Assembly: GCA_028293765.1 (NCBI GenBank)
Contig: JAQGOG010000210.1
Span: 1 to 64,000, forward strand
Length of the DNA stretch: 64,000 bases
Direction of reading: 5' to 3'
Source: Gammaproteobacteria bacterium
GTDB taxonomy: Bacteria > Pseudomonadota > Gammaproteobacteria > Steroidobacterales > Steroidobacteraceae
The translations under genes and the position numbers were made by a program. The notes below the pieces were generated by a model that saw only the letters and a list, made by a program, of their open reading frames with translations, did not search any database and had not been told where the DNA came from. Positions 1 to 64,000 of this stretch are shown one piece after another; the first letter of the stretch is position 1, and each line of letters starts with the position of its first letter.

Positions 1-2
1 CC

Positions 3-56
3 TTCAGGTTCAAGGAGGCCAATGACGCGCGCCGCGAGACGTTCGTCCCGACCTGA
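3..56 (+). CDS. C-terminal end of an unidentified protein (partial)
   Basis: One forward frame is open from the left edge to a TGA at 54-56 and encodes about 17 residues, ending RRETFVPT. It would stop 45 bases before the AsmA gene on the same strand. The fragment is too short to assign to a family, and a chance open frame is possible in DNA this GC-rich. Confidence 0.3.
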   Translation, partial: FRFKEANDARRETFVPT

Positions 57-101
57 CGCCCCCGAATCCGAACCAGCGGCTGGTACCAGCGATTCCAAGC
101 C

Positions 102-2414
102 ATGTTGCCTTCAGGATCTGCAGCGACTGCGCTCAAGTGGGCCGGTATCGTCGTCGGCGGTCTCGTCGTCCTGATGGTCTTAGGCGCCGCTTTGCTGGAT
201 GCAAATGCCGACGCCTTGCGGGGGCCGCTAGCGAGAATGGCTTCGGCGCGGCTCGGGAGAGCGGTACACCTCGACGGCCGGCTGGAGTTGCACCTGCTGT
301 CGTTGACGCCGCGGGCAGTCGTGCGCCAGCTGCGCATTGCGAACCCTGATTGGGCCACCAAGGAAACCATTCCGAAGGACGTCGCCCCCAAGGACAGCCC
401 CGGGTCGGAGCCCGCACAGGCGGACAGGAGGGCGTGGGCGCCGGGGAATATGATGCGCGCGCCCACGGAGCTGGCACGCATCGGCGAGCTGAAGCTCTCG
501 CTCTCGATCCCGGCATTATTCAAAGGGCAGGTGGTGCTCCCTTATGTTGAAACCCAGGACACGGACATTAACCTGCTGCGTGATGCCGCGAAGCGCGCGA
601 ATTGGGAATTCAACCCCTCCGGAGCGCCGAAGTCGAAGCAGCCTGCGAAGCTGCCGATAGTGCGCAGCCTGCACCTCGGCCGAGGGCATCTGATGGTGAT
701 AGATGTCGTTCGCAAACTGCATTTCTCAGGCACCATCGCCGCCAGCCAGGCCGCGAATGGCGGCGCGCAGTCGCTGAGTCTCGATGGCAACGGCGGCATC
801 AACGGCGCTCCATTCCAACTTACCGCTTCCGGTGATCCGCTCATCACGGCGGAACACCACAAGCCTTACACGCTCATCACGGACATCCGCGCCGGCCGCA
901 CGCGCGTGAATGTCCGTGTAACCGTCGAGAAACCATTCGACCTGGGGTCGCTGGTCGCGGACATTTCCTCTTCAGGAGACGATCTCGCGGATCTTTACTA
1001 TCTCACCGGCCTGGCATTGCCGAATACGGCCGCCTACACCGTGTCGGGTCACCTGCATCGCGAGGGCACCTCCCTGAAGCTCACCAACTTCAAAGGAACG
1101 CTCGGGACTAGCGATATCCATGGCACGTTGTCGATCGAGACCGCGACCGAACGGCCGCAACTCACGGCCGACCTGGCCACTCGCCTGCTGAACATCAAGG
1201 ATCTCGGGCCAACACTGGGCGCGCGCGGCAAAAACGCGGGCTCATCGCTGAGCCGACAGCAGGCGCGGGCGCAGAAGCCCGAAGCATCCACGGCGCAGGC
1301 TCGCGCGGCGGCCCCGGATGCCGTGAAAACGGCCGGCTCTGCGGCGACTCCTTCCAGGAAGCCAAAGTCATCTGCAAAGTCCGCTTCACCAGTGGCGGAT
1401 GCCAAGGCGGCAGATACCAGCGCAGCGAAAGGCGACACGCTCCTGCCCGACGCCAAACTCGACTTACAGCGCGTGCGGGGTATGGATGCCAACGTCAAGT
1501 ACCGGGCCGAGGCCGTCAAGGCCGAGAAGCTGTCGATTCGCGAGATCGCGCTGTCCCTGAAGCTCGATCACGGTGTCATGACCTTCGACCCGCTGTCCTT
1601 CCAGTTGCCGCAGGGGAAGCTCGTATCCAACATCCGGATAGATGGGTCGAAGGACGTGCCCGTAACCGACATCGACTCGCGCATCACCAACGTTCAGCTG
1701 GCGCAATTCCATCCGAAGGATGCTACGGAAGCCCAGGCGCCGCTCGGCGGCACTATGGTGGGACGCGCGATTCTGCAGGGACACGGCAAATCTGTTCACG
1801 AGTTCGCGGCGACGGCCCAGGGCACGGTCAGCGTCGCAGTGCCGCATGGGGAAATTCGTGAGGCGCTCGCAGAGCTCACCGGCATCAACGTCGTCCGCGG
1901 ACTGGGTCTCCTGCTCACCAAGAATCAGGAGAAGGCGAATATCCGTTGCGGTGTCGCGAACTTCAAGGCGCAGGGCGGCGTCTTCGCGGCCGAGGATATC
2001 GTGATCGATACCGACAACGTGCTGATCACAGGGAAGGGCGAGATCGATCTCGGCCCGGAGATAGTGGATCTGACGCTCAACGGTCAGCCCAAGAAGCTCC
2101 GTCTGTTTCGCATCAAGGCGCAGATCGCGGTCGACGGCACCCTGTCCAAGCCCAAAGTGGGACTCAAACCCGGGAGTACTCCGGGGCAGGCGGCCATGGC
2201 CACGGCGCTCGGCGTAGTTGCCACCCCACTGGCTGCCGCGCTTGCATTCATCGACCCAGGGCTCGCCAAGGACGCCAATTGCGGAGCGTTACTCGCCGAG
2301 GCGCAACGTCACGGGACGCCTGTCAAAGGAACTCCCCCGGCCCAAGAGGGATCCCGCCCGGAGGCGCCCCCCAAGGACGCTCAACGCTCCACGAAGGCGC
2401 GTTCGATTACATAA
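102..2414 (+). CDS. AsmA family protein
   Basis: Encodes 770 residues of the AsmA type, a large inner-membrane-anchored periplasmic protein linked to outer-membrane biogenesis and possibly lipid transport. One hydrophobic segment (about residues 13-33) anchors the N-terminus. The typical AsmA start follows: an SARLGRAV-like stretch and then a LARIGELKLSLSIPALFKGQ segment near residue 125. An Ala/Lys/Pro-rich low-complexity linker (about residues 375-445) separates this from the C-terminal AsmA domain, which has the usual G-E-I-D-L beta repeats and a hydrophobic Ala-rich tail. The family assignment is firm; the exact role is not known from sequence. Its 3' end overlaps the convergent ferredoxin reductase gene by 34 bases. 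Confidence 0.88.
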   Translation: MLPSGSAATALKWAGIVVGGLVVLMVLGAALLDANADALRGPLARMASARLGRAVHLDGRLELHLLSLTPRAVVRQLRIANPDWATKETIPKDVAPKDSPGSEPAQADRRAWAPGNMMRAPTELARIGELKLSLSIPALFKGQVVLPYVETQDTDINLLRDAAKRANWEFNPSGAPKSKQPAKLPIVRSLHLGRGHLMVIDVVRKLHFSGTIAASQAANGGAQSLSLDGNGGINGAPFQLTASGDPLITAEHHKPYTLITDIRAGRTRVNVRVTVEKPFDLGSLVADISSSGDDLADLYYLTGLALPNTAAYTVSGHLHREGTSLKLTNFKGTLGTSDIHGTLSIETATERPQLTADLATRLLNIKDLGPTLGARGKNAGSSLSRQQARAQKPEASTAQARAAAPDAVKTAGSAATPSRKPKSSAKSASPVADAKAADTSAAKGDTLLPDAKLDLQRVRGMDANVKYRAEAVKAEKLSIREIALSLKLDHGVMTFDPLSFQLPQGKLVSNIRIDGSKDVPVTDIDSRITNVQLAQFHPKDATEAQAPLGGTMVGRAILQGHGKSVHEFAATAQGTVSVAVPHGEIREALAELTGINVVRGLGLLLTKNQEKANIRCGVANFKAQGGVFAAEDIVIDTDNVLITGKGEIDLGPEIVDLTLNGQPKKLRLFRIKAQIAVDGTLSKPKVGLKPGSTPGQAAMATALGVVATPLAAALAFIDPGLAKDANCGALLAEAQRHGTPVKGTPPAQEGSRPEAPPKDAQRSTKARSIT

Positions 2415-3181
2415 TCTCCGGGTTCGCCGATATGCGGGGAAATGCTGAAGCCCCGCCCATCCAGCAGCGCGCACGTGTCGGCGAGCATGGCTGGGCTGCC
2501 GCACACCATGACCCGATCGCTGCCGGGATCGAGATCCGGCAGTCGCAGATCGCGGAACAGCCGGCCGGACTCCATCAGCGTCGTCAGGCGCCCGTGGTTG
2601 GTGTGCGGCTCGCGGGTGACGGTGGGATAGTAGTGGAGCTTGTCGCGCACCAGCTCCCCGAGGAATTCGTGGGCTTTCAGATCCTCGATCAGGTGCTTCA
2701 CGACCGCGGACTCTTTCGCCCAGCGGACGCCGTGAACGAGCACCACGTGTTCGAAGCGTTCGTAGACCTCCGGGTCTTTGATCAGGCTCATGAACGGTGC
2801 GGCCCCGGTGCCGGTGCTCAGCAGGTACAAGCGCTTGCCGGGCTTCAGATCGTGGAGCAGCAGCGTACCGGTCGGCTTACGGCTGATCAGGACTTCATCA
2901 CCCTGCCGGATGTGCTGCAGACGTGACGTCAGGGGCCCGTCAGGCACCTTGATGCTGAGGAACTCGAGATGCTCCTCGTGGTTCGCGCTGGCGATACTGT
3001 AGGCCCGCAGCAGCGGCTTGCTATCGACGTGCAGCCCGACCATGACGAACTGGCCGTTCTCGAACCGAAGCCCCGAATCACGCGTCGTCGTGAAGGTAAA
3101 TTGCGTATCCGTCCAGTGATGTACCTTGAGCACCCGCTCAGCACCTATCGCCGCCAAGATCGTCACCTGCGCCAGACTCAA
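2381..3181 (-). CDS. fpr: Ferredoxin--NADP+ reductase
   Basis: A 266-residue FAD flavoprotein of the bacterial Fpr type, which moves electrons between NADPH and ferredoxin or flavodoxin in the cytosol. The N-terminal FAD-binding barrel carries the R-A-Y-S-I-A-S motif (near residue 60). The NADP-binding half has LLSTGTGAAPFMSLI (near residue 125) and VMVCGSPAML near the C-terminus. The protein ends in VERAFVER, the aromatic-containing tail typical of proteobacterial Fpr. Length matches the family (about 255-270). It is divergent from the SDR gene and its 3' end overlaps the AsmA gene tail to tail, so neither has room for its own terminator. Confidence 0.92.
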   Translation of the reverse strand: MSLAQVTILAAIGAERVLKVHHWTDTQFTFTTTRDSGLRFENGQFVMVGLHVDSKPLLRAYSIASANHEEHLEFLSIKVPDGPLTSRLQHIRQGDEVLISRKPTGTLLLHDLKPGKRLYLLSTGTGAAPFMSLIKDPEVYERFEHVVLVHGVRWAKESAVVKHLIEDLKAHEFLGELVRDKLHYYPTVTREPHTNHGRLTTLMESGRLFRDLRLPDLDPGSDRVMVCGSPAMLADTCALLDGRGFSISPHIGEPGDYVIERAFVER

Positions 3182-3333
3182 ATGAAGCCGGAATGTTACC
3201 GAGCGGCACCGGGGAACGAGGGTTTTTCGGGCTATGGTCTAATAAGGAGCGGTTATGACGGTGTGGAACGGACGTGAAAATGCTGCAATCGACGGCACAG
3301 CCGGACTGAGCGGACGCAAACGGGGGCTATAAA

Positions 3334-4248
3334 ATGACGCAATCTGCATTTGCCGGGCTGAAAGGCCGCACCCTGTTCATTACTGGTGCGAGTCGCGGCA
3401 TCGGCCTCGCTATAGCCTTACGTGCCGCTCGCGACGGCGCGAACATAGCGGTGGTGGCGAAGACCACCGATCCGCACCCGAAGCTCCCCGGCACCATCTA
3501 TACCGCCGCGGCAGAGATTGAAGCGGCGGGCGGCAGAGCGCTGCCCCTCGCGGTCGATATACGCAACGATAGCCAGGTCGCAGACGCGGTCGCTCGCACG
3601 GTGAAGACGTTCGGCGGCATAGATATCCTCGTCAACAACGCCAGCGCGATCAGCCTCACCGATACGCTGGAAACGGATATGAAACGCTTCGATCTGATGC
3701 ATCAGATCAACACGCGCGGCACCTTCCTCTGCTCGAAGTTATGCCTGCAGCATCTGGCGCGCTCCGCAAACCCGCACATTCTCATGCTGGCACCCCCGTT
3801 GAATTTTACAGAACGCTGGTTCGCCCCGCATCTGGCCTACTCAATCGCGAAATACGGGATGAGCCTGTGTGTACTCGGGCTGGCGGGAGAGTTACGTCCG
3901 CGAGGGATAGCAGTGAATGCGCTGTGGCCGCGCACCGTGATCGGCACCGCCGCGTTGCAAGTGGCAATGGGCGGTCGCGGTAGTGACGAGCGCCGGCGGG
4001 TTCGCAACCCGCAGATCCTCGCCGATGCGGCTCACCTGATTCTGACGAGCTCGAGTCGCGAGAACACCGGCAAATTCCATATAGATGACGAGGTCCTGCG
4101 CTCCGCGGGCGAAGCCGACTTCTCGCAATACCGCGATCCCGGCGTCCGCGAGGAGGATTTGTTGCCCGATTTCTTCCTTTACGCGGATACGCACTGCAGC
4201 GACAGGCTACCGGGACGCACAATGGCGTCCACGGCTCGGCAGGATTAG
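3334..4248 (+). CDS. SDR family oxidoreductase, HSDL2-like
   Basis: A 304-residue short-chain dehydrogenase. It has the Rossmann motif TGASRGIG (residues 17-24), an NNAS motif (101-104), and YSIAK with the active-site Tyr169 and Lys173. The PPLNFTERWFAPHLAYSIAKYGM region and the unusually long substrate loop match the hydroxysteroid dehydrogenase-like protein 2 branch, whose substrates are poorly known (fatty-acid-related roles are suspected). In that branch the catalytic serine usually sits in an SPPLN motif; here the codon is GCA and residue 153 is Ala. This may alter catalysis or signal a non-classical role. The gene stands alone, divergent from fpr, and converges with the CheW-domain gene. 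Confidence 0.85.
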   Translation: MTQSAFAGLKGRTLFITGASRGIGLAIALRAARDGANIAVVAKTTDPHPKLPGTIYTAAAEIEAAGGRALPLAVDIRNDSQVADAVARTVKTFGGIDILVNNASAISLTDTLETDMKRFDLMHQINTRGTFLCSKLCLQHLARSANPHILMLAPPLNFTERWFAPHLAYSIAKYGMSLCVLGLAGELRPRGIAVNALWPRTVIGTAALQVAMGGRGSDERRRVRNPQILADAAHLILTSSSRENTGKFHIDDEVLRSAGEADFSQYRDPGVREEDLLPDFFLYADTHCSDRLPGRTMASTARQD

Positions 4249-4270
4249 ATTGCAGACTCGAAGCGCTGCT

Positions 4271-6829
4271 TCAGGTAGTAATAGCAGCGGCAGCCGTCGC
4301 TGTCGTGCCGTAAAATAATGCGGCGAGGCGTTCGGGGCTGAGAATCATCACGAGCGGGTCGTTCTCGTCGGCAGGCTCTATCGCAAGCGTTGCAAGCTGG
4401 TCTGCCGAGCCGTCGATGGGCAGCAGCCGGTCCGTTGCCACTTCGAGAATATCTCCCAGTAACTCCACCAGCAATCCAAAGGGCTTGGCGCGACCTTGTG
4501 CCCGAATCACGACGACGATCTGCGGTGTCTCCAGATGCGTCTCACCGAGCACCCTCGTCAGGTCGGCCACCGCAAGTGGCTCGCCTGAAAACATGATGAA
4601 GCCCGCGCACCAAGGCTCGCTGGTCGGCAGCGTTTGCAGCGTTTTGGCATCGATCGCTTCGATGACACTCGTGGTAGGCAAAGCGTACCAGCTGTTGCCG
4701 GTGGCGAAGGTCGCGAACTCGAGCACATCCTGTTTGCCACCCTCGTGCCGAGCCGCGGCTCGTTGTGGCAGGTCGCCGCGCGCCACCGTGCGTCGCTCGA
4801 GCACTTTACCGATCGGGATGAGCACGACCGCGTGGCCACCGAGCCCCGGGAACTCGCGATAGCCGGTATCGGGCTTAGTGCCTACGGCGTGATAGTTTTC
4901 ACCGATCCGCACCACGCGGGCTTCGCCTTGCCGCGAAGTCTCTTTGATCCAGCGTATGCACGTCGCTTCGACCCCAAGACCGGCGGCGTCGACCGTCGGA
5001 GCCGTCGTGGACATGATGTGCATGTCTCGATCAAGGAACATGGCGACGCACCCAGGGAGTGGATTGCCGTGCTCGTCTCGAGGAAGAGCGTCGTGAAGCA
5101 TCGCGGCCAGTTGCGGCGCGGTATCGAATACGACGGCGACCGCACCAACGACCCGTCCTTGAGACGTGCGCACCGGCGCTCCGAAGATCAGAGTGGGTCG
5201 ATTGTTATAAAACGCGCTCGGCTGAAATCCCGATACGGTGTAGGCCTGGGCGCCGGAGGGCGTCAGCGTTTGGGAGACCCACGACTCATTGAGGGGCTCG
5301 CCCTGCAAATGGTCGTACTCGGTACGGGACGCAGCAACGACACGTCCCTCTGCATCGAGCAGCACGATGCAGTGGTAGACCGTGTAGAGCTCGTTGATAC
5401 GCTGTAGCACGCGAGTTACCGCATCGTCGGTGCAGCCTTCGACGTCGGCCAGGCGACCGACGAGCGTTGCGTCCAGTGCCCACCAGCGAACGTCGTTCAC
5501 GCGCTCGTAGAGATTTCGGGCCAACAGATCGATGCCGAGCGAGGCCATGAACTGCGTATCGTGCAAAACGGAGGAGACCACGGTTTCGTGCAACTCCTGG
5601 ATGGAGTGCTCGAACACGTCCTTGGTCTTGCGTCCCATGTTGCTGATCTCGCGCAACAGGGCCTTGGCAAACGTGCCATTGCCGCCATCGGCGAGCGACA
5701 GGCGCACGCTGCCGTTCCAGACGGAACGGTTGAGATCGCGCTGAACCGCGTCCGCCTGCCGCGGGATTTCTCGGAGCGCGGTGGAAAACGTGGCGGCGCT
5801 GGCCCGCAGGTCGGCAAGCACCTCAGGCGTATATCCCGATCGGCCGGTGACCTCGTCGGCCTCGAACACGCGCTCCAGCGGCACCATGACATGGCCGCGC
5901 CAACTCGGGCCGGCGTACCCCTGATACGGCTGTGCGGCGCGGGTCACCGCCAGAAATTCGCGTCCCGCGAAGCGAACGATGGCGCCTGTCTCGCTATCTC
6001 CCGCCGTGACTCGCGCGCCGACGGGAAGCAGATACGGGTCGCTGGTCGCGATGACTTCGCTGCTCGTGTCCAGCAGCGAGAGAACGGTCCAATCGCTGGC
6101 GGAGCGCAGCTTCCCGAAGATGCCGTCGCACTCGTCTTCCAGGCGGAAACACAGGCACAACACGCCCACTGTCTGATGATCGGCTGTGATCCGATGCGAG
6201 TAGATGAGGGCGCGACGGGCTTCGGGAACCAGATCGCTGCGCCGGGAGGTTTCGACGTAAGCGTGATCGCTCGCCAGCGTGCTGGCAACCAGCGGATCCT
6301 GGGTGGCCGCGGGCGCGGTGCCCCCGTCGAGCTGCAGCAGCACTTCGCCTTCGGGAGAGACCAATATGACGTTGTGATAGATGGAGTACTTTGCGACGTA
6401 CTCGGCGAGGCGCCGCTGCACGGAGCGGGTGGCGGCCACTAGCGTACGAGCCGCGTTTTCCGCGGTCGGGCCCTCTTCGCCGGCCGCGCGGCGCAAAGTC
6501 GGGATCTCGCGCGTGAAGCGGCGGATGCTGTCGTCCGCGGCGAGGAAACCGATGTCGGCCGTGCGTTCGAACAGGTTGCGGACCAGAATATCGATAGCCA
6601 CCTGCGCCCGCGCGCGCGCGGCGAGCAGGGATTTCTTGTGCGTCTCGGCGGCGAGATGACTCACAAGATCGCCAGCCAGCGACTCAAAAGCCTGCCGCGT
6701 ACCGCTGAGGTTGGTGCCGTCTTCGCTGAGGTGAGATAACAGCGCAAGGCTGTCCCATGCACCTTGTAGCGTCGCCAGCCGCTCGCGGTAACCAACGACG
6801 GCGGGCATGTATTTCGTGAGACGCGACAT
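4271..6829 (-). CDS. Soluble tandem Cache-like/CheW domain protein
   Basis: 852 residues from the ATG at 6829; the frame stays open to 7078 but would then run into tonB, and that extension looks non-coding. Two related modules (about residues 45-345 and 400-665) each begin with a helix carrying a RNL(F/Y)ER motif, followed by a Cache-like fold with YHNVILVSPEGEV or YHCIVLLDAEGRV. A CheW-like domain fills about residues 700-840. No transmembrane helix or signal peptide is visible, although Cache domains normally sense periplasmic ligands. I infer a cytoplasmic sensor that couples ligand binding to a chemosensory array or CheA. No other chemotaxis gene is in the window. Domain identity is by eye: CheW is confident, Cache moderately so. 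Confidence 0.75.
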   Translation of the reverse strand: MSRLTKYMPAVVGYRERLATLQGAWDSLALLSHLSEDGTNLSGTRQAFESLAGDLVSHLAAETHKKSLLAARARAQVAIDILVRNLFERTADIGFLAADDSIRRFTREIPTLRRAAGEEGPTAENAARTLVAATRSVQRRLAEYVAKYSIYHNVILVSPEGEVLLQLDGGTAPAATQDPLVASTLASDHAYVETSRRSDLVPEARRALIYSHRITADHQTVGVLCLCFRLEDECDGIFGKLRSASDWTVLSLLDTSSEVIATSDPYLLPVGARVTAGDSETGAIVRFAGREFLAVTRAAQPYQGYAGPSWRGHVMVPLERVFEADEVTGRSGYTPEVLADLRASAATFSTALREIPRQADAVQRDLNRSVWNGSVRLSLADGGNGTFAKALLREISNMGRKTKDVFEHSIQELHETVVSSVLHDTQFMASLGIDLLARNLYERVNDVRWWALDATLVGRLADVEGCTDDAVTRVLQRINELYTVYHCIVLLDAEGRVVAASRTEYDHLQGEPLNESWVSQTLTPSGAQAYTVSGFQPSAFYNNRPTLIFGAPVRTSQGRVVGAVAVVFDTAPQLAAMLHDALPRDEHGNPLPGCVAMFLDRDMHIMSTTAPTVDAAGLGVEATCIRWIKETSRQGEARVVRIGENYHAVGTKPDTGYREFPGLGGHAVVLIPIGKVLERRTVARGDLPQRAAARHEGGKQDVLEFATFATGNSWYALPTTSVIEAIDAKTLQTLPTSEPWCAGFIMFSGEPLAVADLTRVLGETHLETPQIVVVIRAQGRAKPFGLLVELLGDILEVATDRLLPIDGSADQLATLAIEPADENDPLVMILSPERLAALFYGTTATAAAAITT

Positions 6830-7035
6830 GGCGCGGGGCTTCGATCCTGGAAACCGTGCTGGATAGTTGACATTTGATAACGACCGCACCGCGGAAAACT
6901 TGAGGCAGCGCCGGGCCGTCGGCGCTCGCCGCCCCGGCGGGCGCAGGGGCGGCGAGCGATCGCCTTCCTGGTCAGGCCCGGAGCTCACCGCGTGCACCGA
7001 TTTCGTGCGCGCGGTTCGGTCCGGGACTGCCGGAC

Positions 7036-7671
7036 TCAGCGGTTTTCCAGCCGGAATACAACTCGAAGTGTGAGCCATTGCTCGAAGGGCACGCCGTTAC
7101 GCGTTGCCGGTCGCAGCCGCCACCGGGTTTTCGCCTCGTTCATCGCTGCCACGTCGAGCCGTGCCGATCCGCTCGAGCGCGATACCTTGGCATCTTTCAC
7201 TTGCCCGTCCGCCCCGACGAGCACGTCGAGCGCCACGGCCCCTTCTTCGCCGGACCGGATGGACGCGGGTGGATATGGCGGCTGCGTCAGCGGCCTGCGC
7301 GGATCCACCGCAGCCGCGGCGGTCGTGGGCTCGGCCTGGACCGTGCCCGGCCCATCCGGTACCAGGGCGAGCGCGTCGGTCTTCAGTTGTGCGGTCGTTG
7401 GCGGTTCGGGCGGTGGCATCACCAGCGGGGGTAGGGGGATGACGGGATGGATGACCGTTTTAATCGGATCGGGCGGAATCAGTTGTTGGACCCGGGGCAC
7501 CGGTTTCTCGATGATCAGATTACTCACCATGTCAGGCGGCGGTGTGGCACCCGGGGCGTGCATGCCGATGCCGTTGACCAGAGCCCAGATCGCTACGAGA
7601 TGCAGACCGGCGACGAGGACCAACCGGGTAGGAACACGAAGGACCGACGAAGGAATATTCAGCGCTTGCAT
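7036..7671 (-). CDS. TonB family energy transducer
   Basis: 211 residues with the TonB layout. A short cytoplasmic tail is followed by one membrane anchor (about residues 16-33), a Pro-rich periplasmic spacer (about 45-95, many PPP/PVP steps) and a C-terminal TonB domain. That domain contains PPYPPASIRSGEEGAVALDV, SRSSGSARLDVAAM and a terminal VVFRLENR strand. Such proteins pass proton-motive force from ExbB/ExbD to outer-membrane receptors. No exbB or exbD lies nearby, so it is an orphan tonB; it might serve the TonB-dependent receptor at 14860, but that is inference. It lies about 200 bases upstream of the CheW-domain gene on the same strand. Confidence 0.9.
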   Translation of the reverse strand: MQALNIPSSVLRVPTRLVLVAGLHLVAIWALVNGIGMHAPGATPPPDMVSNLIIEKPVPRVQQLIPPDPIKTVIHPVIPLPPLVMPPPEPPTTAQLKTDALALVPDGPGTVQAEPTTAAAAVDPRRPLTQPPYPPASIRSGEEGAVALDVLVGADGQVKDAKVSRSSGSARLDVAAMNEAKTRWRLRPATRNGVPFEQWLTLRVVFRLENR

Positions 7672-7939
7672 GGAGACTTCCTAAGCTTTTGGTTTGAGGG
7701 GCGAAGGACCCCATCGAGGTCAACGCAGGGGCAGGAGGAAAAGGGTTAGGCCACCGGACCTGTGGAGCAGGTCTCGTTTCTGCGTACGGTAAACGGTCAG
7801 GCCGGCTCCCGGGCTATCTAGCGGCTGCCCGCCCCGTTAGACTCCCGCGCACAGGGAAAACAACTTATGCATCGAACCCGCCGCAGCTGGGACGCTGGCG
7901 ATTCTCTCGCGATTGAGGCGGGTTGAAGGGGCGGCACCT

Positions 7940-8689
7940 ATGTTAAGAGTCTGGGGGGGCTGGTTTGCTTGTCTGTTGGCGCTCAGTGCGCCGCTGGCGG
8001 CCAGAGATTCGGAACCGTTGACGCTCGCCAAGGGCGCCCGGGTTGGCGTCGTCAGTCTGGTGGATCCGGAAGCCACGCACTTCCACGCGGCCAGGGCCAT
8101 CAGGGACAGCTTCCTGAAAACGGCCACGGTCACCTGGGCGGTGGACACGATGCTGGCGGAGGCGCTGAAGGACCGCATGAGCCAGATGGGACTCGTGCTG
8201 GTCCCGCTGGGCGTGACCGACGAGCTCGATCGGACGCGCGAGGAGTGCTTTCTGAACGGCTCTTTCCTCAAGTCCCTGCCGAAGCAATGCATTCTGCCGT
8301 TCAGGCACATCATCAGCAACGAGCACGTCGATGCCGTCATCGTGCTGGCGCCGGGCCTCAACAACTCCACGCATGCCGGGGGAGCGCGCCGCAAGGAGCT
8401 GCCGGACTACCTGCGCGGCTGGGGCTTCGTCACCGGGGATCCGGTGACGCCGGGCAAACCGACACTCTTCAACATGACCGAGCTGCTGCTGGTCGCACCG
8501 ACTCCGGAGGGACCCACACTGCGCGGCCGCGAGTGGGGCGGCAACTACTCGCTCGAGTGGACCAGCTTCAGTCCGCCCGCGGACCTGAAGGAAATCCCGC
8601 CACAGGATCTGAATCAGCTGCAACCGCTGTTTGCCGGCATCCTCTCCCGCCAGACCGGCCGGCTGCTGGATCAGCTGCAGACGCGCTAG
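7940..8689 (+). CDS. Secreted protein of unknown function
   Basis: 249 residues from the ATG at 7940; an earlier in-frame start at 7913 would put charged residues before the signal peptide and is less likely. The first 23 residues (LRVWGGWFACLLALSAPLAA core) look like a Sec signal peptide. The mature part is mixed alpha/beta, with VGVVSLVDPEA, AVDTMLAEALKDRMSQMG and VDAVIVLAPGLNNST segments and two cysteines. The alternation of beta strands and helices resembles a nucleotide- or ligand-binding fold, but I do not recognise a family. It is divergent from tonB and followed by a 33-bp direct repeat before the aconitase X genes. Confidence 0.6.
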   Translation: MLRVWGGWFACLLALSAPLAARDSEPLTLAKGARVGVVSLVDPEATHFHAARAIRDSFLKTATVTWAVDTMLAEALKDRMSQMGLVLVPLGVTDELDRTREECFLNGSFLKSLPKQCILPFRHIISNEHVDAVIVLAPGLNNSTHAGGARRKELPDYLRGWGFVTGDPVTPGKPTLFNMTELLLVAPTPEGPTLRGREWGGNYSLEWTSFSPPADLKEIPPQDLNQLQPLFAGILSRQTGRLLDQLQTR

Positions 8690-8694
8690 GGTAC

Positions 8695-8771
8695 GCGGGA
8701 CGCGCTACTGCCCGCGGGGAGCGCAGCACCCGGACTGCGCGGGACACACTACTGCCCGCGGGGAGCGCAGC
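8695..8771. repeat. Direct repeat, 33 bp x 2, between convergent genes
   Basis: Two copies of a 33-base unit (8695-8727 and 8739-8771) differ at two positions. Each reads GCGGGACRCRCTACTGCCCG and continues CGGGGAGCGCAGC. They fill the gap between the secreted protein gene and the convergent aconitase X small-subunit gene. GC-rich inverted segments within the unit could form hairpins, so it may act in transcription termination. Confidence 0.7.
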
Positions 8772-8804
8772 GAATGCTGCGCGATCCGCGCGAGGCAAAG
8801 TCTT

Positions 8805-9257
8805 CTACTCGCCGATCGGCCTCTCCCCCCTGTATATCTCCACCACCCCGCGGTCCCCGTCGACTTTGACCCAGTCGCCGGTCCTGATGACCTGCAGCGG
8901 ATCCTGATCGAGGTCAGTGATCGCCGGAATGCGCATCACGACCGCGCCGAGCGCGACTTTCGTGGTCATCTCATTGAAGATCAGCGCCTTCGGCGCGGTG
9001 CCCGTGAGCCGCGTGGTGTGAAATGCCACGGACCACCCGGAGGAGCCCTTGGCTCCCGGAAACACCAGAATCTTGTCCTTGAAGCTCTGCCCACGTAACT
9101 CGTGGCGCGTTTCGATCACGGTACCGGTCATGGGATTGATTCCGCCCCAGCCGGAAATGGTGTCACGGGTCACCAGCGCTTCGCCTTCGGCACATCCGCC
9201 GACCACTTTGCGCCCGTGGAGCGTGATCATTTGCGTCGGATGCGGAATGGCGCTCAT
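8805..9257 (-). CDS. Aconitase X swivel domain protein (small subunit, DUF126)
   Basis: 150 residues from the ATG at 9257; the longer frame upstream is only antisense reading of the large-subunit gene. It carries the DUF126 signatures WGGINPMTGTVIETRH, FPGAKGSSGWS and MTTKVALGAVV. This is the mobile swivel domain that closes over the active site of aconitase X enzymes. Its start overlaps the stop of the large-subunit gene by 4 bases (ATGA), so the two subunits are probably translationally coupled, the two-gene form of the family. The proposed role is dehydration of a hydroxy acid together with the large subunit; the substrate is not evident. Confidence 0.88.
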   Translation of the reverse strand: MSAIPHPTQMITLHGRKVVGGCAEGEALVTRDTISGWGGINPMTGTVIETRHELRGQSFKDKILVFPGAKGSSGWSVAFHTTRLTGTAPKALIFNEMTTKVALGAVVMRIPAITDLDQDPLQVIRTGDWVKVDGDRGVVEIYRGERPIGE

Positions 9258-10543
9258 GGCCGTACTCCATTCCAGCGGCCGGTCAACGCGGCAGCGATGC
9301 AATCCGTCGTCGAGCCGAACCAGCCCTGGATGCCCATGATCGCCGGCAGATAGTGCGTCTGCTTGGCCGAGTCCAGCGCGGCGACCTTCGTGCCCGGTGG
9401 AATCGCCTGCGCGATTGACGAGCAGGTGTCGGTCAGCAGCGCGCCGCCCGCCGCACGGATGATCTTCGTGTATCCCAGCGCGTCCGCCTCGCTCTTGACG
9501 GCGCGTGAGGTGAAGACCCAGAGGTTGCAGTTTCCGCTGATCCGTTTGCCCTCCAGAAGCCTGGCGATCTCCTGGAGCTGCTCGAGGGCGGCATGTGGGC
9601 AACCCAACATCACGAAATCGACATTGGGATCGCTGGCCTTGGAGTTGAGCTCGTCATAGGTGCGGCGCTGCTCGGCTTTTCCGTACGTCAGCACTTCGAG
9701 CGGCTTGCGTGACCCGAGTGCCTTGTCGAGCGTGTCCGCTTCCGGCGTGATGCCTTCGAGGTGGTACATCTCGACACCACCGGAAGAGGCCGCCGCGGCA
9801 CCGAAGTGTTTGTGGCGGATGAGATCGGGCCGGCTGAAGCGGCCCGTGAGCACGGGGATGCGCTCCTGCACCGTGGCGCCGGTGAAGTACCCCAGCATTC
9901 CCCAGTCCATCATGCTCTCGACATCGATCTCGACCTGGATGTGGTGACTGGCGAAGCGGTTCTCGTCCCGGTGGAAGCCCCAGTCCGGAATCTTCCCCGT
10001 CAACATCGCGGAGCTCGTGCTCTCCCGGCCTTCGGTGTTCGTCCGTGCCCCGAGCACGGAGTTGCAGTAAACGACCGCCGACGATTCCATCCAGGCGCAG
10101 TGCTCGCCGTGCTTCGGTACATTCCCCGCCAGGTAGGGCGTGCAGGTCTTCAGGATCTTGATGCCACGGCCGGCGGAGGCCGCCTCGCTGCTCTGGCTCA
10201 TCCGCAGCGCGTCGGCGGTCTTGCCGAGCGTCTGCCACCCCTCCGCATCGACGCCACCCTGGAGCGCACAGGAGTTCACCATCATGCGTGGCACTTCGAC
10301 TACCTCGTCACTGTCGAGATCGAAGCGGGAATAGATGATGTCGTAGGCGTCGTCGCCGGTTGCCTTGTAGTAGTCGAGCAGCACGGGGGCGAAATAGCCC
10401 GGTACGCCCGCCACGTTCGTGGTGTCGACAAAGCGCTCGCAGTTCAGGGCTTCGCCGTAGCGGACGAGAAGCTCCATGGCTTTCTGCTTCGCCTTGCCCT
10501 CGCGACCATTGAGCATGGCTTGTTCACTGTCAGTGAGTTTCAT
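9254..10543 (-). CDS. Aconitase X catalytic subunit
   Basis: 429 residues, the catalytic part of aconitase X (DUF521). Visible signatures are KTCTPYLAGNVPKHGEH (about residue 132), ESSAVVYCNSVLGARTN (154-169), a GFHRDENRFASHH segment, VMLGCPHAALEQL and TDTCSSIAQ. Cys134, Cys315 and Cys374 sit in the three contexts conserved in the family and are the likely iron-sulfur ligands. Known members dehydrate cis-3-hydroxy-L-proline in bacteria or phosphomevalonate in archaea; this one could use another hydroxy acid, given the FAD oxidoreductase and IlvD/Edd dehydratase beside it. It is 25 bases downstream of the FAD oxidoreductase gene in the same operon. Confidence 0.9.
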   Translation of the reverse strand: MKLTDSEQAMLNGREGKAKQKAMELLVRYGEALNCERFVDTTNVAGVPGYFAPVLLDYYKATGDDAYDIIYSRFDLDSDEVVEVPRMMVNSCALQGGVDAEGWQTLGKTADALRMSQSSEAASAGRGIKILKTCTPYLAGNVPKHGEHCAWMESSAVVYCNSVLGARTNTEGRESTSSAMLTGKIPDWGFHRDENRFASHHIQVEIDVESMMDWGMLGYFTGATVQERIPVLTGRFSRPDLIRHKHFGAAAASSGGVEMYHLEGITPEADTLDKALGSRKPLEVLTYGKAEQRRTYDELNSKASDPNVDFVMLGCPHAALEQLQEIARLLEGKRISGNCNLWVFTSRAVKSEADALGYTKIIRAAGGALLTDTCSSIAQAIPPGTKVAALDSAKQTHYLPAIMGIQGWFGSTTDCIAAALTGRWNGVRP

Positions 10544-10568
10544 CGTGAGGTCCCGTCGCCGGCGGCGC

Positions 10569-11864
10569 TCAGTCCTTCCGCTCCAGGTTGTCGTAGAGGC
10601 GCTTCTGCAGCTTCGACAGTTCGATGTCGTGGACGGAGCCCGTTCGGGCGAGATCCAACGCGTGCGCCGCCGCCGTACCCATCGCGATGCAGGGGCCCAT
10701 CACACGGATAGCCGACAGCGCATGCGAGTCCGCATCCACACAACGGCCGGCAACCACGATGTTGTCAGCGTCCGCGGGCACCATGCAGCTCAGTGGAATG
10801 TAGTAGACGTGATTGTCGGGAAACTGTTCCCAGTGGACGAGCTCCTTGGTGTCGTGCAGCTCGACCCACCACGCACAACGGGCAGCCGCATCGGCCGGAC
10901 GCGCGGCCTTGCGAATGTCGTCGACAGTGAGCTGGCGGGTGCCGACGATCCAGCGCGTCTGTCTGAGCCCGGGGTTGCCGTATACCCTTACTCTCGCATT
11001 GGCGAAAATGTTGGCATATTCCGCCCGCAGGAAGCTGATTATGGCATCCGCCTGGCGGCGGCCCTCGAACACCATCGTCGCGGTGGCGAGGGGGTTCACG
11101 GGGGTTTCGAAATGGTTGATGTTGGCAAGCATGAAGCTCTTGCCGGGGAAATGCATGAGCCAGCCGTCATGGCGCACGAGCCCGTACGCAGCGCCATGGG
11201 TCTTCAGACGTTTGCGGACATCCTCCATGTTCAGGTCTTTGACGGCCTCCAGGTCGTAGCCCTCGATGAGGAAGTTCAGCGAGCCGTACACCGGCGCTTC
11301 GGGCTCCCGCACCGGCAGTCCCGCCTCGAAGCACAGCGTTGCATCGCCTGAGGAGTCGATGAAGCCGTCGGCTTCCACTCGCAGTCCTCCGAAGCGCGTG
11401 GCGAAGTCGACGTGCTGCACGCGCCGATTCTTGAACGCTACGTCCGTGAGCACTGCGCCGACCACGGCCTTTATGCCTGCTGCCTCGATCTTGCTCTCCA
11501 TCCAGCGTCCGAGCCGCACCTCGTCGTATTGAAAAGTGACGGTCGAGCGATGCATGCGCAGGAGCGAGCCTTCAGCCGTCAGATCTCTGATCAGATCGTC
11601 GGCGATGCCGTGGGTGATCTGGTACGCCTGCGGCCCATGAGTGTAGAGCCCGATGAGAGTGCCGATGATGGAGCCGATGGCCTGGCCGCCGAGGGCCGGT
11701 GCGCCATCGACGATAACGACCTTACGCCCGAGTTTCGCGGCTTCCAGGGCCGCCGAGACACCGGAGATGCCCGCTCCGAGCACGCACAGATCGGCCTTGA
11801 CCGTCGTCAGGGTGCGCTCGCCGTTGCGGCGGGTCGTCCTGGTGGGAATCAATTCGGATGACAT
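10569..11864 (-). CDS. FAD-dependent oxidoreductase (FAD_oxidored type)
   Basis: 431 residues. An N-terminal dinucleotide-binding motif ADLCVLGAGISGVSAALEAA (from about residue 24) is followed by VIVDGAPALGGQAIGSIIGT, and a second FAD contact ADGFIDSSGDATLCFEAGLP lies in the middle. The C-terminal half has NIVVAGRCVDADSHALSAIR, typical of this FAD-dependent family. Members oxidise or reduce small organic acids and often sit beside sugar-acid or hydroxy-acid genes; the substrate cannot be read from sequence. It lies between the IlvD/Edd gene (16-base gap) and the aconitase X genes, so it probably catalyses one step of the same pathway. Confidence 0.82.
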   Translation of the reverse strand: MSSELIPTRTTRRNGERTLTTVKADLCVLGAGISGVSAALEAAKLGRKVVIVDGAPALGGQAIGSIIGTLIGLYTHGPQAYQITHGIADDLIRDLTAEGSLLRMHRSTVTFQYDEVRLGRWMESKIEAAGIKAVVGAVLTDVAFKNRRVQHVDFATRFGGLRVEADGFIDSSGDATLCFEAGLPVREPEAPVYGSLNFLIEGYDLEAVKDLNMEDVRKRLKTHGAAYGLVRHDGWLMHFPGKSFMLANINHFETPVNPLATATMVFEGRRQADAIISFLRAEYANIFANARVRVYGNPGLRQTRWIVGTRQLTVDDIRKAARPADAAARCAWWVELHDTKELVHWEQFPDNHVYYIPLSCMVPADADNIVVAGRCVDADSHALSAIRVMGPCIAMGTAAAHALDLARTGSVHDIELSKLQKRLYDNLERKD

Positions 11865-11880
11865 TCGTAAACGCCTCGCT

Positions 11881-13572
11881 TCATGTACGCTCCCCCTTGA
11901 TCAGCACCGCCCCGGTCGACATCGGCTGAACACTGCGCTGGTAGATTGAGAGATAACCTTTCGATTTGGGGAGCACTGCCGGTCCAAGGCGCGCGCGGCG
12001 CGCCGCCAGCTCTTCCGCCGGCACCTCCAGGTCGAGAATATGCCGGTCGACATCGATCGTGATGCGGTCGCCGTTCGCGACGAGGGACAACGGACCGCCG
12101 ACGGCCGCTTCCGGTGAGACCTCGGCGACGGAAAGCCCTTTGTTGCACAGGCCGGACAGCTGCCCGTCGCTTACGAACGCCACGTCATTCTGCAATCCCG
12201 CGGCATCCAGCGCGAATACCACGGCGGAGGCAGGTCCCGCCATGCCCGGGCCTCCCTTCGGTCCCATGCCCCGCACTACGAGAACGTGACCGCGTTTGAC
12301 GGCCCCGCGCGCGATGGCAGCCATTGCCTCGCTCCCGTTGTCGAATACCACCGCGGGTCCGGCGAAGCTCGATTGGCGGCCCTCGCCGCGCAGTCCGAGC
12401 TTTACGATGGCGCTGTCGGGCGCGAGTGAGCCGTGAAGAACGGTTATGGGCTGCTTATCGGAATAGGCGCGGTGCAGCGGCCGTATCACTTCCGGATCGT
12501 AAACGATCGCGGCGGCGATGTTCTCTCCGACAGTGTGCCCCGTGACGGTCAGGGCCTTCCGATCCAGCAGCGGCGCCAGCTGCTTCAGCAACGCCCGGGC
12601 GCCGCCGGCCGCCTCGAAGGCTTCGATCGTGTCGTTACCGTTCGGACGCACGGCGCTCAACACTGGCACCTGTGCGCCGAGCTCGTTAAAGAGGGCGAAG
12701 ATATCGAGGTCCACTCCCGCTTCCACCGCGGTGGCCTGGAGGTGCTTGATGCAGTTGATCGAGCCGCTCACGCTCAACACTGCCGCAACGGCATTCCTGA
12801 AGGCGCCTACGGTCAGGATGTCGCGCGGCTTGAGATCTTCCAGAACCATTGCGACGATGCGCCGGCCGGAGCGCCGTGCGTTCTCGATCATAGTCGGGCT
12901 ATTTGCCAGCACCGGAGCGCTACCCGGTAGCGACATGCCGAGCGCCTCGCACACGACGTGCATCGAGTTAGCCGTTGCCATCCCGGAGCACACGCCCGGA
13001 CCGCGGATTGCGTTGTTGCTCATTCCTTTGAGCGTTTCCTTCGAGAGCCTGCCGTAAGAGGCCTGCACAGAGCCGAGGAATACGTCCTCGATGTCTACGT
13101 GCTTGCCCTGGTATTCGCCGCTGGGCTGATAGCCGCCGATCACGAGAATGGTGGGTATGTTGAACCGTCCCGCAGCCATGAGGTGGGCGGGCGGCGTCTT
13201 GTCGCATGAGGAGAGGCAGACCATGCCGTCGAGCTGCGCCCCTTCGACCGCGATCTCAATGTCGTTCACGATCAGGTCGCGCGAGGCGAGGATGTACCCG
13301 CCGGCAGAGCCCGCACCGATGATGAAGTCGCTCGGAGCGGCGGTTCGGATTTCGAACGGCAGACCGCCCGCGGCACGGATCTCTTCCTTCACGATCTTCG
13401 CTATGCCATCGAGGTGGCTGAAGCAGATGGCGAGCTCGGAGGACGTATTCACGACCGCAATTTTCGGCTTCAGCATGTCCTCGTCGGAGAGCCCGAGCGC
13501 CTTCCACTGCGCACGGCGGGTACTCTCCCGAGGTGAGCCGGGCTCGAAATTACTGCGAAGGGTTTTTTTCAT
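11881..13572 (-). CDS. IlvD/Edd family dehydratase
   Basis: 563 residues from the ATG at 13572; the frame runs open further upstream but family similarity starts here. Cys50, Cys123 (in SSCDKTPPAHLMAAGR) and Cys195 (in GPGVCSGMATANSM) sit where this family binds its [2Fe-2S] cluster, and the CDK lysine is the expected Mg-binding lysine. The C-terminus has SDGQLSGLCNKGLSVAEVSP and GGPLSLVANGDRITIDVD. The family includes dihydroxy-acid dehydratase, phosphogluconate dehydratase and sugar-acid dehydratases. Because it sits in a catabolic cluster and its N-terminus differs from biosynthetic IlvD, I favour a sugar-acid or related hydroxy-acid substrate over branched-chain synthesis. Confidence 0.85.
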   Translation of the reverse strand: MKKTLRSNFEPGSPRESTRRAQWKALGLSDEDMLKPKIAVVNTSSELAICFSHLDGIAKIVKEEIRAAGGLPFEIRTAAPSDFIIGAGSAGGYILASRDLIVNDIEIAVEGAQLDGMVCLSSCDKTPPAHLMAAGRFNIPTILVIGGYQPSGEYQGKHVDIEDVFLGSVQASYGRLSKETLKGMSNNAIRGPGVCSGMATANSMHVVCEALGMSLPGSAPVLANSPTMIENARRSGRRIVAMVLEDLKPRDILTVGAFRNAVAAVLSVSGSINCIKHLQATAVEAGVDLDIFALFNELGAQVPVLSAVRPNGNDTIEAFEAAGGARALLKQLAPLLDRKALTVTGHTVGENIAAAIVYDPEVIRPLHRAYSDKQPITVLHGSLAPDSAIVKLGLRGEGRQSSFAGPAVVFDNGSEAMAAIARGAVKRGHVLVVRGMGPKGGPGMAGPASAVVFALDAAGLQNDVAFVSDGQLSGLCNKGLSVAEVSPEAAVGGPLSLVANGDRITIDVDRHILDLEVPAEELAARRARLGPAVLPKSKGYLSIYQRSVQPMSTGAVLIKGERT

Positions 13573-13747
13573 CGGCTTACTCCGGCTCGTATCCGCCGAT
13601 GGTAGCCGCGCAACCCCGGGGCGAGAACCCGTCGTCCGGTGCGACCAGCCTTCGCATTTCACGAAAGACGCGGGTGCAACGGCGAGCGCAGCCGCGTACG
13701 TACGGATCGCCTCTCCCGTCAGCACCTCAGGGTGCGCAGCCGCGAAG

Positions 13748-14644
13748 TCATGCATCCCAGGGAGACAGCGGCTGCGTGCGTGACTTCAGGAACGCCACCA
13801 GCTCGCGCACGGCCGGTTTGTCCATTTTGATCCGGGGCACCAGCGCCTTCAGCCAATAGGTGGCCAGCGGAAAGCCGTCCAGCAGCAGCATGAGTCGACC
13901 CTCCCGCAGATCCTCGTCGACCAGATAACGCGGCAGGACCGCGACGCCGAGCCCGCGACGCGCGGCCTCACGGATCACGCGACCATCATTCGCATGGAAT
14001 CGCGATCGCACCTCGACGCTCAGGGCACCGCGCGGAGTCTCAAAGGGCCACGTAGTCCCGAATAGGACCGTGGTCAGACAGTCGTGGTCAACCAGATCGC
14101 CCGGGTGGCGCAGCTCGGGTCGTTCGCGCATGTAATCTGGAGCGCAGCAGAGCATCTGCGGGTACATGCACAGCGGTATGTCGACGACGTTGGGATATGA
14201 GGCGGCGCGTGCTCCCACCACCAGATCGAAGTTTTCCTCGAGCGGATTGACCGAGCGGTCCATCAATACGACTTCGAGCGTCACGGCCGGATGGCTGCAC
14301 TGAAATTCGCTGAACAGGCCTCCCAGGTACAGCGAGGTGATGGTCGTCGGGCCCTTCACCCGCAGATGCCCCTCGACGACGCCTTCGGCCTCGGAATTGA
14401 CGACCAGCAACTCGTCGAGCTCTGCGACCACACGCAGGAAGCGCGGCAGGAAGCGCTCGCCGGCCGCGGTAAGCGTCAACCCGCGGGTTGAGCGGAGGAT
14501 GAGACGGGTGTGCAGGCACTCCTCGAGGCGGGTGATCCGCTTCGTAACAACCGAAGGTGCCACGTCGAGCTCGCGCGCTGCGGCAGAAAAACTCCCGAGC
14601 CGGGCGACGACGAGGAACGCGTTGATGTTCAGGATCGTGTTAAT
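13748..14644 (-). CDS. LysR family transcriptional regulator with ATT start
   Basis: 298 residues if translation starts at the ATT at 14644-14642. From the first ordinary start codon (GTG at 14563) the protein would lose half of its DNA-binding domain. The upstream in-frame codons read NTILNINAFLVVARLGSF and then SAAARELD, exactly the LysR helix-turn-helix, after which the frame continues VAPSVVTKRITRLEE. No ATG, GTG or TTG exists between the upstream TAA and 14563, and an AGAG sequence lies 6 bases before the ATT. The C-terminal effector domain is normal (QMLCCAPDYM, GRVIREAARRGLGVAVLP). It is divergent from the TonB-dependent receptor gene and probably controls the aconitase X island. Confidence 0.85.
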   Translation of the reverse strand: MNTILNINAFLVVARLGSFSAAARELDVAPSVVTKRITRLEECLHTRLILRSTRGLTLTAAGERFLPRFLRVVAELDELLVVNSEAEGVVEGHLRVKGPTTITSLYLGGLFSEFQCSHPAVTLEVVLMDRSVNPLEENFDLVVGARAASYPNVVDIPLCMYPQMLCCAPDYMRERPELRHPGDLVDHDCLTTVLFGTTWPFETPRGALSVEVRSRFHANDGRVIREAARRGLGVAVLPRYLVDEDLREGRLMLLLDGFPLATYWLKALVPRIKMDKPAVRELVAFLKSRTQPLSPWDA

Positions 14645-14706
14645 AGCGTTCTCTTATCGCCCATGAAACAGGGGAATCGCGGTGTCGATCCACCGCTGGC
14701 GTGCGC

Positions 14707-14721
14707 TTCTCGTTGTGAGAA
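14707..14721. promoter_or_regulatory. Putative LysR binding site
   Basis: A perfect inverted repeat, TTCTC-N5-GAGAA, contains the T-N11-A spacing typical of LysR operators. It lies about 65 bases from the LysR start and about 140 bases from the TonB-dependent receptor start, in the divergent promoter region. The assignment is by pattern only. Confidence 0.5.
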
Positions 14722-14859
14722 AAGTGATCGCTCCATCCGTTGCGTTCTGTCCTTGCGGGGCCGGTGCTACTGTCCCTCCCAGCTGTTTTACGAAGGTCTC
14801 ACGTTGCCGCGGAGCAATTGCAGACGGCCCGTTTTCGCAGCCCTCAGGGGGATTCAGAC

Positions 14860-17346
14860 ATGATCGTATCGAAGCGTGTGACGTGCGCAAGCGCGCTGCA
14901 TTTCTGTCGCCTGTCCGCATCACCCGGCCCGGGGCTGGCGCTGGGCGCCCTGGCCGCCTGTCTGGGCCTCGCCGGCTCACCGGTCATCGCTCAGACCGCC
15001 GCCAGCGGGCAGTCCAGTTCGGCCGCGCCCGCGGAAGGACAACTCGAGGAAGTCACCGTAACGGCACGCTTCAGGGCTGAAAAGCTGCAGGAAACACCCC
15101 TTGCCATCACCGCCGTAACCGGGGACACGCTGGCCGCCCGTGGTGCGACAGATGTCACTAATCTGGCCGCGTTCGTGCCGAACGCGGTCATCTCTCCGCT
15201 CGGAGCCGGTTGGGGCGCGACGATCGCGGCCAGCATCCGCGGTGTCGGACTTTCCGACAACTCGCTTTCATTCGAGCCCGGCGTGCCGATTTATGTGGAC
15301 GGCGTGTACCTGGGCCGCCCGCAGGGCGCGATTCTGGACCTCCTCGATTTGGACCGCGTCGAGGTCTTGCGCGGGCCGCAAGGTACCTTGTTCGGCAAGA
15401 ACGCGGTCGGCGGCACCGTAAGCCTGATTTCGAAGAAGCCGACCGGAGACGGACACGGCTACGTCGATGTCGGATTGGGCGATTTTAATCGGCGCGACTT
15501 CCGCGGCGCGTGGGACGTCTCCGTAGTGCCGGACCAGTTATTCGCCCGCGTTTCCTTCTCGAGCAAACGCCACGACGGTTTCGTCGACGTGCTCGATTTT
15601 GAATGCGTCAACGGTGCCGGCGCCCTGGGCGCCGGTGGGCCGGGACTTCCGGCGCTGGGCCAGCCGGGAGTCAGGCTTGGCAGTGCCGTGACCAAGACGG
15701 ACTCGCGCGGCTGCGTCGTGGACCATCAGGGCAACGAGAACATGCAGTCGGCCCGGCTGGCGTTGCGCTATCTGGCAACCGATGCCCTCGAGGTGAACCT
15801 GGTCGGCGACTACACGCTGCAGAATCAGGAGGGGCCGCCCGATCAGTACACCTCGATCGACCCGAACAGCCTGTTCCCGAGCTTGTGGAACGCGGCGGTC
15901 TCGAAGCCGGTGTTCGGCATCAACTGGGACCAGCGCTTCCTGCCTCCCAGAAACTACACCAACTACGATGGCTACACCGATCCGCTGACCGGCCACCAGT
16001 TCCCGAATGTGAACGATATGACTGAGTGGGGCCTCGCGAACGTCATCAACTGGACGCTCGCCCCAACAGTGAACCTGAAGGCCGTCACGGCCTATCGGCG
16101 CTTCAGCAATTCGTTCGGCCGCAATTCCTCGGGCTCGCCGCTGCCGATCAACTACACGTGGGATACGAGCAACCACCGGCAGTTCAGCGAGGAAATCACT
16201 CTCACCGGCACGGCGGTGGAGAAGCTCGACTGGACCCTCGGCGGGTTTTACTACAATGCGAAGGACTCGAACCAGGGATTCTCGTCGTTGTTTCCGGACC
16301 TGGGCATTTTCGCGGCATCGAGCTTCGACGACTTCGATACGCAGACGACGAAGAACTACGCCGCCTTCGTGCACGGCGTCTATCACTTTACGGATAAGCT
16401 CAGTGGCACTGTTGGCGTGCGCTATACGTCGGACAAGAAGCACGCGGTCATCTTTCGCCAGGACTTCGCGGGCCTCGTGACTATTCCGCATACGCCGGTC
16501 GACGTCTCCGCCAGCAAGGTGTCGCCGAAAGTCAGCGTCGACTACCAGTTCACGCCGGACGTGCTCGGCTACCTCGAGTACTCGACGGGCTTCCGGGGTG
16601 GTGGCTTCGGCCCGCGTCCGAGCGATGCGTTCCAGGTGCGATCCTTCAAGGCAGAGGATCTGAAGACGACCGAGCTGGGCATCAAGAGCGAATGGTTCGA
16701 GCACCGCCTGCGCTGGAATTCGGCCGTTTTCTACAGCAAGTACACGAACCTGCAGGAAGGGTTCAACACCTCCGACCCGTTCGGCCAACCCTGGTTCAGC
16801 ACCGTCAACGTCGGCGCGTCGCGCATCTATGGCTTCGAAGCCGAGCTGCTCGCTGAGCCGATCAAGGGCCTGCAGCTGCAGGGCTCCTTCGGTTACCTCA
16901 ATTATAAGGTGACCGACGCGGGCGGGCCGATCGATCCAACAACCGGCCAGTCCTCGTTCGGCGTCTGTATCACGCACGCTGACGGCAGCGCCTGCGTCCC
17001 GCCGCGTTCTCCAAAATATACGGCTGGTTTCAGCGCGCAATACACCGCGACGGTTGGGAGCTCGGGCGCGACTCTCACGCTGCGCGGAGATACGACCTAC
17101 CAATCGGCCGTCTATTTCACGGATCTCACCTATACCGCGATACCGGGGCAGGCAGGCTATGCGCTCGTGAACGGCCGGCTGACCTGGGACTCGCCGGGGA
17201 GGGAGTGGTCCGTGTCGGCTTGGGGAACCAACCTTACCGATAAATTTTATTACAACGGCAAGCTGACCCTGCAAGTGCTCGGCTTCGAGGAGGGCAATCC
17301 CGGTGCGCCGCGGATGTGGGGAATCAATCTACGACGGAGTTTTTAA
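14860..17346 (+). CDS. TonB-dependent receptor
   Basis: 828 residues from the ATG at 14860, which has a strong purine-rich site (CAGGGGGAT) just upstream; the frame is open further back without support. A signal peptide (about residues 1-46, ending PVIAQ) is followed by a TonB-box-like LEEVTVTA stretch and a plug domain with IYVDGVYLGRPQGAILDLLD and VEVLRGPQGTLFGKNAVGG. The remainder is a beta barrel with alternating aromatic strands, ending in RRSF with a terminal Phe as outer-membrane proteins do. It resembles the receptors that import plant or aromatic compounds, oligosaccharides or siderophores. With the MFS gene downstream it is probably the outer-membrane entry route for the island's substrate. 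Confidence 0.93.
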   Translation: MIVSKRVTCASALHFCRLSASPGPGLALGALAACLGLAGSPVIAQTAASGQSSSAAPAEGQLEEVTVTARFRAEKLQETPLAITAVTGDTLAARGATDVTNLAAFVPNAVISPLGAGWGATIAASIRGVGLSDNSLSFEPGVPIYVDGVYLGRPQGAILDLLDLDRVEVLRGPQGTLFGKNAVGGTVSLISKKPTGDGHGYVDVGLGDFNRRDFRGAWDVSVVPDQLFARVSFSSKRHDGFVDVLDFECVNGAGALGAGGPGLPALGQPGVRLGSAVTKTDSRGCVVDHQGNENMQSARLALRYLATDALEVNLVGDYTLQNQEGPPDQYTSIDPNSLFPSLWNAAVSKPVFGINWDQRFLPPRNYTNYDGYTDPLTGHQFPNVNDMTEWGLANVINWTLAPTVNLKAVTAYRRFSNSFGRNSSGSPLPINYTWDTSNHRQFSEEITLTGTAVEKLDWTLGGFYYNAKDSNQGFSSLFPDLGIFAASSFDDFDTQTTKNYAAFVHGVYHFTDKLSGTVGVRYTSDKKHAVIFRQDFAGLVTIPHTPVDVSASKVSPKVSVDYQFTPDVLGYLEYSTGFRGGGFGPRPSDAFQVRSFKAEDLKTTELGIKSEWFEHRLRWNSAVFYSKYTNLQEGFNTSDPFGQPWFSTVNVGASRIYGFEAELLAEPIKGLQLQGSFGYLNYKVTDAGGPIDPTTGQSSFGVCITHADGSACVPPRSPKYTAGFSAQYTATVGSSGATLTLRGDTTYQSAVYFTDLTYTAIPGQAGYALVNGRLTWDSPGREWSVSAWGTNLTDKFYYNGKLTLQVLGFEEGNPGAPRMWGINLRRSF

Positions 17347-17356
17347 TCGGCTGAAA

Positions 17357-17384
17357 GTCGCCCGGGGCGCGTCGCCCGGGGCGC
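17357..17384. repeat. Short tandem repeat, 14 bp x 2
   Basis: GTCGCCCGGGGCGC occurs twice in tandem 10 bases after the receptor stop codon, followed by a partial third unit (GTAGCCCGCGTGC). The unit is nearly self-complementary and could form a GC hairpin, but no T-run follows. Confidence 0.55.
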
Positions 17385-17588
17385 GTAGCCCGCGTGCGTA
17401 GCCGGCGAAAAGCGGGCCTGTTGTGGTGGCCGGGCGCCGTCGGCAGGCTGGCGTTAACCGCGGGGATAAGGTGTACTTCCCGGGCGCGCCGTTTCGCGCA
17501 TCGCTGCTGAGATGGGAAGCGGGTAACGTGGCACCGTCGTGGGGAGTCGCCGGTGAGCATCAAGCGTAGCTTTGATTGAGGGGGCGGT

Positions 17589-18920
17589 TTGACGAAAGCG
17601 GATGTGCGGAGCGAAAGCGCGGTACAGCTAGCGAACCCATTAATCGCCGCGCGGTGGTATTGCGGTTACGTACTGGGTGTTCTGACGCTTGCTTACGCGG
17701 TGAACGTCATGGACCGGTCGGTCCTCGCCGTTCTCCTCGATTCGATCAAACATACGTTCAGCCTCACCGATACCCAACTCGGGTTGTTGGGCGGGCTGGC
17801 GTTCGCGTTGTTCTATGCGACCCTCGGTATTCCGATAGCCGCTCTAGCGGATCGGACGAGCCGGCGCAACGTGCTGGCTGTGTGCGCGCTGCTGTGGAGC
17901 GTGATGACGGCCCTCTGCGGCGTGGCCGTCAGCTTTCCGCTGTTGCTAGCGGCGCGCGTCGGTACGGCAGTAGGGGAGGCGGGCGGAACGCCTCCCTCGC
18001 ATTCGCTCATCTCGGATTACTTCCCACTCAGTCGGCGCGCGACCGCGCTGTCTTTGTATGCACTCGGGGTGCCGCTCGGGCAGGTGCTCGGCAACTTTCT
18101 CGGCGGTTGGGGTAACGAGCTGTATGGATGGCGGATAGCGTTCATACTCGTCGGCGCGCCGGGAATTCTGATAGCGCTGCTCGTGCGTTTTACCGTCAAG
18201 GAGCCCATTCGGGGGCGCTCGGATGCTGTCGTCGCTGGCGCGAGCAGTACCGCTCCAAAACTATCCGTCGCTTTGAAGTACCTGTGGGGACGGCCATCGT
18301 TTCGTCACATGAGCATCGCGGCGGGATTGCATTCTCTCGTCTGGTACGCCGGCAGCACCCTGAACGCGTCGTTTCTGCATCGTTCCCACGGCATGACGAG
18401 CGGGGAGGCGGGGAGCTGGCTCGCGATATTCGCTGGAGTGGCTGCTGTCGGTACCTTCCTTGGTGGCTATCTCGGCGACTTCATAAGCGTGCGAACGAAA
18501 GATCGGCGGTGGTACATGTGGGTGCCAGGGTATGCAACGCTCGCGATGGTGCCATTCCAATTCTCCTCGTACATGGCGGGCAGCCTCTGGCTCGTAGTCG
18601 CGTCCTTCATCATGATGCAAACCCTTGGCTCGATGTTCTTCGGGCCGTCCTTCGCAATGTCGCAGGGTCTCGCGCCGCTTCGCATGCGTGCCGTTGCCAC
18701 GTCACTAGTGCTGTTCATCCAGACGCTGGTCGGACTCGGACTTGGACCGCTCGTCGTCGGGATGATCAGCGATCACCTCAAGCCGAGTATGGGCGACGCG
18801 CAGGGCCTGAGATACGGCCTCGTCTGCGTTGGCATCGCCAATCTGTGGGCGGCGGTACATTACTTCCGGAGCGCGCGGACGGTTCGGGAGGACCTTGTAA
18901 TGGCGACTGCTTACGCATGA
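17589..18920 (+). CDS. MFS transporter, spinster-like
   Basis: 443 residues starting at a TTG (17589) behind a GAGGGGGCGG site. About 12 hydrophobic segments are visible. The loop between helices 2 and 3 has GIPIAALADRTSRRNV, the major facilitator signature, and VGEAGGTPPSHSLISDYFP is typical of the spinster-like branch common beside TonB-dependent receptors in proteobacteria. It would carry an organic acid or similar solute across the inner membrane. It follows the receptor gene by 242 bases on the same strand, which suggests a transport pair for the aconitase X island. The substrate is unknown. Confidence 0.88.
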   Translation: MTKADVRSESAVQLANPLIAARWYCGYVLGVLTLAYAVNVMDRSVLAVLLDSIKHTFSLTDTQLGLLGGLAFALFYATLGIPIAALADRTSRRNVLAVCALLWSVMTALCGVAVSFPLLLAARVGTAVGEAGGTPPSHSLISDYFPLSRRATALSLYALGVPLGQVLGNFLGGWGNELYGWRIAFILVGAPGILIALLVRFTVKEPIRGRSDAVVAGASSTAPKLSVALKYLWGRPSFRHMSIAAGLHSLVWYAGSTLNASFLHRSHGMTSGEAGSWLAIFAGVAAVGTFLGGYLGDFISVRTKDRRWYMWVPGYATLAMVPFQFSSYMAGSLWLVVASFIMMQTLGSMFFGPSFAMSQGLAPLRMRAVATSLVLFIQTLVGLGLGPLVVGMISDHLKPSMGDAQGLRYGLVCVGIANLWAAVHYFRSARTVREDLVMATAYA

Positions 18921-19227
18921 TCTACTGGAGCTTCACCGCGATCCTATACATTTGGGTGCTGACCACTCGTGTCACTCCGCTGACTGCGGTCCGCGCCTGT
19001 TGCCCGCGTCGTGTGCACGAGCCTCGTCGCCTGCACCGTTATCGTTCGTAAGCGGCCCGGCTGTAGCCTAACTCCCTGATTTTGCGAGGCACTGCGACTG
19101 GCATGAGGCTTGCAAAATAGACATCGGCGGTGCGCACCCGTCCCACGCGTTGACTCCGGCTTCTCGTGGAACGTGGAGCATCGTTCGCAGCGGCGATTGA
19201 CCCCCTCATTCGTCGCCGCGGCGTTAT
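18921..19227. other. Gene-free stretch after the MFS gene
   Basis: I see no convincing reading frame here. The stretch lies between the transporter stop codon and a strong hairpin at 19228. It is less GC-biased than its surroundings and contains A/T-rich pieces (TTGCAAAATAGAC near 19111). An untranslated tail of the transporter mRNA or a small RNA ending at the hairpin is possible. Confidence 0.4.
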
Positions 19228-19263
19228 AACGTGCGAGGTGGTCCGCCGCCTCGCACGTTTTTT
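19228..19263 (+). terminator. Intrinsic terminator
   Basis: The arms AACGTGCGAGG (19228-19238) and CCTCGCACGTT (19249-19259) pair perfectly over 11 bp around a 10-base loop, and the forward strand continues with a run of T (to 19263). It would end forward transcription from the MFS gene or from a small transcript. The reverse strand lacks a T-run, so it is weaker for the GntR operon. Confidence 0.82.
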
Positions 19264-19281
19264 AATTACGGCGTGCAACAG

Positions 19282-20031
19282 CTAGTCTGCCGTCACCCGC
19301 AGCTCGAGGTCGATCTTCGCGATTTCGTAACCCTTGCGGAAGTCGCGAATGTGTTTCGTCATCCAGCTGCGCGCGCCGTCCACATCTCGAGCCTGCAGCG
19401 CTTCGGCGATCCGTTTTTGCGCAGTGGCGATGCGCGAGCGCGCCTGCGGCACCTTGTCGATCATCACGCGCAGCGAGGGTTCCAGTAGCTGCAGCAACGG
19501 TTCCTGCGCGAGCCCCAGCACCTGATTGTGAGTGGCGCGGCCCACGCTGCGAAAAAATTCCGCCGCATAGTGAACGGCACGTTCCGTAGCCGCATTCTGG
19601 GCGGCAAATCTCTCGGCCGCCGCAGTAATGCCGGCGAGGTCCTCCGCTGTGCGCGTCCGGGCCGCGGCTTCCGCTATCGGAGGCTCGATGATGGTGAGCG
19701 CTTCCCACACTTCCAGAAACGTCACGTCGTGCATGACGAGCGCGCGACTCACGCCCTCGGCGATCGCATCGTGTTGGGGCCGGCTGACGGACATGAGTTT
19801 CGAGCCCGGCCGCCGCTTCACGAGCCCGCCGCTTTCGAGCTCGCGCAAAGCTTCCCGTACGGTGGAGCGATTGACGCCAAACTGCCGCGCGAGCTCCGTT
19901 TCCGGAGGCAGCCGCTCGCCTTCGCGCAAGCTGCGGCTGAGGATCCGTTCGCCGATCGCCGCCGCCACCTTCCGGTAGGCGGGCTCCATCAATATTTGAT
20001 CGAAGCGCACGGGCGCATCCTCCACGCTCAT
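19282..20031 (-). CDS. GntR family regulator, FadR subfamily
   Basis: 249 residues. The N-terminal winged helix-turn-helix is clear: [18 protein letters not shown] followed by [20 protein letters not shown] (about residues 37-74). The C-terminal helical FCD domain binds an acyl-CoA or organic-acid effector in relatives. Its ATG overlaps the stop of the isovaleryl-CoA dehydrogenase gene by 4 bases, so the regulator is co-translated with its likely target. A sequence matching the FadR-type operator lies in the divergent promoter at 21233. The liu genes of other bacteria are usually under MerR-type LiuR or TetR-type LiuQ, so a GntR regulator here is a variation. Confidence 0.9.
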
Positions 20032-21200
20032 GCCGCTGCCTCGAACAGCTCGCGGCCGATCAGCATGCGGCGGATCTCCTGTGTACCCGCACCGATCTCA
20101 TAGAGCTTCGCGTCGCGCAACAGCCGTCCCGCCGGATAGTCGTTGATGTAGCCGTTACCACCCAGCGCCTGGATGGATTCCAGCGCCACCTGCGTTGCGC
20201 GTTCCGCGGCGAAAAGGATGCAACTCGCGGCGTCACGGCGCTTCACGGTACCCGCATCGCAGGCACGCGCGACGGAGTAGACGTAAGCGCGGCTCGCATT
20301 TAAAGCGGCATACATGTCGGCGATCTTCGCCTGCATGAGCTCGAATGTGCCGATAGGCTGCCCGAACTGTTTGCGCTCCCGTATGTACGGCAGCACCAGG
20401 TCCAATGCGGCAGCCATGAGACCGAGAGGGCCGCCCGCTAACACCACGCGCTCGTAGTCGAGACCGCTCATCAACACTCGTGCGCCACCATTCTCAATGC
20501 CGACCACGTTGCCTGCCGGCAGCGCGCAGTTGTCGAAGACGAGCTCGCAGGTGCTCGAGCCTCGCATGCCGAATTTGTCGAGCTTCTGCGCCGTGGAGAA
20601 GCCCTCGTTGCCGCGCTCGACGATGAACGCGGTGATGCCCCTTGCGGCCGCCGCGGTATCCGTCTTCGCATAAACGACGAAGACGTCGGCATCGGGCCCG
20701 TTGGTGATCCACATCTTGCGGCCATTCAGAATGTAAGTGTCGCCGCGCTTCTCGGCGCGCAGTTGCATCGAGACGACGTCGGAGCCGGCACCGGGTTCAG
20801 ACATCGCGAGTGCACCGACATGCTCTCCACTAACGAGCTTAGGAAGATAGCGGTCGCGCTGCGCGTCCGTGGCGTTAATGCGAATCTGATTCACGCACAG
20901 GTTGGAGTGAGCGCCATAAGAGAGGCCCACGGCACCCGACGCCCGGGAGATTTCCTCCATGACAAGCACGTGCGCCAGGTAGCCAAGGCCGGCGCCTCCC
21001 CAACGCTCGGGCACGGTGATGCCGAGTAGCCCCTGTTCACCCAGCTCGGGCCACAGGTCGCGGGGAAATTCGTTCGTGCGGTCGATGTCGGCCGCGCGCG
21101 GCGCAATCCGCTCGCTCGCGAAGCGGCGCACCTGGGTGCGGATCTCCTCGAGTTCGGGCCCTAAGCCGAAGTCACAGTCGCTGCAGTCGATGGCGCCCAT
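20028..21200 (-). CDS. liuA: Isovaleryl-CoA dehydrogenase
   Basis: 390 residues from the ATG at 21200, chosen because GGGAGG lies 6 bases upstream; an ATG at 21215 would lie upstream of that site. It is an acyl-CoA dehydrogenase closely matching [57 protein letters not shown] and [19 protein letters not shown]. The Glu in DYERVV is the position of the IVD catalytic base, which differs from that of other acyl-CoA dehydrogenases. The C-terminus has [20 protein letters not shown]. It converts isovaleryl-CoA to 3-methylcrotonyl-CoA in leucine breakdown and passes electrons to ETF. It is divergent from liuB. Confidence 0.92.
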
Positions 21201-21204
21201 GAGC

Positions 21205-21243
21205 TTGCCTCCCATTCAGTACGATCGTATGATTGTCGGACAA
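21205..21243. promoter_or_regulatory. Divergent liu promoters with a FadR-type operator
   Basis: The forward promoter reads TTGCCT (21205-21210), a 17-base spacer, then TATGAT (21228-21233), pointing at liuB. On the reverse strand TTGCCG (21251-21246), a 16-base spacer and TACGAT (21229-21224) point at liuA. TTGTCGGACAA (21233-21243) is a perfect palindrome and fits the FadR-family consensus TNGTNNNACNA. TACGATCGTA (21220-21229) is a second perfect palindrome. A regulator bound here would cover both promoters. Confidence 0.6.
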
Positions 21244-21263
21244 ACCGGCAACTGTGACAAGCG

Positions 21264-22868
21264 ATGCCTCGACTTTCCACCCGGGTCGATGTTCATTCCG
21301 AGGAATTCCGCGACAACGAGCGAGCCATGCAAGCGGTGGCCGCCGACCTGCGCGGCGAAGCTGAGCGCGTGGCGCAAGGCGGCTCGAAGGCGGCGGTAGA
21401 GAAGCACAAGGCCGCGGGAAAGCTCACGGCACGCGAACGCGTCCGCGTGCTGCTGGATACCGGCAGCCCCTTTCTCGAATTCTCGCAGCTGGCTGCTCAC
21501 GGCCTGTACGGAGGCGACATCGCGTCGGCGGGCATAATCACCGGCATCGGCCGCGTCGCTGGGCGCGAGTGCGTCATCGTCGCGAACGATCCAACGGTGA
21601 AGGGTGGGACGTACTATCCGATCACGGTGAAGAAGCATCTTCGGGCGCAAGAGATCGCGCGCGAAAACCGGCTTCCATGCGTGTATCTCGTCGAAAGTGG
21701 CGGGGCCTTCCTTCCGGCGCAGGACGAGGTGTTCCCGGACCGGGAGCACTTCGGCCGCATCTTCTACAACCAGGCGACGTTGTCGGCGGCCGGTATCGCG
21801 CAAATCGCGGTGGTGCACGGCTCCTGCACGGCTGGCGGTGCTTACGTTCCGGCTATGTCGGATGAGAATGTCATCGTTCGCAACCAGGGACGGGTTTTCC
21901 TGGGAGGGCCGCCGCTCGTGAAGGCCGCGACCGGCGAGGACATCGACGCGGAGTCGCTCGGCGGCGCCGACGTGCACTGCCGTGAATCGGGAGTTTGCGA
22001 CCACTACGCTGAAAACGACACGCACGCTCTCTCGATCGCGCGACGTATCGTTGGAAGGCTGAAAGCTGCTCCCGACACGAGACCGCCGCGGGATCCCAGC
22101 GAACCGCGTTACGACTCGGCTGAGCTCTACGGTGTCGTTCCGGCGAGTCTGCGTAAGCCATACGATGTCCGCGAAGTCATTGCCCGGCTCGTCGACGGCT
22201 CGGAGCTCGATGAATTCAAGGAGCTGTATGGAACGACGCTCGTGTGCGGTTTCGCGCATATCGGTGGCTACCCGGTTGGCATCCTGGGCAACAACGGGAT
22301 TCTATTCTCGGAAAGCGCGCTGAAGGGAGCGCACTTCGTGGAGTTCTGCTCACGGGAACAGATACCGCTGTTGTTCCTGCAGAACATTACGGGCTTCATG
22401 GTAGGCAAGCGCGCGGAAGCGGGTGGGATCGCGAAGGATGGGGCCAAGCTCGTGACCGCCGTGGCCTGCGCGAATGTCCCCAAACTTACCGTCATCATCG
22501 GCGGGAGTTACGGAGCGGGAAATTATGCTATGTGCGGTCGAGCGTACTCACCCCGTTTTCTCTTCCAATGGCCGAATGCGCGCATTTCAGTCATGGGCGG
22601 TGAGCAGGCGGCGAGCGTGCTCGCCACGGTCAAGCGCGACCAGCTGAAAAGCAATGCCCGCGAGTGGCCGGCTGCGGAAGAAGAGGCGTTCAAGCAGCCG
22701 ATTCGCGAGCAGTATGAACGCCAGGGCCATCCTTACTATGCCTCCGCGAGGCTTTGGGACGACGGCGTGATCGATCCGATCGAGACACGACGCGTGCTCA
22801 TTCTGTGCCTGGCCGCGGTCCGAAACGCGCCGGAGCAGGAAACCCGCTTCGGCCTGTTCCGCATGTAG
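21264..22868 (+). CDS. liuB: 3-Methylcrotonyl-CoA carboxylase beta subunit (carboxyltransferase)
   Basis: 534 residues of the acyl-CoA carboxyltransferase family, which transfers carboxyl from biotin to 3-methylcrotonyl-CoA. Signatures typical of the methylcrotonyl branch are [36 protein letters not shown] and [20 protein letters not shown]. The C-terminal half has [20 protein letters not shown] and [20 protein letters not shown]. Length matches MCC beta (about 535). It is followed after 8 bases by the biotin-bearing alpha subunit and is divergent from liuA. The genes for the next steps (methylglutaconyl-CoA hydratase, HMG-CoA lyase) are not in this cluster. Confidence 0.93.
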
Positions 22869-22876
22869 GAGTCCCC

Positions 22877-24934
22877 GTGATCAACAGCCTCCTGGTCGCG
22901 AATCGCGGCGAAATCGCCTGCCGCATCTTCCGTACGGCACGCCGCTTGGGCCTGCGCACGGTCGCGGTGTTCTCCGATGCGGAGCCGGACGCGCAGCACG
23001 TGCGGGAGGCGGACGAAGCCGTTCGAATCGGACCCGCGGCGCCACGCGAAAGTTATCTCAGCATCGAGCGGATTCTCGCGGCAGCGCGTGCCACCGGCGC
23101 GGAGGCAATCCATCCGGGATACGGCTTTCTGTCGGAGAATTCGCAGTTCGCGCAGGCGTGCGCGGACGCGGGGCTGGTGTTCGTTGGGCCACCCGCAGCG
23201 GCGATTGCCGCGATGGGCTCGAAGATCGTGGCGAAAGCGCGCATGCGCGCGGCCGGTGTGCCGGTGCTACCCGGCTATGAAGGCTCGCGCCAGGATCTGG
23301 AGCATCTCGAGATTGAGGCGCTGAAGTTGGAGCTGCCGCTGATCATCAAGCCCGCCGCCGGCGGTGGCGGCAAGGGCATGAGGATCGTCCGCGAGGCGTC
23401 CGAAATCGGGGCGGCGCTCGCGGGGGCGCGGCGGCTTGCCGAGAGTGGGTTCGGCGATGGCGCGTTGCTGCTGGAGAAATATCTCCCTGCACCGCGGCAT
23501 GTCGAGGTGCAGGTTTTCGCCGACAACCAGGGCCATTTTGTGCACCTGGGCGACCGGGACTGCTCGATCCAACGCCGCCACCAGAAGCTGATCGAGGAAG
23601 CGCCCGCGCCGGGCATCGCCGCTGACATCCGTGCCCGGATGCGCGCGGCCGCGGTGTTGGTTGCCCGCGAAATCGGCTATGTGAGCGCCGGCACGGTCGA
23701 ATTTCTCTTCGACGGCCGCGAGTTCTATTTCATGGAAATGAACACGCGGCTGCAGGTGGAGCACACCGTTACTGAAGCCGTTACTGGGCTCGATCTCGTC
23801 GAATGGCAACTGCGGGTCGCGAACGGCGAGCCTCTGCCCCTTTCTCAGGATGACGTTCAACTGCGCGGGCACGCCATCGAGGCTCGCGTCTGCGCCGAGG
23901 ATCCCGAACGCGACTTTCTGCCGAGCGCGGGCAAGCTGCGGCTCATGCAGTGGCCTGGCGAGTCGGTGCGGGTGGACGCTGGTTTCGCCACAGGCGACGT
24001 CGTTCCGGACAGCTACGACTCCCTGCTGGGCAAAGTCATCGCGTGGGCTCCGGAACGGGCACAGGCGGCCTCGCGGCTCTCATCGGCCCTCGAGCGCCTG
24101 TATTGCGTGGGTGTGCAGACGAACGAGCGGTGGTTGAGCCGCGTGCTGCGCTCGCCTCGTTTCCTGGAAATCCGGCATAGCATTGCCCTGCTGCAGGAGA
24201 GCGCCAATGAGTTCGCAGGACCCGCGCAGGCAGGCCCACAGAGCGTTGCTCTGGCCGCTCTGGTGGCTCATAGCGCTCCACTCGCTCTGCCACCGCTCGA
24301 GGGGCGCGCGCAGCCCGGAGCGACGCCGCGCGAGTCGGCGGCGATCGGAGGGCTGGAGCGTTCTGGCAGTCCTTGGTCGGCCCGGGATGGATTCGTACCC
24401 AATCTGCCGGCGCGTATCGAGTACGAGCTTTCGTGGCACGGCCATGGTGCCCCCGGCGACCGCCAAACCGCTGAAATCGAGTTCGCGCGCGGTAAGCCGG
24501 TCTCCGTGGTCGTGGATGCCGGAACCCGTGTGAGGGTTGCGGACGTGTCGCTCGCGGATGGAGTCATTGCCGCGTGCCTCGACGGTGTGCGTCCACAGGC
24601 GCGTTACTTCGTGGATGGGTCTCACGTTCATCTATGGAGCGCGGACCAGCACTTTGAATTCGTGGTCGAAGATCCCCGGCTGCTGGAGTTTTCAACTTCC
24701 GCCGCGCAGGGAGGCCTCACTACGCCGCTCCCGGGGGTGGTTGCGACGGTTAGCGTCAAAGTGGGGCAGGCGGTGCAGGCGGGCGAAGTGCTGATGGTGA
24801 TCGAAGCGATGAAAATGGAGCACGTCATTGCGGCTCCGCACGCTGGAACGGTGAAAGCAATTCACTTCACGCGCGGCGACCGCGTGCCGCAGGGGAGTGA
24901 GCTTTTGGAGCTTGCTCCGGCTGTAACAGCGTGA
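22877..24934 (+). CDS. liuD: 3-Methylcrotonyl-CoA carboxylase alpha subunit (biotin carboxylase/BCCP)
   Basis: 685 residues starting at a GTG (22877) behind TAGGAG; the frame is open upstream but overlaps liuB. The biotin carboxylase half starts INSLLVANRGEIACRIFRTA and has the ATP-grasp motif KPAAGGGGKGMRIV and EMNTRLQVEHTVTEAVTGLD. A variable central BT-type region follows, and the C-terminal biotinyl domain has EAMKMEH with the biotinylated Lys646. It makes carboxybiotin from ATP and bicarbonate for the liuB carboxyltransferase in leucine degradation. Specificity as MCC rather than propionyl-CoA carboxylase is inferred from liuA and liuB. Confidence 0.93.
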   Translation: MINSLLVANRGEIACRIFRTARRLGLRTVAVFSDAEPDAQHVREADEAVRIGPAAPRESYLSIERILAAARATGAEAIHPGYGFLSENSQFAQACADAGLVFVGPPAAAIAAMGSKIVAKARMRAAGVPVLPGYEGSRQDLEHLEIEALKLELPLIIKPAAGGGGKGMRIVREASEIGAALAGARRLAESGFGDGALLLEKYLPAPRHVEVQVFADNQGHFVHLGDRDCSIQRRHQKLIEEAPAPGIAADIRARMRAAAVLVAREIGYVSAGTVEFLFDGREFYFMEMNTRLQVEHTVTEAVTGLDLVEWQLRVANGEPLPLSQDDVQLRGHAIEARVCAEDPERDFLPSAGKLRLMQWPGESVRVDAGFATGDVVPDSYDSLLGKVIAWAPERAQAASRLSSALERLYCVGVQTNERWLSRVLRSPRFLEIRHSIALLQESANEFAGPAQAGPQSVALAALVAHSAPLALPPLEGRAQPGATPRESAAIGGLERSGSPWSARDGFVPNLPARIEYELSWHGHGAPGDRQTAEIEFARGKPVSVVVDAGTRVRVADVSLADGVIAACLDGVRPQARYFVDGSHVHLWSADQHFEFVVEDPRLLEFSTSAAQGGLTTPLPGVVATVSVKVGQAVQAGEVLMVIEAMKMEHVIAAPHAGTVKAIHFTRGDRVPQGSELLELAPAVTA

Positions 24935-25416
24935 CAGGATCGGCCGGCACTCGGTAAACCGAAGCCGCTTCTCGCCCGGTAACCTTTCCGCCGCAACACA
25001 CGGCAACATTGGAATTAATTTTGGCGACGGTGAGATATTCCACGCCGCCGCAGCAGTAACAGTGTGGCAGTTACTGTCTCCCGCGTGAGCGTTGTCGAGC
25101 GGATGGTGTCGAGGGAGTACGTGCGGACGACCCGTCCGTGAGATAGGGACCTAGCGCTTCTCGGAGCCTCGGATGAAACAGGATTTTTGTCCTGGCACCC
25201 TCGGCGGGAGCCAGTAGCTGCCGGCTTCGGTCCGCGCGTCGGGTGCCGGGCATTGGGTTTGGCATACCCGCGCCGACGCCACGCTAAAGATGACTTGAAA
25301 CTCATGATCCATCCCGTGCGCACTATTGGACGAATTACCAGGCTGGCTCGCGCGAAAGCGAGCGTCCCCGGGTGGTGTATTCGTCTGGAAAGTGAGCTGC
25401 TGAGGAGTCGGGAATC
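24935..25416. other. Gene-free stretch, 482 bp
   Basis: No convincing coding region is seen; the reverse-strand frame from 25015 to 25431 is rich in Arg and Ser and looks like shadow. A hairpin with arms CAGTAAC (25054-25060) and GTTACTG (25070-25076) lies about 120 bases after liuD but lacks a T-run. A smaller hairpin around 25179-25194 has a T-rich loop. A third, GCTCGCGCGAAAGCGAGC, lies near 25345. The stretch could hold a small RNA or a long leader for the next gene. Confidence 0.4.
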
Positions 25417-25671
25417 ATGGGAGTCGAGCATTTTTCATTGCTGCGCCTGCGGGTCGTAGCCGAGGCCGATGCCGGCGCGCTGATGCGCGTCCTCGAACGC
25501 TTTCAGAATCTGGGCGTCCTGCCGCGGCGTGTCATCGCCGAATTCACCAGTAGCGATTTGCTCAGCATCCAGCTCGACGTGGCCGGACTCGAAGAGTCGC
25601 GCCTCACGTTGATCGCAGCGAAGCTGGGAGAAATGCCGTGCGTGAGCCAGGCGTATTGGCACTACGCCTGA
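25417..25671 (+). CDS. Small ACT-like domain protein
   Basis: 84 residues, with a TGAGGAG site upstream of the ATG at 25417. The order is beta (FSLLRLRVVAEA), helix (AGALMRVLERFQNLGV), beta (RRVIAEFTSSDLLSIQLDV), helix (EESRLTLIAAKLGEM) and beta (CVSQAYWHYA), the plan of a single ACT domain. Free-standing ACT-like proteins can be regulatory subunits, as in IlvN/IlvM or GcvR relatives, but this one has no partner beside it. It converges with dsbA. The fold is read from pattern; the function is unknown. Confidence 0.6.
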   Translation: MGVEHFSLLRLRVVAEADAGALMRVLERFQNLGVLPRRVIAEFTSSDLLSIQLDVAGLEESRLTLIAAKLGEMPCVSQAYWHYA

Positions 25672-25739
25672 CTCACTGGCGGTGCTCCTCTCCTCTAACA
25701 CACGGCGTTTCGCGCGAGGAACTACTTGCGCGACGTCCG

Positions 25740-26390
25740 TCACTTGTGACTGGCGGCCGCGGCGGTCGGCGTCCGTTCGGAGCGCGCCTTCGCGATCACG
25801 CGGTCAGCATTCGACAGGAACTGCTCGAAGCTGTTGCCGAGGATGATGAACCTGCCATCGACCGCTAACATCGGAACGCCCTCGATCTTGTAATTCTCCA
25901 CCATCCGCTCGGCCTGGCTGACCTTCGTATTCACGCCGAACGATTCGAAAGTGGTGGTGAACTTCGCGGTGTCCACCCCGTGCTGGCCAACCCATTCGGT
26001 GATGCTCTTTTCATCGAAAAGCGGCAGATGCTCTTCGTGAATGGCATGAAACAGGGGCCCGTCGAGGCGCTTGAGGTCGCCGGTGGTCTCCAGGGTGTAA
26101 TAAGTCTTGGCGAGATTCGTCCACGCCGTGCGGCCCATTCCGGTGGCGACCCGCTTGAAGACGACATCCTTGGGCAGCTTGGTGGCCCATGCGGTCACCA
26201 GGGGATAAAACTCGTTGCAGTGAGGGCATCCGTACGAGAAGAACTCGATGACCTCGATCTTGCCCGGGGTGTCGCCCTTTTGCGGCGGGTCCACCGGCCG
26301 GTACTCCTGTCCGGCGACCACCTCGGCGCGCAGCGGTACCGACAACACGAACAGAGCCACAGCGAGGAACAAGGCGCGAGTTGTTGACAT
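25740..26390 (-). CDS. dsbA: Thiol:disulfide interchange protein DsbA
   Basis: 216 residues from the ATG at 26390; the frame is open for another 107 codons but the signal peptide defines this start. Residues 1-22 (LFLAVALFVLSVPLRAE) form a Sec signal. The thioredoxin-like domain has EFFSYGCPHCNEFYP with active-site Cys55-Pro-His-Cys58 and the cis-proline loop GVPMLAVDGRFII. It oxidises cysteine pairs in exported proteins in the periplasm and is reoxidised by DsbB (not in this window). The CPHC motif is the classic DsbA one. It converges with the ACT-like gene. Confidence 0.93.
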   Translation of the reverse strand: MSTTRALFLAVALFVLSVPLRAEVVAGQEYRPVDPPQKGDTPGKIEVIEFFSYGCPHCNEFYPLVTAWATKLPKDVVFKRVATGMGRTAWTNLAKTYYTLETTGDLKRLDGPLFHAIHEEHLPLFDEKSITEWVGQHGVDTAKFTTTFESFGVNTKVSQAERMVENYKIEGVPMLAVDGRFIILGNSFEQFLSNADRVIAKARSERTPTAAAASHK

Positions 26391-26682
26391 TAATATCCCT
26401 TCCGTTATTGACGGACCGCAGACTTTGACGCCGATCGGGGGCGATCGTTCAGTGCACGAGGCCTTCGCGCGCCTGCCGGGCACCCGAGCATGTGATAACC
26501 AAACTCCTGCGACATATCCAGCACAGTCGCCATCTCGTCCGCCCGGTAACAATGCATGTCCGCTGACCATTGCTGCGAGCACGAAATAACAGATCTTTTG
26601 CAGAAGACTCGGCGAAGAACGACGGGTGCGCTCCGTCGGCCGGGTTCGTCGGCCCAGATTGTCACGGCGCACGGCTGGGCGA

Positions 26683-27297
26683 TTATCCCTCAGTGCCGCC
26701 GTCGAGTTCACTTCGGCGTGGTCTCATTCGCGCCGGGACGGTCGAAACGTACGGCGAAGCGCTATCGAAAAAACGCCACGGGCGCTTGGCCCAGTCACCC
26801 GCGTAGTCGACGCCGATGCGAGTGCTGCGGCTGATGCGGGGCGCCTTGACGCGGCCCGGCGGTCGCTCGATCCATAGCACATCGCCACAGAGATCGACGC
26901 CGTTCAGCCGTCGATCGATGTTCATTGCCCGGCACAACAGGCCGGGTCCCCAGGTTTTGTCCGTGAGCCCCGCGACCGGCTCGAGGGCGCGCAACAGGAT
27001 TGCATGCGGGACGCCTGGCGCTGACGTCACGACGTTCAGGCAATTCCAGAAGCCATAAATGAAATAGACGTACGCGTGTCCCGGTGGGCCGAACATGACT
27101 TCGGTGCGGGCCGTTCGGCCACGAGAGGAGTGCGCTGCGAGATCGCGGGGACCCTGATAGGCCTCTACCTCGACTATGCGTCCTGTGCGAAGTACGCCGC
27201 CGTCATCGTGCACCAGATGCATGCCGATGAGATCACGGGCAACCGTCAGCGTGCCGCCGGCATAGAAATCGCGAGGAAGAATGCGGGCTCGATTCAC
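26683..27297 (-). CDS. DNA-3-methyladenine glycosylase (AAG/MPG family)
   Basis: 204 residues of the eukaryotic-type alkyladenine glycosylase family, which removes 3-methyladenine and other alkylated or deaminated purines in base-excision repair. Visible motifs are LPRDFYAGGTLTVARDLIG, GRIVEVEAYQGPRDLAAHS (its Glu is the likely catalytic base), GHAYVYFIYGFWNCLNVVTS and LLRALEPVAG. Length agrees with the bacterial enzymes (about 190-210). It is monocistronic; its stop lies 292 bases upstream of dsbA and its start 28 bases downstream of the BON-domain gene stop on the same strand. Confidence 0.92.
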   Translation of the reverse strand: MNRARILPRDFYAGGTLTVARDLIGMHLVHDDGGVLRTGRIVEVEAYQGPRDLAAHSSRGRTARTEVMFGPPGHAYVYFIYGFWNCLNVVTSAPGVPHAILLRALEPVAGLTDKTWGPGLLCRAMNIDRRLNGVDLCGDVLWIERPPGRVKAPRISRSTRIGVDYAGDWAKRPWRFFDSASPYVSTVPARMRPRRSELDGGTEG

Positions 27298-27325
27298 GGA
27301 GCCCGCATCTTACTAAGAAGTCGAG

Positions 27326-27658
27326 CTATCGAGGATTGCTGTTGTCGGCTGAGGCGATGCGAACGTCGTTCTTGACGCTCTTCACGCCCGGGATCGCGCG
27401 GATGTCCTCCGCGGCAAGTTTGGCTTCAGTCGGGGTCTTGGCCACACCCGTCAACGTGACGTGTCCTTGATAAGTCTGGACGCTAAAGTCGCTGGCGGAG
27501 ACGTTCTTGTCCTTGATCAAGGCCGCTTTGGCGCGTGCGGTCAACGTGGTGTCGTCGACATACTGCCCCGCCGTTTCCTTGTGGTGCATCACTGAGCAAC
27601 CGGCAACGGAGAACAGCGCTATCGCTGCAACGGTGGAAAATTTGGTGAAGGAGCGCAT
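27326..27658 (-). CDS. BON domain lipoprotein
   Basis: 110 residues from the ATG at 27658. A lipoprotein signal ends FSVAG-Cys21, so the mature protein should be lipid-anchored. A single BON domain follows (DDTTLTARAKAALIKDKNVS, VQTYQGHVTLTGVAKT, AAEDIRAIPGVKSVKNDV), related to OsmY and the BON half of DolP. Such proteins bind phospholipid and support envelope stability, often under osmotic stress. It is divergent from the L,D-transpeptidase gene, another envelope gene. Confidence 0.88.
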   Translation of the reverse strand: MRSFTKFSTVAAIALFSVAGCSVMHHKETAGQYVDDTTLTARAKAALIKDKNVSASDFSVQTYQGHVTLTGVAKTPTEAKLAAEDIRAIPGVKSVKNDVRIASADNSNPR

Positions 27659-27908
27659 GGCAAATGACCTCCAGTGGCGAACGAGGCGATGATCGATAGC
27701 GAGGTACAACAGCAAGGGAGATGCCCGGGTACTCAGTAAGGGAGATACCGGCGTCCGTAGCACGGCGCCCACTTTTACCGAACGCCTGCGGCGCGCTTTT
27801 GTCTACAATAAGAGTGCCGTGCAACAGGCGCCGGGCCACGGGCATCGAAAGGGAATGAGAGTTACGGCCAATGAAATCAATGGGATACGACTGTTTGGTA
27901 GAAATAAC

Positions 27909-29003
27909 ATGATACGTGCACCGGTCTTCCTGCTGCTGTGTCTCGGCGTTTTCAGCACCGCGAGCGAGGCGGTGGTCTTCGAGCTGCCCGCTGACGGATC
28001 GTCGGTCGTGGGGACCGATGCGCGCATGAAAACGGTGTATCAGGACACTCTGCTGGACATCGCACGGCGTAACAGCCTCGGCTACTACGAGATCATTCGT
28101 GCGAATCCCAGCGTCGACATGTGGTTGCCGGGCGAGGGCTCCGACATCATGCTGCCCGGCCGACGGATTCTGCCTCCCGGTCCGCGCGAAGGCATCGTAG
28201 TCAACCTGCCCGAGCATCGGTTGTACTACTACCCGAAGCCGAAAAAGAACGAGAAGCCGGTGGTGATCACTTACCCGGTGAGCATCGGCAAGATGGACTG
28301 GACCACGCCGCTGGGTGAGACTCGCGTCATCGGCAAGCAGAAGCATCCGAATTGGTATCCGCCCGAATCCGTGCGCAAGGAACACATCGCGAACGGCGAT
28401 CCGCTGCCTGCCGTCGTGAAGGCTGGCCCTGACAATCCGCTCGGGGATTACGCCATGCGACTCGCCGCCGGCGGCGGAACCTACCTGATCCATGGCACCA
28501 ACAACCCGATGGCCGTCGGCATGGCGATCACACACGGTTGTATCCGGATGTACCCGGAGGATGTCGCCGCGTTGTTTCCTCTCATTGCCACGGGAACCAA
28601 GGTCTGGCTCATCAATGAGCCGGTGAAGGTTGCCTACATCGATGGCGAGCTGCTACTGGAAGTGCATCCACCGGTCGATGCGGAAGGTCAGACGACAGCC
28701 GAGCCTGACCTCGATCTGCTGTCGCAGCGCCTCGACAAGGCCCTTGGCAACAGCACCGCGGCCATTCATTGGGATTTCGCGAGGCAGGCTCTGCAGGCGG
28801 CGAACGGCATTCCAACCGTCGTCGGTTTGCAAGCTGACCTGGATCCCGCGGCTCCGTCGGCACCGGCGTCTGCGCCACCGGTCGCCACTGCGCCGCAGGG
28901 TGGCCCTGTTCCAATGCCGGCCGCCACGGCCGCACCCGCAGGCGGAGCAAACGTCCCGACGACCTCCGGCCCGCGGACCGCCGCAGCGACGCCGCCTAAC
29001 TAA
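27909..29003 (+). CDS. L,D-transpeptidase (ErfK/YbiS/YcfS/YnhG family)
   Basis: 364 residues from the ATG at 27909, which begins a signal peptide (IRAPVFLLLCLGVFSTASEA); an ATG at 27855 is possible but would give a long charged leader. A LysM-like segment (QDTLLDIARRNSLGYYEIIR) precedes the YkuD catalytic domain. The active site is HGTNNPMAVGMAITHGCIRM, with Cys as the nucleophile. The C-terminus is a low-complexity Pro/Ala tail. It makes 3-3 peptidoglycan cross-links or attaches Braun-type lipoprotein to peptidoglycan in the periplasm. Neighbours are the BON lipoprotein gene and the YqjD-like membrane module. Confidence 0.9.
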   Translation: MIRAPVFLLLCLGVFSTASEAVVFELPADGSSVVGTDARMKTVYQDTLLDIARRNSLGYYEIIRANPSVDMWLPGEGSDIMLPGRRILPPGPREGIVVNLPEHRLYYYPKPKKNEKPVVITYPVSIGKMDWTTPLGETRVIGKQKHPNWYPPESVRKEHIANGDPLPAVVKAGPDNPLGDYAMRLAAGGGTYLIHGTNNPMAVGMAITHGCIRMYPEDVAALFPLIATGTKVWLINEPVKVAYIDGELLLEVHPPVDAEGQTTAEPDLDLLSQRLDKALGNSTAAIHWDFARQALQAANGIPTVVGLQADLDPAAPSAPASAPPVATAPQGGPVPMPAATAAPAGGANVPTTSGPRTAAATPPN

Positions 29004-29009
29004 CGCCGA

Positions 29010-29336
29010 TCAGCGAAAACCGGCGCGTAGTGCCCGCAACGTGGCAAGCAGCCGCAAGATTGTTCCCGCGCGTGAGAGGAGCGAAAGGGCTCCGGTAGCG
29101 AAGGTTACCCACGACAGCAGCCTGCGCGGCCGCAGCATTACGAGCAGCCCGGCCAGGCCGGCAAGCCACGCAAGGGGATGAGTGGCGGTCGACCCCGAAA
29201 CGCCGCGGCCGGCCCAATTCGCAACCTGCGTCACCGGCCTTACCTGTTCGAAGCGGTACGCAATTTCCGCACGCTGCTCATCGATACGCTGAAGTAGCAC
29301 ACGCCGGCGTGCTTCGAGCTCCTGCATCCGGTTCAT
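29010..29336 (-). CDS. YqjK-like membrane protein
   Basis: 108 residues: an amphipathic N-terminal helix rich in Glu/Arg (MQELEARRRVLLQRIDEQRA), then two hydrophobic segments (about residues 55-69 and 74-96). It is the third gene of a three-gene set like E. coli yqjD-yqjE-yqjK, and its start overlaps the preceding gene by 4 bases (ATGA). The family has no firm function; E. coli YqjD binds ribosomes at the inner membrane in stationary phase. The assignment rests mainly on gene order and layout. Confidence 0.65.
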   Translation of the reverse strand: MNRMQELEARRRVLLQRIDEQRAEIAYRFEQVRPVTQVANWAGRGVSGSTATHPLAWLAGLAGLLVMLRPRRLLSWVTFATGALSLLSRAGTILRLLATLRALRAGFR

Positions 29337-29743
29337 GGTATGCCCTTCGCATTACGGTGATCGTGTTCGAGTTGCTCGAGCGTTCCGTCGAGGAGGCTGG
29401 GTCGTTTACGCAATGTGCGCGCGCCGATGGCACCGAACACGACGGCAAGGACCACGAACAACAACGTACCTCCGAGCAATCCCGCCATCCGGTGGCTATC
29501 CCACAAGGCGACCACCACACTGACCAGGCCGAAGACTAGCGCAAGCAGGGCGCACGCGAGCGCCGCCAGTGCCCACATGAGCATCTGCACGACACGCAGC
29601 AGATAAATCTCCACTTCGACGGAAGCCAGGTCCAATCGCGTCCTGAGAGCATCCAATCCGGCGGCGAACAGCCCCCGGATCGCACCGATATGCGAGCCGG
29701 ATTCCATCGCTTCCGTGTCGGTGGCCGGCGCGCGCTCGTCCAC
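29333..29743 (-). CDS. YqjE-like phage holin family membrane protein
   Basis: 136 residues from a GTG at 29743 that overlaps the upstream stop codon by one base (TAGTG); an ATG at 29707 is an alternative. The pattern HIGAIRGLFAAGLDALRTRL-DLASVEVEIYLLRV and two long hydrophobic helices (about residues 52-77 and 84-108) match the YqjE/putative holin family. These proteins are small inner-membrane proteins found with DUF883 proteins, not phage lysis proteins. It is translated in a coupled chain with its neighbours on both sides. Confidence 0.72.
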   Translation of the reverse strand: MDERAPATDTEAMESGSHIGAIRGLFAAGLDALRTRLDLASVEVEIYLLRVVQMLMWALAALACALLALVFGLVSVVVALWDSHRMAGLLGGTLLFVVLAVVFGAIGARTLRKRPSLLDGTLEQLEHDHRNAKGIP

Positions 29744-30036
29744 TATTTGCGTCCCATCAGAATCCCGACTAGCAGCGCCACTCCTCCCGCGATCGCGAGA
29801 GCCTGCCACGGGTTGTCGCGTACGTAGCCGTCGACTTGCTTGGCGCGTCCTTTGACAACGTCCTCCAGGCCGGCCAGGCGGTCGCGCAGCGCCTGCAGCG
29901 ATTCCTCGGCATGCTCGCGCGCCTCATGGGCTTTCTCGCCGGCCTGTCCCGCGGTGGCTCGGAGGAGGGCCTCGGCGTCGCTTACCAGAGCCTGCAGATC
30001 GTCGGCCAGCTTCCCCGCATCGAAGAATTGAGTCAT
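29743..30036 (-). CDS. DUF883 (ElaB/YqjD) family protein
   Basis: 97 residues. A long soluble helix (about residues 5-70) rich in Ala, Glu and Arg is followed by the family's membrane anchor: YVRDNPWQALAIAGGVALL and then VGILMGRK. The D-N-P-W-Q motif is diagnostic of ElaB/YqjD/DUF883. These proteins are tail-anchored in the inner membrane, and YqjD and ElaB bind ribosomes in E. coli stationary phase. It is the first gene of the three-gene set; the next gene starts inside its stop codon. Confidence 0.88.
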   Translation of the reverse strand: MTQFFDAGKLADDLQALVSDAEALLRATAGQAGEKAHEAREHAEESLQALRDRLAGLEDVVKGRAKQVDGYVRDNPWQALAIAGGVALLVGILMGRK

Positions 30037-30203
30037 GTCGGCGCTCCTGAGATCGAGTTATCTTGAAAGTTCGTTGAATTTTCGCCCATCCGGCCCAAAC
30101 CGCCAAGCTCCAGACCCAGCCATAGCGTCCCCGGTGGCCTATATGGAGGCAAGCATCGTGCCCGCAAGTGCGCGGGAGCGGCCGTTCTGGTCCGGAACGC
30201 TCA

Positions 30204-31313
30204 CTACTTCGCCGCCATGACGGCCTCGGCGGCCCGCAGCATCACCAACTCCTCATTCACCGGGACCACCTGGATCCTGACGGTGCTGCGTGCCGACTGG
30301 ATCGCGGCTTCGGCGCCGCACGCCGACTCGTTGGCGGCCGGATCCAACTCGATGCCCGCCCAGCTCATTCCCGCCAGGGCACGCGCGCGGATCCCGGGCA
30401 CGTGCTCGCCAACGCCCCCGCCAAAGACGATCCCGTCGCATCCGCCCAGGACCGCCAGGTACGCCCCAACGTACTTGCGCAGGCGGTAGCAGTACAGCTC
30501 GACTGCGAACTGCGATGCCGGCGCGGGATCGGCGAGCAGGTCGCCCGGATTGGCGGCCTTGCCCGAGAGCCCGGCAAGGCCGCAGTCGTGATTCAACAGA
30601 TCGATGAGACGCTCGCTCGAGACCTCCAACCGGCGCTGCAGGTACGGGAGAATGGCAGGATCTACATCTCCCGACCGCGTTGCCATGACGAGCCCTTCGA
30701 GCGGCGAGAAGCCCATCGAGTTGTCGCGGGGCCGGCCGCCATCGACAGCGGTGATCGAGCATCCACCTCCGAGCTGCACCGTGATGAGCCTGCCGCCCCG
30801 CGGCAACTCTGGATATAACTCGCACCAGCGGCTCCACATCGCCTCGTGGGCAAGTCCGTGGAAGCCGTAGCGGCGCACGCCCTGATCGACGCCGATGCGC
30901 GCCGCCAAGGCGTATTCCGCCGCGACACGCGGAAGTCTGGCAAAGAAGGCAGTGTCGAACGCGGCCACCTGCGCGACACCGGCGCCACATACGGCGCGAG
31001 CTGCGGCGATCCACTCGAGGGCCTCTGGGTTGTGAAGCGGGGCGAGCTCCGACAGTTTCGCGATCTCGGCAGCGACGGAGTCATCGATTCGCACCGGGCC
31101 CGTGAACTGCGTGCCTCCATGAACGACGCGATGCACCGCCACGTCGGGAGGCGAACGCAGTTTCCCGAGCAAGCCGGCCAGCAGGGCCGCCCTGTCGAGA
31201 GCACCGCCCGAGTGGTGCTCACTCTCGAGGCGCACCGGTGCGTCTGCCATCGCAGTGTCATACACAGCGAGTTTGATGGAAGTGCTGCCGCTGTTGAGGG
31301 TCAACACGATCAT
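30204..31313 (-). CDS. ackA: Acetate kinase
   Basis: 369 residues, somewhat short for AckA (about 400). Family residues are present: NSGSTSIK at the N-terminus (Asn7), HRVVHGG (Arg62), FDTAF, YGFHGLAHEAM (His152), the phosphate-loop region MGFSPLEGLVMATRSGDVDP (Arg213), and VNEE near the C-terminus. The usual HLGNG is QLGGG here: Gln180 and Gly183 replace residues equivalent to His208 and Asn211 of the Methanosarcina enzyme. It would make ATP and acetate from the acetyl phosphate supplied by the divergent phosphoketolase. The altered residues could change kinetics or acyl specificity (propionate or another acyl group). Confidence 0.85.
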   Translation of the reverse strand: MIVLTLNSGSTSIKLAVYDTAMADAPVRLESEHHSGGALDRAALLAGLLGKLRSPPDVAVHRVVHGGTQFTGPVRIDDSVAAEIAKLSELAPLHNPEALEWIAAARAVCGAGVAQVAAFDTAFFARLPRVAAEYALAARIGVDQGVRRYGFHGLAHEAMWSRWCELYPELPRGGRLITVQLGGGCSITAVDGGRPRDNSMGFSPLEGLVMATRSGDVDPAILPYLQRRLEVSSERLIDLLNHDCGLAGLSGKAANPGDLLADPAPASQFAVELYCYRLRKYVGAYLAVLGGCDGIVFGGGVGEHVPGIRARALAGMSWAGIELDPAANESACGAEAAIQSARSTVRIQVVPVNEELVMLRAAEAVMAAK

Positions 31314-31425
31314 GACGTTACCGCAACGATTGAAGCCCAGGACCCGCTGAAGAGAATACCGCTGGCGGGGAATGGTTCCTGCTACGGAGGAAAGGTTCCC
31401 GTCGGCGGATCGTGAGGTTACCGCA

Positions 31426-33810
31426 ATGTCCGAGACTCCCCTGACGGCCGAGGAGCTGCAACGCGTGCATGCCTGGTGGCGGGCGACGAACTATCTCGCC
31501 GTGGGGCAGATCTACCTGCTCGGCAATCCGCTGCTCACGGAGCCTCTTACGCTCGAGCACGTCAAGCCGCGACTCCTGGGACATTGGGGTACCACGCCCG
31601 GCCTGAATTTCATCTATGCGCATTTGAACCGAGTCATCCTGGCCCGCGACCTCGACGTGATCGCGATCATTGGCCCCGGCCATGGTGGTCCGGCTCTCGT
31701 GGCCAACACCTGGCTGGAGGGGAGCTACAGCGAGCTTTATCCAGGCGTACCGCGCAACGGCGCCGGCATGCAGCGCCTCTTCAAGCAATTCTCTTTTCCC
31801 GGCGGCATCCCGAGCCATTGCGCACCGGATGTCCCGGGATCGATCAACGAGGGAGGCGAGCTGGGTTACTCCCTGTCGCATGCCTTCGGCGCGGCATTCG
31901 ACAACCCGGACCTCATCGTGGCGTGCGTGATCGGGGACGGCGAGGCGGAGACCGGCCCGCTCGCGACGGCATGGCACTCGAACAAGTTCCTGAACCCCGT
32001 CTCGGACGGTACGGTGCTGCCGATCCTGCACCTGAACGGTTATAAGATCGCGAACCCCACCATCCTGGCGCGCATCCCGCGCGAGGAGCTCGAGAGCCTG
32101 CTCACGGGTTACGGCTGGCAACCGTACTTCGTGGTGGGGGACGACCCCGAATTGATGCACCGGCAGATGGCGGCAACGCTCGAGCGCGTCCTCGATGAGG
32201 TCGCGGCGATCAGGCAGCGCGCGCGGTCTTCTGACAAGCTCTTCCGGCCACGCTGGCCCATGATCGTGCTGCAGAGTCCCAAGGGCTGGACTGGACCGAA
32301 GGTTGTCGACGGCGTGCAGGTGGAGGGCACCTGGCGCGCCCATCAGGTCCCGTTGGCGGGACTCGCTACCAACCCCGCGCATCTGCGCATGCTCGAAGAC
32401 TGGATGCGCAGCTACAAGCCCGCGGAGCTGTTCGACGAACAAGGGGTGCCCCGGCCGCAGTTGCTGGAGCTCGTGCCTCGGGGGACGCGTCGCATGGGAT
32501 CCAACCCACATGCGAACGGCGGCCTGCTGCTGGCCGACCTGCCTTTACCTGCGAAAGCCGACTACGCCGTGCAGGTCAAACATCCGGGAGCCACACTGGC
32601 GGAGTCCACTCGCGTGCTGGGCGAGTGGCTGCGGGATGTGTTCCGCAACACTGCGCAGAGCCGCAACTTCCGCCTCTTCGGCCCGGATGAAACGAGCTCG
32701 AACCGCCTCGATGCCGTGTTCGAGGTCACCCAGCGGACGTGGCTCGGGTCGATCGCGCCCGGCGATAACGGCCTGCGGGCCGACGGACGCGTGATGGAAG
32801 TGTTGTCTGAGCACCAGTGCCAGGGCTGGCTCGAAGGCTACCTGCTCACGGGCCGCCATGGCCTGTTCTCGTGCTACGAAGCCTTCATCCACATCGTGGA
32901 TTCGATGTTCAACCAGCATGCGAAATGGCTCGAAGCCACGCAGCACATCCCGTGGCGGCGCGCGATCGCCGCACTCAACATCCTGCTGAGCTCACATGTC
33001 TGGCGCCAGGACCACAACGGCTTCTCGCACCAGGACCCCGGTTTCATCGACGTCGTCGTCAACAAGAAGTCGAGCGTGGTCCGCGTCTACCTGCCGCCGG
33101 ATGCCAACACTCTGCTGTGCGTGGCGGAACAATGCCTGCGGAGCCGGAATGTGGTGAACGTCATCATCGCCGGCAAACAGCCCGAGCCGCAATGGCTCGA
33201 CATGGACGCGGCGCTTAAGCATTGCGCCACCGGGATCGGCATCTTCGAGTTCGCGAGCAATGACACCGACGGTGACCCTGACATCGTGATGGCTTGTGCC
33301 GGCGACGTGCCGACCATGGAGACTCTCGCGGCCGTCGACATCCTGCGTCGGCATTTGCGGGATCTCAGGATCCGGGTCGTCAACGTCGTCGACCTCATGA
33401 CGCTGCAGCCCCCCGAGGAGCATCCTCACGGACTGAAGGCCCGCGAGTTCGATACTTTATTTACGACCGACAAGCCGGTCCTGTTCGCCTTTCACGGCTA
33501 TCCCTGGCTCATTCACCGGCTCACGTATCGGCGCAGGAATCACGACAATGTGCATGTGCGCGGCTTCAAGGAGGAGGGCACGACGACCACACCATTCGAC
33601 ATGGTCGTGCGCAACGATCTCGACCGGTTTCATCTCGTCATGGATGTCATCGACCGTGTGCCGAAGCTCGGCTACCGGGCGGCCCACCTGCGCCAGCTGA
33701 TGCGCGACAAGCTAACCGAGCACGCCGGCTACATCACGCAACGCGGTGAGGATATGCCGGAGGTCCGGGACTGGGTATGGCAGGATAGCCGCGACGAGAG
33801 CCTGAAATAG
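31426..33810 (+). CDS. xfp: Phosphoketolase (xylulose-5-P/fructose-6-P)
   Basis: 794 residues from the ATG at 31426 (GAGG upstream). This thiamine-diphosphate enzyme splits xylulose 5-phosphate or fructose 6-phosphate with phosphate into acetyl phosphate and a shorter sugar phosphate. Signatures include [53 protein letters not shown] (ThDP/Mg site), [12 protein letters not shown] and [20 protein letters not shown]. Length fits the family (about 790). Transaldolase follows 44 bases downstream and acetate kinase is divergent, which together form a phosphoketolase route to acetate. C5 versus dual specificity cannot be told by eye. Confidence 0.95.
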
Positions 33811-33854
33811 TACCCATTCCGAGCGGCGCGCCGCGCGCGCATGAGAGTTTCCGC

Positions 33855-34994
33855 ATGAATGCCAAGTCCGAGAATGCGAACAATCCGCTGCTGCAGCTAC
33901 GCAAGCTGGGGCAGAGCGTCTGGCTCGACGATATCGGCCGCGCCATGCTCGATGATGGGAGTCTCGCGCGCCTGATCGAAGTCGATGGTATCGCCGGTGT
34001 CACCTCCAATCCTGCGATCTTCGCGGCCGCCATCAACAAGGATCCGCAGTATCAGCGCGCGATCGCCGAGCTGTTGCCGCGGGAAGCCTCGAATCTGGCG
34101 CTGTACGAAAGGCTGACCATCGAGGACCTGCAGCGTGCGGCCGACCTGTTCCGGCGAGAATACGAGAGCACCTCCGGTGGTGACGGATTCGTCAGCATGG
34201 AAGTGTCGCCGCATCTGGCTTACGACACCGCGGGAAGCCTCGCGGAAGCGCAACGCCTGTGGGGGCTGCTCCAACGTCAGAACGCGATGATCAAGATTCC
34301 CGGCACTGAACCGGGCTTACCTGCAATTCGAGACACGATCGCGGCAGGCATCAACGTCAACGTGACGCTGTTGTTCTCTCCCGAGCGCTACCGCGCGGTT
34401 GCAACCGCCTATTGCGACGGCCTCGAAGCTCGGCTCGCCGCGGGCAAGCCCATTGACCGGATAGCTTCTGTAGCAAGCTTCTTCCTCAGCCGTATCGACA
34501 CCCTCGTCGACAAGCAGCTCGACGAGCTGACGGCCCGGGGCCAGAAAGCCGCCCACGAACTGCGCGGCACGGCCGCGATCGCGAGCGCCTGCCTCGCCTA
34601 CGCCATCTATGAGGAACTGATTGCCACGCCACGCTGGAAAGCCCTGGCGGCCAAAGGCGGTCGGCCCCAGCGCCTGCTGTGGGCATCGACCTCGGCCAAA
34701 GATCCGGCCTACAGCCCGGTGAAGTACGTCGAAGAGTTGATAGCTCCTGACACGGTCAACACCATGCCGCGCGAAACGATCGAAGCCTACCGCCGCCAGG
34801 GCAAGCCCGAGCTGCGCCTGGAACCCCAGATCGCTCCGGCCGCCGAAGTCTTCGCAGGCCTGCAGCGCCTGGGGATCAAGATGGCCGGCGTCGCCGAACA
34901 GCTCGAGCGCGAGGGCGTCCGCAAATTCATCGAGCCCTTCGACAAGCTCCAGGCATCGCTCGAAGATCGCCGCGCCCATCAAAAGACGGCTTAG
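33855..34994 (+). CDS. tal: Transaldolase
   Basis: 379 residues of the longer transaldolase type. DGIAGVTSNPAIFAAAI lies near residue 44, SMEVSPHLAYDT near 115, and AMIKIPGTEPGLPAI carries the Schiff-base Lys. IASVASFFLSRIDTLVD and LLWASTSAKDPAYSPVKYVE follow. It moves a dihydroxyacetone unit between sugar phosphates and so refills phosphoketolase substrates from glyceraldehyde 3-phosphate and erythrose 4-phosphate. It is co-oriented with xfp at a short gap and probably in one operon. A GC hairpin follows its stop codon. Confidence 0.93.
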   Translation: MNAKSENANNPLLQLRKLGQSVWLDDIGRAMLDDGSLARLIEVDGIAGVTSNPAIFAAAINKDPQYQRAIAELLPREASNLALYERLTIEDLQRAADLFRREYESTSGGDGFVSMEVSPHLAYDTAGSLAEAQRLWGLLQRQNAMIKIPGTEPGLPAIRDTIAAGINVNVTLLFSPERYRAVATAYCDGLEARLAAGKPIDRIASVASFFLSRIDTLVDKQLDELTARGQKAAHELRGTAAIASACLAYAIYEELIATPRWKALAAKGGRPQRLLWASTSAKDPAYSPVKYVEELIAPDTVNTMPRETIEAYRRQGKPELRLEPQIAPAAEVFAGLQRLGIKMAGVAEQLEREGVRKFIEPFDKLQASLEDRRAHQKTA

Positions 34995-35004
34995 GCCACT
35001 GAGC

Positions 35005-35030
35005 GCTCCGGGCCCCTGAGGGTTCGGAGC
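35005..35030 (+). terminator. Possible hairpin terminator after tal
   Basis: GCTCCG (35005-35010) pairs with CGGAGC (35025-35030), with extra G-C pairs inside. No T-run follows, so it may only mark the mRNA 3' end. A second GC hairpin (CCGGCGG 35131-35137 with CCGCCGG 35148-35154) lies nearer the glgC stop codon. Confidence 0.35.
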
Positions 35031-35180
35031 CGCCGCGTTTGCCAAATCCCGAATCGGCGCGCGGGCACGAGCGCAACGGGGAGTTTCTGGGCCGCTAAAA
35101 GACAGGTTGCGATCGGGGCCGCGCTTGCATCCGGCGGCTCGCGTCCGCCGCCGGCCGATGCGACGCTCCAGGCGACCGCT

Positions 35181-36446
35181 CTAAGCGACCGAGCGGATCT
35201 CGTCGTCCGTACCCTCCGGCGACCAATTCCGTGATAGCAGCGTCACGCGGCTCCCGGTTCGAACGGACTCAACAGGCGCGGCAGGCTGCCACCCGACCGT
35301 AGTCCCGTCCGGAATCTCAACCCCGGCATCAATGATCACGCGCCGTAGTTTGCAATTCGCGCCAATCCTCGCATTGGGCAACACCACCGCCCCATCGATC
35401 ACCGTCCCCTCCGCTACGTGCACATTCCCGGACAGCACACTGTTGGTCACGGTAGCCCCTCGGACCACTACCCCTCCCGACAGGAGCGAGTCAGCAACGA
35501 AGCCGTGCCGCCCGGACGTGTGAACCAGCCGAGCGGGTGGCAATTGCTCGGGCAGAGTGAGAATCGGCCATGCAGGGTCGTACAGCTCGATCGGAGGCTC
35601 AGCTGTGAGCAACTCCATATGCGCCTGCCAGAACGCATCCAAAGTACCGACATCCCGCCAGTATCCCGGCCGACCCGCGGAGTCGACGAACGAGTAAGCG
35701 GCGACATGATCCTCTCTCACAGCTCGCGGCAGGATGTCGCGCCCAAAGTCGTGAGCGGAGTCCCGATTCCCAGCGTCACGCCGAAGCTGCTGCTCGAGAT
35801 ACGCGGTGCTGAATACGTAGACGCCCATCGATGCAAGCACCGTGCTCTGCGAGCTCATTCCGAGACTCGAAGGCTGGGGCTTTTCGATGAAGCTGCACAC
35901 GCGTTGACGTTCGTCGATTCCCAGGACACCAAACGCTCCCGAGTCTTCAACCGGGACGGGTACGCATGCAACCGTGACATCCGCGCTGCTCTTGGCGTGC
36001 TGCTCGAGCAACTTGCGGTAGTCCATTTTGTAAACATGATCACCCGCGAGAACGAGCGTGTAACGACTACGTTGCGCGAGCAACAGATCCAGATTCTGAT
36101 GGACCGCATCCGCAGTGCCGGCATACCACGCTGAGTCCAGACGCTGCTGCGCGGGCCACACGTCCACGAATTCGCCCAGCGGTCTGGCGAGGAAGTTCCA
36201 ACCGCCGGCGATGTGAGTGATGAGACTTTGCGCCTTGTACTGCGTGAGCACGGCAACACGCCGCACCCCGGAGTTGACGCAGTTAGAGAGGGTAAAGTCG
36301 ATGTTGCGGAAGTGGCCCCCGAACGCAATGGCTGGCTTGCATTGCCAACGGGTCAGCTCGCCGAGCCGGGTACCGTTACCTCCGGCGAGAATGAGTGCGA
36401 CAGTGTCCCGCGCCAGCCCCGTCTCGGTTCCATTCGGTGTTCTCAT
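35181..36446 (-). CDS. glgC: Glucose-1-phosphate adenylyltransferase
   Basis: 421 residues from the ATG at 36446. It makes ADP-glucose, the donor for glycogen synthesis. The N-terminal nucleotidyltransferase domain has ALILAGGNGTRLGELTRWQC, KPAIAFGGHFRNIDFTLSNC and VLAGDHVYKMDY. SFIEKPQPSSLG and GRPGYWRDVGTLDAFWQAHM follow, and the C-terminus is a left-handed beta helix (SGRHGFVADSLLSGGVVVRG). Length is standard (about 420). No other glycogen gene is in the window. It converges with tal, next to the sugar-phosphate genes. Confidence 0.95.
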   Translation of the reverse strand: MRTPNGTETGLARDTVALILAGGNGTRLGELTRWQCKPAIAFGGHFRNIDFTLSNCVNSGVRRVAVLTQYKAQSLITHIAGGWNFLARPLGEFVDVWPAQQRLDSAWYAGTADAVHQNLDLLLAQRSRYTLVLAGDHVYKMDYRKLLEQHAKSSADVTVACVPVPVEDSGAFGVLGIDERQRVCSFIEKPQPSSLGMSSQSTVLASMGVYVFSTAYLEQQLRRDAGNRDSAHDFGRDILPRAVREDHVAAYSFVDSAGRPGYWRDVGTLDAFWQAHMELLTAEPPIELYDPAWPILTLPEQLPPARLVHTSGRHGFVADSLLSGGVVVRGATVTNSVLSGNVHVAEGTVIDGAVVLPNARIGANCKLRRVIIDAGVEIPDGTTVGWQPAAPVESVRTGSRVTLLSRNWSPEGTDDEIRSVA

Positions 36447-36563
36447 TGCGGACCACTGAGAGCAACAAATGTTCCCACGGTGTTCCCATTCCCGAGCGCT
36501 ATGCTCCAGCCCCGAACGCAAGGACGCTGTAATGTCGTGGCCCGCGATTCGGAAGGCCCCGCG

Positions 36564-37478
36564 TCATCCTGCCAACCGCGTCGGCGGTCCGGCAAACTGG
36601 TTGGCTTGCTCCACGAGCCAGTCACGAAGCGCCGCCACCTTCGGTAACGCCAGGTATGCTTCGGGGCAAACGAAGTAATAGGCGAACCGATACGGAACGA
36701 CGCGGGCGCTCGCGAGGGCAACGCGTCCGGCCTGCAACTCGCCCGCGGCCAGCGTCCAGCGCAGAATGCCGAATCCCAGCCCCTCGATGACGGCGCTCAG
36801 CAAGCTCGCGGAATCGTCGATGAAGGCGCCGCGCAAAGCGGTGAGGCAGGCCGTGTCCCCCGCACACCAACTCGCCCAATCGATCTCGGTGCCGTGCAGC
36901 AGCGGCAACTTGGAGAGACCGCCGGCGTCCGACAGCGGCCCGTGTTTCGCGAGGACCGCCGGCGAGGCAACGACCACCAGTGACTCGTCCAGGATTTTCT
37001 CGCTGTGCAGGCCTTCGTAACGACCGTGCCCAAGGCGGATCGCCGCGTGAAAGTCCGTCCGCGCGAAGTCGACGGCCTCCGCCGAGGCATGAATTCGAAA
37101 ATCGATTTCCGGATGGTGCGCGTGCAGGTCGGCGAGGCGCGGCGTCAGCCATTTCTGCAGAAAGGAGGAGAGTGTGGTCACGTTCACCGTGCCGCTCTGC
37201 CGCTCCTGCCTGATCTGTTGCAGGGCCGCTTCGAGCTCATCCATTCCCCGCCGGATACCGGGCAGCAGGCGCGTGCCCTCCAGAGTGAGCTGCACGTTGC
37301 GGCCGTTGCGCCGCAGGAGCGGCGTCTGCAGGTAGTCCTCGAGCGATTTGATCTGCTGGCTGACGGCAGCAGGCGTGACATGCAGCGCTTCGGCCGCGTC
37401 GCCGAAGTTCAGGCGTGTCGCGACCGCCTCGAAGACGCGCAAAGCATTCAGAGGCAGCCTGTCATAAGCAGAATTCAC
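36564..37478 (-). CDS. LysR family regulator, GcvA-like
   Basis: 304 residues from a GTG at 37478 (GGGAG 10 bases upstream); an ATG at 37511 would add 11 residues. The helix-turn-helix begins LPLNALRVFEAVATRLNFGD and AAEALHVTPAAVSQQIKSLE, the GcvA-type start. The effector domain has TVNVTTLSSFLQKWLTPRLA and LPLLHGTEIDWASWCAGD. GcvA-like regulators act on many metabolic or resistance genes. It is divergent from the SAM hydroxide adenosyltransferase gene (81 bases apart); whether it controls that gene is unknown. Confidence 0.9.
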   Translation of the reverse strand: MNSAYDRLPLNALRVFEAVATRLNFGDAAEALHVTPAAVSQQIKSLEDYLQTPLLRRNGRNVQLTLEGTRLLPGIRRGMDELEAALQQIRQERQSGTVNVTTLSSFLQKWLTPRLADLHAHHPEIDFRIHASAEAVDFARTDFHAAIRLGHGRYEGLHSEKILDESLVVVASPAVLAKHGPLSDAGGLSKLPLLHGTEIDWASWCAGDTACLTALRGAFIDDSASLLSAVIEGLGFGILRWTLAAGELQAGRVALASARVVPYRFAYYFVCPEAYLALPKVAALRDWLVEQANQFAGPPTRLAG

Positions 37479-37559
37479 AGTCGAAACACTCCCTTTGGGA
37501 CCGCGACTCATTAAACCACGCCGCCGCCACCGGCGAGTCAATGCGGTATTCTCCAACCC

Positions 37560-38378
37560 ATGACCTCCGACACCAAGCCATCAGGCGTCATCACCATTAC
37601 GACCGACTTCGGCCATCAGGGCCCCTTCGTCGGTGTCATGAAGGGTCGCATCCTCAGCCGCTTCGCCGATGCGAAGATCATCGACCTCACGCACGAGATT
37701 GTCGTGCATTGGCCGGCCGAAGCCGGTTTCTGGCTGGCCCGGGCATTCGAATACTTCCCGCCCGGGACGGTGCACGTAGCCGTCGTGGACCCCGGGGTCG
37801 GCACTTCGCGGGACATCATTGCCGTGAGCGCTCACGGTCACGTCTTTATGGCGCCCGACAATGGACTGCTCGCCCCGATCGTGGGTAGGTACCCCGGCGC
37901 CACGATCGTCCGCCTCAATACCTCACGGCTCGCACGTTTCGGCGTGAACCGGCCGAGCGCAACCTTTCACGGACGGGACATCTTCGCGCCGCTCGCGGCC
38001 GAGCTCGCCGCGGGTCGCTGCGAACCGAAGAATCTAGGCGATGTCGTGAGCACGCTGGTTCCTGCCTGGGTGGACGAGCCCACGGCGGATCAGTCGAGTG
38101 TCGCCGGCGTCGTCATCACCATCGACCACTTCGGCAATCTCATCAGCAACATCGACGGGGCGCTGATCGAGCGGTTCCGGCTGCCGCTGGTGCATGCGGG
38201 CAACCACTCTTTTCCGGTATTGCGCACCTATGGCGACACCCAGCCCGGGGAATATCTCGCCCTGGTCAACTCCTTCGGAGTAATCGAGATCGCGCGGGCG
38301 GAGCAGAGCGCCGCCGAGGGCCTGGGACTGAGCCGGGGTGCCCCCGTCGTGGTCCGGGACAGGATGGACCAGACCTAG
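37560..38378 (+). CDS. SAM hydroxide adenosyltransferase (DUF62)
   Basis: 272 residues of the DUF62 family, related to fluorinase and chlorinase but using water to hydrolyse S-adenosylmethionine to adenosine and methionine. Motifs are ITITTDFGHQGPFVGVMKG at the N-terminus, HVAVVDPGVGTSRD (Asp and Arg of the active-site triad), APDNGLLAPI and TFHGRDIFAPLAAELA (His of the triad). The C-terminal barrel has IDHFGNLISNID. The D-R-H triad marks the hydrolase rather than a halogenase. Its physiological purpose is unclear in all bacteria. It is divergent from the GcvA-like regulator gene. Confidence 0.9.
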   Translation: MTSDTKPSGVITITTDFGHQGPFVGVMKGRILSRFADAKIIDLTHEIVVHWPAEAGFWLARAFEYFPPGTVHVAVVDPGVGTSRDIIAVSAHGHVFMAPDNGLLAPIVGRYPGATIVRLNTSRLARFGVNRPSATFHGRDIFAPLAAELAAGRCEPKNLGDVVSTLVPAWVDEPTADQSSVAGVVITIDHFGNLISNIDGALIERFRLPLVHAGNHSFPVLRTYGDTQPGEYLALVNSFGVIEIARAEQSAAEGLGLSRGAPVVVRDRMDQT

Positions 38379-38589
38379 ATCGGCCCCCCTTGAGGACCTG
38401 GGTCCAGGGCTGGGCCGAAGGTCTGAAAAGGGCGTCCATTCGGGGCTTCCGGGGCGATGCCGGGCTTGAACCGCAGCCAGCTGTGCGGTAAGGGTTGATC
38501 GCCGGCGCGAATCCGTTATAGTTCGCAGCCTTGCAGCGTGCCATGTTGGCACGTTAGTGGTTGAATTACTTCAGGATTTGCACCGCTAG

Positions 38590-38817
38590 ATGTCGGAACG
38601 AGACAACGAGAGCTTCGATCTCGACGATGAATTTTTGAGCGGGGCCACCGAGGACGGCACCGATTACGACCGCCTGCTGGACCGGGTGGACAAACGCGTC
38701 CGCAACCAGGGCAAACGCGGGAAAGCCGCGTGGAGCAAGCTCGAGGAAGTGCTGGCGGATAAAAAGCTCGAAAAGGCCCTGCGCGATTTCGACGCCGATT
38801 TCGATAAAGAGCTCTAG
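38590..38817 (+). CDS. PA3496 family putative envelope integrity protein
   Basis: 75 residues, highly charged. An acidic N-terminus (DLDDEFLSG, EDGTDYDRLLDRVDKRVRNQ) is followed by a Lys/Arg-rich helix (KRGKAAWSKLEEVLADKKLE) and an acidic tail (FDADFDKEL). This composition and layout match the small PA3496-type proteins of gammaproteobacteria, named for an envelope phenotype with no known mechanism. It has no membrane segment or signal. It is followed by about 425 bases without a gene that hold a structured duplicated repeat. Confidence 0.75.
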   Translation: MSERDNESFDLDDEFLSGATEDGTDYDRLLDRVDKRVRNQGKRGKAAWSKLEEVLADKKLEKALRDFDADFDKEL

Positions 38818-38945
38818 ACCGCCGCAAGCGGTCGAAAACTCACTTCCATGACTTGACCTGAGGCGGCCGCGAACGTCGCTCAGCGGCACGGTCGCGCGCT
38901 GCGCAAATAGTGGTGGCAGCGTTTTTAGGATGAATATGAATTGCG

Positions 38946-39220
38946 CAGAACCGGCCTGCTCGCGGGCAAAAGCCACGCCTTTTGCCGGGGGCGCCCTAGC
39001 CCGCAGCTCGAAACAGCCCTTGGGCTGGCCGCTGAAAGGGCTGGCCCATCCCGGGCCGCAGGCCACTTTCAGCCGAGTGAACACAGAATCCGGAACTGGC
39101 CCGCTCGCAGGCAAAAGCCGCGCCTTTTGCCGGGGGCGCCTCAGCCTGCAGGTCGAAACAGCCGGTGGGTTGGCCGCTGAAAGGGCTGGCCCATCCCGGG
39201 CCGCAAGCCACTTTCAGCCA
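38946..39220. repeat. Two tandem copies of a structured repeat before lysC-lysA
   Basis: Copy 1 (38946-39075) and copy 2 (39084-39220) are about 85-90% alike. Each begins with a hairpin, GCAAAAG...CTTTTGC (38966-38985 and 39111-39130). Each ends with a longer one, whose outer arms GCTGAAAG and CTTTCAGC enclose GGCCC-ATCCC-GGGCC. The second copy ends 22 bases before the aspartate kinase start. Together they occupy most of the 425-base gap between the PA3496-like gene and lysC-lysA; I see no gene in that gap. They may be dispersed genomic repeats or a folded 5' leader. Confidence 0.85.
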
Positions 39221-39242
39221 ATAAATCAGAGGATAGACTGAA

Positions 39243-41825
39243 GTGACCCGCACGGCTTCTGCCTGGATTGTTCTCAAGTTCGGCGGAACGAGCGTCTCCT
39301 CGCTCGCCAACTGGCGCAACATTGCAAAGGTCGCCGCGGCGCGCACCGCCGCCGGCGCGCGTGTGTTGATCGTTCATTCCGCGATCACCGGCATTACCGA
39401 TCGCCTCGAAAGACTGCTCGACTCCGCCCTCGTACGAGCGCACGAAGACGAACTGCGCGCGATCGAAGAGCGCCACCACCGCCTCGCCGCGGAGCTCGGT
39501 ATCCCGGTTGGCGATGTCGAGAAGCATCTGCAGGAACTGCGGCAAATTGCCGCCGGCGTAGCCCTCGTCGGTGAGGTGAGCGACCGCACCCGCGCCCGCG
39601 TGATGTCCACGGGCGAGCTGATGGCTACGGAGCTCGGTGCGCGATTCCTGCGCACGCAGGGACTCGATGTGGCTTGGGCCGATGCGCGCACGATGTTGAG
39701 AGCCGAAGAGCGGCGCAGTGCCTCGGCCAAGGCGAGCGTGCTGTCCGCCACCTGCAACTTCGCTCCGGACGCCGCCCTGGAGGAGCGACTGGAAACACTG
39801 CCTCCGGTCGTCGTTACTCAAGGATTCATCGCGAGCGACGACGACGGCAACACCGTACTGCTTGGCCGCGGCGGCTCCGACACATCCGCGGCCTATTTCG
39901 CCGCGAAGCTGCGCGCGCAGCGTCTCGAGATCTGGACCGACGTGCCCGGAATGTTCAGTGCCAATCCGCGTTCGACACCCACGGCGCGGCTGCTGCGAGC
40001 CTTGCATTACGACGAAGCGCAGGAGATCGCGACCAGCGGTGCGAAGGTGCTGCATCCCCGCTGCATTCTGCCGGCACGGCAATATCGGATTCCGCTGCAC
40101 GTGTACGCGACTCAGGCCCCTGAGCTCGAGGGCACCGTGCTGAGCGCCGAAGGTGCCGATGGCGGAGCGCAGGTGAAAGCCGTCTGCACGAAGAAGGGGA
40201 TCACCCTCGTTTCGTTGGAAAGTCCTGGCATGTGGCACCAGGTCGGCTTCCTCGCGGACGCGTTCCAGGTCTTCAAGGAACATGGCATGTCCGTCGACCT
40301 CGTGTCGACCTCCGAGACCAATGTCACCGTCTCCCTCGACCCCGCGGCCAATACGCTCGACAACGCGCTGCTCAGCGAGCTGGTTACCAGCCTGTCCCGG
40401 CTGTGTCGCGTGCAGGTCATCGGCCCCTGCGCGTCCGTGAGCCTCGTGGGACGCAATATCCGCGCCATCCTGCACCAGCTCGGCGGCGCCTTCGAATTCT
40501 TCGAAGAGCAGAAGATCTATCTCGTCAGCCAGGCCGCGAACGATCTCAACTTCACGTTCGTCGTGGACGAAAACCAGGGTGACCGTCTCGTAGAGCAGCT
40601 CCATGAGCTGCTCATCCGTCCGGTGCCGGGCGATCGCGTGCTCGGCCCGACCTGGGCGCAGCTGTTCTCGCAACCGCAAGACAGCGGTTCGCGACCGCTC
40701 CCATGGTGGCTGCAGAAGCGTGAGCAGTTGGTTGCGGCCCTCGGCGATCGTGATGCCGCGTTCGTCTACGACCTGGAAGCGGTTAGAAGCGCTGCCCGGG
40801 CGCTGCGCGGTCTTACGTCGCTGGGGCGAGTGCACTACGCCATGAAGGCGAATCCGCACCCGCGCGTGCTGGAGGCGGTGAGGGCGGAGGGAGTCGACTT
40901 CGAGTGCGTATCGCGTGGCGAGGTCGAGCGGACTCTGAAACTCTTCCCCGACATCGATCCGCTGCGGATTCTTTTTACACCCAACTTCGCGCCGCGCGAC
41001 GAGTACGCGTGGGCCTGCGCGCAAGGTATACGGATCACAGTCGACAACACGTATGTCCTTGCCTCGTGGCCCGATGTTTTTCGCGGTCGCGAAATATTCG
41101 TTCGCATCGATACCGGGGTGGGGCGCGGCCACCACCATCACGTGCGGACGGCGGGCGCTCATGCCAAGTTCGGTGTACCGATCGGCGACCTCAAGGAGTT
41201 CGTACGGCATGCGCGCGCGTCCGATGTGCGTATCGTAGGGTTGCAAGCACATGTCGGCAGTGGGGTTTTCGACGTCACCAGCTGGGAGCAGACCGCGAGA
41301 TTGCTCGCCGACATCGCACAACATTTCGAGGACGTTCGGGTGATCGACGTCGGCGGCGGCCTCGGGGTCCCGGAGCGCAGCGACCAGGCAGGCGTGGATC
41401 TCGCGAAACTCGACACGCTGCTCACCGCAGTACGCGCCGAGCATCCGAAACTCGAGTTCTGGATCGAGCCCGGTCGTTACCTCGTGGCGACGGCGGCCGT
41501 GCTGCTTGCCCGGGTAACACAGCTGAAGTCCAAAGGCGAGATCCGCTACGTCGGGGTGGCGACGGGAATGAACTCATTGATCCGCCCCGCACTCTATGGG
41601 GCATATCATGAAATCACCAATCTCACCCGCGCCGACGAGCCTGCGACGGAACTCGTGAACGTCGTGGGTCCAATCTGTGAGAGCGCCGATGTTCTCGGCC
41701 ACGACCGGCTGCTGCCGCCAACTCGCGAGGGAGATGTTCTTCTCATCGCGAACGCTGGCGCCTATGCGCACGCAATGAGCTCGCACTACAACCTGCGCGA
41801 CCCCGCCGTGGAGTTGTTCATCTGA
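39243..41825 (+). CDS. lysC-lysA: Bifunctional aspartate kinase/diaminopimelate decarboxylase
   Basis: 860 residues starting at a GTG (39243) behind AGAGGAT. Residues about 9-300 form the aspartokinase catalytic domain (LKFGGTSV, RGGSDTSAAYFAAKL), and 310-460 a pair of ACT domains (ITLVSLESPGMWHQVGFLAD, VQVIGPCASVSLVGRNIRAI). Residues about 480-860 form a PLP-dependent DAP decarboxylase with YAMKAN (PLP Lys535), HHHHVRTAGAHAKFG, DVGGGLGVPE and NAGAYAHAMSSHYN. It joins the first and last steps of lysine synthesis in one chain; the ACT domains suggest feedback by lysine or another end product. The fusion is known in Xanthomonadales-like bacteria. Two structured repeats precede it. Confidence 0.95.
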   Translation: MTRTASAWIVLKFGGTSVSSLANWRNIAKVAAARTAAGARVLIVHSAITGITDRLERLLDSALVRAHEDELRAIEERHHRLAAELGIPVGDVEKHLQELRQIAAGVALVGEVSDRTRARVMSTGELMATELGARFLRTQGLDVAWADARTMLRAEERRSASAKASVLSATCNFAPDAALEERLETLPPVVVTQGFIASDDDGNTVLLGRGGSDTSAAYFAAKLRAQRLEIWTDVPGMFSANPRSTPTARLLRALHYDEAQEIATSGAKVLHPRCILPARQYRIPLHVYATQAPELEGTVLSAEGADGGAQVKAVCTKKGITLVSLESPGMWHQVGFLADAFQVFKEHGMSVDLVSTSETNVTVSLDPAANTLDNALLSELVTSLSRLCRVQVIGPCASVSLVGRNIRAILHQLGGAFEFFEEQKIYLVSQAANDLNFTFVVDENQGDRLVEQLHELLIRPVPGDRVLGPTWAQLFSQPQDSGSRPLPWWLQKREQLVAALGDRDAAFVYDLEAVRSAARALRGLTSLGRVHYAMKANPHPRVLEAVRAEGVDFECVSRGEVERTLKLFPDIDPLRILFTPNFAPRDEYAWACAQGIRITVDNTYVLASWPDVFRGREIFVRIDTGVGRGHHHHVRTAGAHAKFGVPIGDLKEFVRHARASDVRIVGLQAHVGSGVFDVTSWEQTARLLADIAQHFEDVRVIDVGGGLGVPERSDQAGVDLAKLDTLLTAVRAEHPKLEFWIEPGRYLVATAAVLLARVTQLKSKGEIRYVGVATGMNSLIRPALYGAYHEITNLTRADEPATELVNVVGPICESADVLGHDRLLPPTREGDVLLIANAGAYAHAMSSHYNLRDPAVELFI

Positions 41826-41887
41826 AGCGCGGATACCTCGACCGTAGTCCGGCACAATTAGGCTCGCGACGCTAGGCGCGTATCCGT

Positions 41888-44191
41888 ATGGCGCGGTCTG
41901 CGAAGAAGAAGTCTGGTAAGAAAATCTGGTGGATCGTGCTGGGGATCGTCGCTGTGCTCGTCCTGGCCAGCGCGCTCTACGTCGTCTATCTCGATCGTCT
42001 CGTGACGAAGCAGTTCGAAGGCCGTCGCTGGACCTTGCCCGCCCAGGTGTATGCCGCTCCGCTCGAGCTTTATACTGGGCTGGCGCTCCCCGAGGAGGAT
42101 CTCGAGCATGAGCTGCAGCGCCTGCAATACCGGCGGGTAGAGCGACTCGAGCATCCCGGTACCTACCGGCTCCAGGGCGCACGCATCGATGTCGCGTTGC
42201 GACCGGCGCGCTTCGCGGACGAGACTCGTCCCGCATCCATCCTGACCATCGTGTCGAATGAGAAGGCGATCGAGAGTCTGCGCGACAGCGATGGCAAGGA
42301 CGTGCCGATCGTCCGGCTCGAGCCGCTGCTGATCGGGAGCATTTTTCCGATTCACGGTGAAGACCGCATCGTGGTCCAGCCGCAAGACGTTCCGTCCCTG
42401 CTGCCGCAGGCGCTGGCGAGCGTCGAGGACCGCAAGTTCTACTCGCATCACGGGGTCGATCCCACGGCGATCGCGCGAGCAATGTGGGTGAACGTGCGTG
42501 CCGGCCAGATCGAGCAGGGCGGCAGCACCCTCACGCAGCAACTCGTCAAAAGCTACTTTCTCGATTCGCGGCAGACCTTCGGCCGCAAGATCCGTGAAGC
42601 CCTCATGGCGATCGCCCTCGATGCGCACTTCAGCAAGGCGGATCTGATGAACGCCTACATCAACGAGATCTTCCTCGGCCAGGACGGCGACCGTGCCATT
42701 CATGGCTTCGGCCTGGCCAGCCAGTTCTACTTCGGCAAGCCGCTTTCCGAGCTCGATCTGTCGGAAGTCGCGCTGCTCGTGGCCGTCGTCCGTGGCCCGT
42801 CTTATTACGATCCGCGCCGGCATACCGAACGCGTGCGACTGCGCCGGGACCTCGTGCTCAAGCTCATGGCGGATCGTGGCATCGTCAAGGCGGAGGATGC
42901 GCGTGCGGCTGCAAAAAGGCCGCTCGGCGTGATGAACCGCGCCACCGGGGGCTACTATCCCGCGTATCTGGATTTCGTGCGCCGGACACTGCGGCGTGAC
43001 TACCACGAGCAGGATCTCACGGAAGCCGGTTTGCGGATCTATACGGGGCTCGAGCCCCGTGCGCAGGACAATGCCGAGCGGGCGCTGGAGAAGGAGCTCG
43101 CGCGACTGGATCGCCAGAAAAAGTATCCCGATGCGAAGCTCGAAGGCGCCGTCGTCGTCACATCACCCCAAAGCGGCGACGTGATCGCGATCGTCGGCAG
43201 CCGCAATGTCGGGTTCGACGGCTTCAACCGTGCGCTGGATGCCCGGCGGTCGATGGGATCGCTCGTCAAGCCATTCATCTATCTCACAGCACTCGAGACG
43301 GGGCGCTACAACGCCGCGACGGTGGTGCAGGACGCGCCTCTCGTCGTCAAGCTGTCGAATGGCAAGGAGTGGCGGCCCGTGAACTTCACCAAGCAGACCT
43401 ACGGACCGGTGCCGGTAGTCCGCGCTCTCGCGGAGTCCTTGAATCTCGCGACGGTCGGCGTCGGCATGGATGTCGGTCTGTCGAAAGTCGTGGACACGCT
43501 GGGGCGCTTCGGGCTCGAACGCCTGCCGGCGTTGAATCCGGCGATGTTGTTAGGCGCGGTCGACGTAACGCCGATGGAGGTTGCGCAGCTTTACAACGGT
43601 CTCGCGAACGGCGGCTTCCGTTCCTCGCTGCGCGCCGTGCGGACGGTCATCAGCGCCGATGGTAAGCCCCTCAAGGCATTTCCTCTGGAAGTGACGCCGA
43701 TCGCCTCTCCCGAAGTCGTGTATGAGCTCGATCGCATGATGGAGCAGGTCATGGAGAAGGGCACGGGTCGAGCGGCGCGCGCCGTCCTGCCGGCGGGTCT
43801 CGTCGTGGCCGGAAAATCCGGCACCTCATCTGACTATCACGACAATTGGTTCGCGGGCTTCTCGGGAAGTCATCTCGCAGTCGTCTGGGTCGGCTATGAC
43901 GACAATCTCTCCACGGGCTTCACGGGCTCCTCCGGTGCGCTGCCGGTGTGGTCCCGCCTGATGGCCGGATTGGGTACGACCTCGTGGAATGCACCCATGC
44001 CCGAAGCGCTTGCGGAGACCTGGATCGAGTATTCCAGCGGCTTGCGCGTCGAGAAGACTTGCTCCGACGATGCCGTACCGATCGCGGTACCCGTAGGCAC
44101 GCAACTTCCCACCAAGCCGGGCTGTAATGGGAGTGCCGTGGAGTCAATGGTGGAGCGCGCCGGCGAATGGATCCGCGAGCTCATGCACTGA
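41888..44191 (+). CDS. mrcB: Penicillin-binding protein 1B
   Basis: 767 residues, class A PBP. After a basic cytoplasmic tail and one membrane helix (about residues 12-35) come the UB2H-like region and the glycosyltransferase domain, with VEDRKFYSHHGVDP (catalytic Glu180) and QGGSTLTQQLVKSYFL. The transpeptidase domain has SLVK (Ser458), SLN (in AESLNLATVGVG) and KSGT (in VVAGKSGTSSDYHDNWFAGF). It polymerises and cross-links peptidoglycan at the inner membrane; PBP1b is normally activated by outer-membrane LpoB. A TPR lipoprotein gene follows, which is consistent with an envelope role. It lies 62 bases after lysC-lysA, whose pathway supplies diaminopimelate. Confidence 0.95.
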   Translation: MARSAKKKSGKKIWWIVLGIVAVLVLASALYVVYLDRLVTKQFEGRRWTLPAQVYAAPLELYTGLALPEEDLEHELQRLQYRRVERLEHPGTYRLQGARIDVALRPARFADETRPASILTIVSNEKAIESLRDSDGKDVPIVRLEPLLIGSIFPIHGEDRIVVQPQDVPSLLPQALASVEDRKFYSHHGVDPTAIARAMWVNVRAGQIEQGGSTLTQQLVKSYFLDSRQTFGRKIREALMAIALDAHFSKADLMNAYINEIFLGQDGDRAIHGFGLASQFYFGKPLSELDLSEVALLVAVVRGPSYYDPRRHTERVRLRRDLVLKLMADRGIVKAEDARAAAKRPLGVMNRATGGYYPAYLDFVRRTLRRDYHEQDLTEAGLRIYTGLEPRAQDNAERALEKELARLDRQKKYPDAKLEGAVVVTSPQSGDVIAIVGSRNVGFDGFNRALDARRSMGSLVKPFIYLTALETGRYNAATVVQDAPLVVKLSNGKEWRPVNFTKQTYGPVPVVRALAESLNLATVGVGMDVGLSKVVDTLGRFGLERLPALNPAMLLGAVDVTPMEVAQLYNGLANGGFRSSLRAVRTVISADGKPLKAFPLEVTPIASPEVVYELDRMMEQVMEKGTGRAARAVLPAGLVVAGKSGTSSDYHDNWFAGFSGSHLAVVWVGYDDNLSTGFTGSSGALPVWSRLMAGLGTTSWNAPMPEALAETWIEYSSGLRVEKTCSDDAVPIAVPVGTQLPTKPGCNGSAVESMVERAGEWIRELMH

Positions 44192-44399
44192 TGGCGGTCT
44201 CACTTGTGCGGAAAGTCGCGCTACTTCCGGACTGCGCGACGCGCGTGTCCCCGTCAGCTCGCGCAAGCGCTTAGAGTCGGCGCCGTCGTCATTTGAAGCC
44301 GCTAGCCCGTCGGGCTCCGCAGCAGTCTTTGCTCATCCTTCACGATCGGCCTCGCCCACGGGCGGCGCACCGGGCTTCGTGAAGGGATATCATCCCGGC

Positions 44400-44939
44400 A
44401 TGCACTCCAACTCCATTCTTTGCGCGCTGCTCGCGGCCGCAAGCCTGCTATCCGCGTGTTCCGTCGTTCGGTCTCCGACGGCTGGGTCTGCCTCGTCACC
44501 TTCGTCTTCGACAACACCATCGGCCCCAGGCACGGCGCAGCCGCAACCCGGCGTGTCGACGCCGAGTGTGCCCGAGCAGCCGCCACGACCGCCGCCGAAG
44601 CAGTTCCGGCTGGGGCCGGCGACCAACGCCCTGGTGGCGCAGGCGCACACGCAGGCGCACGGCGGTAATTACGCACCCGCGGCGGCGACGATCGAACGCG
44701 CCATGCGCATCGAGCCTGAAAACCCGTTGCTTTGGATCGAGCTCGGCCAGATCCGCATGAGCGAAGGCAACGCCGCGCAGGGCGACGGGATGGGCCACAA
44801 AGCGCTGGCGCTGGCAACGGGGGACCCGCAGGCGCAGGCCTCCGCCTGGCGCTTGATCGCGGAGTCGTTAAGAGCGCGCGGACGCAATCAGGAAGCAGCC
44901 GATGCCGACAAACGCGCGGGAGCGCTGGCGCCCAGATAG
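44400..44939 (+). CDS. TPR-containing lipoprotein
   Basis: 179 residues from the ATG at 44400; the frame is open upstream but a lipoprotein signal (SILCALLAAASLLSA-Cys20) fixes the start. A Ser/Pro/Thr-rich linker (about residues 25-75) precedes tetratricopeptide-like helices (AQAHTQAHGGNYAPAAATIE, RMEPENP-like RIEPENPLLWIELGQIRMSE, SWRLIAESLR-type). Placed directly after mrcB, it could assist PBP1b in the way LpoA/LpoB or CpoB do, but that is context inference only. It converges with the his operon. Confidence 0.8.
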   Translation: MHSNSILCALLAAASLLSACSVVRSPTAGSASSPSSSTTPSAPGTAQPQPGVSTPSVPEQPPRPPPKQFRLGPATNALVAQAHTQAHGGNYAPAAATIERAMRIEPENPLLWIELGQIRMSEGNAAQGDGMGHKALALATGDPQAQASAWRLIAESLRARGRNQEAADADKRAGALAPR

Positions 44940-44981
44940 GTGCGCTCGGCGAGCTTTTCGGCTAACCGTCGCAGCTCACGC

Positions 44982-45731
44982 TTAAGGTTTGGTGTGGCGC
45001 GTCTGAAGCTCCGCGACCACTCGTTCGAGCGGCAGCCCGCGACTCTTCAGCATGACGAGCAAATGAAACAGCAGGTCGGCTGACTCGCTGATGACTTGGT
45101 CGTCCGTCTCGACGACCGCGGCGAGTGCCACTTCAAGCCCTTCTTCGCCCACCTTTTGGGCGATGCGTCGAGGTCCCTGAGCGAACAGGCGCGCGGTGTA
45201 GCTACCTTCAGGCCGCTCCGTGGCGCGCCGTGCGATGACGCTCTCCAGGGTTCCTAGAAACGCGAGCCGCTCGGCGGCCGTGACCGGCTCGTCTCCAAAG
45301 CACGTTGCCGTCCCGACGTGACAAACCGGCCCGCGTGGCCACGCGGTGACGAGGAGGGTGTCCCGGTCACAGTCAGTACGAATCCCGGCAAGCTCGAGGA
45401 AGTGTCCCGACGTCTCGCCTTTTTCCCACAGCCGCTGCTTGCTGCGGCTGAAGAAGACAACGTGCCGCCGCGAGAACGTCTCTCGAAGCGCTTCGCTGTT
45501 CATGTAACCGAGCATCAGTACTGCACCGGTACCGGCGTGTTGGACTACGACCGGCAGCAGGCCATCGCCTTTGCCGAAATCCAATAGCTCGATATCCGCA
45601 AGACTGAGCGGCGCGCCACCGGGATTGCCCGAGGCTGGGGTCGCACCTGAGCTCGTGAAGCCGCGTGAGCTCACGCCCTTGCCCGCACCCGCGCCATTGC
45701 CCGGCCTCGGTTCCTCGTCACCCGCGCTCAT
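44982..45731 (-). CDS. hisIE: Bifunctional phosphoribosyl-AMP cyclohydrolase/phosphoribosyl-ATP pyrophosphatase
   Basis: 249 residues from the ATG at 45731, which overlaps the hisF stop by 4 bases. A Gly/Ser/Pro-rich N-terminal extension of about 40 residues comes first. The cyclohydrolase domain follows ([33 protein letters not shown], the zinc-binding D-C-D-R-D and a later Cys pair). The C-terminal pyrophosphatase domain has [20 protein letters not shown] and [18 protein letters not shown]. It performs the second and third steps of histidine synthesis and is the last gene of the his operon. The extension is unusual for HisIE and looks disordered. Confidence 0.95.
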
Positions 45732-46495
45732 GGCCTCACCTCGACCCCTGCCGTTCGCAAGTCGCGCTTCAAATCGCGGATCGCAATTGCGCCGGAGTGG
45801 AAAACACTTGCGGCCAGGGCCGCATCGACGCCTGCTTCCGTGAACACCGCGGTGAAGTGCTCGACTGCGCCCGCACCTCCCGAGGCAACGAGCGGCACGT
45901 GACAAATCTCCCGCACGCTACGCAGTTGCTCGACATCATAGCCGCGGCGCACGCCATCGCTTCCCATACAGTTGAGCACGATCTCCCCACCGCCGCGGTC
46001 CTGCACTTCGCGCACCCACGAGAGAACGTCACGGCCCGACTCTTGGGTGCGCTCAGGATCGCCCGTGAACTGGTAAGCGCGGTAGCCCTGTTCCGTGAGC
46101 TGACTGTCGATGCCTATGACGACGCACTGAGCTCCGAAGCGGGCGCTGAGCGCATCGATGAGATCCGGGTTGGCGAGCGCCGGGGAGTTTATGGAGACTT
46201 TCTCCGCGCCCGCGTTCAGTATTTCCTCCGCATCGGCGACGGATCTGATGCCGCCGGCGACGCAGAAGGGAATGTCCAACACTCGAGCAACACGGCGTAC
46301 CCACTCGCGATCGACGGAACGTCCTTCAGGGCTCGCGGTAATGTCGTAGAACACGAGTTCGTCGGCGCCCTCGTCGCGATAGCGCGCCGCGAGCTCCATG
46401 ATGTCGCCCACCACGCGGTGATCGCGAAAGCGAACGCCTTTTACGACTTGGCCTTCGCGGACGTCGAGACAGGGAATGATGCGTCGGGCAAGAAT
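45728..46495 (-). CDS. hisF: Imidazole glycerol phosphate synthase cyclase subunit (ATT start)
   Basis: 255 residues if read from the ATT at 46495-46493; HisF is normally 253-258. From the first ordinary start (GTG at 46414) it would lack 27 residues, including the catalytic Asp in PCLDV. The upstream codons read [20 protein letters not shown], matching family N-termini where the first residue is Met. GAGGAG lies 8 bases before the ATT, and the in-frame TGA just upstream leaves no other start. The barrel has [42 protein letters not shown] and [12 protein letters not shown]. It makes IGP and AICAR using ammonia from HisH. Its start lies within hisA (55-base overlap). Confidence 0.93.
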
Positions 46496-47217
46496 GGTCG
46501 CAGCTCCTCAGGGGTGATCCGCTCTTCCAACAGTGCTTTGCCGCTGACTGCGGCAGCAACGCCGATCTGCGCCAGGGCGGCGAGATCGGCCGCATTGCGT
46601 ACACCGCCGGAAGCCTGCCAGGACAGGCGCGGAAAACGGCACAGCGCGGTTCGGTAGAGATTGAGATTGGGCCCGGACATGGCGCCATCTCGCTCGATGT
46701 CGGTACATAGCACATGCTTGACGGTGCCGACCGGGAAGCGACTGATGGCCTCCCAGAGGCTCACGGCCGTGCCTTCTGTCCAGCCATGTGTGCGGACCCG
46801 CGGCTCACCGCCGGAATCCATCCGAATGTCGAGGGCGAGGCAGATGCGGTCGGCGCCAAAACGCGCGAACCAGCCCGTGACCTCTTCGGGGCGCTCCACG
46901 GCAGCGCTGCCGACGACGACTCTCTCAACTCCATTGCGGAGGAGGTCATCAATCACGGCGGCGGAGCGCACGCCACCACCGACCTGCAGGCGCACAGCCT
47001 TTTGAGAGGCCAGGGCAACAATCACGGAGCGGTTGGCAAGCACGCCATCCTTTGCTCCGTCCAGATCGACGACGTGCAGCCACGAAGCGCCGAAGTCGCG
47101 ATAACGCCGCAGCAACTCATGTGGCTCGTGCTCATAGCGCGTCTCGGCACCGAAGTCACCTTGGAAGAGACGCACGCAGCGTCCGTTACGCAAATCGATT
47201 GCGGGAATCAGCAACAT
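46441..47217 (-). CDS. hisA: ProFAR isomerase
   Basis: 258 residues from the ATG at 47217, which overlaps the hisH stop by one base (TGATG); a GTG at 47220 is also possible. It isomerises ProFAR to PRFAR, the fourth step of histidine synthesis. The TIM barrel shows [20 protein letters not shown] (Asp in the active site), [33 protein letters not shown] and [15 protein letters not shown] (second catalytic Asp). The last 18 codons are shared, in another frame, with the start of hisF. Confidence 0.96.
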
Positions 47218-47810
47218 CACTCGAGCCTCAGAAAGTTCGCCAGCACCCGTGCTCCGGTTCCGGCCGACCGTTCCGGATGGAACTGTGCGCCCCAGAAGTT
47301 TCCTTTACGGACGATGGCGGAAACGGGGATGCCGTAGTCCGCGGTGGCAAGGGTGATCGCGGACACGGGTGCGGCATAACTGTGAACGAAATAAACGTAA
47401 TCGTTGGGCGCGATTCCTTCGAGAAGGGGGTCGTCGCGCAGCCGGTTGAGTTGATTCCAACCCATGTGCGGCACCGGCAGTCCGGGCGCCGCCTGCAGGC
47501 GCCGCACGGTTTCGGGCAGGATCCCGAGGCAGTCGGTGGAGCCTTCCTCCGAGCGTTGAAACAAAAGCTGCATCCCGAGGCAGATGCCCAAGACGGGTTG
47601 CGTCAGCGACGGCAGCAGTGCCGCCAGACCCGAGTTGCGCAGACGCTGCATGGCGTCTGCAGCAGCACCGACACCCGGCAAGATGAGGCGCGAAGCGGAA
47701 GTGATGGTGCGCGCGTCGTTGGATACGTGCGCACGCGCGCCGAGCCTCTCGAACGCAAATTGCAAAGAGGCGAGATTGGCTCCGCCGCTGTCGATGATCA
47801 CCGCGTCCAT
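47217..47810 (-). CDS. hisH: Imidazole glycerol phosphate synthase glutaminase subunit
   Basis: 197 residues, a class I glutamine amidotransferase that feeds ammonia to HisF. It has the oxyanion motif LILPGVGAAADAM, the nucleophile in GICLGMQLLFQRSEEG (Cys near residue 76), HMGWNQL and VYFVHSYAA, and the catalytic His-Glu in GAQFHPERSAGTG. It follows hisB with a one-base overlap (TGATG) and leads into hisA in the same way. Length fits HisH (about 196-210). Confidence 0.96.
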   Translation of the reverse strand: MDAVIIDSGGANLASLQFAFERLGARAHVSNDARTITSASRLILPGVGAAADAMQRLRNSGLAALLPSLTQPVLGICLGMQLLFQRSEEGSTDCLGILPETVRRLQAAPGLPVPHMGWNQLNRLRDDPLLEGIAPNDYVYFVHSYAAPVSAITLATADYGIPVSAIVRKGNFWGAQFHPERSAGTGARVLANFLRLE

Positions 47811-48883
47811 CAGAGAATGCCCTTGGTACTCGGCAGCTCCTCGCTCTCACGCCGGAATGCCTGGCGCAAGGCGCGACCGACGCTCTTGAAGCAGCCCTCG
47901 ATCATGTGATGCGAGTTCTCACCCGTCACACTCACGTGAACCGCCGCTGCCATCGACTCGGCCAACGAACGGAAAAAGTGCGGCACGAGCTCGGTCGGCA
48001 AGCCGCCCACGGCTTCCCGGTTGAAGTGTCCGGTGAACTGCGCGAAGGCGCGTCCGGACAGGTCGATGGCGACCTGTGCCTGGGCCTCATCCATCGGCAG
48101 TAGAAATCCGTAGCGCGCAATGCCGACTTTGGAGCCGAGCGCGCGGCGCAGCGCCTCGCCGAGTGCAAGGCCGCAGTCCTCGACCGTGTGGTGCTCGTCG
48201 ATCTGCAGATCGCCCTGGCACGTCAGCTCGAGCGCGAAGCCGCCGTGCTTGGCGAGTTGCTCCAGCATGTGATCGAAGAATCCGATGCCGGTCACGATGT
48301 GGATCGGCGCGGTGGCGTCGAGATTGACTCGCACGTCGATATTGGTTTCTTTGGTACGCCGCTCGACCTGGGCACGCCGTGCCGTGAGTGCCTGCACGAT
48401 CGCTGGCCATGTTTCCTCGCTGCTGCCGTTACGGCGAACGCGAAGTCCACGCACTCCCAGATTGGAGGCGAATTGCAGGTCGGTGTCGCGGTCACCGATC
48501 ACGGCGCTGGAGGCAGAATCCATTCCACTGTCGCGCACGTACTGCTCGACGAGACCTGTCCTGGGCTTGCGGCACGTGCAGTCGTCTGCCTTGAAATGCG
48601 GGCAGACGAAGATCGCGTCGAACTCGATGCCCTGCGAGCTGAAGGCCTCGAGTATGAACTGCTGCGGCTTCGCGAAATCCGCCTGCGGCAGGGAGGGCGT
48701 GCCGAGTCCGTCCTGGTTGGTGACCATGACGAACCGGTAACCGCGTCGCTTGAGCTCGGCGAGCGCCGCGAATACACCCGGCAGGAAGCGCACTTTCTCG
48801 AGCGTGTCGACCTGCTCGTCGGGCGGCTCCTCCACGAGGGTCCCGTCGCGATCGATGAACAAAATAGCGGCCGCTGCGCTCAT
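47810..48883 (-). CDS. hisB: Bifunctional histidinol-phosphatase/imidazoleglycerol-phosphate dehydratase
   Basis: 357 residues from the ATG at 48883, matching E. coli-type HisB (about 355). The N-terminal HAD phosphatase has ILFIDRDGTLVEEPPDEQ, VMVTNQDGLGTPSLP and a zinc loop with the Cys/His set CPHFKADDCTCRKP. The C-terminal dehydratase has TGIGFFDHMLEQLAKHGGF, DEHHTVEDCGLALGEALRRA and HFFRSLAESMAAAVH. It performs the sixth and eighth steps of histidine synthesis. The fused form is typical of gammaproteobacteria and some other groups. It starts 37 bases after hisC and shares one base with hisH. Confidence 0.96.
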   Translation of the reverse strand: MSAAAAILFIDRDGTLVEEPPDEQVDTLEKVRFLPGVFAALAELKRRGYRFVMVTNQDGLGTPSLPQADFAKPQQFILEAFSSQGIEFDAIFVCPHFKADDCTCRKPRTGLVEQYVRDSGMDSASSAVIGDRDTDLQFASNLGVRGLRVRRNGSSEETWPAIVQALTARRAQVERRTKETNIDVRVNLDATAPIHIVTGIGFFDHMLEQLAKHGGFALELTCQGDLQIDEHHTVEDCGLALGEALRRALGSKVGIARYGFLLPMDEAQAQVAIDLSGRAFAQFTGHFNREAVGGLPTELVPHFFRSLAESMAAAVHVSVTGENSHHMIEGCFKSVGRALRQAFRRESEELPSTKGIL

Positions 48884-48920
48884 TGCCAGACCTCGAGAAG
48901 CCAGGTAACCCGAGGGGCCC

Positions 48921-49976
48921 TCATTGCCACGCCTCCAGGAGTCGATTGTTCTGAGTGGGCGTGCCCACCGTGATGCGCAATGCCTGGCCGAGACCCGGAT
49001 AGCCGCGCGCGTCCCGTACCAACAGGTGGGTATCTCGCGCCAGCTCCAGCGCGGCTCCCGCGTCCGCGAATTGGGCGAGGATGAAGTTCGCCGCGCTTGG
49101 CCAGACTCGAACGACACGGGAGAGGTCCGGTAACGCGATCATGAGCCGCTCGCGCTCCGCTCGAATGACAATGACCTGGGCGCGCGACTCGGTCAGCTGC
49201 GCCGGTTCCAGCTGCTTCAGCACCGCTTCCATCGTCAACTGCGGAATCGCGTAGGGTGGCATGACTTTGCGCAGAAGAGCGATGAGCTCTGGATCGGCTA
49301 TGAGCGTTCCGCACCTCGCTCCCGCCAGCCCGTGAGCCTTGGACAGCGTCCGCAGGATCGCCAGATGTGGCAGTTTCGGTAAATGACGCGCGAGGCTCGG
49401 CGCGTCGGTAAATTCGATGTACGCCTCATCCACGACCACGACGGCCCGGCCGGCTAGCTTGCCAGCGATGCGCAGAATGGCTTGCTCATCGAGCAGGTTG
49501 CCGGTCGGGTTGTTGGGCGAGCAGAAGAAAACGATCTTGACGTCCGGCGTGCATCGTTCCAGCACGGCGCGCTCGTCGATCGCGAAATCAGCAGCAGCGC
49601 GTAGCGGAACGGTTACGACCTCGGCACCCTGGATTCGGGCACTGACAGCGTACATACCGAAGGTAGGCGGACACACGAGCACGGCATCGCGGCCGGCGCG
49701 ACAGAAGCAGCGCGTAAGGAGATCGATGGCCTCGTCGCTTCCGCGTCCCACGAGAACCGATTGAGGCGCCGCCCCATACAAAGTCGCGAGCCCTTCCACC
49801 AGAGCGCGCGGCTGCGGCTCGGGATATCGATTGAGGCCCGCGATCGATTCATCGCCATATGGTCGCCAGGGAAGCTCGTTCGCGTGCAAACGCTCGAGAC
49901 TCGGCTCCCATGCCGCATGCTCGTACGCTTTCAACGCCACGATGTCCGGCCGAGCAAGCTCCTTAACCCAGCTCAT
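48921..49976 (-). CDS. hisC: Histidinol-phosphate aminotransferase
   Basis: 351 residues from the ATG at 49976, overlapping the hisD stop by 4 bases. It is a PLP-dependent fold type I aminotransferase and performs the seventh step of histidine synthesis. The motifs are HANELPWRPY, LNRYPEPQPRALVEGLA, LVGRGSDEAIDLLTRCF, FFCSPNNPTGNLLDEQ and VVVDEAYIEF; LRTLSKAHGLAGARCGTLIA carries the PLP-binding Lys. Length agrees with the family (about 350-370). Confidence 0.96.
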   Translation of the reverse strand: MSWVKELARPDIVALKAYEHAAWEPSLERLHANELPWRPYGDESIAGLNRYPEPQPRALVEGLATLYGAAPQSVLVGRGSDEAIDLLTRCFCRAGRDAVLVCPPTFGMYAVSARIQGAEVVTVPLRAAADFAIDERAVLERCTPDVKIVFFCSPNNPTGNLLDEQAILRIAGKLAGRAVVVVDEAYIEFTDAPSLARHLPKLPHLAILRTLSKAHGLAGARCGTLIADPELIALLRKVMPPYAIPQLTMEAVLKQLEPAQLTESRAQVIVIRAERERLMIALPDLSRVVRVWPSAANFILAQFADAGAALELARDTHLLVRDARGYPGLGQALRITVGTPTQNNRLLEAWQ

Positions 49977-51313
49977 GCCGTAATTCCAGGCACGCTCGCA
50001 GGAGTCCGCGCTTCTGCTTCCAGCACGGCAAGGCGGCATGCTACTGCATTCGCGTGCGCATCGAGACCCTCGAGCTGCGCAAGTGTGACTGCCACCGGCC
50101 CCAACGAACGCAAGCCTGCCGGCGTGAGTTCCTGCACGGTGACGCCCTTGACGAAATCGAGCACCGACAGTCCGCTGTAAGCCCGCGCATAACCGTACGT
50201 GGGCAGCACATGGTTGGTGCCCGAGCAATAGTCTCCCATCGGTTCGGGCGACCACGCGCCAAGAAAGATCGAGCCGGCGTTGTGGATCCGCGGTAGCCAG
50301 CTGCGCGGCTCACTCACTTCCAGAATGAGGTGCTCGGCGGCATATTCGTTCGCGACGCGAATCGCGGTGTCCAGGTCCGGGACGACGATACAGCGGCTCG
50401 AGGCGAGCGATTTTTCGAGAATCGCACGTCGCGAGAGCGCCTGCGTTTGTGTCTGAATAGCAGCCGCGACGCTTGTTGCAAGTTTGCTGCTCGGTGTGAC
50501 CAGAATCGCCTGCGAGTGTGCGTCGTGCTCGGCCTGCGCGAGCAGATCCGCCGCCACGAAGTCGGCGCGCGCGGTGTCATCGGCGATCACCATCACTTCG
50601 GAGGGCCCCGCCGGCATGTCGCAAGCCGCGCCGGCGGAATCATTGGCGACGAGTTGCTTGGCTGCCGTCACCCAGGCATTGCCCGGACCGAAGATCTTGT
50701 CGACTTTGGGGATGCTGCTCGTGCCGTAGGCGAGGGCGGCAATCGCCTGCGCGCCGCCGACTTTGAAAACCGTCTCGATACCACACAACTCGGCCGCGAC
50801 CAGCACGGCTGCATTGGCGCGCCCTTCGCGAGTCGGTGGCGTGCACAGAACTCTACGCGGGCAGCCGGCAATACGAGCAGGCACAGCCAACATAATTACC
50901 GCGGATGGCAGGGGTGCCGAGCCTGCGGGTACATAGAGACCGACCGCTTGTATAGGTCGGATGACCCGCTCACAGCGGACTCCGGGCATGGTCTCCATCG
51001 CGAAAGGCTGCGGGACCTGCGCCGAATGGAACTTGTGGACGTTGTCGATTGCGCGCTCGAGAGCAGCCAGCTGCGCGGCGCTGAGGGCCTTGCGAGCCTC
51101 GAGGAACTCCGCCCGGGACACGGCCAGCGTGTCGAGCTTCACGCCATCGAACCGTTCCGTGTAGTTGCGCAGGGCGACGTCGCCCTGCTGACGAACTGCG
51201 TTGATGACCTCCAGCGCTACGGCTCCAATATCGGCCCGCGACTCCAGTGAAGGTCGTGCCAGTGCGGCACGCCGCTCGCGCTCTGTGAGCTTGTCCCATT
51301 CCAGAATGCGCAT
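49973..51313 (-). CDS. hisD: Histidinol dehydrogenase
   Basis: 446 residues. This zinc enzyme oxidises histidinol to histidine with two NAD+ in the last two steps of the pathway. Characteristic stretches are RPIQAVGLYVPAGSAPLPSA, VGGAQAIAALAYGT, DKIFGPGNAWVTAAKQLV, MPAGPSEVMVIADDTARADF, AQAEHDAHSQAILVT, EYAAEHLILEV and FLGAWSPEPMGDYCSGTNHV with the zinc and catalytic histidines. It lies 3 bases from hisG. Length is slightly above the usual 430-435 because of a C-terminal extension. Confidence 0.96.
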   Translation of the reverse strand: MRILEWDKLTERERRAALARPSLESRADIGAVALEVINAVRQQGDVALRNYTERFDGVKLDTLAVSRAEFLEARKALSAAQLAALERAIDNVHKFHSAQVPQPFAMETMPGVRCERVIRPIQAVGLYVPAGSAPLPSAVIMLAVPARIAGCPRRVLCTPPTREGRANAAVLVAAELCGIETVFKVGGAQAIAALAYGTSSIPKVDKIFGPGNAWVTAAKQLVANDSAGAACDMPAGPSEVMVIADDTARADFVAADLLAQAEHDAHSQAILVTPSSKLATSVAAAIQTQTQALSRRAILEKSLASSRCIVVPDLDTAIRVANEYAAEHLILEVSEPRSWLPRIHNAGSIFLGAWSPEPMGDYCSGTNHVLPTYGYARAYSGLSVLDFVKGVTVQELTPAGLRSLGPVAVTLAQLEGLDAHANAVACRLAVLEAEARTPASVPGITA

Positions 51314-51316
51314 GGG

Positions 51317-52213
51317 TCAGGCCAGCATCTTTTCGACGGGCAGCACGAGGAGGGCGCTCGCACCGGCCTTTTTCAGGCTCTCGAGCGTTTCCCAGAAGAC
51401 GTTCTCGCGGCAGACCGCGTGAATCGCGACCTTGTCAGGAAATCCTTCGAGCGGAATGATGGTCGGCGACTCGCTGCCGGGCAGCAGTTTGCGGATCTCC
51501 GCCAGCGCCGAACGGGGCGCGTGGAGCATGATGTACTTGCTCTCGCGCACGCTCTGTACGCCTTCGATGCGCATCAGCAGCCGCTGTACCCACTCTTCCT
51601 TTTCAGGCGGCAGCTCGAGGGGTGTGCGGATCAGCACAGCATGACTTTCCAATACGGTTTCGACTTCACGCAGGTGATTGGCTAGCAGCGTGGACCCCGT
51701 CGAGACTAGATCGCAGATGAGATCGGCACGGCCCAGGCGCGGCGCGATTTCGACGGCACCCGAAAGCGTAACGATCTCCGCGTTGACCTCCCGTTCGCGC
51801 AGATATCTCGCAAGCATGAAAGGATACGTAGTGGCGATGCGTCGGCCGCGCAGGGAACTCGGTCCCTCGAACGAGACTCCGTCCGGCACAGCGAGTGAAA
51901 GGCGGCAGCGTCCGAAATCCAGTGTACGGACCTGTTGGAACCGAGCGGGGTGACCGCGCGCGGCGAGCTCGAGCCGACTCTCCTCCAGGACGTTCAGACC
52001 CACGAGCCCCAGGTCGCAGACGTCTTCCTGCACCAGATCGGGAATGTCATCGTCGCGGACGAACAGCACGTCCAGCGGCATGTTCTCGCCGACGCAAATG
52101 AGCTGATCCTTGCCCCGCGAGAGCTTCAACCCGCAGCGGGTCAGCAGATCGAGCGATGGCTCGGTGAGCCGGCCGGATTTCTGTACGGCGAGCTTGAGGC
52201 GCATTTCATCCAT
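51317..52213 (-). CDS. hisG: ATP phosphoribosyltransferase, long form
   Basis: 298 residues from the ATG at 52213, the long HisG type with its own C-terminal regulatory domain, so no HisZ is needed. It commits ATP and PRPP to histidine synthesis and is normally inhibited by histidine. Visible are LKLAVQKSGRLTEPSLDLL, DVLFVRDDDIPDLVQEDVCD, LGLVGLNVLEE, RIATTYPFMLARYL and DLICDLVSTGSTLLANHLRE (PRPP site). The regulatory domain begins near IEGVQSVRESKYIMLHAP. It overlaps the end of the yerC-like gene by 8 bases. Confidence 0.96.
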   Translation of the reverse strand: MDEMRLKLAVQKSGRLTEPSLDLLTRCGLKLSRGKDQLICVGENMPLDVLFVRDDDIPDLVQEDVCDLGLVGLNVLEESRLELAARGHPARFQQVRTLDFGRCRLSLAVPDGVSFEGPSSLRGRRIATTYPFMLARYLREREVNAEIVTLSGAVEIAPRLGRADLICDLVSTGSTLLANHLREVETVLESHAVLIRTPLELPPEKEEWVQRLLMRIEGVQSVRESKYIMLHAPRSALAEIRKLLPGSESPTIIPLEGFPDKVAIHAVCRENVFWETLESLKKAGASALLVLPVEKMLA

Positions 52214-52559
52214 GGCGGGTCGCCTCCACGCGCTTCGCAGCAGGATTGCCTTTCGCTTCCTCGATCCTCTGGGCCGCAACTTCGTAGCCACCGTTACCAT
52301 TGCCGAGAAAGCGCGCGACGCGACCGATCGTCGTGACGCTCACACCGGCGAGGCGGTGTATTTCACGGTAGGGAAGGCCCTGCTTCAGGTAATCCACGAC
52401 GGCCCATCGATCCGCCATCGCCTGCAGCTCCGCAGGGGTGCACAGATCGCGGAAGAAGGCGCGAACCTCATCCGGCGCGCGCAGGGCGGCGACCGCAATG
52501 CACAGATTGCGTTCGGCAAGCGCCTCCTGGCGCGGGCTCAGAGTACGGTGAGTCTTCAT
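52206..52559 (-). CDS. YerC/YecD family TrpR-related protein
   Basis: 117 residues. The fold resembles TrpR: helices with PDEVRAFFRDLCTPAELQAM, then a helix-turn-helix YREIHRLAGVSVTTIGRVAR. A C-terminal extension (EEAKGNPAAKRVEATRHG) overlaps the hisG start by 8 bases. As the first gene of the his operon it is the likely operon regulator. A near-perfect 24-bp palindrome containing CTAGTAC-like halves lies 9 bases before its start codon and could be its operator. The effector, if any, is unknown. Confidence 0.88.
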   Translation of the reverse strand: MKTHRTLSPRQEALAERNLCIAVAALRAPDEVRAFFRDLCTPAELQAMADRWAVVDYLKQGLPYREIHRLAGVSVTTIGRVARFLGNGNGGYEVAAQRIEEAKGNPAAKRVEATRHG

Positions 52560-52567
52560 GGCGTCTC

Positions 52568-52591
52568 AATGTAATAGCGCGCTAGTACATT
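52568..52591. promoter_or_regulatory. Palindrome upstream of the his operon (candidate YerC operator)
   Basis: AATGTAATAGCG-CGCTAGTACATT is a 24-base inverted repeat with one mismatched pair, 9 bases before the yerC start. Its halves resemble TrpR operators (CTAGTAC-like). On the reverse strand TGCTAATGT just upstream could be an extended -10 element, so a bound repressor would overlap the promoter. I found no His-rich leader peptide here. Confidence 0.6.
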
Positions 52592-52769
52592 AGCATGCGG
52601 ACGGCTGCGGCGCCAGACGGATCTGGGCCGGCGCGCGCGGCGCCGATGGTCGCGCCTGTAAACCCTCACTTGGGAGGGAGCGCTCGCGGTCAGTGCGCGG
52701 AGCAGTCGCAGCGCGGAGGCGGACGCCAAATCAAATGGGGTGCCTGTGAACAGCGTCTGCTCCGCCGGC

Positions 52770-52799
52770 TTGACGTGTTGCGCAGGCACACCATAGACT
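52770..52799 (+). promoter_or_regulatory. Putative metX promoter
   Basis: TTGACG (52770-52775) and TAGACT (52794-52799) are 18 bases apart. Transcription would begin just before the first riboswitch stem at 52807. Confidence 0.55.
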
Positions 52800-52806
52800 T
52801 CCCCCA

Positions 52807-52941
52807 CTCATCGAGACCGGCTGAGGGATAAGGCCCTTAGACGCCGGGGCAACCGCCAGACTTAACCACTCTGGAAAGGTGCCAACTCCTGCAGGTTGCG
52901 CACTTTCGGCTTCGGTCGAAGGTTCGGGACCGACAGATGAG
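52807..52941 (+). promoter_or_regulatory. SAM-I (S-box) riboswitch
   Basis: The P1 stem pairs CTCATC (52807-52812) with GATGAG (52936-52941). Between them lie the S-box core elements GAGGGATAAGGCCC, the GACGCCGGGGCAACC segment and AAGGTGCCAACTCCTGC, in the family's order and spacing. It should bind S-adenosylmethionine and turn down the methionine genes metX-metB when SAM is plentiful. No intrinsic terminator follows, so control is probably at translation. Confidence 0.9.
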
Positions 52942-53017
52942 CGGTATGCGTAGCCTCTAGCCCGGCGTTCCCGCCAGCGAGAGGATGGACGCGACAACCT
53001 GCCCTCATAGGGTAGGC

Positions 53018-53062
53018 GCTCCGCAGCAGGACGGTGAGTACCGTGCCAGTGGTTTGCGGAGC
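53018..53062 (+). promoter_or_regulatory. Stem that can hide the metX ribosome binding site
   Basis: GCTCCGC (53018-53024) is perfectly complementary to GCGGAGC (53056-53062), which contains the GGAG site 5 bases before the metX ATG at 53067. The stem would block ribosome entry. This is the likely expression platform of the riboswitch and supports the 53067 start over the GTG at 53034, which lies in the loop. Confidence 0.6.
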
Positions 53063-53066
53063 CTCC

Positions 53067-54158
53067 ATGAACGCCTCTCTCGAAGCCGTCCCGAACAGCG
53101 CCAGAGCGCAGCTTACGCCCGTTCCGTCGTCCGCTCCCGATAACGGCGTGCGGGAGGGCATTCTCGAGGTGCCCGGCGAAGTCTCCCTCTATCACGGCGG
53201 AAAGCTGTCCGGCATGCGGATCGCCTGGCGCATGGTTGGGCCGGCGAATGCCCCGGTCGTGTGTGCGTTGGGGGGCATCTCCGCGAACCGGCGTGTGTTC
53301 GTGACCGAGGATCCCAAGCAGGGCTGGTGGTCCGAAGTAGTCGGCCCCGAGCGATCCCTCGATGCGAACCGCTTTCGCGTTCTGAGCTTCGACTACCTCG
53401 GCGGGAGCGCCGAGACCACCGGGCCTGCCGGAGAGTCCACACGGGCTTCCGGGGAGGTCACGGGAGCTAACCTCGCGCCGTTTCCCAGTATCTCGAGCTA
53501 CGACCAGGCCGAGCTGTTGGTGCGCCTCCTGAACAATCTGGGTCTCAAATCACTGCGCGCGATCGTCGGCGGCTCTTACGGCGGCATGGTTGCACTGGCT
53601 TTTGGCGAGCGCTATCCGGAGCGCGTTGGCCACCTGATCGTGATAGGCGCGGCGGATCGGACGCATCCGATGGCTACCGCGTGGCGAAGCGTGCAGCGAC
53701 GGATCGTTCGCTTTGCGGCCGAATGTGGTCGCGGAAAGGACGGCCTGCAGCTGGCGCGCGCGCTGGCGATGTCGACCTATCGCAGCTCGGAAGAGTTTGC
53801 GGCGCGCTTCGACGGTGCGCCCGCTAGCAACGGCGAACGCTTCGAGTTTCCGGTCGAGCGATATCTGTTCGCGCGCGGCAGCGACTTCGCGGACCGCTAC
53901 AAGCCGGAAGCCGTTCTGTGTCTGTCGGAATCCATCGACCTGCATCGCGTGGACGCGGCGCGAATTTTCGTACCCACGACGATCGTGGCCATCCGTGAAG
54001 ACCAACTCGTGCCGCTTGCGGACATGCGCGGACTGGCCGCGCGGTTACCCGTCGCGAAGCTGCACGAGATTTCCTCTATTTATGGGCATGATGCTTTTTT
54101 GAAGGAGTCGGATCAATTGCGCGGAATATTCGTTGCGGCCCTTGGGAGTGCCGCATGA
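53067..54158 (+). CDS. metX: Homoserine O-acyltransferase (MetX type)
   Basis: 363 residues from the ATG at 53067. This alpha/beta hydrolase acylates homoserine, the first committed step to methionine. The nucleophile lies in IVGGSYGGMVALAFGERYPE; the acid is probably Asp in AIREDQLVPLAD and the base His in IYGHDAFLKE. The N-terminal region has VVCALGGISANRRVF and RVLSFDYLGGS. The GGSYGG variant and this layout resemble the succinyl-CoA-using MetX enzymes of Xanthomonadales-like bacteria, but acetyl versus succinyl donor is not certain. It overlaps metB by 4 bases and is under the SAM-I riboswitch. Confidence 0.9.
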   Translation: MNASLEAVPNSARAQLTPVPSSAPDNGVREGILEVPGEVSLYHGGKLSGMRIAWRMVGPANAPVVCALGGISANRRVFVTEDPKQGWWSEVVGPERSLDANRFRVLSFDYLGGSAETTGPAGESTRASGEVTGANLAPFPSISSYDQAELLVRLLNNLGLKSLRAIVGGSYGGMVALAFGERYPERVGHLIVIGAADRTHPMATAWRSVQRRIVRFAAECGRGKDGLQLARALAMSTYRSSEEFAARFDGAPASNGERFEFPVERYLFARGSDFADRYKPEAVLCLSESIDLHRVDAARIFVPTTIVAIREDQLVPLADMRGLAARLPVAKLHEISSIYGHDAFLKESDQLRGIFVAALGSAA

Positions 54159-55369
54159 GCAAGAATTCGAAGCCGGCGCGTCCGCGCCAGATCACGCAGA
54201 CAGTGCGAGCGGGTCTCGAGTGCGACGACGCCACCGGGTGCGTCGTACCTCCGATTCACCTGACTTCGACTTTCGCTTTCCGCGGCTTCGGGCAGAAGCG
54301 CAGTTACGACTACACCCGCTCGGGAAATCCGACCCGCGATCTGCTGGGCGCGGCGCTCGCGGAATTGGAACTCGGCGCTGGAGCGGTTGTGACCGCGACC
54401 GGCATGGCCGCGATCACGCTCGTCGGATACTTGATCCCAGCGAAAGGGCGGATCGTCGCTCCTCACGATTGTTATGGCGGCACGTACCGCTTGTTCAACG
54501 TCTGGCACCAGCGCGGCGAGCGTGAGGTCGAGTTCGTGAATTTCGGCGATGAAGCCGCGGTTCGCGCGGCATTGTCAAAGCCGACTGCATTGCTCTGGAT
54601 CGAGACGCCGAGCAATCCGCTGTTGCGTATCACGGATATCGAGGCCTTTGCGGCGCTCGGAAAAGCAGCCGGCGCATTGCTCGTCGTGGACAACACGTTC
54701 CTCTCCCCTGCGTGGCAGCAGCCACTCCCCCTCGGGGCGGATCTCGTCGTGCACTCGACGACGAAGTATCTGAACGGGCACAGCGACGTGGTGGGCGGTG
54801 CCGTCGTAGCGAAGGACGCGAAGCTGCATGAGCAACTCGTGTGGTGGGCAAACTGTCTCGGCATCACCGGCGCGCCGTTCGACAGCTTCATGACCCTGCG
54901 CGGAATGCGGACGCTGCATGCGCGGCTCGATCACCATGGGCGCAACGCAATGGGCCTTGCGCAGTGGCTGAATGAGCAGCCCGGCGTGAAGCGCGTGTAC
55001 TACCCCGGTCTGCCGAGTCATCCGGGTCATGACATCGCCCGGCGACAGCAGAGCGGTTTCGGCGCGATCGTGAGCCTCGAGTTGGAAGGCGGTCACGACG
55101 CCGTGCGCGAATTCGTTGCCGAGCTCGAGTACTTCTCGCTCGCGGAATCGCTCGGAGGAGTCGAGAGCCTCATCGCTCACCCCGCCACGATGACCCACGC
55201 CGCAATGGATCCCGCAGCCCGCCTCAAGGCCGGCCTGGCGGACGGACTTCTACGGCTGTCGGTTGGAATCGAGGCGCTCGAGGACCTGCAAGCGGATCTG
55301 GCGGCAGGCCTGGAGCGTGCGGCCGCCGTCGGCAAGGTGGCGACTCGAAGGCTAGGAACTGCGGGCTGA
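54155..55369 (+). CDS. metB: Cystathionine gamma-synthase/O-acylhomoserine sulfhydrylase
   Basis: 404 residues of the Cys/Met metabolism PLP family. PIHLTSTFAFRGFG, DYTRSGNPTRDLLGAALAEL, TATGMAAITLVGYLIPA, VAPHDCYGGTYRLF and DNTFLSPAWQQPLPLGADLV are visible, and VVHSTTKYLNGHSDVVGGAV carries the PLP Lys. The C-terminus has SLGGVESLIAHPATMTHAAM. It joins acylhomoserine with cysteine (or sulfide) to give cystathionine (or homocysteine). Its operon partner is metX (ATGA overlap). A hairpin (GCGGGCT 55361-55367 with AGCCCGC 55372-55378) spans its stop codon. Confidence 0.92.
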   Translation: MSKNSKPARPRQITQTVRAGLECDDATGCVVPPIHLTSTFAFRGFGQKRSYDYTRSGNPTRDLLGAALAELELGAGAVVTATGMAAITLVGYLIPAKGRIVAPHDCYGGTYRLFNVWHQRGEREVEFVNFGDEAAVRAALSKPTALLWIETPSNPLLRITDIEAFAALGKAAGALLVVDNTFLSPAWQQPLPLGADLVVHSTTKYLNGHSDVVGGAVVAKDAKLHEQLVWWANCLGITGAPFDSFMTLRGMRTLHARLDHHGRNAMGLAQWLNEQPGVKRVYYPGLPSHPGHDIARRQQSGFGAIVSLELEGGHDAVREFVAELEYFSLAESLGGVESLIAHPATMTHAAMDPAARLKAGLADGLLRLSVGIEALEDLQADLAAGLERAAAVGKVATRRLGTAG

Positions 55370-55395
55370 CAAGCCCGCGACGTGAAGGACGAAGC

Positions 55396-56466
55396 TCAGC
55401 CTCGCGCGGGCAACCGCGCGAGCACCGCGTCTCCCATCTCCCGAGTCGACAACGCGCGCTCGCCTTGAGCCACGATGTCCGGAGTCCGGGCGCCGCTTTC
55501 GATAGCCAGTGTTACAGCGTTCTCGATTGCTTCGGCTTCCGCGTCCAAGCCCAACGAGTGCCGCAGTAACATCGCGACGCTCAGGATCGTCCCGACAGGA
55601 TTCGCAATTCCTTTGCCGGCAATGTCGGGCGCTGAGCCGTGAATCGGCTCATACACGCCCCGCTTACCGTCGCCAAGGGAGGCGGAGGGCGATAGCCCAA
55701 GCGATCCCGCAAGCATCGATGCCTCGTCCGTCAGGATGTCGCCAAACATGTTTTCCGTCACGATGACGTCGAAGTCCCGCGGTCGCCGAATGAGATGCAT
55801 GGCCGCGGCGTCGACCAGAACGTGCTCCAAAGCCACGTCCGGAAACTCCGCACGCATGACCCGCGCGCAGACCTCGCGCCACAGACGCGAAGTCTCGAGC
55901 ACATTGGACTTGTCGATGGAAGTGAGCTTGTGACGCCGCCGCTGCGCAAGCCGAGCGGCGACACGCGTGATCCGCTCGATCTCCGCTACCGTATACGTGC
56001 AAACGTCCGTAGCGCTATTCGCATCGCGCTTCTTCTCGCCGAAGTAGATGCCGCCCGTCAGTTCGCGGACGAACACGAGGTCGACGCCTTCCAGAATCTG
56101 CGGCTTCAGCGTCGACGCATCGACCAGAGCGGGCAGCACCTTGACCGGCCGCAGATTCGCGTAAACCCCAAGCTCCTTGCGCAGTTTCAGCAGACCCTGT
56201 TCAGGCCTCACCGTCGCATCAGGTGCCGACCACTTCGGGCCACCGATGGCCCCGAGCAGCACCGCGTCCGCTTTCAAGCACGCCTGCAGCGTTTCCGAGG
56301 GCAGGGGATCGCCATGCGAGTCGATGGCGACGCCGCCGAAAGGCAGCTCCGTGATGCCAATCTCGTGACCGAACGACTTCGCTGCCGCGTGCAGGCAGCG
56401 CAACCCTTCCGCGACGACTTCAGGGCCGATGCCATCGCCGCCGAGAACCGCAATATGAGCCTTCAT
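55396..56466 (-). CDS. leuB: 3-Isopropylmalate dehydrogenase
   Basis: 356 residues. It oxidises and decarboxylates 3-isopropylmalate in leucine synthesis. Typical stretches are [85 protein letters not shown] and [20 protein letters not shown], followed by [20 protein letters not shown]. Length is standard. It is the last gene of the ilv-leu operon, overlaps leuD by 4 bases and converges with metB. Confidence 0.97.
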
Positions 56467-57035
56467 ACGCGCCGCTCGTATGCCTCGATCTCGCCCATGC
56501 GCCCGAGGAGAAAGCCGAGCTCGTCGATGCCGTTCAACAGGCAGTAGCGCGAAAAGGCCTCGATCGGAAACTGCACCCGAGCGCCGGTAGGCAGCGTCAG
56601 CATCGCGGAGTCGAGATCGATGGTCACTTCGGCACCCGGATGCTCGATGAGCCAGCGATTCGTGGACTCATCGACCACGACGGGCAGTAGCCCGTTCTTC
56701 AGTGAGTTACTGCGAAAGATGTCGGCGATCTCCGTGCTGATGACGGCACGGAAGCCGTAGTCGAGCAGGGCCCACGGGGCGTGTTCGCGTGACGACCCGC
56801 AGCCGAGATTACGACCCGCGACGAGTACTCGGCACCCCTGTGCTTCTGGACGGTTGAGCACGAAGTCCGGTCGCGGCGTGCCCTGCGCGTCGTAGCGCCA
56901 GTCGGCGAAAAGATTCCGGCCGAGTCCTTCACGCGTGGTCGTCGTGAGAAAGCGAGCAGGGATGATCTGGTCCGTGTCGATATTCGTGGCCGGCAACACG
57001 GCTGTGCGTGAGTGCAAAGTCTTAATCGGTTCCAT
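56463..57035 (-). CDS. leuD: Isopropylmalate isomerase small subunit
   Basis: 190 residues, the swivel subunit of isopropylmalate isomerase, working with LeuC. It has [46 protein letters not shown] and [20 protein letters not shown]. Length matches proteobacterial LeuD (about 200, slightly short). It starts 6 bases after leuC and its stop overlaps the leuB start. Confidence 0.96.
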
Positions 57036-57041
57036 CAGTGC

Positions 57042-58454
57042 TCAACCGTTCATCAATTCGCGGGGGTCGGTCACACGCCCGCGCACGGCGCACGCGGCAG
57101 CCGTCAGCGGGCTCGCAAGCAGCGTTCGGGCGCCGACGCCCTGGCGGCCTTCGAAGTTACGATTACTCGTGCTGACCGAATACTGGCCCTTCGGGACCAG
57201 GTCGCCGTTCATGCCGAGGCACATGGAGCAGCCGGACTCGCGCCACTCGGCGCCGGCCTCGATGAAGACCGTGTGCAGCCCTTCGGCTTCCGCCTCTTTC
57301 TTGACCTGCTGCGAGCCAGGGACGACGAGCATCTGCACGCCCTTGGCAACCTTGTGGCCGCGGAGCAGGTTGGCGGCGCTGCGCAGGTCGGACAGCCGCG
57401 CGTTCGTGCAGCTGCCCAGAAACACGACGTTGACCAGCTGATCCTTGATCGCCGCTCCGGCTTCCAGACCCATGTACGCCAGCGCCTTCTCGAAAACCAC
57501 GTCGCCCTTCTTCACGGGAATCGCACCCGAGATAGGAATGACCATGCCCGGGTTCGTGCCGTACGTAATCATCGGCTCGAGCGTGGTGGCGTCGATGTCG
57601 ATTTCCTTGTCGAAGCGCGCACCGGCGTCGGAGGGAAGCTGTTTCCACCGCTCGAGCGCATGCTCCCAGTCGGCGCCCTTCGGCGCACGCTGTCGACCCG
57701 AGAGATAAGCGTAAGTCGTCTCGTCGGGCGCGATCATCCCCGCACGCGCGCCGGCTTCGATCGACATATTGCAGACAGTCATGCGCTCGTCCATGTCGAG
57801 CGCGCGAATGGTCTCACCGCGGTACTCGATCACGTGTCCGGTGCCGCCTCCGACGCCGATCTTGCCGATGATGGCCAGGATCAGATCCTTGGCGGTGACG
57901 CCGGCGCGCAGCCGGCCGCTTACGTTGATCGAGAACGTCCGTGCCTGCCGCTGCAGCAGGCATTGCGTGGCGAGAACGTGTCCCACCTCGGTTGTGCCGA
58001 TACCAAAGGCGAGTGCTCCGACGGCACCGTGCGTGCTGGTATGACTATCGCCACATACGATGGTCTTGCCGGGCTGCGTGATTCCGCTCTCCGGTCCGAT
58101 GATGTGCACGATTCCACGCTGCGCGCTGCGCAACCCGAGAAGCTCCACGCCGAAGGCGGCACAGTTGGTTTCCAGCTCGCGCACCTGCTTGGCGGCGGAG
58201 TCGATCGAGATCGGCGCGCCCCCGAAGACCTGCTCCGTGCGGGTCGGGGTGGAGTGGTCCATCGTGGCCAGGGTGAGGTCGGTGCGGCGGACCGGCAGGC
58301 CGCGCTCACGCAGAACCGCGAACGCCTGCGGCGAGGTGACCTCGTGGATGAGGTGAAGGTCTACGTAAAGAACGGCGGGAGTATCGGCGGTCTCGGCCGT
58401 CACCAGGTGACGGTCCCAGACTTTTTCGAACATCGTTTGCGGTGCGCGTGGCAT
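57042..58454 (-). CDS. leuC: Isopropylmalate isomerase large subunit
   Basis: 470 residues from the ATG at 58454. This [4Fe-4S] enzyme of the aconitase family interconverts 2- and 3-isopropylmalate. It shows [48 protein letters not shown] and [19 protein letters not shown]. Cluster cysteines lie in [20 protein letters not shown] and [13 protein letters not shown]. Length is standard (about 466-470). It starts 22 bases after the ilvE stop. Confidence 0.97.
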
Positions 58455-58476
58455 GAGGTGTTCGTCTCGAGGACGT

Positions 58477-59439
58477 TTAACCGGCCGCCACAGCGGCGCG
58501 GGGCGCGGCCATGTCAACGTAGTCGAGCCAGCCCCATTTGTCGGCGGTCTTGCCCGTGAACAGGCCGAAGAACGCGTTCTGCAAAGTCTCCGTAATGGGT
58601 CCGCGCTTGCCGGCGCCGACCGTGAGTCGATCCACCGAGCGGATCGGAGCGATCTCGACCGCGGTGCCCGTAAAGAACGCCTCGTCGGCGATGTAGAGGA
58701 GTTCTCTCGGGATCGCGCACTCGCGGACCTCGATGCCGCGTTCCTTCGCGAGACGTATGACGGCATCGCGCGTAAGGCCCCCGAGAACGGAGTGCGCGAG
58801 CGCTGGAGTCATCAGCACGCCGTCCTTGACCACGAAAATGTTCTCCCCGGAGCCTTCACTCACCGTGCCGTCCGAAGACAGCCCGATGCCTTCGGCAAAG
58901 CCGAGGCGGCGCGCCTCGGCGCCGATGAGCTGGCTCGAGAGGTAATTGCCTCCCGCCTTGGCGAGAGCGGGGATGGTGTTGGGAGCGACTCTCTGCCATG
59001 ACGAGATGCACACGTCCACGCCCTGTTCTTCGCTCTCGTGCCCGAGGTACTTACCCCACTCCCATGCGGCGATGGCCACGTCGGTCGGAGGTTCGATCTT
59101 GGGCGACACGCCGATCTCGCCGTAACCGCGAAAGGCTACCGGACGGATATAGGCGCCACGAACCAGTTCGTTGCTCGCAATGACCTGCCGGATGGCGTCA
59201 TTTATCTGCTCCGGCGCAAACGGCATGGTCATGCGGTAGATCTTCGCGGAATCGAACAGCCGGCGCGTGTGATCGCGCAGGCGGAAGACAGCGACGCCGC
59301 TGGGTGTCTCGTAGGCGCGCACGCCTTCGAATACCGACGACCCGTAGTGCAACGCATGCGACAGCACATGCACCGTGGCTTTTTCCCAGGGCACGAGCTT
59401 GCCGTTGAACCAGATGAATTGCGTGGCGGGAATGGGCAT
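58477..59439 (-). CDS. ilvE: Branched-chain amino acid aminotransferase
   Basis: 320 residues, PLP fold type IV. Visible are [73 protein letters not shown] (the Lys binds PLP), [17 protein letters not shown] and [20 protein letters not shown]. It performs the last step of leucine, isoleucine and valine synthesis. It sits between leuA (48-base gap) and leuC, inside the leucine operon. C-terminal Ala-rich residues are a small extension. Confidence 0.96.
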
Positions 59440-59487
59440 GAAACAACTCCTCTAACGTGGCCGACTAGGCGCGGTTGACTGGACGGC

Positions 59488-61068
59488 CTAGACCGCGGTC
59501 TGCGCCACTCGTGCGGCGCCAGCGCGCTCGTCACGCGAGCGGGTGCCCGCTTGCGAGAGCTCGATGCGATTGATGACTTCAAGGAAAGCTTTCGTGCTCG
59601 ACTCGACGATGTTCGTGCTGACGCTCGAGCCGCGATAGGTGCGCTGATTGTACTCTACGTACACGACGGCCTCGCCCTGCGCATCCTCGCCTTCGGTGAC
59701 GCCGTGCACTTCGAACTTACGCAAAATGACGTTGATGCCGGTGGCGGCTTCAATCGCCTTGAACGCTGCATCCACGGGTCCGTCGCCTTCGGTAGTGCGC
59801 TCGACGACGCGGCCGTCCGCATGCTGCAGCCGAACCACGGCCTGCGCAGGGACGTTGCTATGAGCGACCGTCTGCAGATCCAGCAGACTCCACGGCCCGC
59901 TGGCCGAGCCTTCCGCACGCAGCACCAGCGCCTCGATATCGCCGTCGAAGAGTTCCTTCTTCTTGTCCGCGAGCGCCTTGAATTCCTCGAATACGCGATT
60001 GAACTCGAGCTCATCGAGCTCGAAGCCCAGCGCCTTCACGCGATCCCGGAACGCATGCCGGCCGCTGTGTTTGCCGAGGACGAGGTGGCTGCGGGAGAGA
60101 CCTACATCCTCGGGACGCAGGATTTCGTACGTGGAATGATGCTTGAGCATCCCGTGCTGGTGAATGCCGGCCTCATGGGCGAACGCATTCTCACCCACGA
60201 CTGCCTTGTTGCGCGGGATCGGCATGCCAGTGATGCTGGAGACCAGCCGCGACGTCGGATAGAGGCGGTTGGTCTGAATACCCGTCGTGACATTGAAGAA
60301 CGCTTCGCGCGTCTTCAATGCCATGACGACTTCCTCGAGCGAGCAGTTCCCCGCGCGCTCGCCTATGCCGTTGATGGTGCACTCGACCTGGCGCGCGCCC
60401 GCGACGACGGCCGTCAGGCTGTTCGCGACCGCCATGCCGAGATCGTCGTGGCAGTGGACCGACAGCCGGATGCCGTCGATGCCGCGCACGTTTTTCCGTA
60501 AATAGCGGAACAGCTCCGCGAACTCATCCGGAACCGTGTAGCCCACCGTGTCCGGTATGTTGACAGTGCTCGCCCCGGCCTCGATCGCCGCCTCGACGAC
60601 TTGTGCGAGGAACTCGAGCTCCGTGCGGGACGCGTCCTCCGGCGAGAACTCCACGTCATCGCACAGGCCCCTGGCGATGCGAACGCCCTCCACGGCGGTC
60701 CGGATGATCTCCTCCTGCGCCATGTTGAGCTTGTACTGCCGATGGATCGCACTGGTTGCCAGAAAGACATGGATGCGGTGCCGGGGCGCGTCCCGCAGTG
60801 CCCGCGCCGCCAGCTCGATGTCTTCCCGGTTACAGCGGGCCAGGCCGCAGATCGTCGCGCCCTGGACCTCGCGGGCCACCGCATTCACGCTCTCCCAATC
60901 CCCACGCGAGGCGGCCGGAAATCCCGCCTCGATCACATCCACACCGAGCTCGGCGAGCTGCCGTGCGACCCGTACCTTTTCCGGCTGGGTCATGCTGCAG
61001 CCGGGCGACTGCTCGCCATCGCGCAGGGTGGTGTCGAAGATCAGTACTCGGTCGGGATTGGGAGTCAT
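59488..61068 (-). CDS. leuA: 2-Isopropylmalate synthase
   Basis: 526 residues from the ATG at 61068. It condenses acetyl-CoA with 2-ketoisovalerate, the committed step to leucine. The TIM barrel has IFDTTLRDGEQSPGCSMTQP, LSVHCHDDLGMAVANSLTAV (metal-binding His pair), TINGIGERAGNCSLEEVVMA and FAHEAGIHQHGMLKHHSTYE. The C-terminal LeuA regulatory domain (about residues 390-505, GSASGPWSLLDLQTVAHSN) should give leucine feedback. Length fits the bacterial long form. It lies 93 bases after ilvC. Confidence 0.96.
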   Translation of the reverse strand: MTPNPDRVLIFDTTLRDGEQSPGCSMTQPEKVRVARQLAELGVDVIEAGFPAASRGDWESVNAVAREVQGATICGLARCNREDIELAARALRDAPRHRIHVFLATSAIHRQYKLNMAQEEIIRTAVEGVRIARGLCDDVEFSPEDASRTELEFLAQVVEAAIEAGASTVNIPDTVGYTVPDEFAELFRYLRKNVRGIDGIRLSVHCHDDLGMAVANSLTAVVAGARQVECTINGIGERAGNCSLEEVVMALKTREAFFNVTTGIQTNRLYPTSRLVSSITGMPIPRNKAVVGENAFAHEAGIHQHGMLKHHSTYEILRPEDVGLSRSHLVLGKHSGRHAFRDRVKALGFELDELEFNRVFEEFKALADKKKELFDGDIEALVLRAEGSASGPWSLLDLQTVAHSNVPAQAVVRLQHADGRVVERTTEGDGPVDAAFKAIEAATGINVILRKFEVHGVTEGEDAQGEAVVYVEYNQRTYRGSSVSTNIVESSTKAFLEVINRIELSQAGTRSRDERAGAARVAQTAV

Positions 61069-61161
61069 GCTACGTTTCCTCCTGCGCAGGCATTGCCTGC
61101 TCATTGTAAAGCCAGGTGCATCCCTTCCCGGGTTGCCCCGTGCGACGCATGCGTCGCACCC

Positions 61162-62157
61162 TTACGTGCGTTTCTCGTTCAACCACGGCATCCGCGCACG
61201 CAGCGCGCTGCCGACTTTCTCGATCTGCCGGTCCTTGTCCTGCTTGAGCAGCTTCTGGTAGTTCTTCCCGCCAGCCGCGCTCTCCTCGATCCACTGCTTC
61301 GCGAACTTGCCGGTCTGCACTTCCTTCAGGACCTTGCGCATGACGTTCTTGACGCGGTCGTCGATGATGCGCGGCCCGCGCGTCAGGTCGCCGTACTTCG
61401 CCGTGTCGCTGATGAACTCGTGCATCTTGGTCAGGCCGCCCTCATGCAGCAGGTCCACGATGAGCTTCAGCTCGTGCAGGCACTCGTAGTAAGCGACCTC
61501 GGGCTGGTAACCCGCTTCCACCAAGGTCTCGAAGCCCTTGACCACGAGCTCGGTGGCTCCGCCGCACAGCACAGCCTGTTCCCCGAAGAGATCCGTCTCG
61601 GTCTCCTCAGCGAACGTCGTCTCGAGGACGCCGCCGCGTGTTCCGCCAATTCCGTGCGAGTAGGAGAGGGCCTTGGCGTGCGCCTTGCCCGTCGAGTCCT
61701 GCGCCACGGCGATGAGACACGGCACGCCGCGGCCTTCCTGGTACTGGCGGCGGACGAGACCGCCGGGACCTTTGGGCGCGATGAGGACGACGTCCAGATC
61801 CTTGCGCGGCTTGATCTGCTTGTAGTGGATGTTGAAGCCGTGCGCGAACAGCAGCGTCGCACCCTTCTTCAAATTGTTCTCAACCGCCGCGTAGAGATCT
61901 TTCTGCGCAAGGTCGGGCACGAGCATCGCAATGAGGTCCGCACCTTCTGCTGCGGCGCCCGGCTCGGCGACGGCGAGACCGTCCTTCTTCGCCTTCTTCC
62001 AGCTCGCTCCCCCCTTACGAACGCCCACCACGACGTCGAAACCGCTGTCCTTCAGGTTCAGCGCATGCGCCCGGCCCTGGCTTCCGTAGCCCAGCACCGC
62101 GACCCGCGCGCCCTTGAGGGCCTTCTTGTCGACATCTTTCTGCGAATACAGCCTCAT
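61162..62157 (-). CDS. ilvC: Ketol-acid reductoisomerase, class I
   Basis: 331 residues from the ATG at 62157, with GGGAG 8 bases upstream (an ATG at 62172 lies before that site). It isomerises and reduces acetolactate and acetohydroxybutyrate with NADPH in valine and isoleucine synthesis. [20 protein letters not shown] is the dinucleotide-binding loop; [40 protein letters not shown] and [20 protein letters not shown] follow. The short length marks class I. It heads the operon behind a leader-peptide attenuator. The acetolactate synthase and IlvD genes are not in this operon. Confidence 0.97.
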
Positions 62158-62237
62158 TAAGCGAACTCCCAACGGCCCCGCGGGCCAAAAAAACTCACGC
62201 CCAGGAAAATCGGTTCAATAGCAACCCTGAAGCATAA

Positions 62238-62275
62238 AAAACCCCGCACCGGCTGGTGGGCCGGTGCGGGGTTTT
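62238..62275 (-). terminator. Attenuator terminator of the ilv-leu operon
   Basis: On the reverse strand a perfect 16-bp stem (AAAACCCCGCACCGGC with GCCGGTGCGGGGTTTT) encloses a 6-base loop and ends in six T (62241-62236). It lies between the leader peptide stop and ilvC. An alternative pairing partner upstream (62325-62338) allows anti-termination. On the forward strand only four T precede a C, so a reverse-strand role is better supported. Confidence 0.92.
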
Positions 62276-62307
62276 CGGTCTCTTCGCTCGCTCGTGCCTT
62301 GGTTCTC

Positions 62308-62442
62308 TCAGGCGTTCGCGAGTGCCCCGCACCGGCTGCTCCTCAGGAGCAGAAGTCCTACCGGCACTACGAGAAGAACAGGCGCGAGCCGCAGCCCACA
62401 GGGCGCGTTCGGGCTCAGGTCGGTTCGCGTCTCGGATGCCAT
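62308..62442 (-). CDS. ilv-leu operon leader peptide
   Basis: 44 codons starting at an ATG (62442) and ending at TGA (62308), 32 bases before the terminator stem. Residues 22-33 read VLLVVPVGLLLL: six Leu and four Val in twelve codons, using codons such as CTT and GTA. This is the control region expected of a branched-chain attenuator; no Ile codons occur in it. A short hairpin (CTGCTCC 62336-62342 with GGAGCAG 62346-62352) covers the four-Leu block. A ribosome stalled for lack of charged Leu- or Val-tRNA would free the next segment to disrupt the terminator. No strong ribosome binding site precedes the ATG. Confidence 0.82.
   Translation of the reverse strand: MASETRTDLSPNAPCGLRLAPVLLVVPVGLLLLRSSRCGALANA
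62325..62352 (-). promoter_or_regulatory. Anti-terminator and pause hairpin segment
   Basis: On the reverse strand CAGCCGGTGCGGGG (62338-62325) repeats the downstream arm of the terminator, so it can pair with that stem's upstream arm (CCCCGCACCGGC, 62271-62260 read on the reverse strand). It also joins a CTGCTCC/GGAGCAG hairpin (62352-62336) over the Leu codons. These are the alternative structures needed for attenuation. Confidence 0.78.
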
Positions 62443-62480
62443 GGGCGCCACGGATAAGCTGAGGGCAAAATGATGGTCCG

Positions 62481-62510
62481 ATGTGATCACACCCGCCGCG
62501 ACTTTGTCAA
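62481..62510 (-). promoter_or_regulatory. Putative ilv-leu promoter
   Basis: A perfect TTGACA (reverse strand, 62510-62505) is followed after 18 bases by TCACAT (62486-62481), a weak -10 element. Transcription would start about 30 bases before the leader peptide ATG. Confidence 0.5.
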
Positions 62511-62617
62511 CGCGTGGGGGCCGCGGATCGCTGGCTGACTTCCAGGCCGGCAATGCAGACCGCGTGCTTTTGCAGACGCAGACAGGCCGGGAGCACTTTC
62601 GTTAAGCTTCCGTGGTG

Positions 62618-64000
62618 ATGCCTCCTGAAATGTTGTTGACCTCCGAGCCGGGAGACAGCCTGCCCCTCTGGCTCGTCACCGAGGCGGAACTGCCGCGCTG
62701 GCTGAGCGAGCAGCCTGCGGAAGCCGCGGTGTGGGTGCGGGCTCATGGCTTTCAGGGCGAGCGCCATCGCGTCCTGACACTTCCGTCCCGCAATGGCGGG
62801 ATAGCTGGTGCCGTTGCGGGCCTGGGCGCGTTGCGCGCAGTCACGGATCTGAAGTGGTGGCACGCGGCCGGCTTGTCGGACCGACTTCCTGCGCAGGCCT
62901 ATCACCTCGCTTCGACCTTACCCCCGGCAGCGGCGACGCATTTCGTGGTGGGTTGGCTGATGGGTTCGTACCGGATGAGCCGGTATCGGGTCGCGGCGTC
63001 ACCCATTTCCCGCCCGGCGCTGGTTCCTCCGCCGGGCGCCGATCTCATTTATGCGCAAAGCGCGGCAGCGGCCACGGCATTCGCACGCGATCTGATCAAC
63101 ACTCCCGCGAATGATCTCGGACCGGCGGAACTGGCCGGCGCCGCGGTCGACCTCGCAACGCGTTTCGGGGCGCGCTGCGAGATCCTCGGCGGCGATGAGC
63201 TCAAGACTCATGACTTTCCACTCATCCACGCGGTAGGGGCTGGCAGCTCGCGGCAGCCGCGGCTCATCGACCTGCGTTGGGGCGAACGGGACGCACCTCG
63301 CGTGACGATCGTCGGGAAGGGCGTCTGCTTTGATACTGGCGGTCTCGATCTAAAGCCCTCAGCGGGAATGCTGCTGATGAAGAAGGACATGGGGGGTGCG
63401 GCGTGTGCGCTCGCCCTGGCGGAGATGCTCATGCGCCTCGGCGCGCCGGTGCAGCTGCGCGTTCTGATTCCAGCCGTCGAGAACAGCATCGGCGGCAGCG
63501 CCTATCGTCCAGGCGATGTGCTCCGCTCGAGAAAAGGACTGACGGTTGAAATCGGCAACACGGATGCCGAAGGCCGCCTCGTGCTCGCGGATGCACTGGT
63601 CGAAGCCGACGGGGAACGCCCGGACCTTCTCATCGATCTGGCGACGCTCACTGGCGCGGCACGCGTTGCGCTCGGGCCGGAGCTGCCCGCGGCCTACTCG
63701 ACTGATGAAGGGTTGCTTGCGCAGCTGCGGACGAAGGGGGAGGAGGAGGCGGATCCGGTGTGGCCGATGCCACTGTGGTCCGGCTATGACGACGAGTTGG
63801 CCAGCAAGATCGCCGACCTCGGCAACGTATCCGCGGCGCCGTTCGCCGGCTCCATCATCGCAGCCCTGTTCCTCAAGCGCTTCGTCACCGCGACGCCTGC
63901 CTGGCTGCATGTGGATTTGTACGCCTGGAATCCGCGGGAGCGGCCGGGCCGGCCGGTGGGCGCCGAGGCGCAATGCGTCCGGGCACTGTACCGACTCATT
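62618..64000 (+). CDS. M17 family leucyl aminopeptidase (reaches the right edge)
   Basis: 461 codons from the ATG at 62618 with no stop before 64000; GTG codons at 62612 and 62615 and an ATG at 62630 are other starts. The catalytic domain has VTIVGKGVCFDTGGLDLKPS, LLMKKDMGGAACALALAEML, IPAVENSIGGSAYRPGDVLR and the family signature NTDAEGRLVLADALVEADGE, with the two-metal Lys, Asp and Glu ligands in place. The N-terminal domain (about residues 1-150) is shorter and different from PepA, as in the PepA-like subgroup of about 460 residues. It removes N-terminal residues from peptides in the cytosol. At 461 codons it must be nearly complete. It is divergent from the ilv-leu leader. Confidence 0.9.
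   Translation, partial: MPPEMLLTSEPGDSLPLWLVTEAELPRWLSEQPAEAAVWVRAHGFQGERHRVLTLPSRNGGIAGAVAGLGALRAVTDLKWWHAAGLSDRLPAQAYHLASTLPPAAATHFVVGWLMGSYRMSRYRVAASPISRPALVPPPGADLIYAQSAAAATAFARDLINTPANDLGPAELAGAAVDLATRFGARCEILGGDELKTHDFPLIHAVGAGSSRQPRLIDLRWGERDAPRVTIVGKGVCFDTGGLDLKPSAGMLLMKKDMGGAACALALAEMLMRLGAPVQLRVLIPAVENSIGGSAYRPGDVLRSRKGLTVEIGNTDAEGRLVLADALVEADGERPDLLIDLATLTGAARVALGPELPAAYSTDEGLLAQLRTKGEEEADPVWPMPLWSGYDDELASKIADLGNVSAAPFAGSIIAALFLKRFVTATPAWLHVDLYAWNPRERPGRPVGAEAQCVRALYRLI

What the first reader, a model, noticed from the sequence alone, without database searches (positions are those of the whole stretch)
62236..62510. Leader-peptide attenuator controlling ilvC-leuA-ilvE-leuCDB
Upstream of ilvC the reverse strand carries a TTGACA element, a 44-codon reading frame with VLLVVPVGLLLL at residues 22-33, a hairpin across the Leu codons, and a CAGCCGGTGCGGGG segment identical to one arm of a perfect 16-bp terminator ending in six T. 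All parts of a classical attenuator are present and in order. The control codons are Val and Leu only, with no Ile, although ilvC also serves isoleucine. The leader (44 codons) is longer than the E. coli leuL (28). Attenuation of branched-chain operons is established in proteobacteria; this instance and its gene order are read from sequence.
Basis: partly seen in the sequence, partly recalled or inferred. Interest (0 to 1): 0.85.

Follow-up and report, generated by a model that had tools for sequence, protein, structure and literature searches.

The report
Branched-chain amino acid operon leader attenuator
A short throw-away peptide rich in leucine and valine sits in front of a bacterial amino-acid operon together with RNA hairpins that should switch the operon off when these amino acids are plentiful; the kind of switch is well known, but this family of it is conserved across related bacteria and was not found named in the RNA library or the papers searched.

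Summary
In 34 aligned leaders upstream of ilvC (window plus 33 relatives), 34 keep an open frame from a conserved ATG/GTG to a stop (29-46 codons), with Ile/Leu/Val codons dense 12-23 codons before the stop. A folding model of the RNA before terminator arm 4 emerges makes the antiterminator likely exactly when a ribosome stalls on those codons, and unlikely two codons later. Third bases of two segment-2 codons are invariant although free to vary synonymously. It is very probably a ribosome-mediated attenuator of the known kind, mainly a leucine sensor. Corrections: 'no Ile' is not a family trait; the Leu-codon hairpin is weakly supported; full-length equilibrium folding shows no switch; and the perfect terminator is the exception. 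Of 60 loci with C at base 8 of arm 3, 59 have a non-pairing base opposite in arm 4 and only the window pairs, while segment 2 pairs with that C in 34 of 34. No expression data; no Rfam family fits.

The parts
62505..62510 (-). -35-like TTGACA
   Evidence: columns invariant or nearly so in 34 leaders, L082 departs
62481..62489 (-). extended -10-like TG-A-TCACAT, 18 nt between the hexamers; TG and the T....AT anchors are invariant in 34 leaders
   Evidence: invariant columns T45 G46 T48 A52 T53; not found by the consensus scan; promoter function inferred
62308..62442 (-). leader peptide frame, 44 codons plus TGA, MASETRTDLSPNAPCGLRLAPVLLVVPVGLLLLRSSRCGALANA
   Evidence: conserved start and open frame in 34 of 34 leaders
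62344..62379 (-). control codons 22-33 (4 Val, 6 Leu), codons -23 to -12 before the stop
62336..62352 (-). hairpin over the Leu codons (CTGCTCC/GGAGCAG); possible RNA polymerase pause hairpin
   Evidence: weak support
62325..62335 (-). segment 2 (CCGGTGCGGGG), 5' arm of the antiterminator, inside the leader frame
62287..62322 (-). hairpin holding the leader stop codon, between segments 2 and 3
   Evidence: 88.6% of cells paired in 34 leaders; 3 cells with double changes
62260..62271 (-). segment 3 (CCCCGCACCGGC), shared by antiterminator and terminator
   Evidence: identical in 34 of 34
62242..62253 (-). segment 4 (GCCGGTGCGGGG), 3' arm of the terminator; base 62249 is G here and a non-pairing base in the relatives
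62236..62241 (-). terminator U-tract (six T)
61162..62157 (-). ilvC, ketol-acid reductoisomerase
   Evidence: NF004017, TIGR00465 over cut-off
59488..61068 (-). leuA, 2-isopropylmalate synthase
58477..59439 (-). ilvE, branched-chain aminotransferase
57042..58472 (-). leuC
56463..57035 (-). leuD
55396..56466 (-). leuB

Best explanation
A ribosome-mediated transcription attenuator in front of the ilvC-leuA-ilvE-leuC-leuD-leuB operon. A ribosome follows RNA polymerase through the leader frame. With enough charged tRNA-Leu (and Val, and Ile in relatives) it runs past the control codons and covers segment 2 while segments 3 and 4 emerge, so the 3:4 terminator forms and transcription stops at about 62236. 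When it stalls on the control codons (12-23 codons before the stop), segment 2 is free, pairs with segment 3 before segment 4 is made, and polymerase reads on into ilvC. Shown here: anatomy, conservation, agreement of codon position with the folding model. Inferred: promoter, translation of the frame, termination, and the response to amino acids.
For: Frame open in 34 of 34. Ile/Leu/Val density peaks at codons -12 to -23 (29, 34, 30 and 28 of 34 at -12 to -15; 10 to 32 of 34 at -16 to -23), with only isolated peaks in the other two frames. Third bases of codons -8 and -6 in segment 2, where synonymous changes are possible, are G in 34 of 34, and -7 varies only C/T (31/3), which keeps a pair. 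Antiterminator model: mean P 0.82-0.96 with the A-site at codons -24 to -12, 0.53 at -11, 0.13 at -10, 0.00 at -9 to -2. Rare codons enriched in the 18 codons from -27 to -10: CTT 27.8% of Leu against 6.7% in 33 long window ORFs, GTA 48.9% of Val against 8.3% (related sequences, not independent). Covariance-model hits opened as loci: 27 of 29 (L115-L143) lie before ilvC, 1 before leuA, 1 at a contig end (several are among or near the sequences the model was built from). In one same-genus genome (G002) ilvC is not in the operon and the attenuator sits before leuA-leuC-leuD-leuB, with a control run of Leu without Val or Ile.
Against: Full-length equilibrium folding gives the terminator in 34 of 34 (no ribosome), 34 of 34 (ribosome at stop), 32 of 34 and 33 of 34 (stalled at -15, -20). 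With the ribosome at the stop codon the truncated model still gives P(antiterminator) of at least 0.5 in 15 of 34, and 0.83 in the window. Segments 3 and 4 are nearly invariant, so covariation cannot test the two main stems (no double changes). Leu or Ile codons also occur outside the control zone (Leu at -4 in 23 of 34, Ile at -2 in 12 of 34). At least two genomes of the same genus gave no model hit (G206, G269; not looked into). No clear Shine-Dalgarno was seen by eye before the leader start. No expression data.
Confidence: 0.93

Rival explanations
1. A constitutive partial terminator after a chance short frame: the hairpin trims transcription but does not sense amino acids.
For: The terminator is stronger than the antiterminator at full-length equilibrium in nearly every state. 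A sublineage (L022, L024, L025, L028) has a hairpin near ilvC and no Ile/Leu/Val-rich frame was reported there.
Against: 34 of 34 frames open with Ile/Leu/Val codons fixed in position relative to the stop; synonymous third bases of segment 2 held for pairing with segment 3, which a plain terminator does not need.
Confidence: 0.04
2. A small functional hydrophobic peptide encoded upstream of ilvC, with the terminator serving it rather than ilvC.
For: The peptide has a hydrophobic run and its C-terminal RCG is conserved.
Against: The N-terminal half is unlike between the relatives and lengths run 29-46; the C-terminal conservation follows RNA pairing at synonymous sites.
Confidence: 0.02
3. A metabolite-binding riboswitch or T-box leader rather than a translated leader.
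For: None found; some structure between segments 2 and 3.
Against: No Rfam family at gathering score in the region; best sub-threshold match F6 sRNA at E 0.055 on the other strand, the rest 0.16 or worse; codon patterning needs translation.
Confidence: 0.01

Closest known systems
E. coli leu and ilvGMEDA / ilvBN leader attenuators (named in PMC1183508, passages seen; structural details recalled)
   Same: Leader peptide rich in the regulated amino acids, antiterminator 2:3 against terminator 3:4, U-tract, before a branched-chain operon.
   Different: Here ilvC heads one operon with the leu genes; segment 2 lies inside the leader frame 14-24 nt before the stop; a stop-codon hairpin lies between 2 and 3; no strong 1:2 protector in the model; no match to an Rfam leader at cut-off.
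Corynebacterium ilvBNC attenuator / ilvB-II motif (PMC11857589 and PMC10272879, passages seen)
   Same: Branched-chain leader peptide before a terminator/antiterminator pair; CUU and GUA named as control codons in C. glutamicum, the same rare codons enriched here.
   Different: Different phylum, 15-residue leader, different operon (ilvBNC); the RNAs were not aligned here.
Staphylococcus aureus leucine-rich attenuator peptide (PMC5794164, title and start of abstract in the search listing only)
   Same: A leucine-rich attenuator peptide acting on branched-chain synthesis.
   Different: Firmicute, with CodY as a second layer; sequences not compared here.

Membership tests
Ribosome-mediated (leader-peptide) transcription attenuator | Short translated frame with a cluster of codons for the end-product amino acid | tested here: met
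   Frame and cluster conserved in 34 of 34; translation itself not tested
Ribosome-mediated (leader-peptide) transcription attenuator | Intrinsic terminator between the leader frame and the first gene | tested here: met
   Segments 3:4 in 34 of 34, followed by a T-run that is broken within six bases in L009, L005 and L085 and ends at five T in a few others; termination not measured
Ribosome-mediated (leader-peptide) transcription attenuator | Mutually exclusive antiterminator using the 5' arm of the terminator | tested here: met
   Segment 2 pairs with segment 3, 95.5% of cells over 11 pairs
Ribosome-mediated (leader-peptide) transcription attenuator | Ribosome position at the control codons frees segment 2; further travel covers it | tested here: met
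   Model only, truncated RNA, assumed footprint -15/+12; the full-length equilibrium model does not show it
Ribosome-mediated (leader-peptide) transcription attenuator | 1:2 protector or pause hairpin | tested here: inconclusive
   Covariation score not reached in 500 shuffles, but stability beyond synonymous resampling in only 6 of 34
Ribosome-mediated (leader-peptide) transcription attenuator | Termination relieved by starvation for the amino acid | not testable with these tools
   Needs transcript data
Any Rfam 15 leader or riboswitch family | Covariance-model score at or above the gathering cut-off | tested here: not met
   Only the SAM riboswitch at 52805-52943 in the window; nothing over cut-off in 62150-62600 (Thr_leader 19.5 of 55 bits)

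The most novel reading that the evidence does not exclude
The terminator of this attenuator family carries a selected handicap: one position in the stem (the eighth pair counted from the CCCC end of arm 3) is kept unpaired in segment 4 while segment 2 pairs there perfectly, so that segment 4 cannot easily displace an antiterminator already formed. The window's species has lost the handicap by one base (62249 = G) and should be biased to termination. The handicap is reached differently in sister groups (mismatch, single-base bulge, 2x2 loop).
Probability: 0.35. Interest if true: 0.5.

Novelty: new member of a known kind. Interest (0 to 1): 0.36.

Why it matters
It gives a group known largely from metagenome assemblies (Steroidobacteraceae and neighbours) a well-supported regulatory RNA that Rfam lacks, and a clean comparative set: dozens of natural variants with one invariant three-way pairing, one repeatedly unpaired position, one genome that restored it, and one where ilvC is not in the operon. 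That makes it testable how terminator and antiterminator strengths are balanced in attenuators.

Tried and rejected
The Leu-codon hairpin as a classical protector: weak. Covariation as proof of the main stems: not possible, most columns are invariant. The idea that the window is an outlier in terminator-minus-antiterminator energy: not so. The window is 6th lowest of 34 at -3.3 kcal/mol (range -8.0 to +8.3; 21 of 34 positive), although its hairpin alone is the most stable (-28.0, against a mean of -21.7 and a range of -26.9 to -18.0 in the other 33). The idea that separate ilv genes carry an Ile-coding attenuator: no Ile/Leu/Val-rich frame was flagged in the 800 nt before the one over-cut-off ilvB, ilvD and ilvA of this genome. 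The idea that control codons track operon content: G002 without ilvC is Leu-only, but L004, which keeps ilvC, has no Val or Ile in its run either, so this is an anecdote. The internal imperfection as a universal rule: of 15 more distant leaders picked by hand from earlier listings, 12 have one (11 with gammaproteobacterial titles, L050 titled only Proteobacteria; L029 and L030 are also in the 65), but 3 are perfect (L033, L053, L068: titles Sphingosinicella, Sphingomonas, Robiginitomaculum). A first script read minus-strand genome-search loci in the wrong orientation; redone.

Full report
What was checked. The minus strand at 62510-62236 was read directly. In the alignment, however, TG at 62489-62488 and the T, A and T of TCACAT at 62486, 62482 and 62481 are invariant in 34 leaders, which suits an extended -10 promoter. 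The operon genes were confirmed as ilvC, leuA, ilvE, leuC, leuD and leuB.

Where it is. The window belongs to a 6.6-Mb genome in 211 contigs. IlvC relatives at 75-97% identity carry titles of Steroidobacteraceae, Steroidobacter and unclassified Gammaproteobacteria or Proteobacteria. ilvC followed by leuA, with or without a matched ilvE, then leuC, leuD and leuB, convergent with metY and metX, recurs in many of them.

Conservation of the leader. Of 51 distinct loci with IlvC identity of about 70% or more, 7 were set aside (L021, L022, L024, L025, L028: no leader frame seen; L029, L030: distant) and 44 prepared. Of these, 34 were aligned; the 10 left out were L010, L011, L014, L015, L016, L017, L019, L020, L026 and L027. 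In the 34, the start is at the same place (12 ATG, 22 GTG) and the frame is open to the stop in all (29-46 codons), while the N-terminal half is not conserved. Counted back from the stop, Ile/Leu/Val codons are dense at -12 to -23 (34 of 34 at -13, fewest 10 of 34 at -16). The other two frames show isolated peaks only, and Leu also stands at -4 in 23 of 34. Over the 18 codons -27 to -10 there are 255 Leu, 47 Val and 22 Ile, so this is best called a leucine sensor with Val/Ile input. CTT and GTA, rare in 33 long ORFs of the window (6.7% of Leu, 8.3% of Val), make up 27.8% and 48.9% there. In the C. glutamicum ilvBNC leader CUU and GUA are named as the control codons (PMC11857589, passages seen). 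Among distant leaders and others called automatically, the Ile/Leu/Val run is weak in some (L010 5, L017 4, L139 5, L142 6 of 12 codons); those frame calls are uncertain.

RNA structures. Segment 3 (CCCCGCACCGGC) is identical in 34 of 34. It pairs with segment 2 in 95.5% of cells and with segment 4 in 91.7%; sliding the partners gives at most 49%. There are no double changes, as expected where one strand must fit two partners and segment 2 also codes. Separate evidence for the antiterminator is that the third bases of codons -8 and -6, where synonymous changes are possible, are G in 34 of 34, and codon -7 changes only between C and T. A hairpin holding the stop codon lies between segments 2 and 3 (88.6% of cells paired, 3 cells with double changes; its covariation does not clear the shuffles, 56 of 500 as high). 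The Leu-codon hairpin shows 11 double-change cells, not reached in 500 shuffles, but only 6 of 34 fall in the most stable 5% of synonymous resamples (mean z -0.87).

How it should work. At equilibrium with segment 4 present the terminator wins in nearly every state. If the RNA is cut at the end of segment 3, the state that should decide the outcome, mean antiterminator probability is 0.82-0.96 with the ribosome A-site at codons -24 to -12, 0.53 at -11, 0.13 at -10 and zero at -9 to -2 (assumed footprint -15/+12). The control codons thus end where stalling stops being useful. Without a ribosome the mean is 0.75 (27 of 34 at or above 0.5; window 0.999), and with the ribosome at the stop 0.37 (15 of 34; window 0.83). 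If true, untranslated leader RNA would read through, unlike the E. coli trp leader (recalled). This is a model result only.

The terminator handicap. The base of segment 4 opposite base 8 of segment 3 pairs in 1 of 34 leaders, the window itself, whereas the segment 2 base opposite the same C pairs in 34 of 34. Over 65 unique loci, 60 have C at that place of segment 3; its partner is C in 40, A in 17, U in 2 and G in 1, the window. The other 5 (L019, L022, L024, L025, L028) have another base there and no comparable register. On an IlvC tree of 55 rows (10 of the 65 dropped as leaderless, distant or lacking a full ilvC) this column needs at least 8 changes, and the single G is a tip beside L002, which has C; L002 shares 97% IlvC identity with the window. 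Of 15 more distant leaders picked by hand, 12 have an internal bulge, mismatch or loop in the terminator and 3 (L033, L053, L068) are perfect. I read this as selection to keep segment 4 a poorer partner than segment 2. It is suggestive, not proof: with only about 8 changes, avoidance of one base could happen by chance, and the window is not extreme in terminator-minus-antiterminator energy (6th lowest of 34). That the mismatch limits slippage between the direct repeats is not excluded. The restored pair in the window rests on one assembly.

Distribution. A covariance model from 30 leaders (24 of the 34 plus 6 of the 10 distant) finds one strong site in the window's genome. Its other hits there are the reverse strand of the same hairpin and two weak matches at E about 0.5. 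Over the order it hits 154 of 296 genomes at E 0.01 or better; weak hits may be ordinary terminators, and at least two genomes of the same genus had none (G206, G269). Of the 29 new loci opened (L115-L143), 27 precede ilvC, 1 precedes leuA and 1 is at a contig end. Hits in three genomes of two other families (G039, G053, G051) also lie just before ilvC (coordinates). No Rfam family covers it at cut-off. Nine paper searches (lists capped, 12 of 76 shown) listed no title on this leader. The 2004 survey of proteobacterial attenuators by Vitreschak and co-workers (recalled) did not appear in the listings, so an earlier prediction for nearby groups cannot be excluded.

Verdict. Ordinary in kind, well founded and usefully conserved: a new member of a known kind, with one unusual design detail in the terminator.

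Noticed in passing
52805-52943 (+): SAM riboswitch (RF00162, 70.9 bits) before a homoserine O-succinyltransferase MetX and a cystathionine gamma-synthase-like gene (53034-55369, +), convergent with leuB.
   Followed up: partly
L022, L024, L025, L028 (upstream of ilvC): A set of relatives with no Ile/Leu/Val-rich leader frame flagged: a shared TTGCATCATAAGAG..TGCTATT promoter-like block is followed by a long-loop CCCCGC/GCGGGG hairpin with a poor U-tract, and leuA was not matched next to ilvC. Attenuation may have been lost or replaced.
   Followed up: no
L163 / L162 (G002): In a same-genus genome ilvC and ilvE are not matched in the operon; the attenuator stands before leuA-leuC-leuD-leuB with a Leu-only control run, and a 56%-identical ilvC elsewhere showed no such leader by eye.
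   Followed up: partly
G000:C173:64320-65924 (just beyond the window): ilvD lies divergently, about 1.8 kb upstream of the leader promoter; the over-cut-off ilvB and ilvA are on another contig, C196.
   Followed up: partly
L026, L027 (Steroidobacter): Leader control run is richer in Ile/Val (for example IIVVERVVVSGLL in L027) than in Leu, and the terminator has two adjacent mismatches.
   Followed up: no
62442 region and relatives: Leader starts (22 of 34 GTG) seem to lack a clear Shine-Dalgarno sequence; seen by eye only.
   Followed up: no
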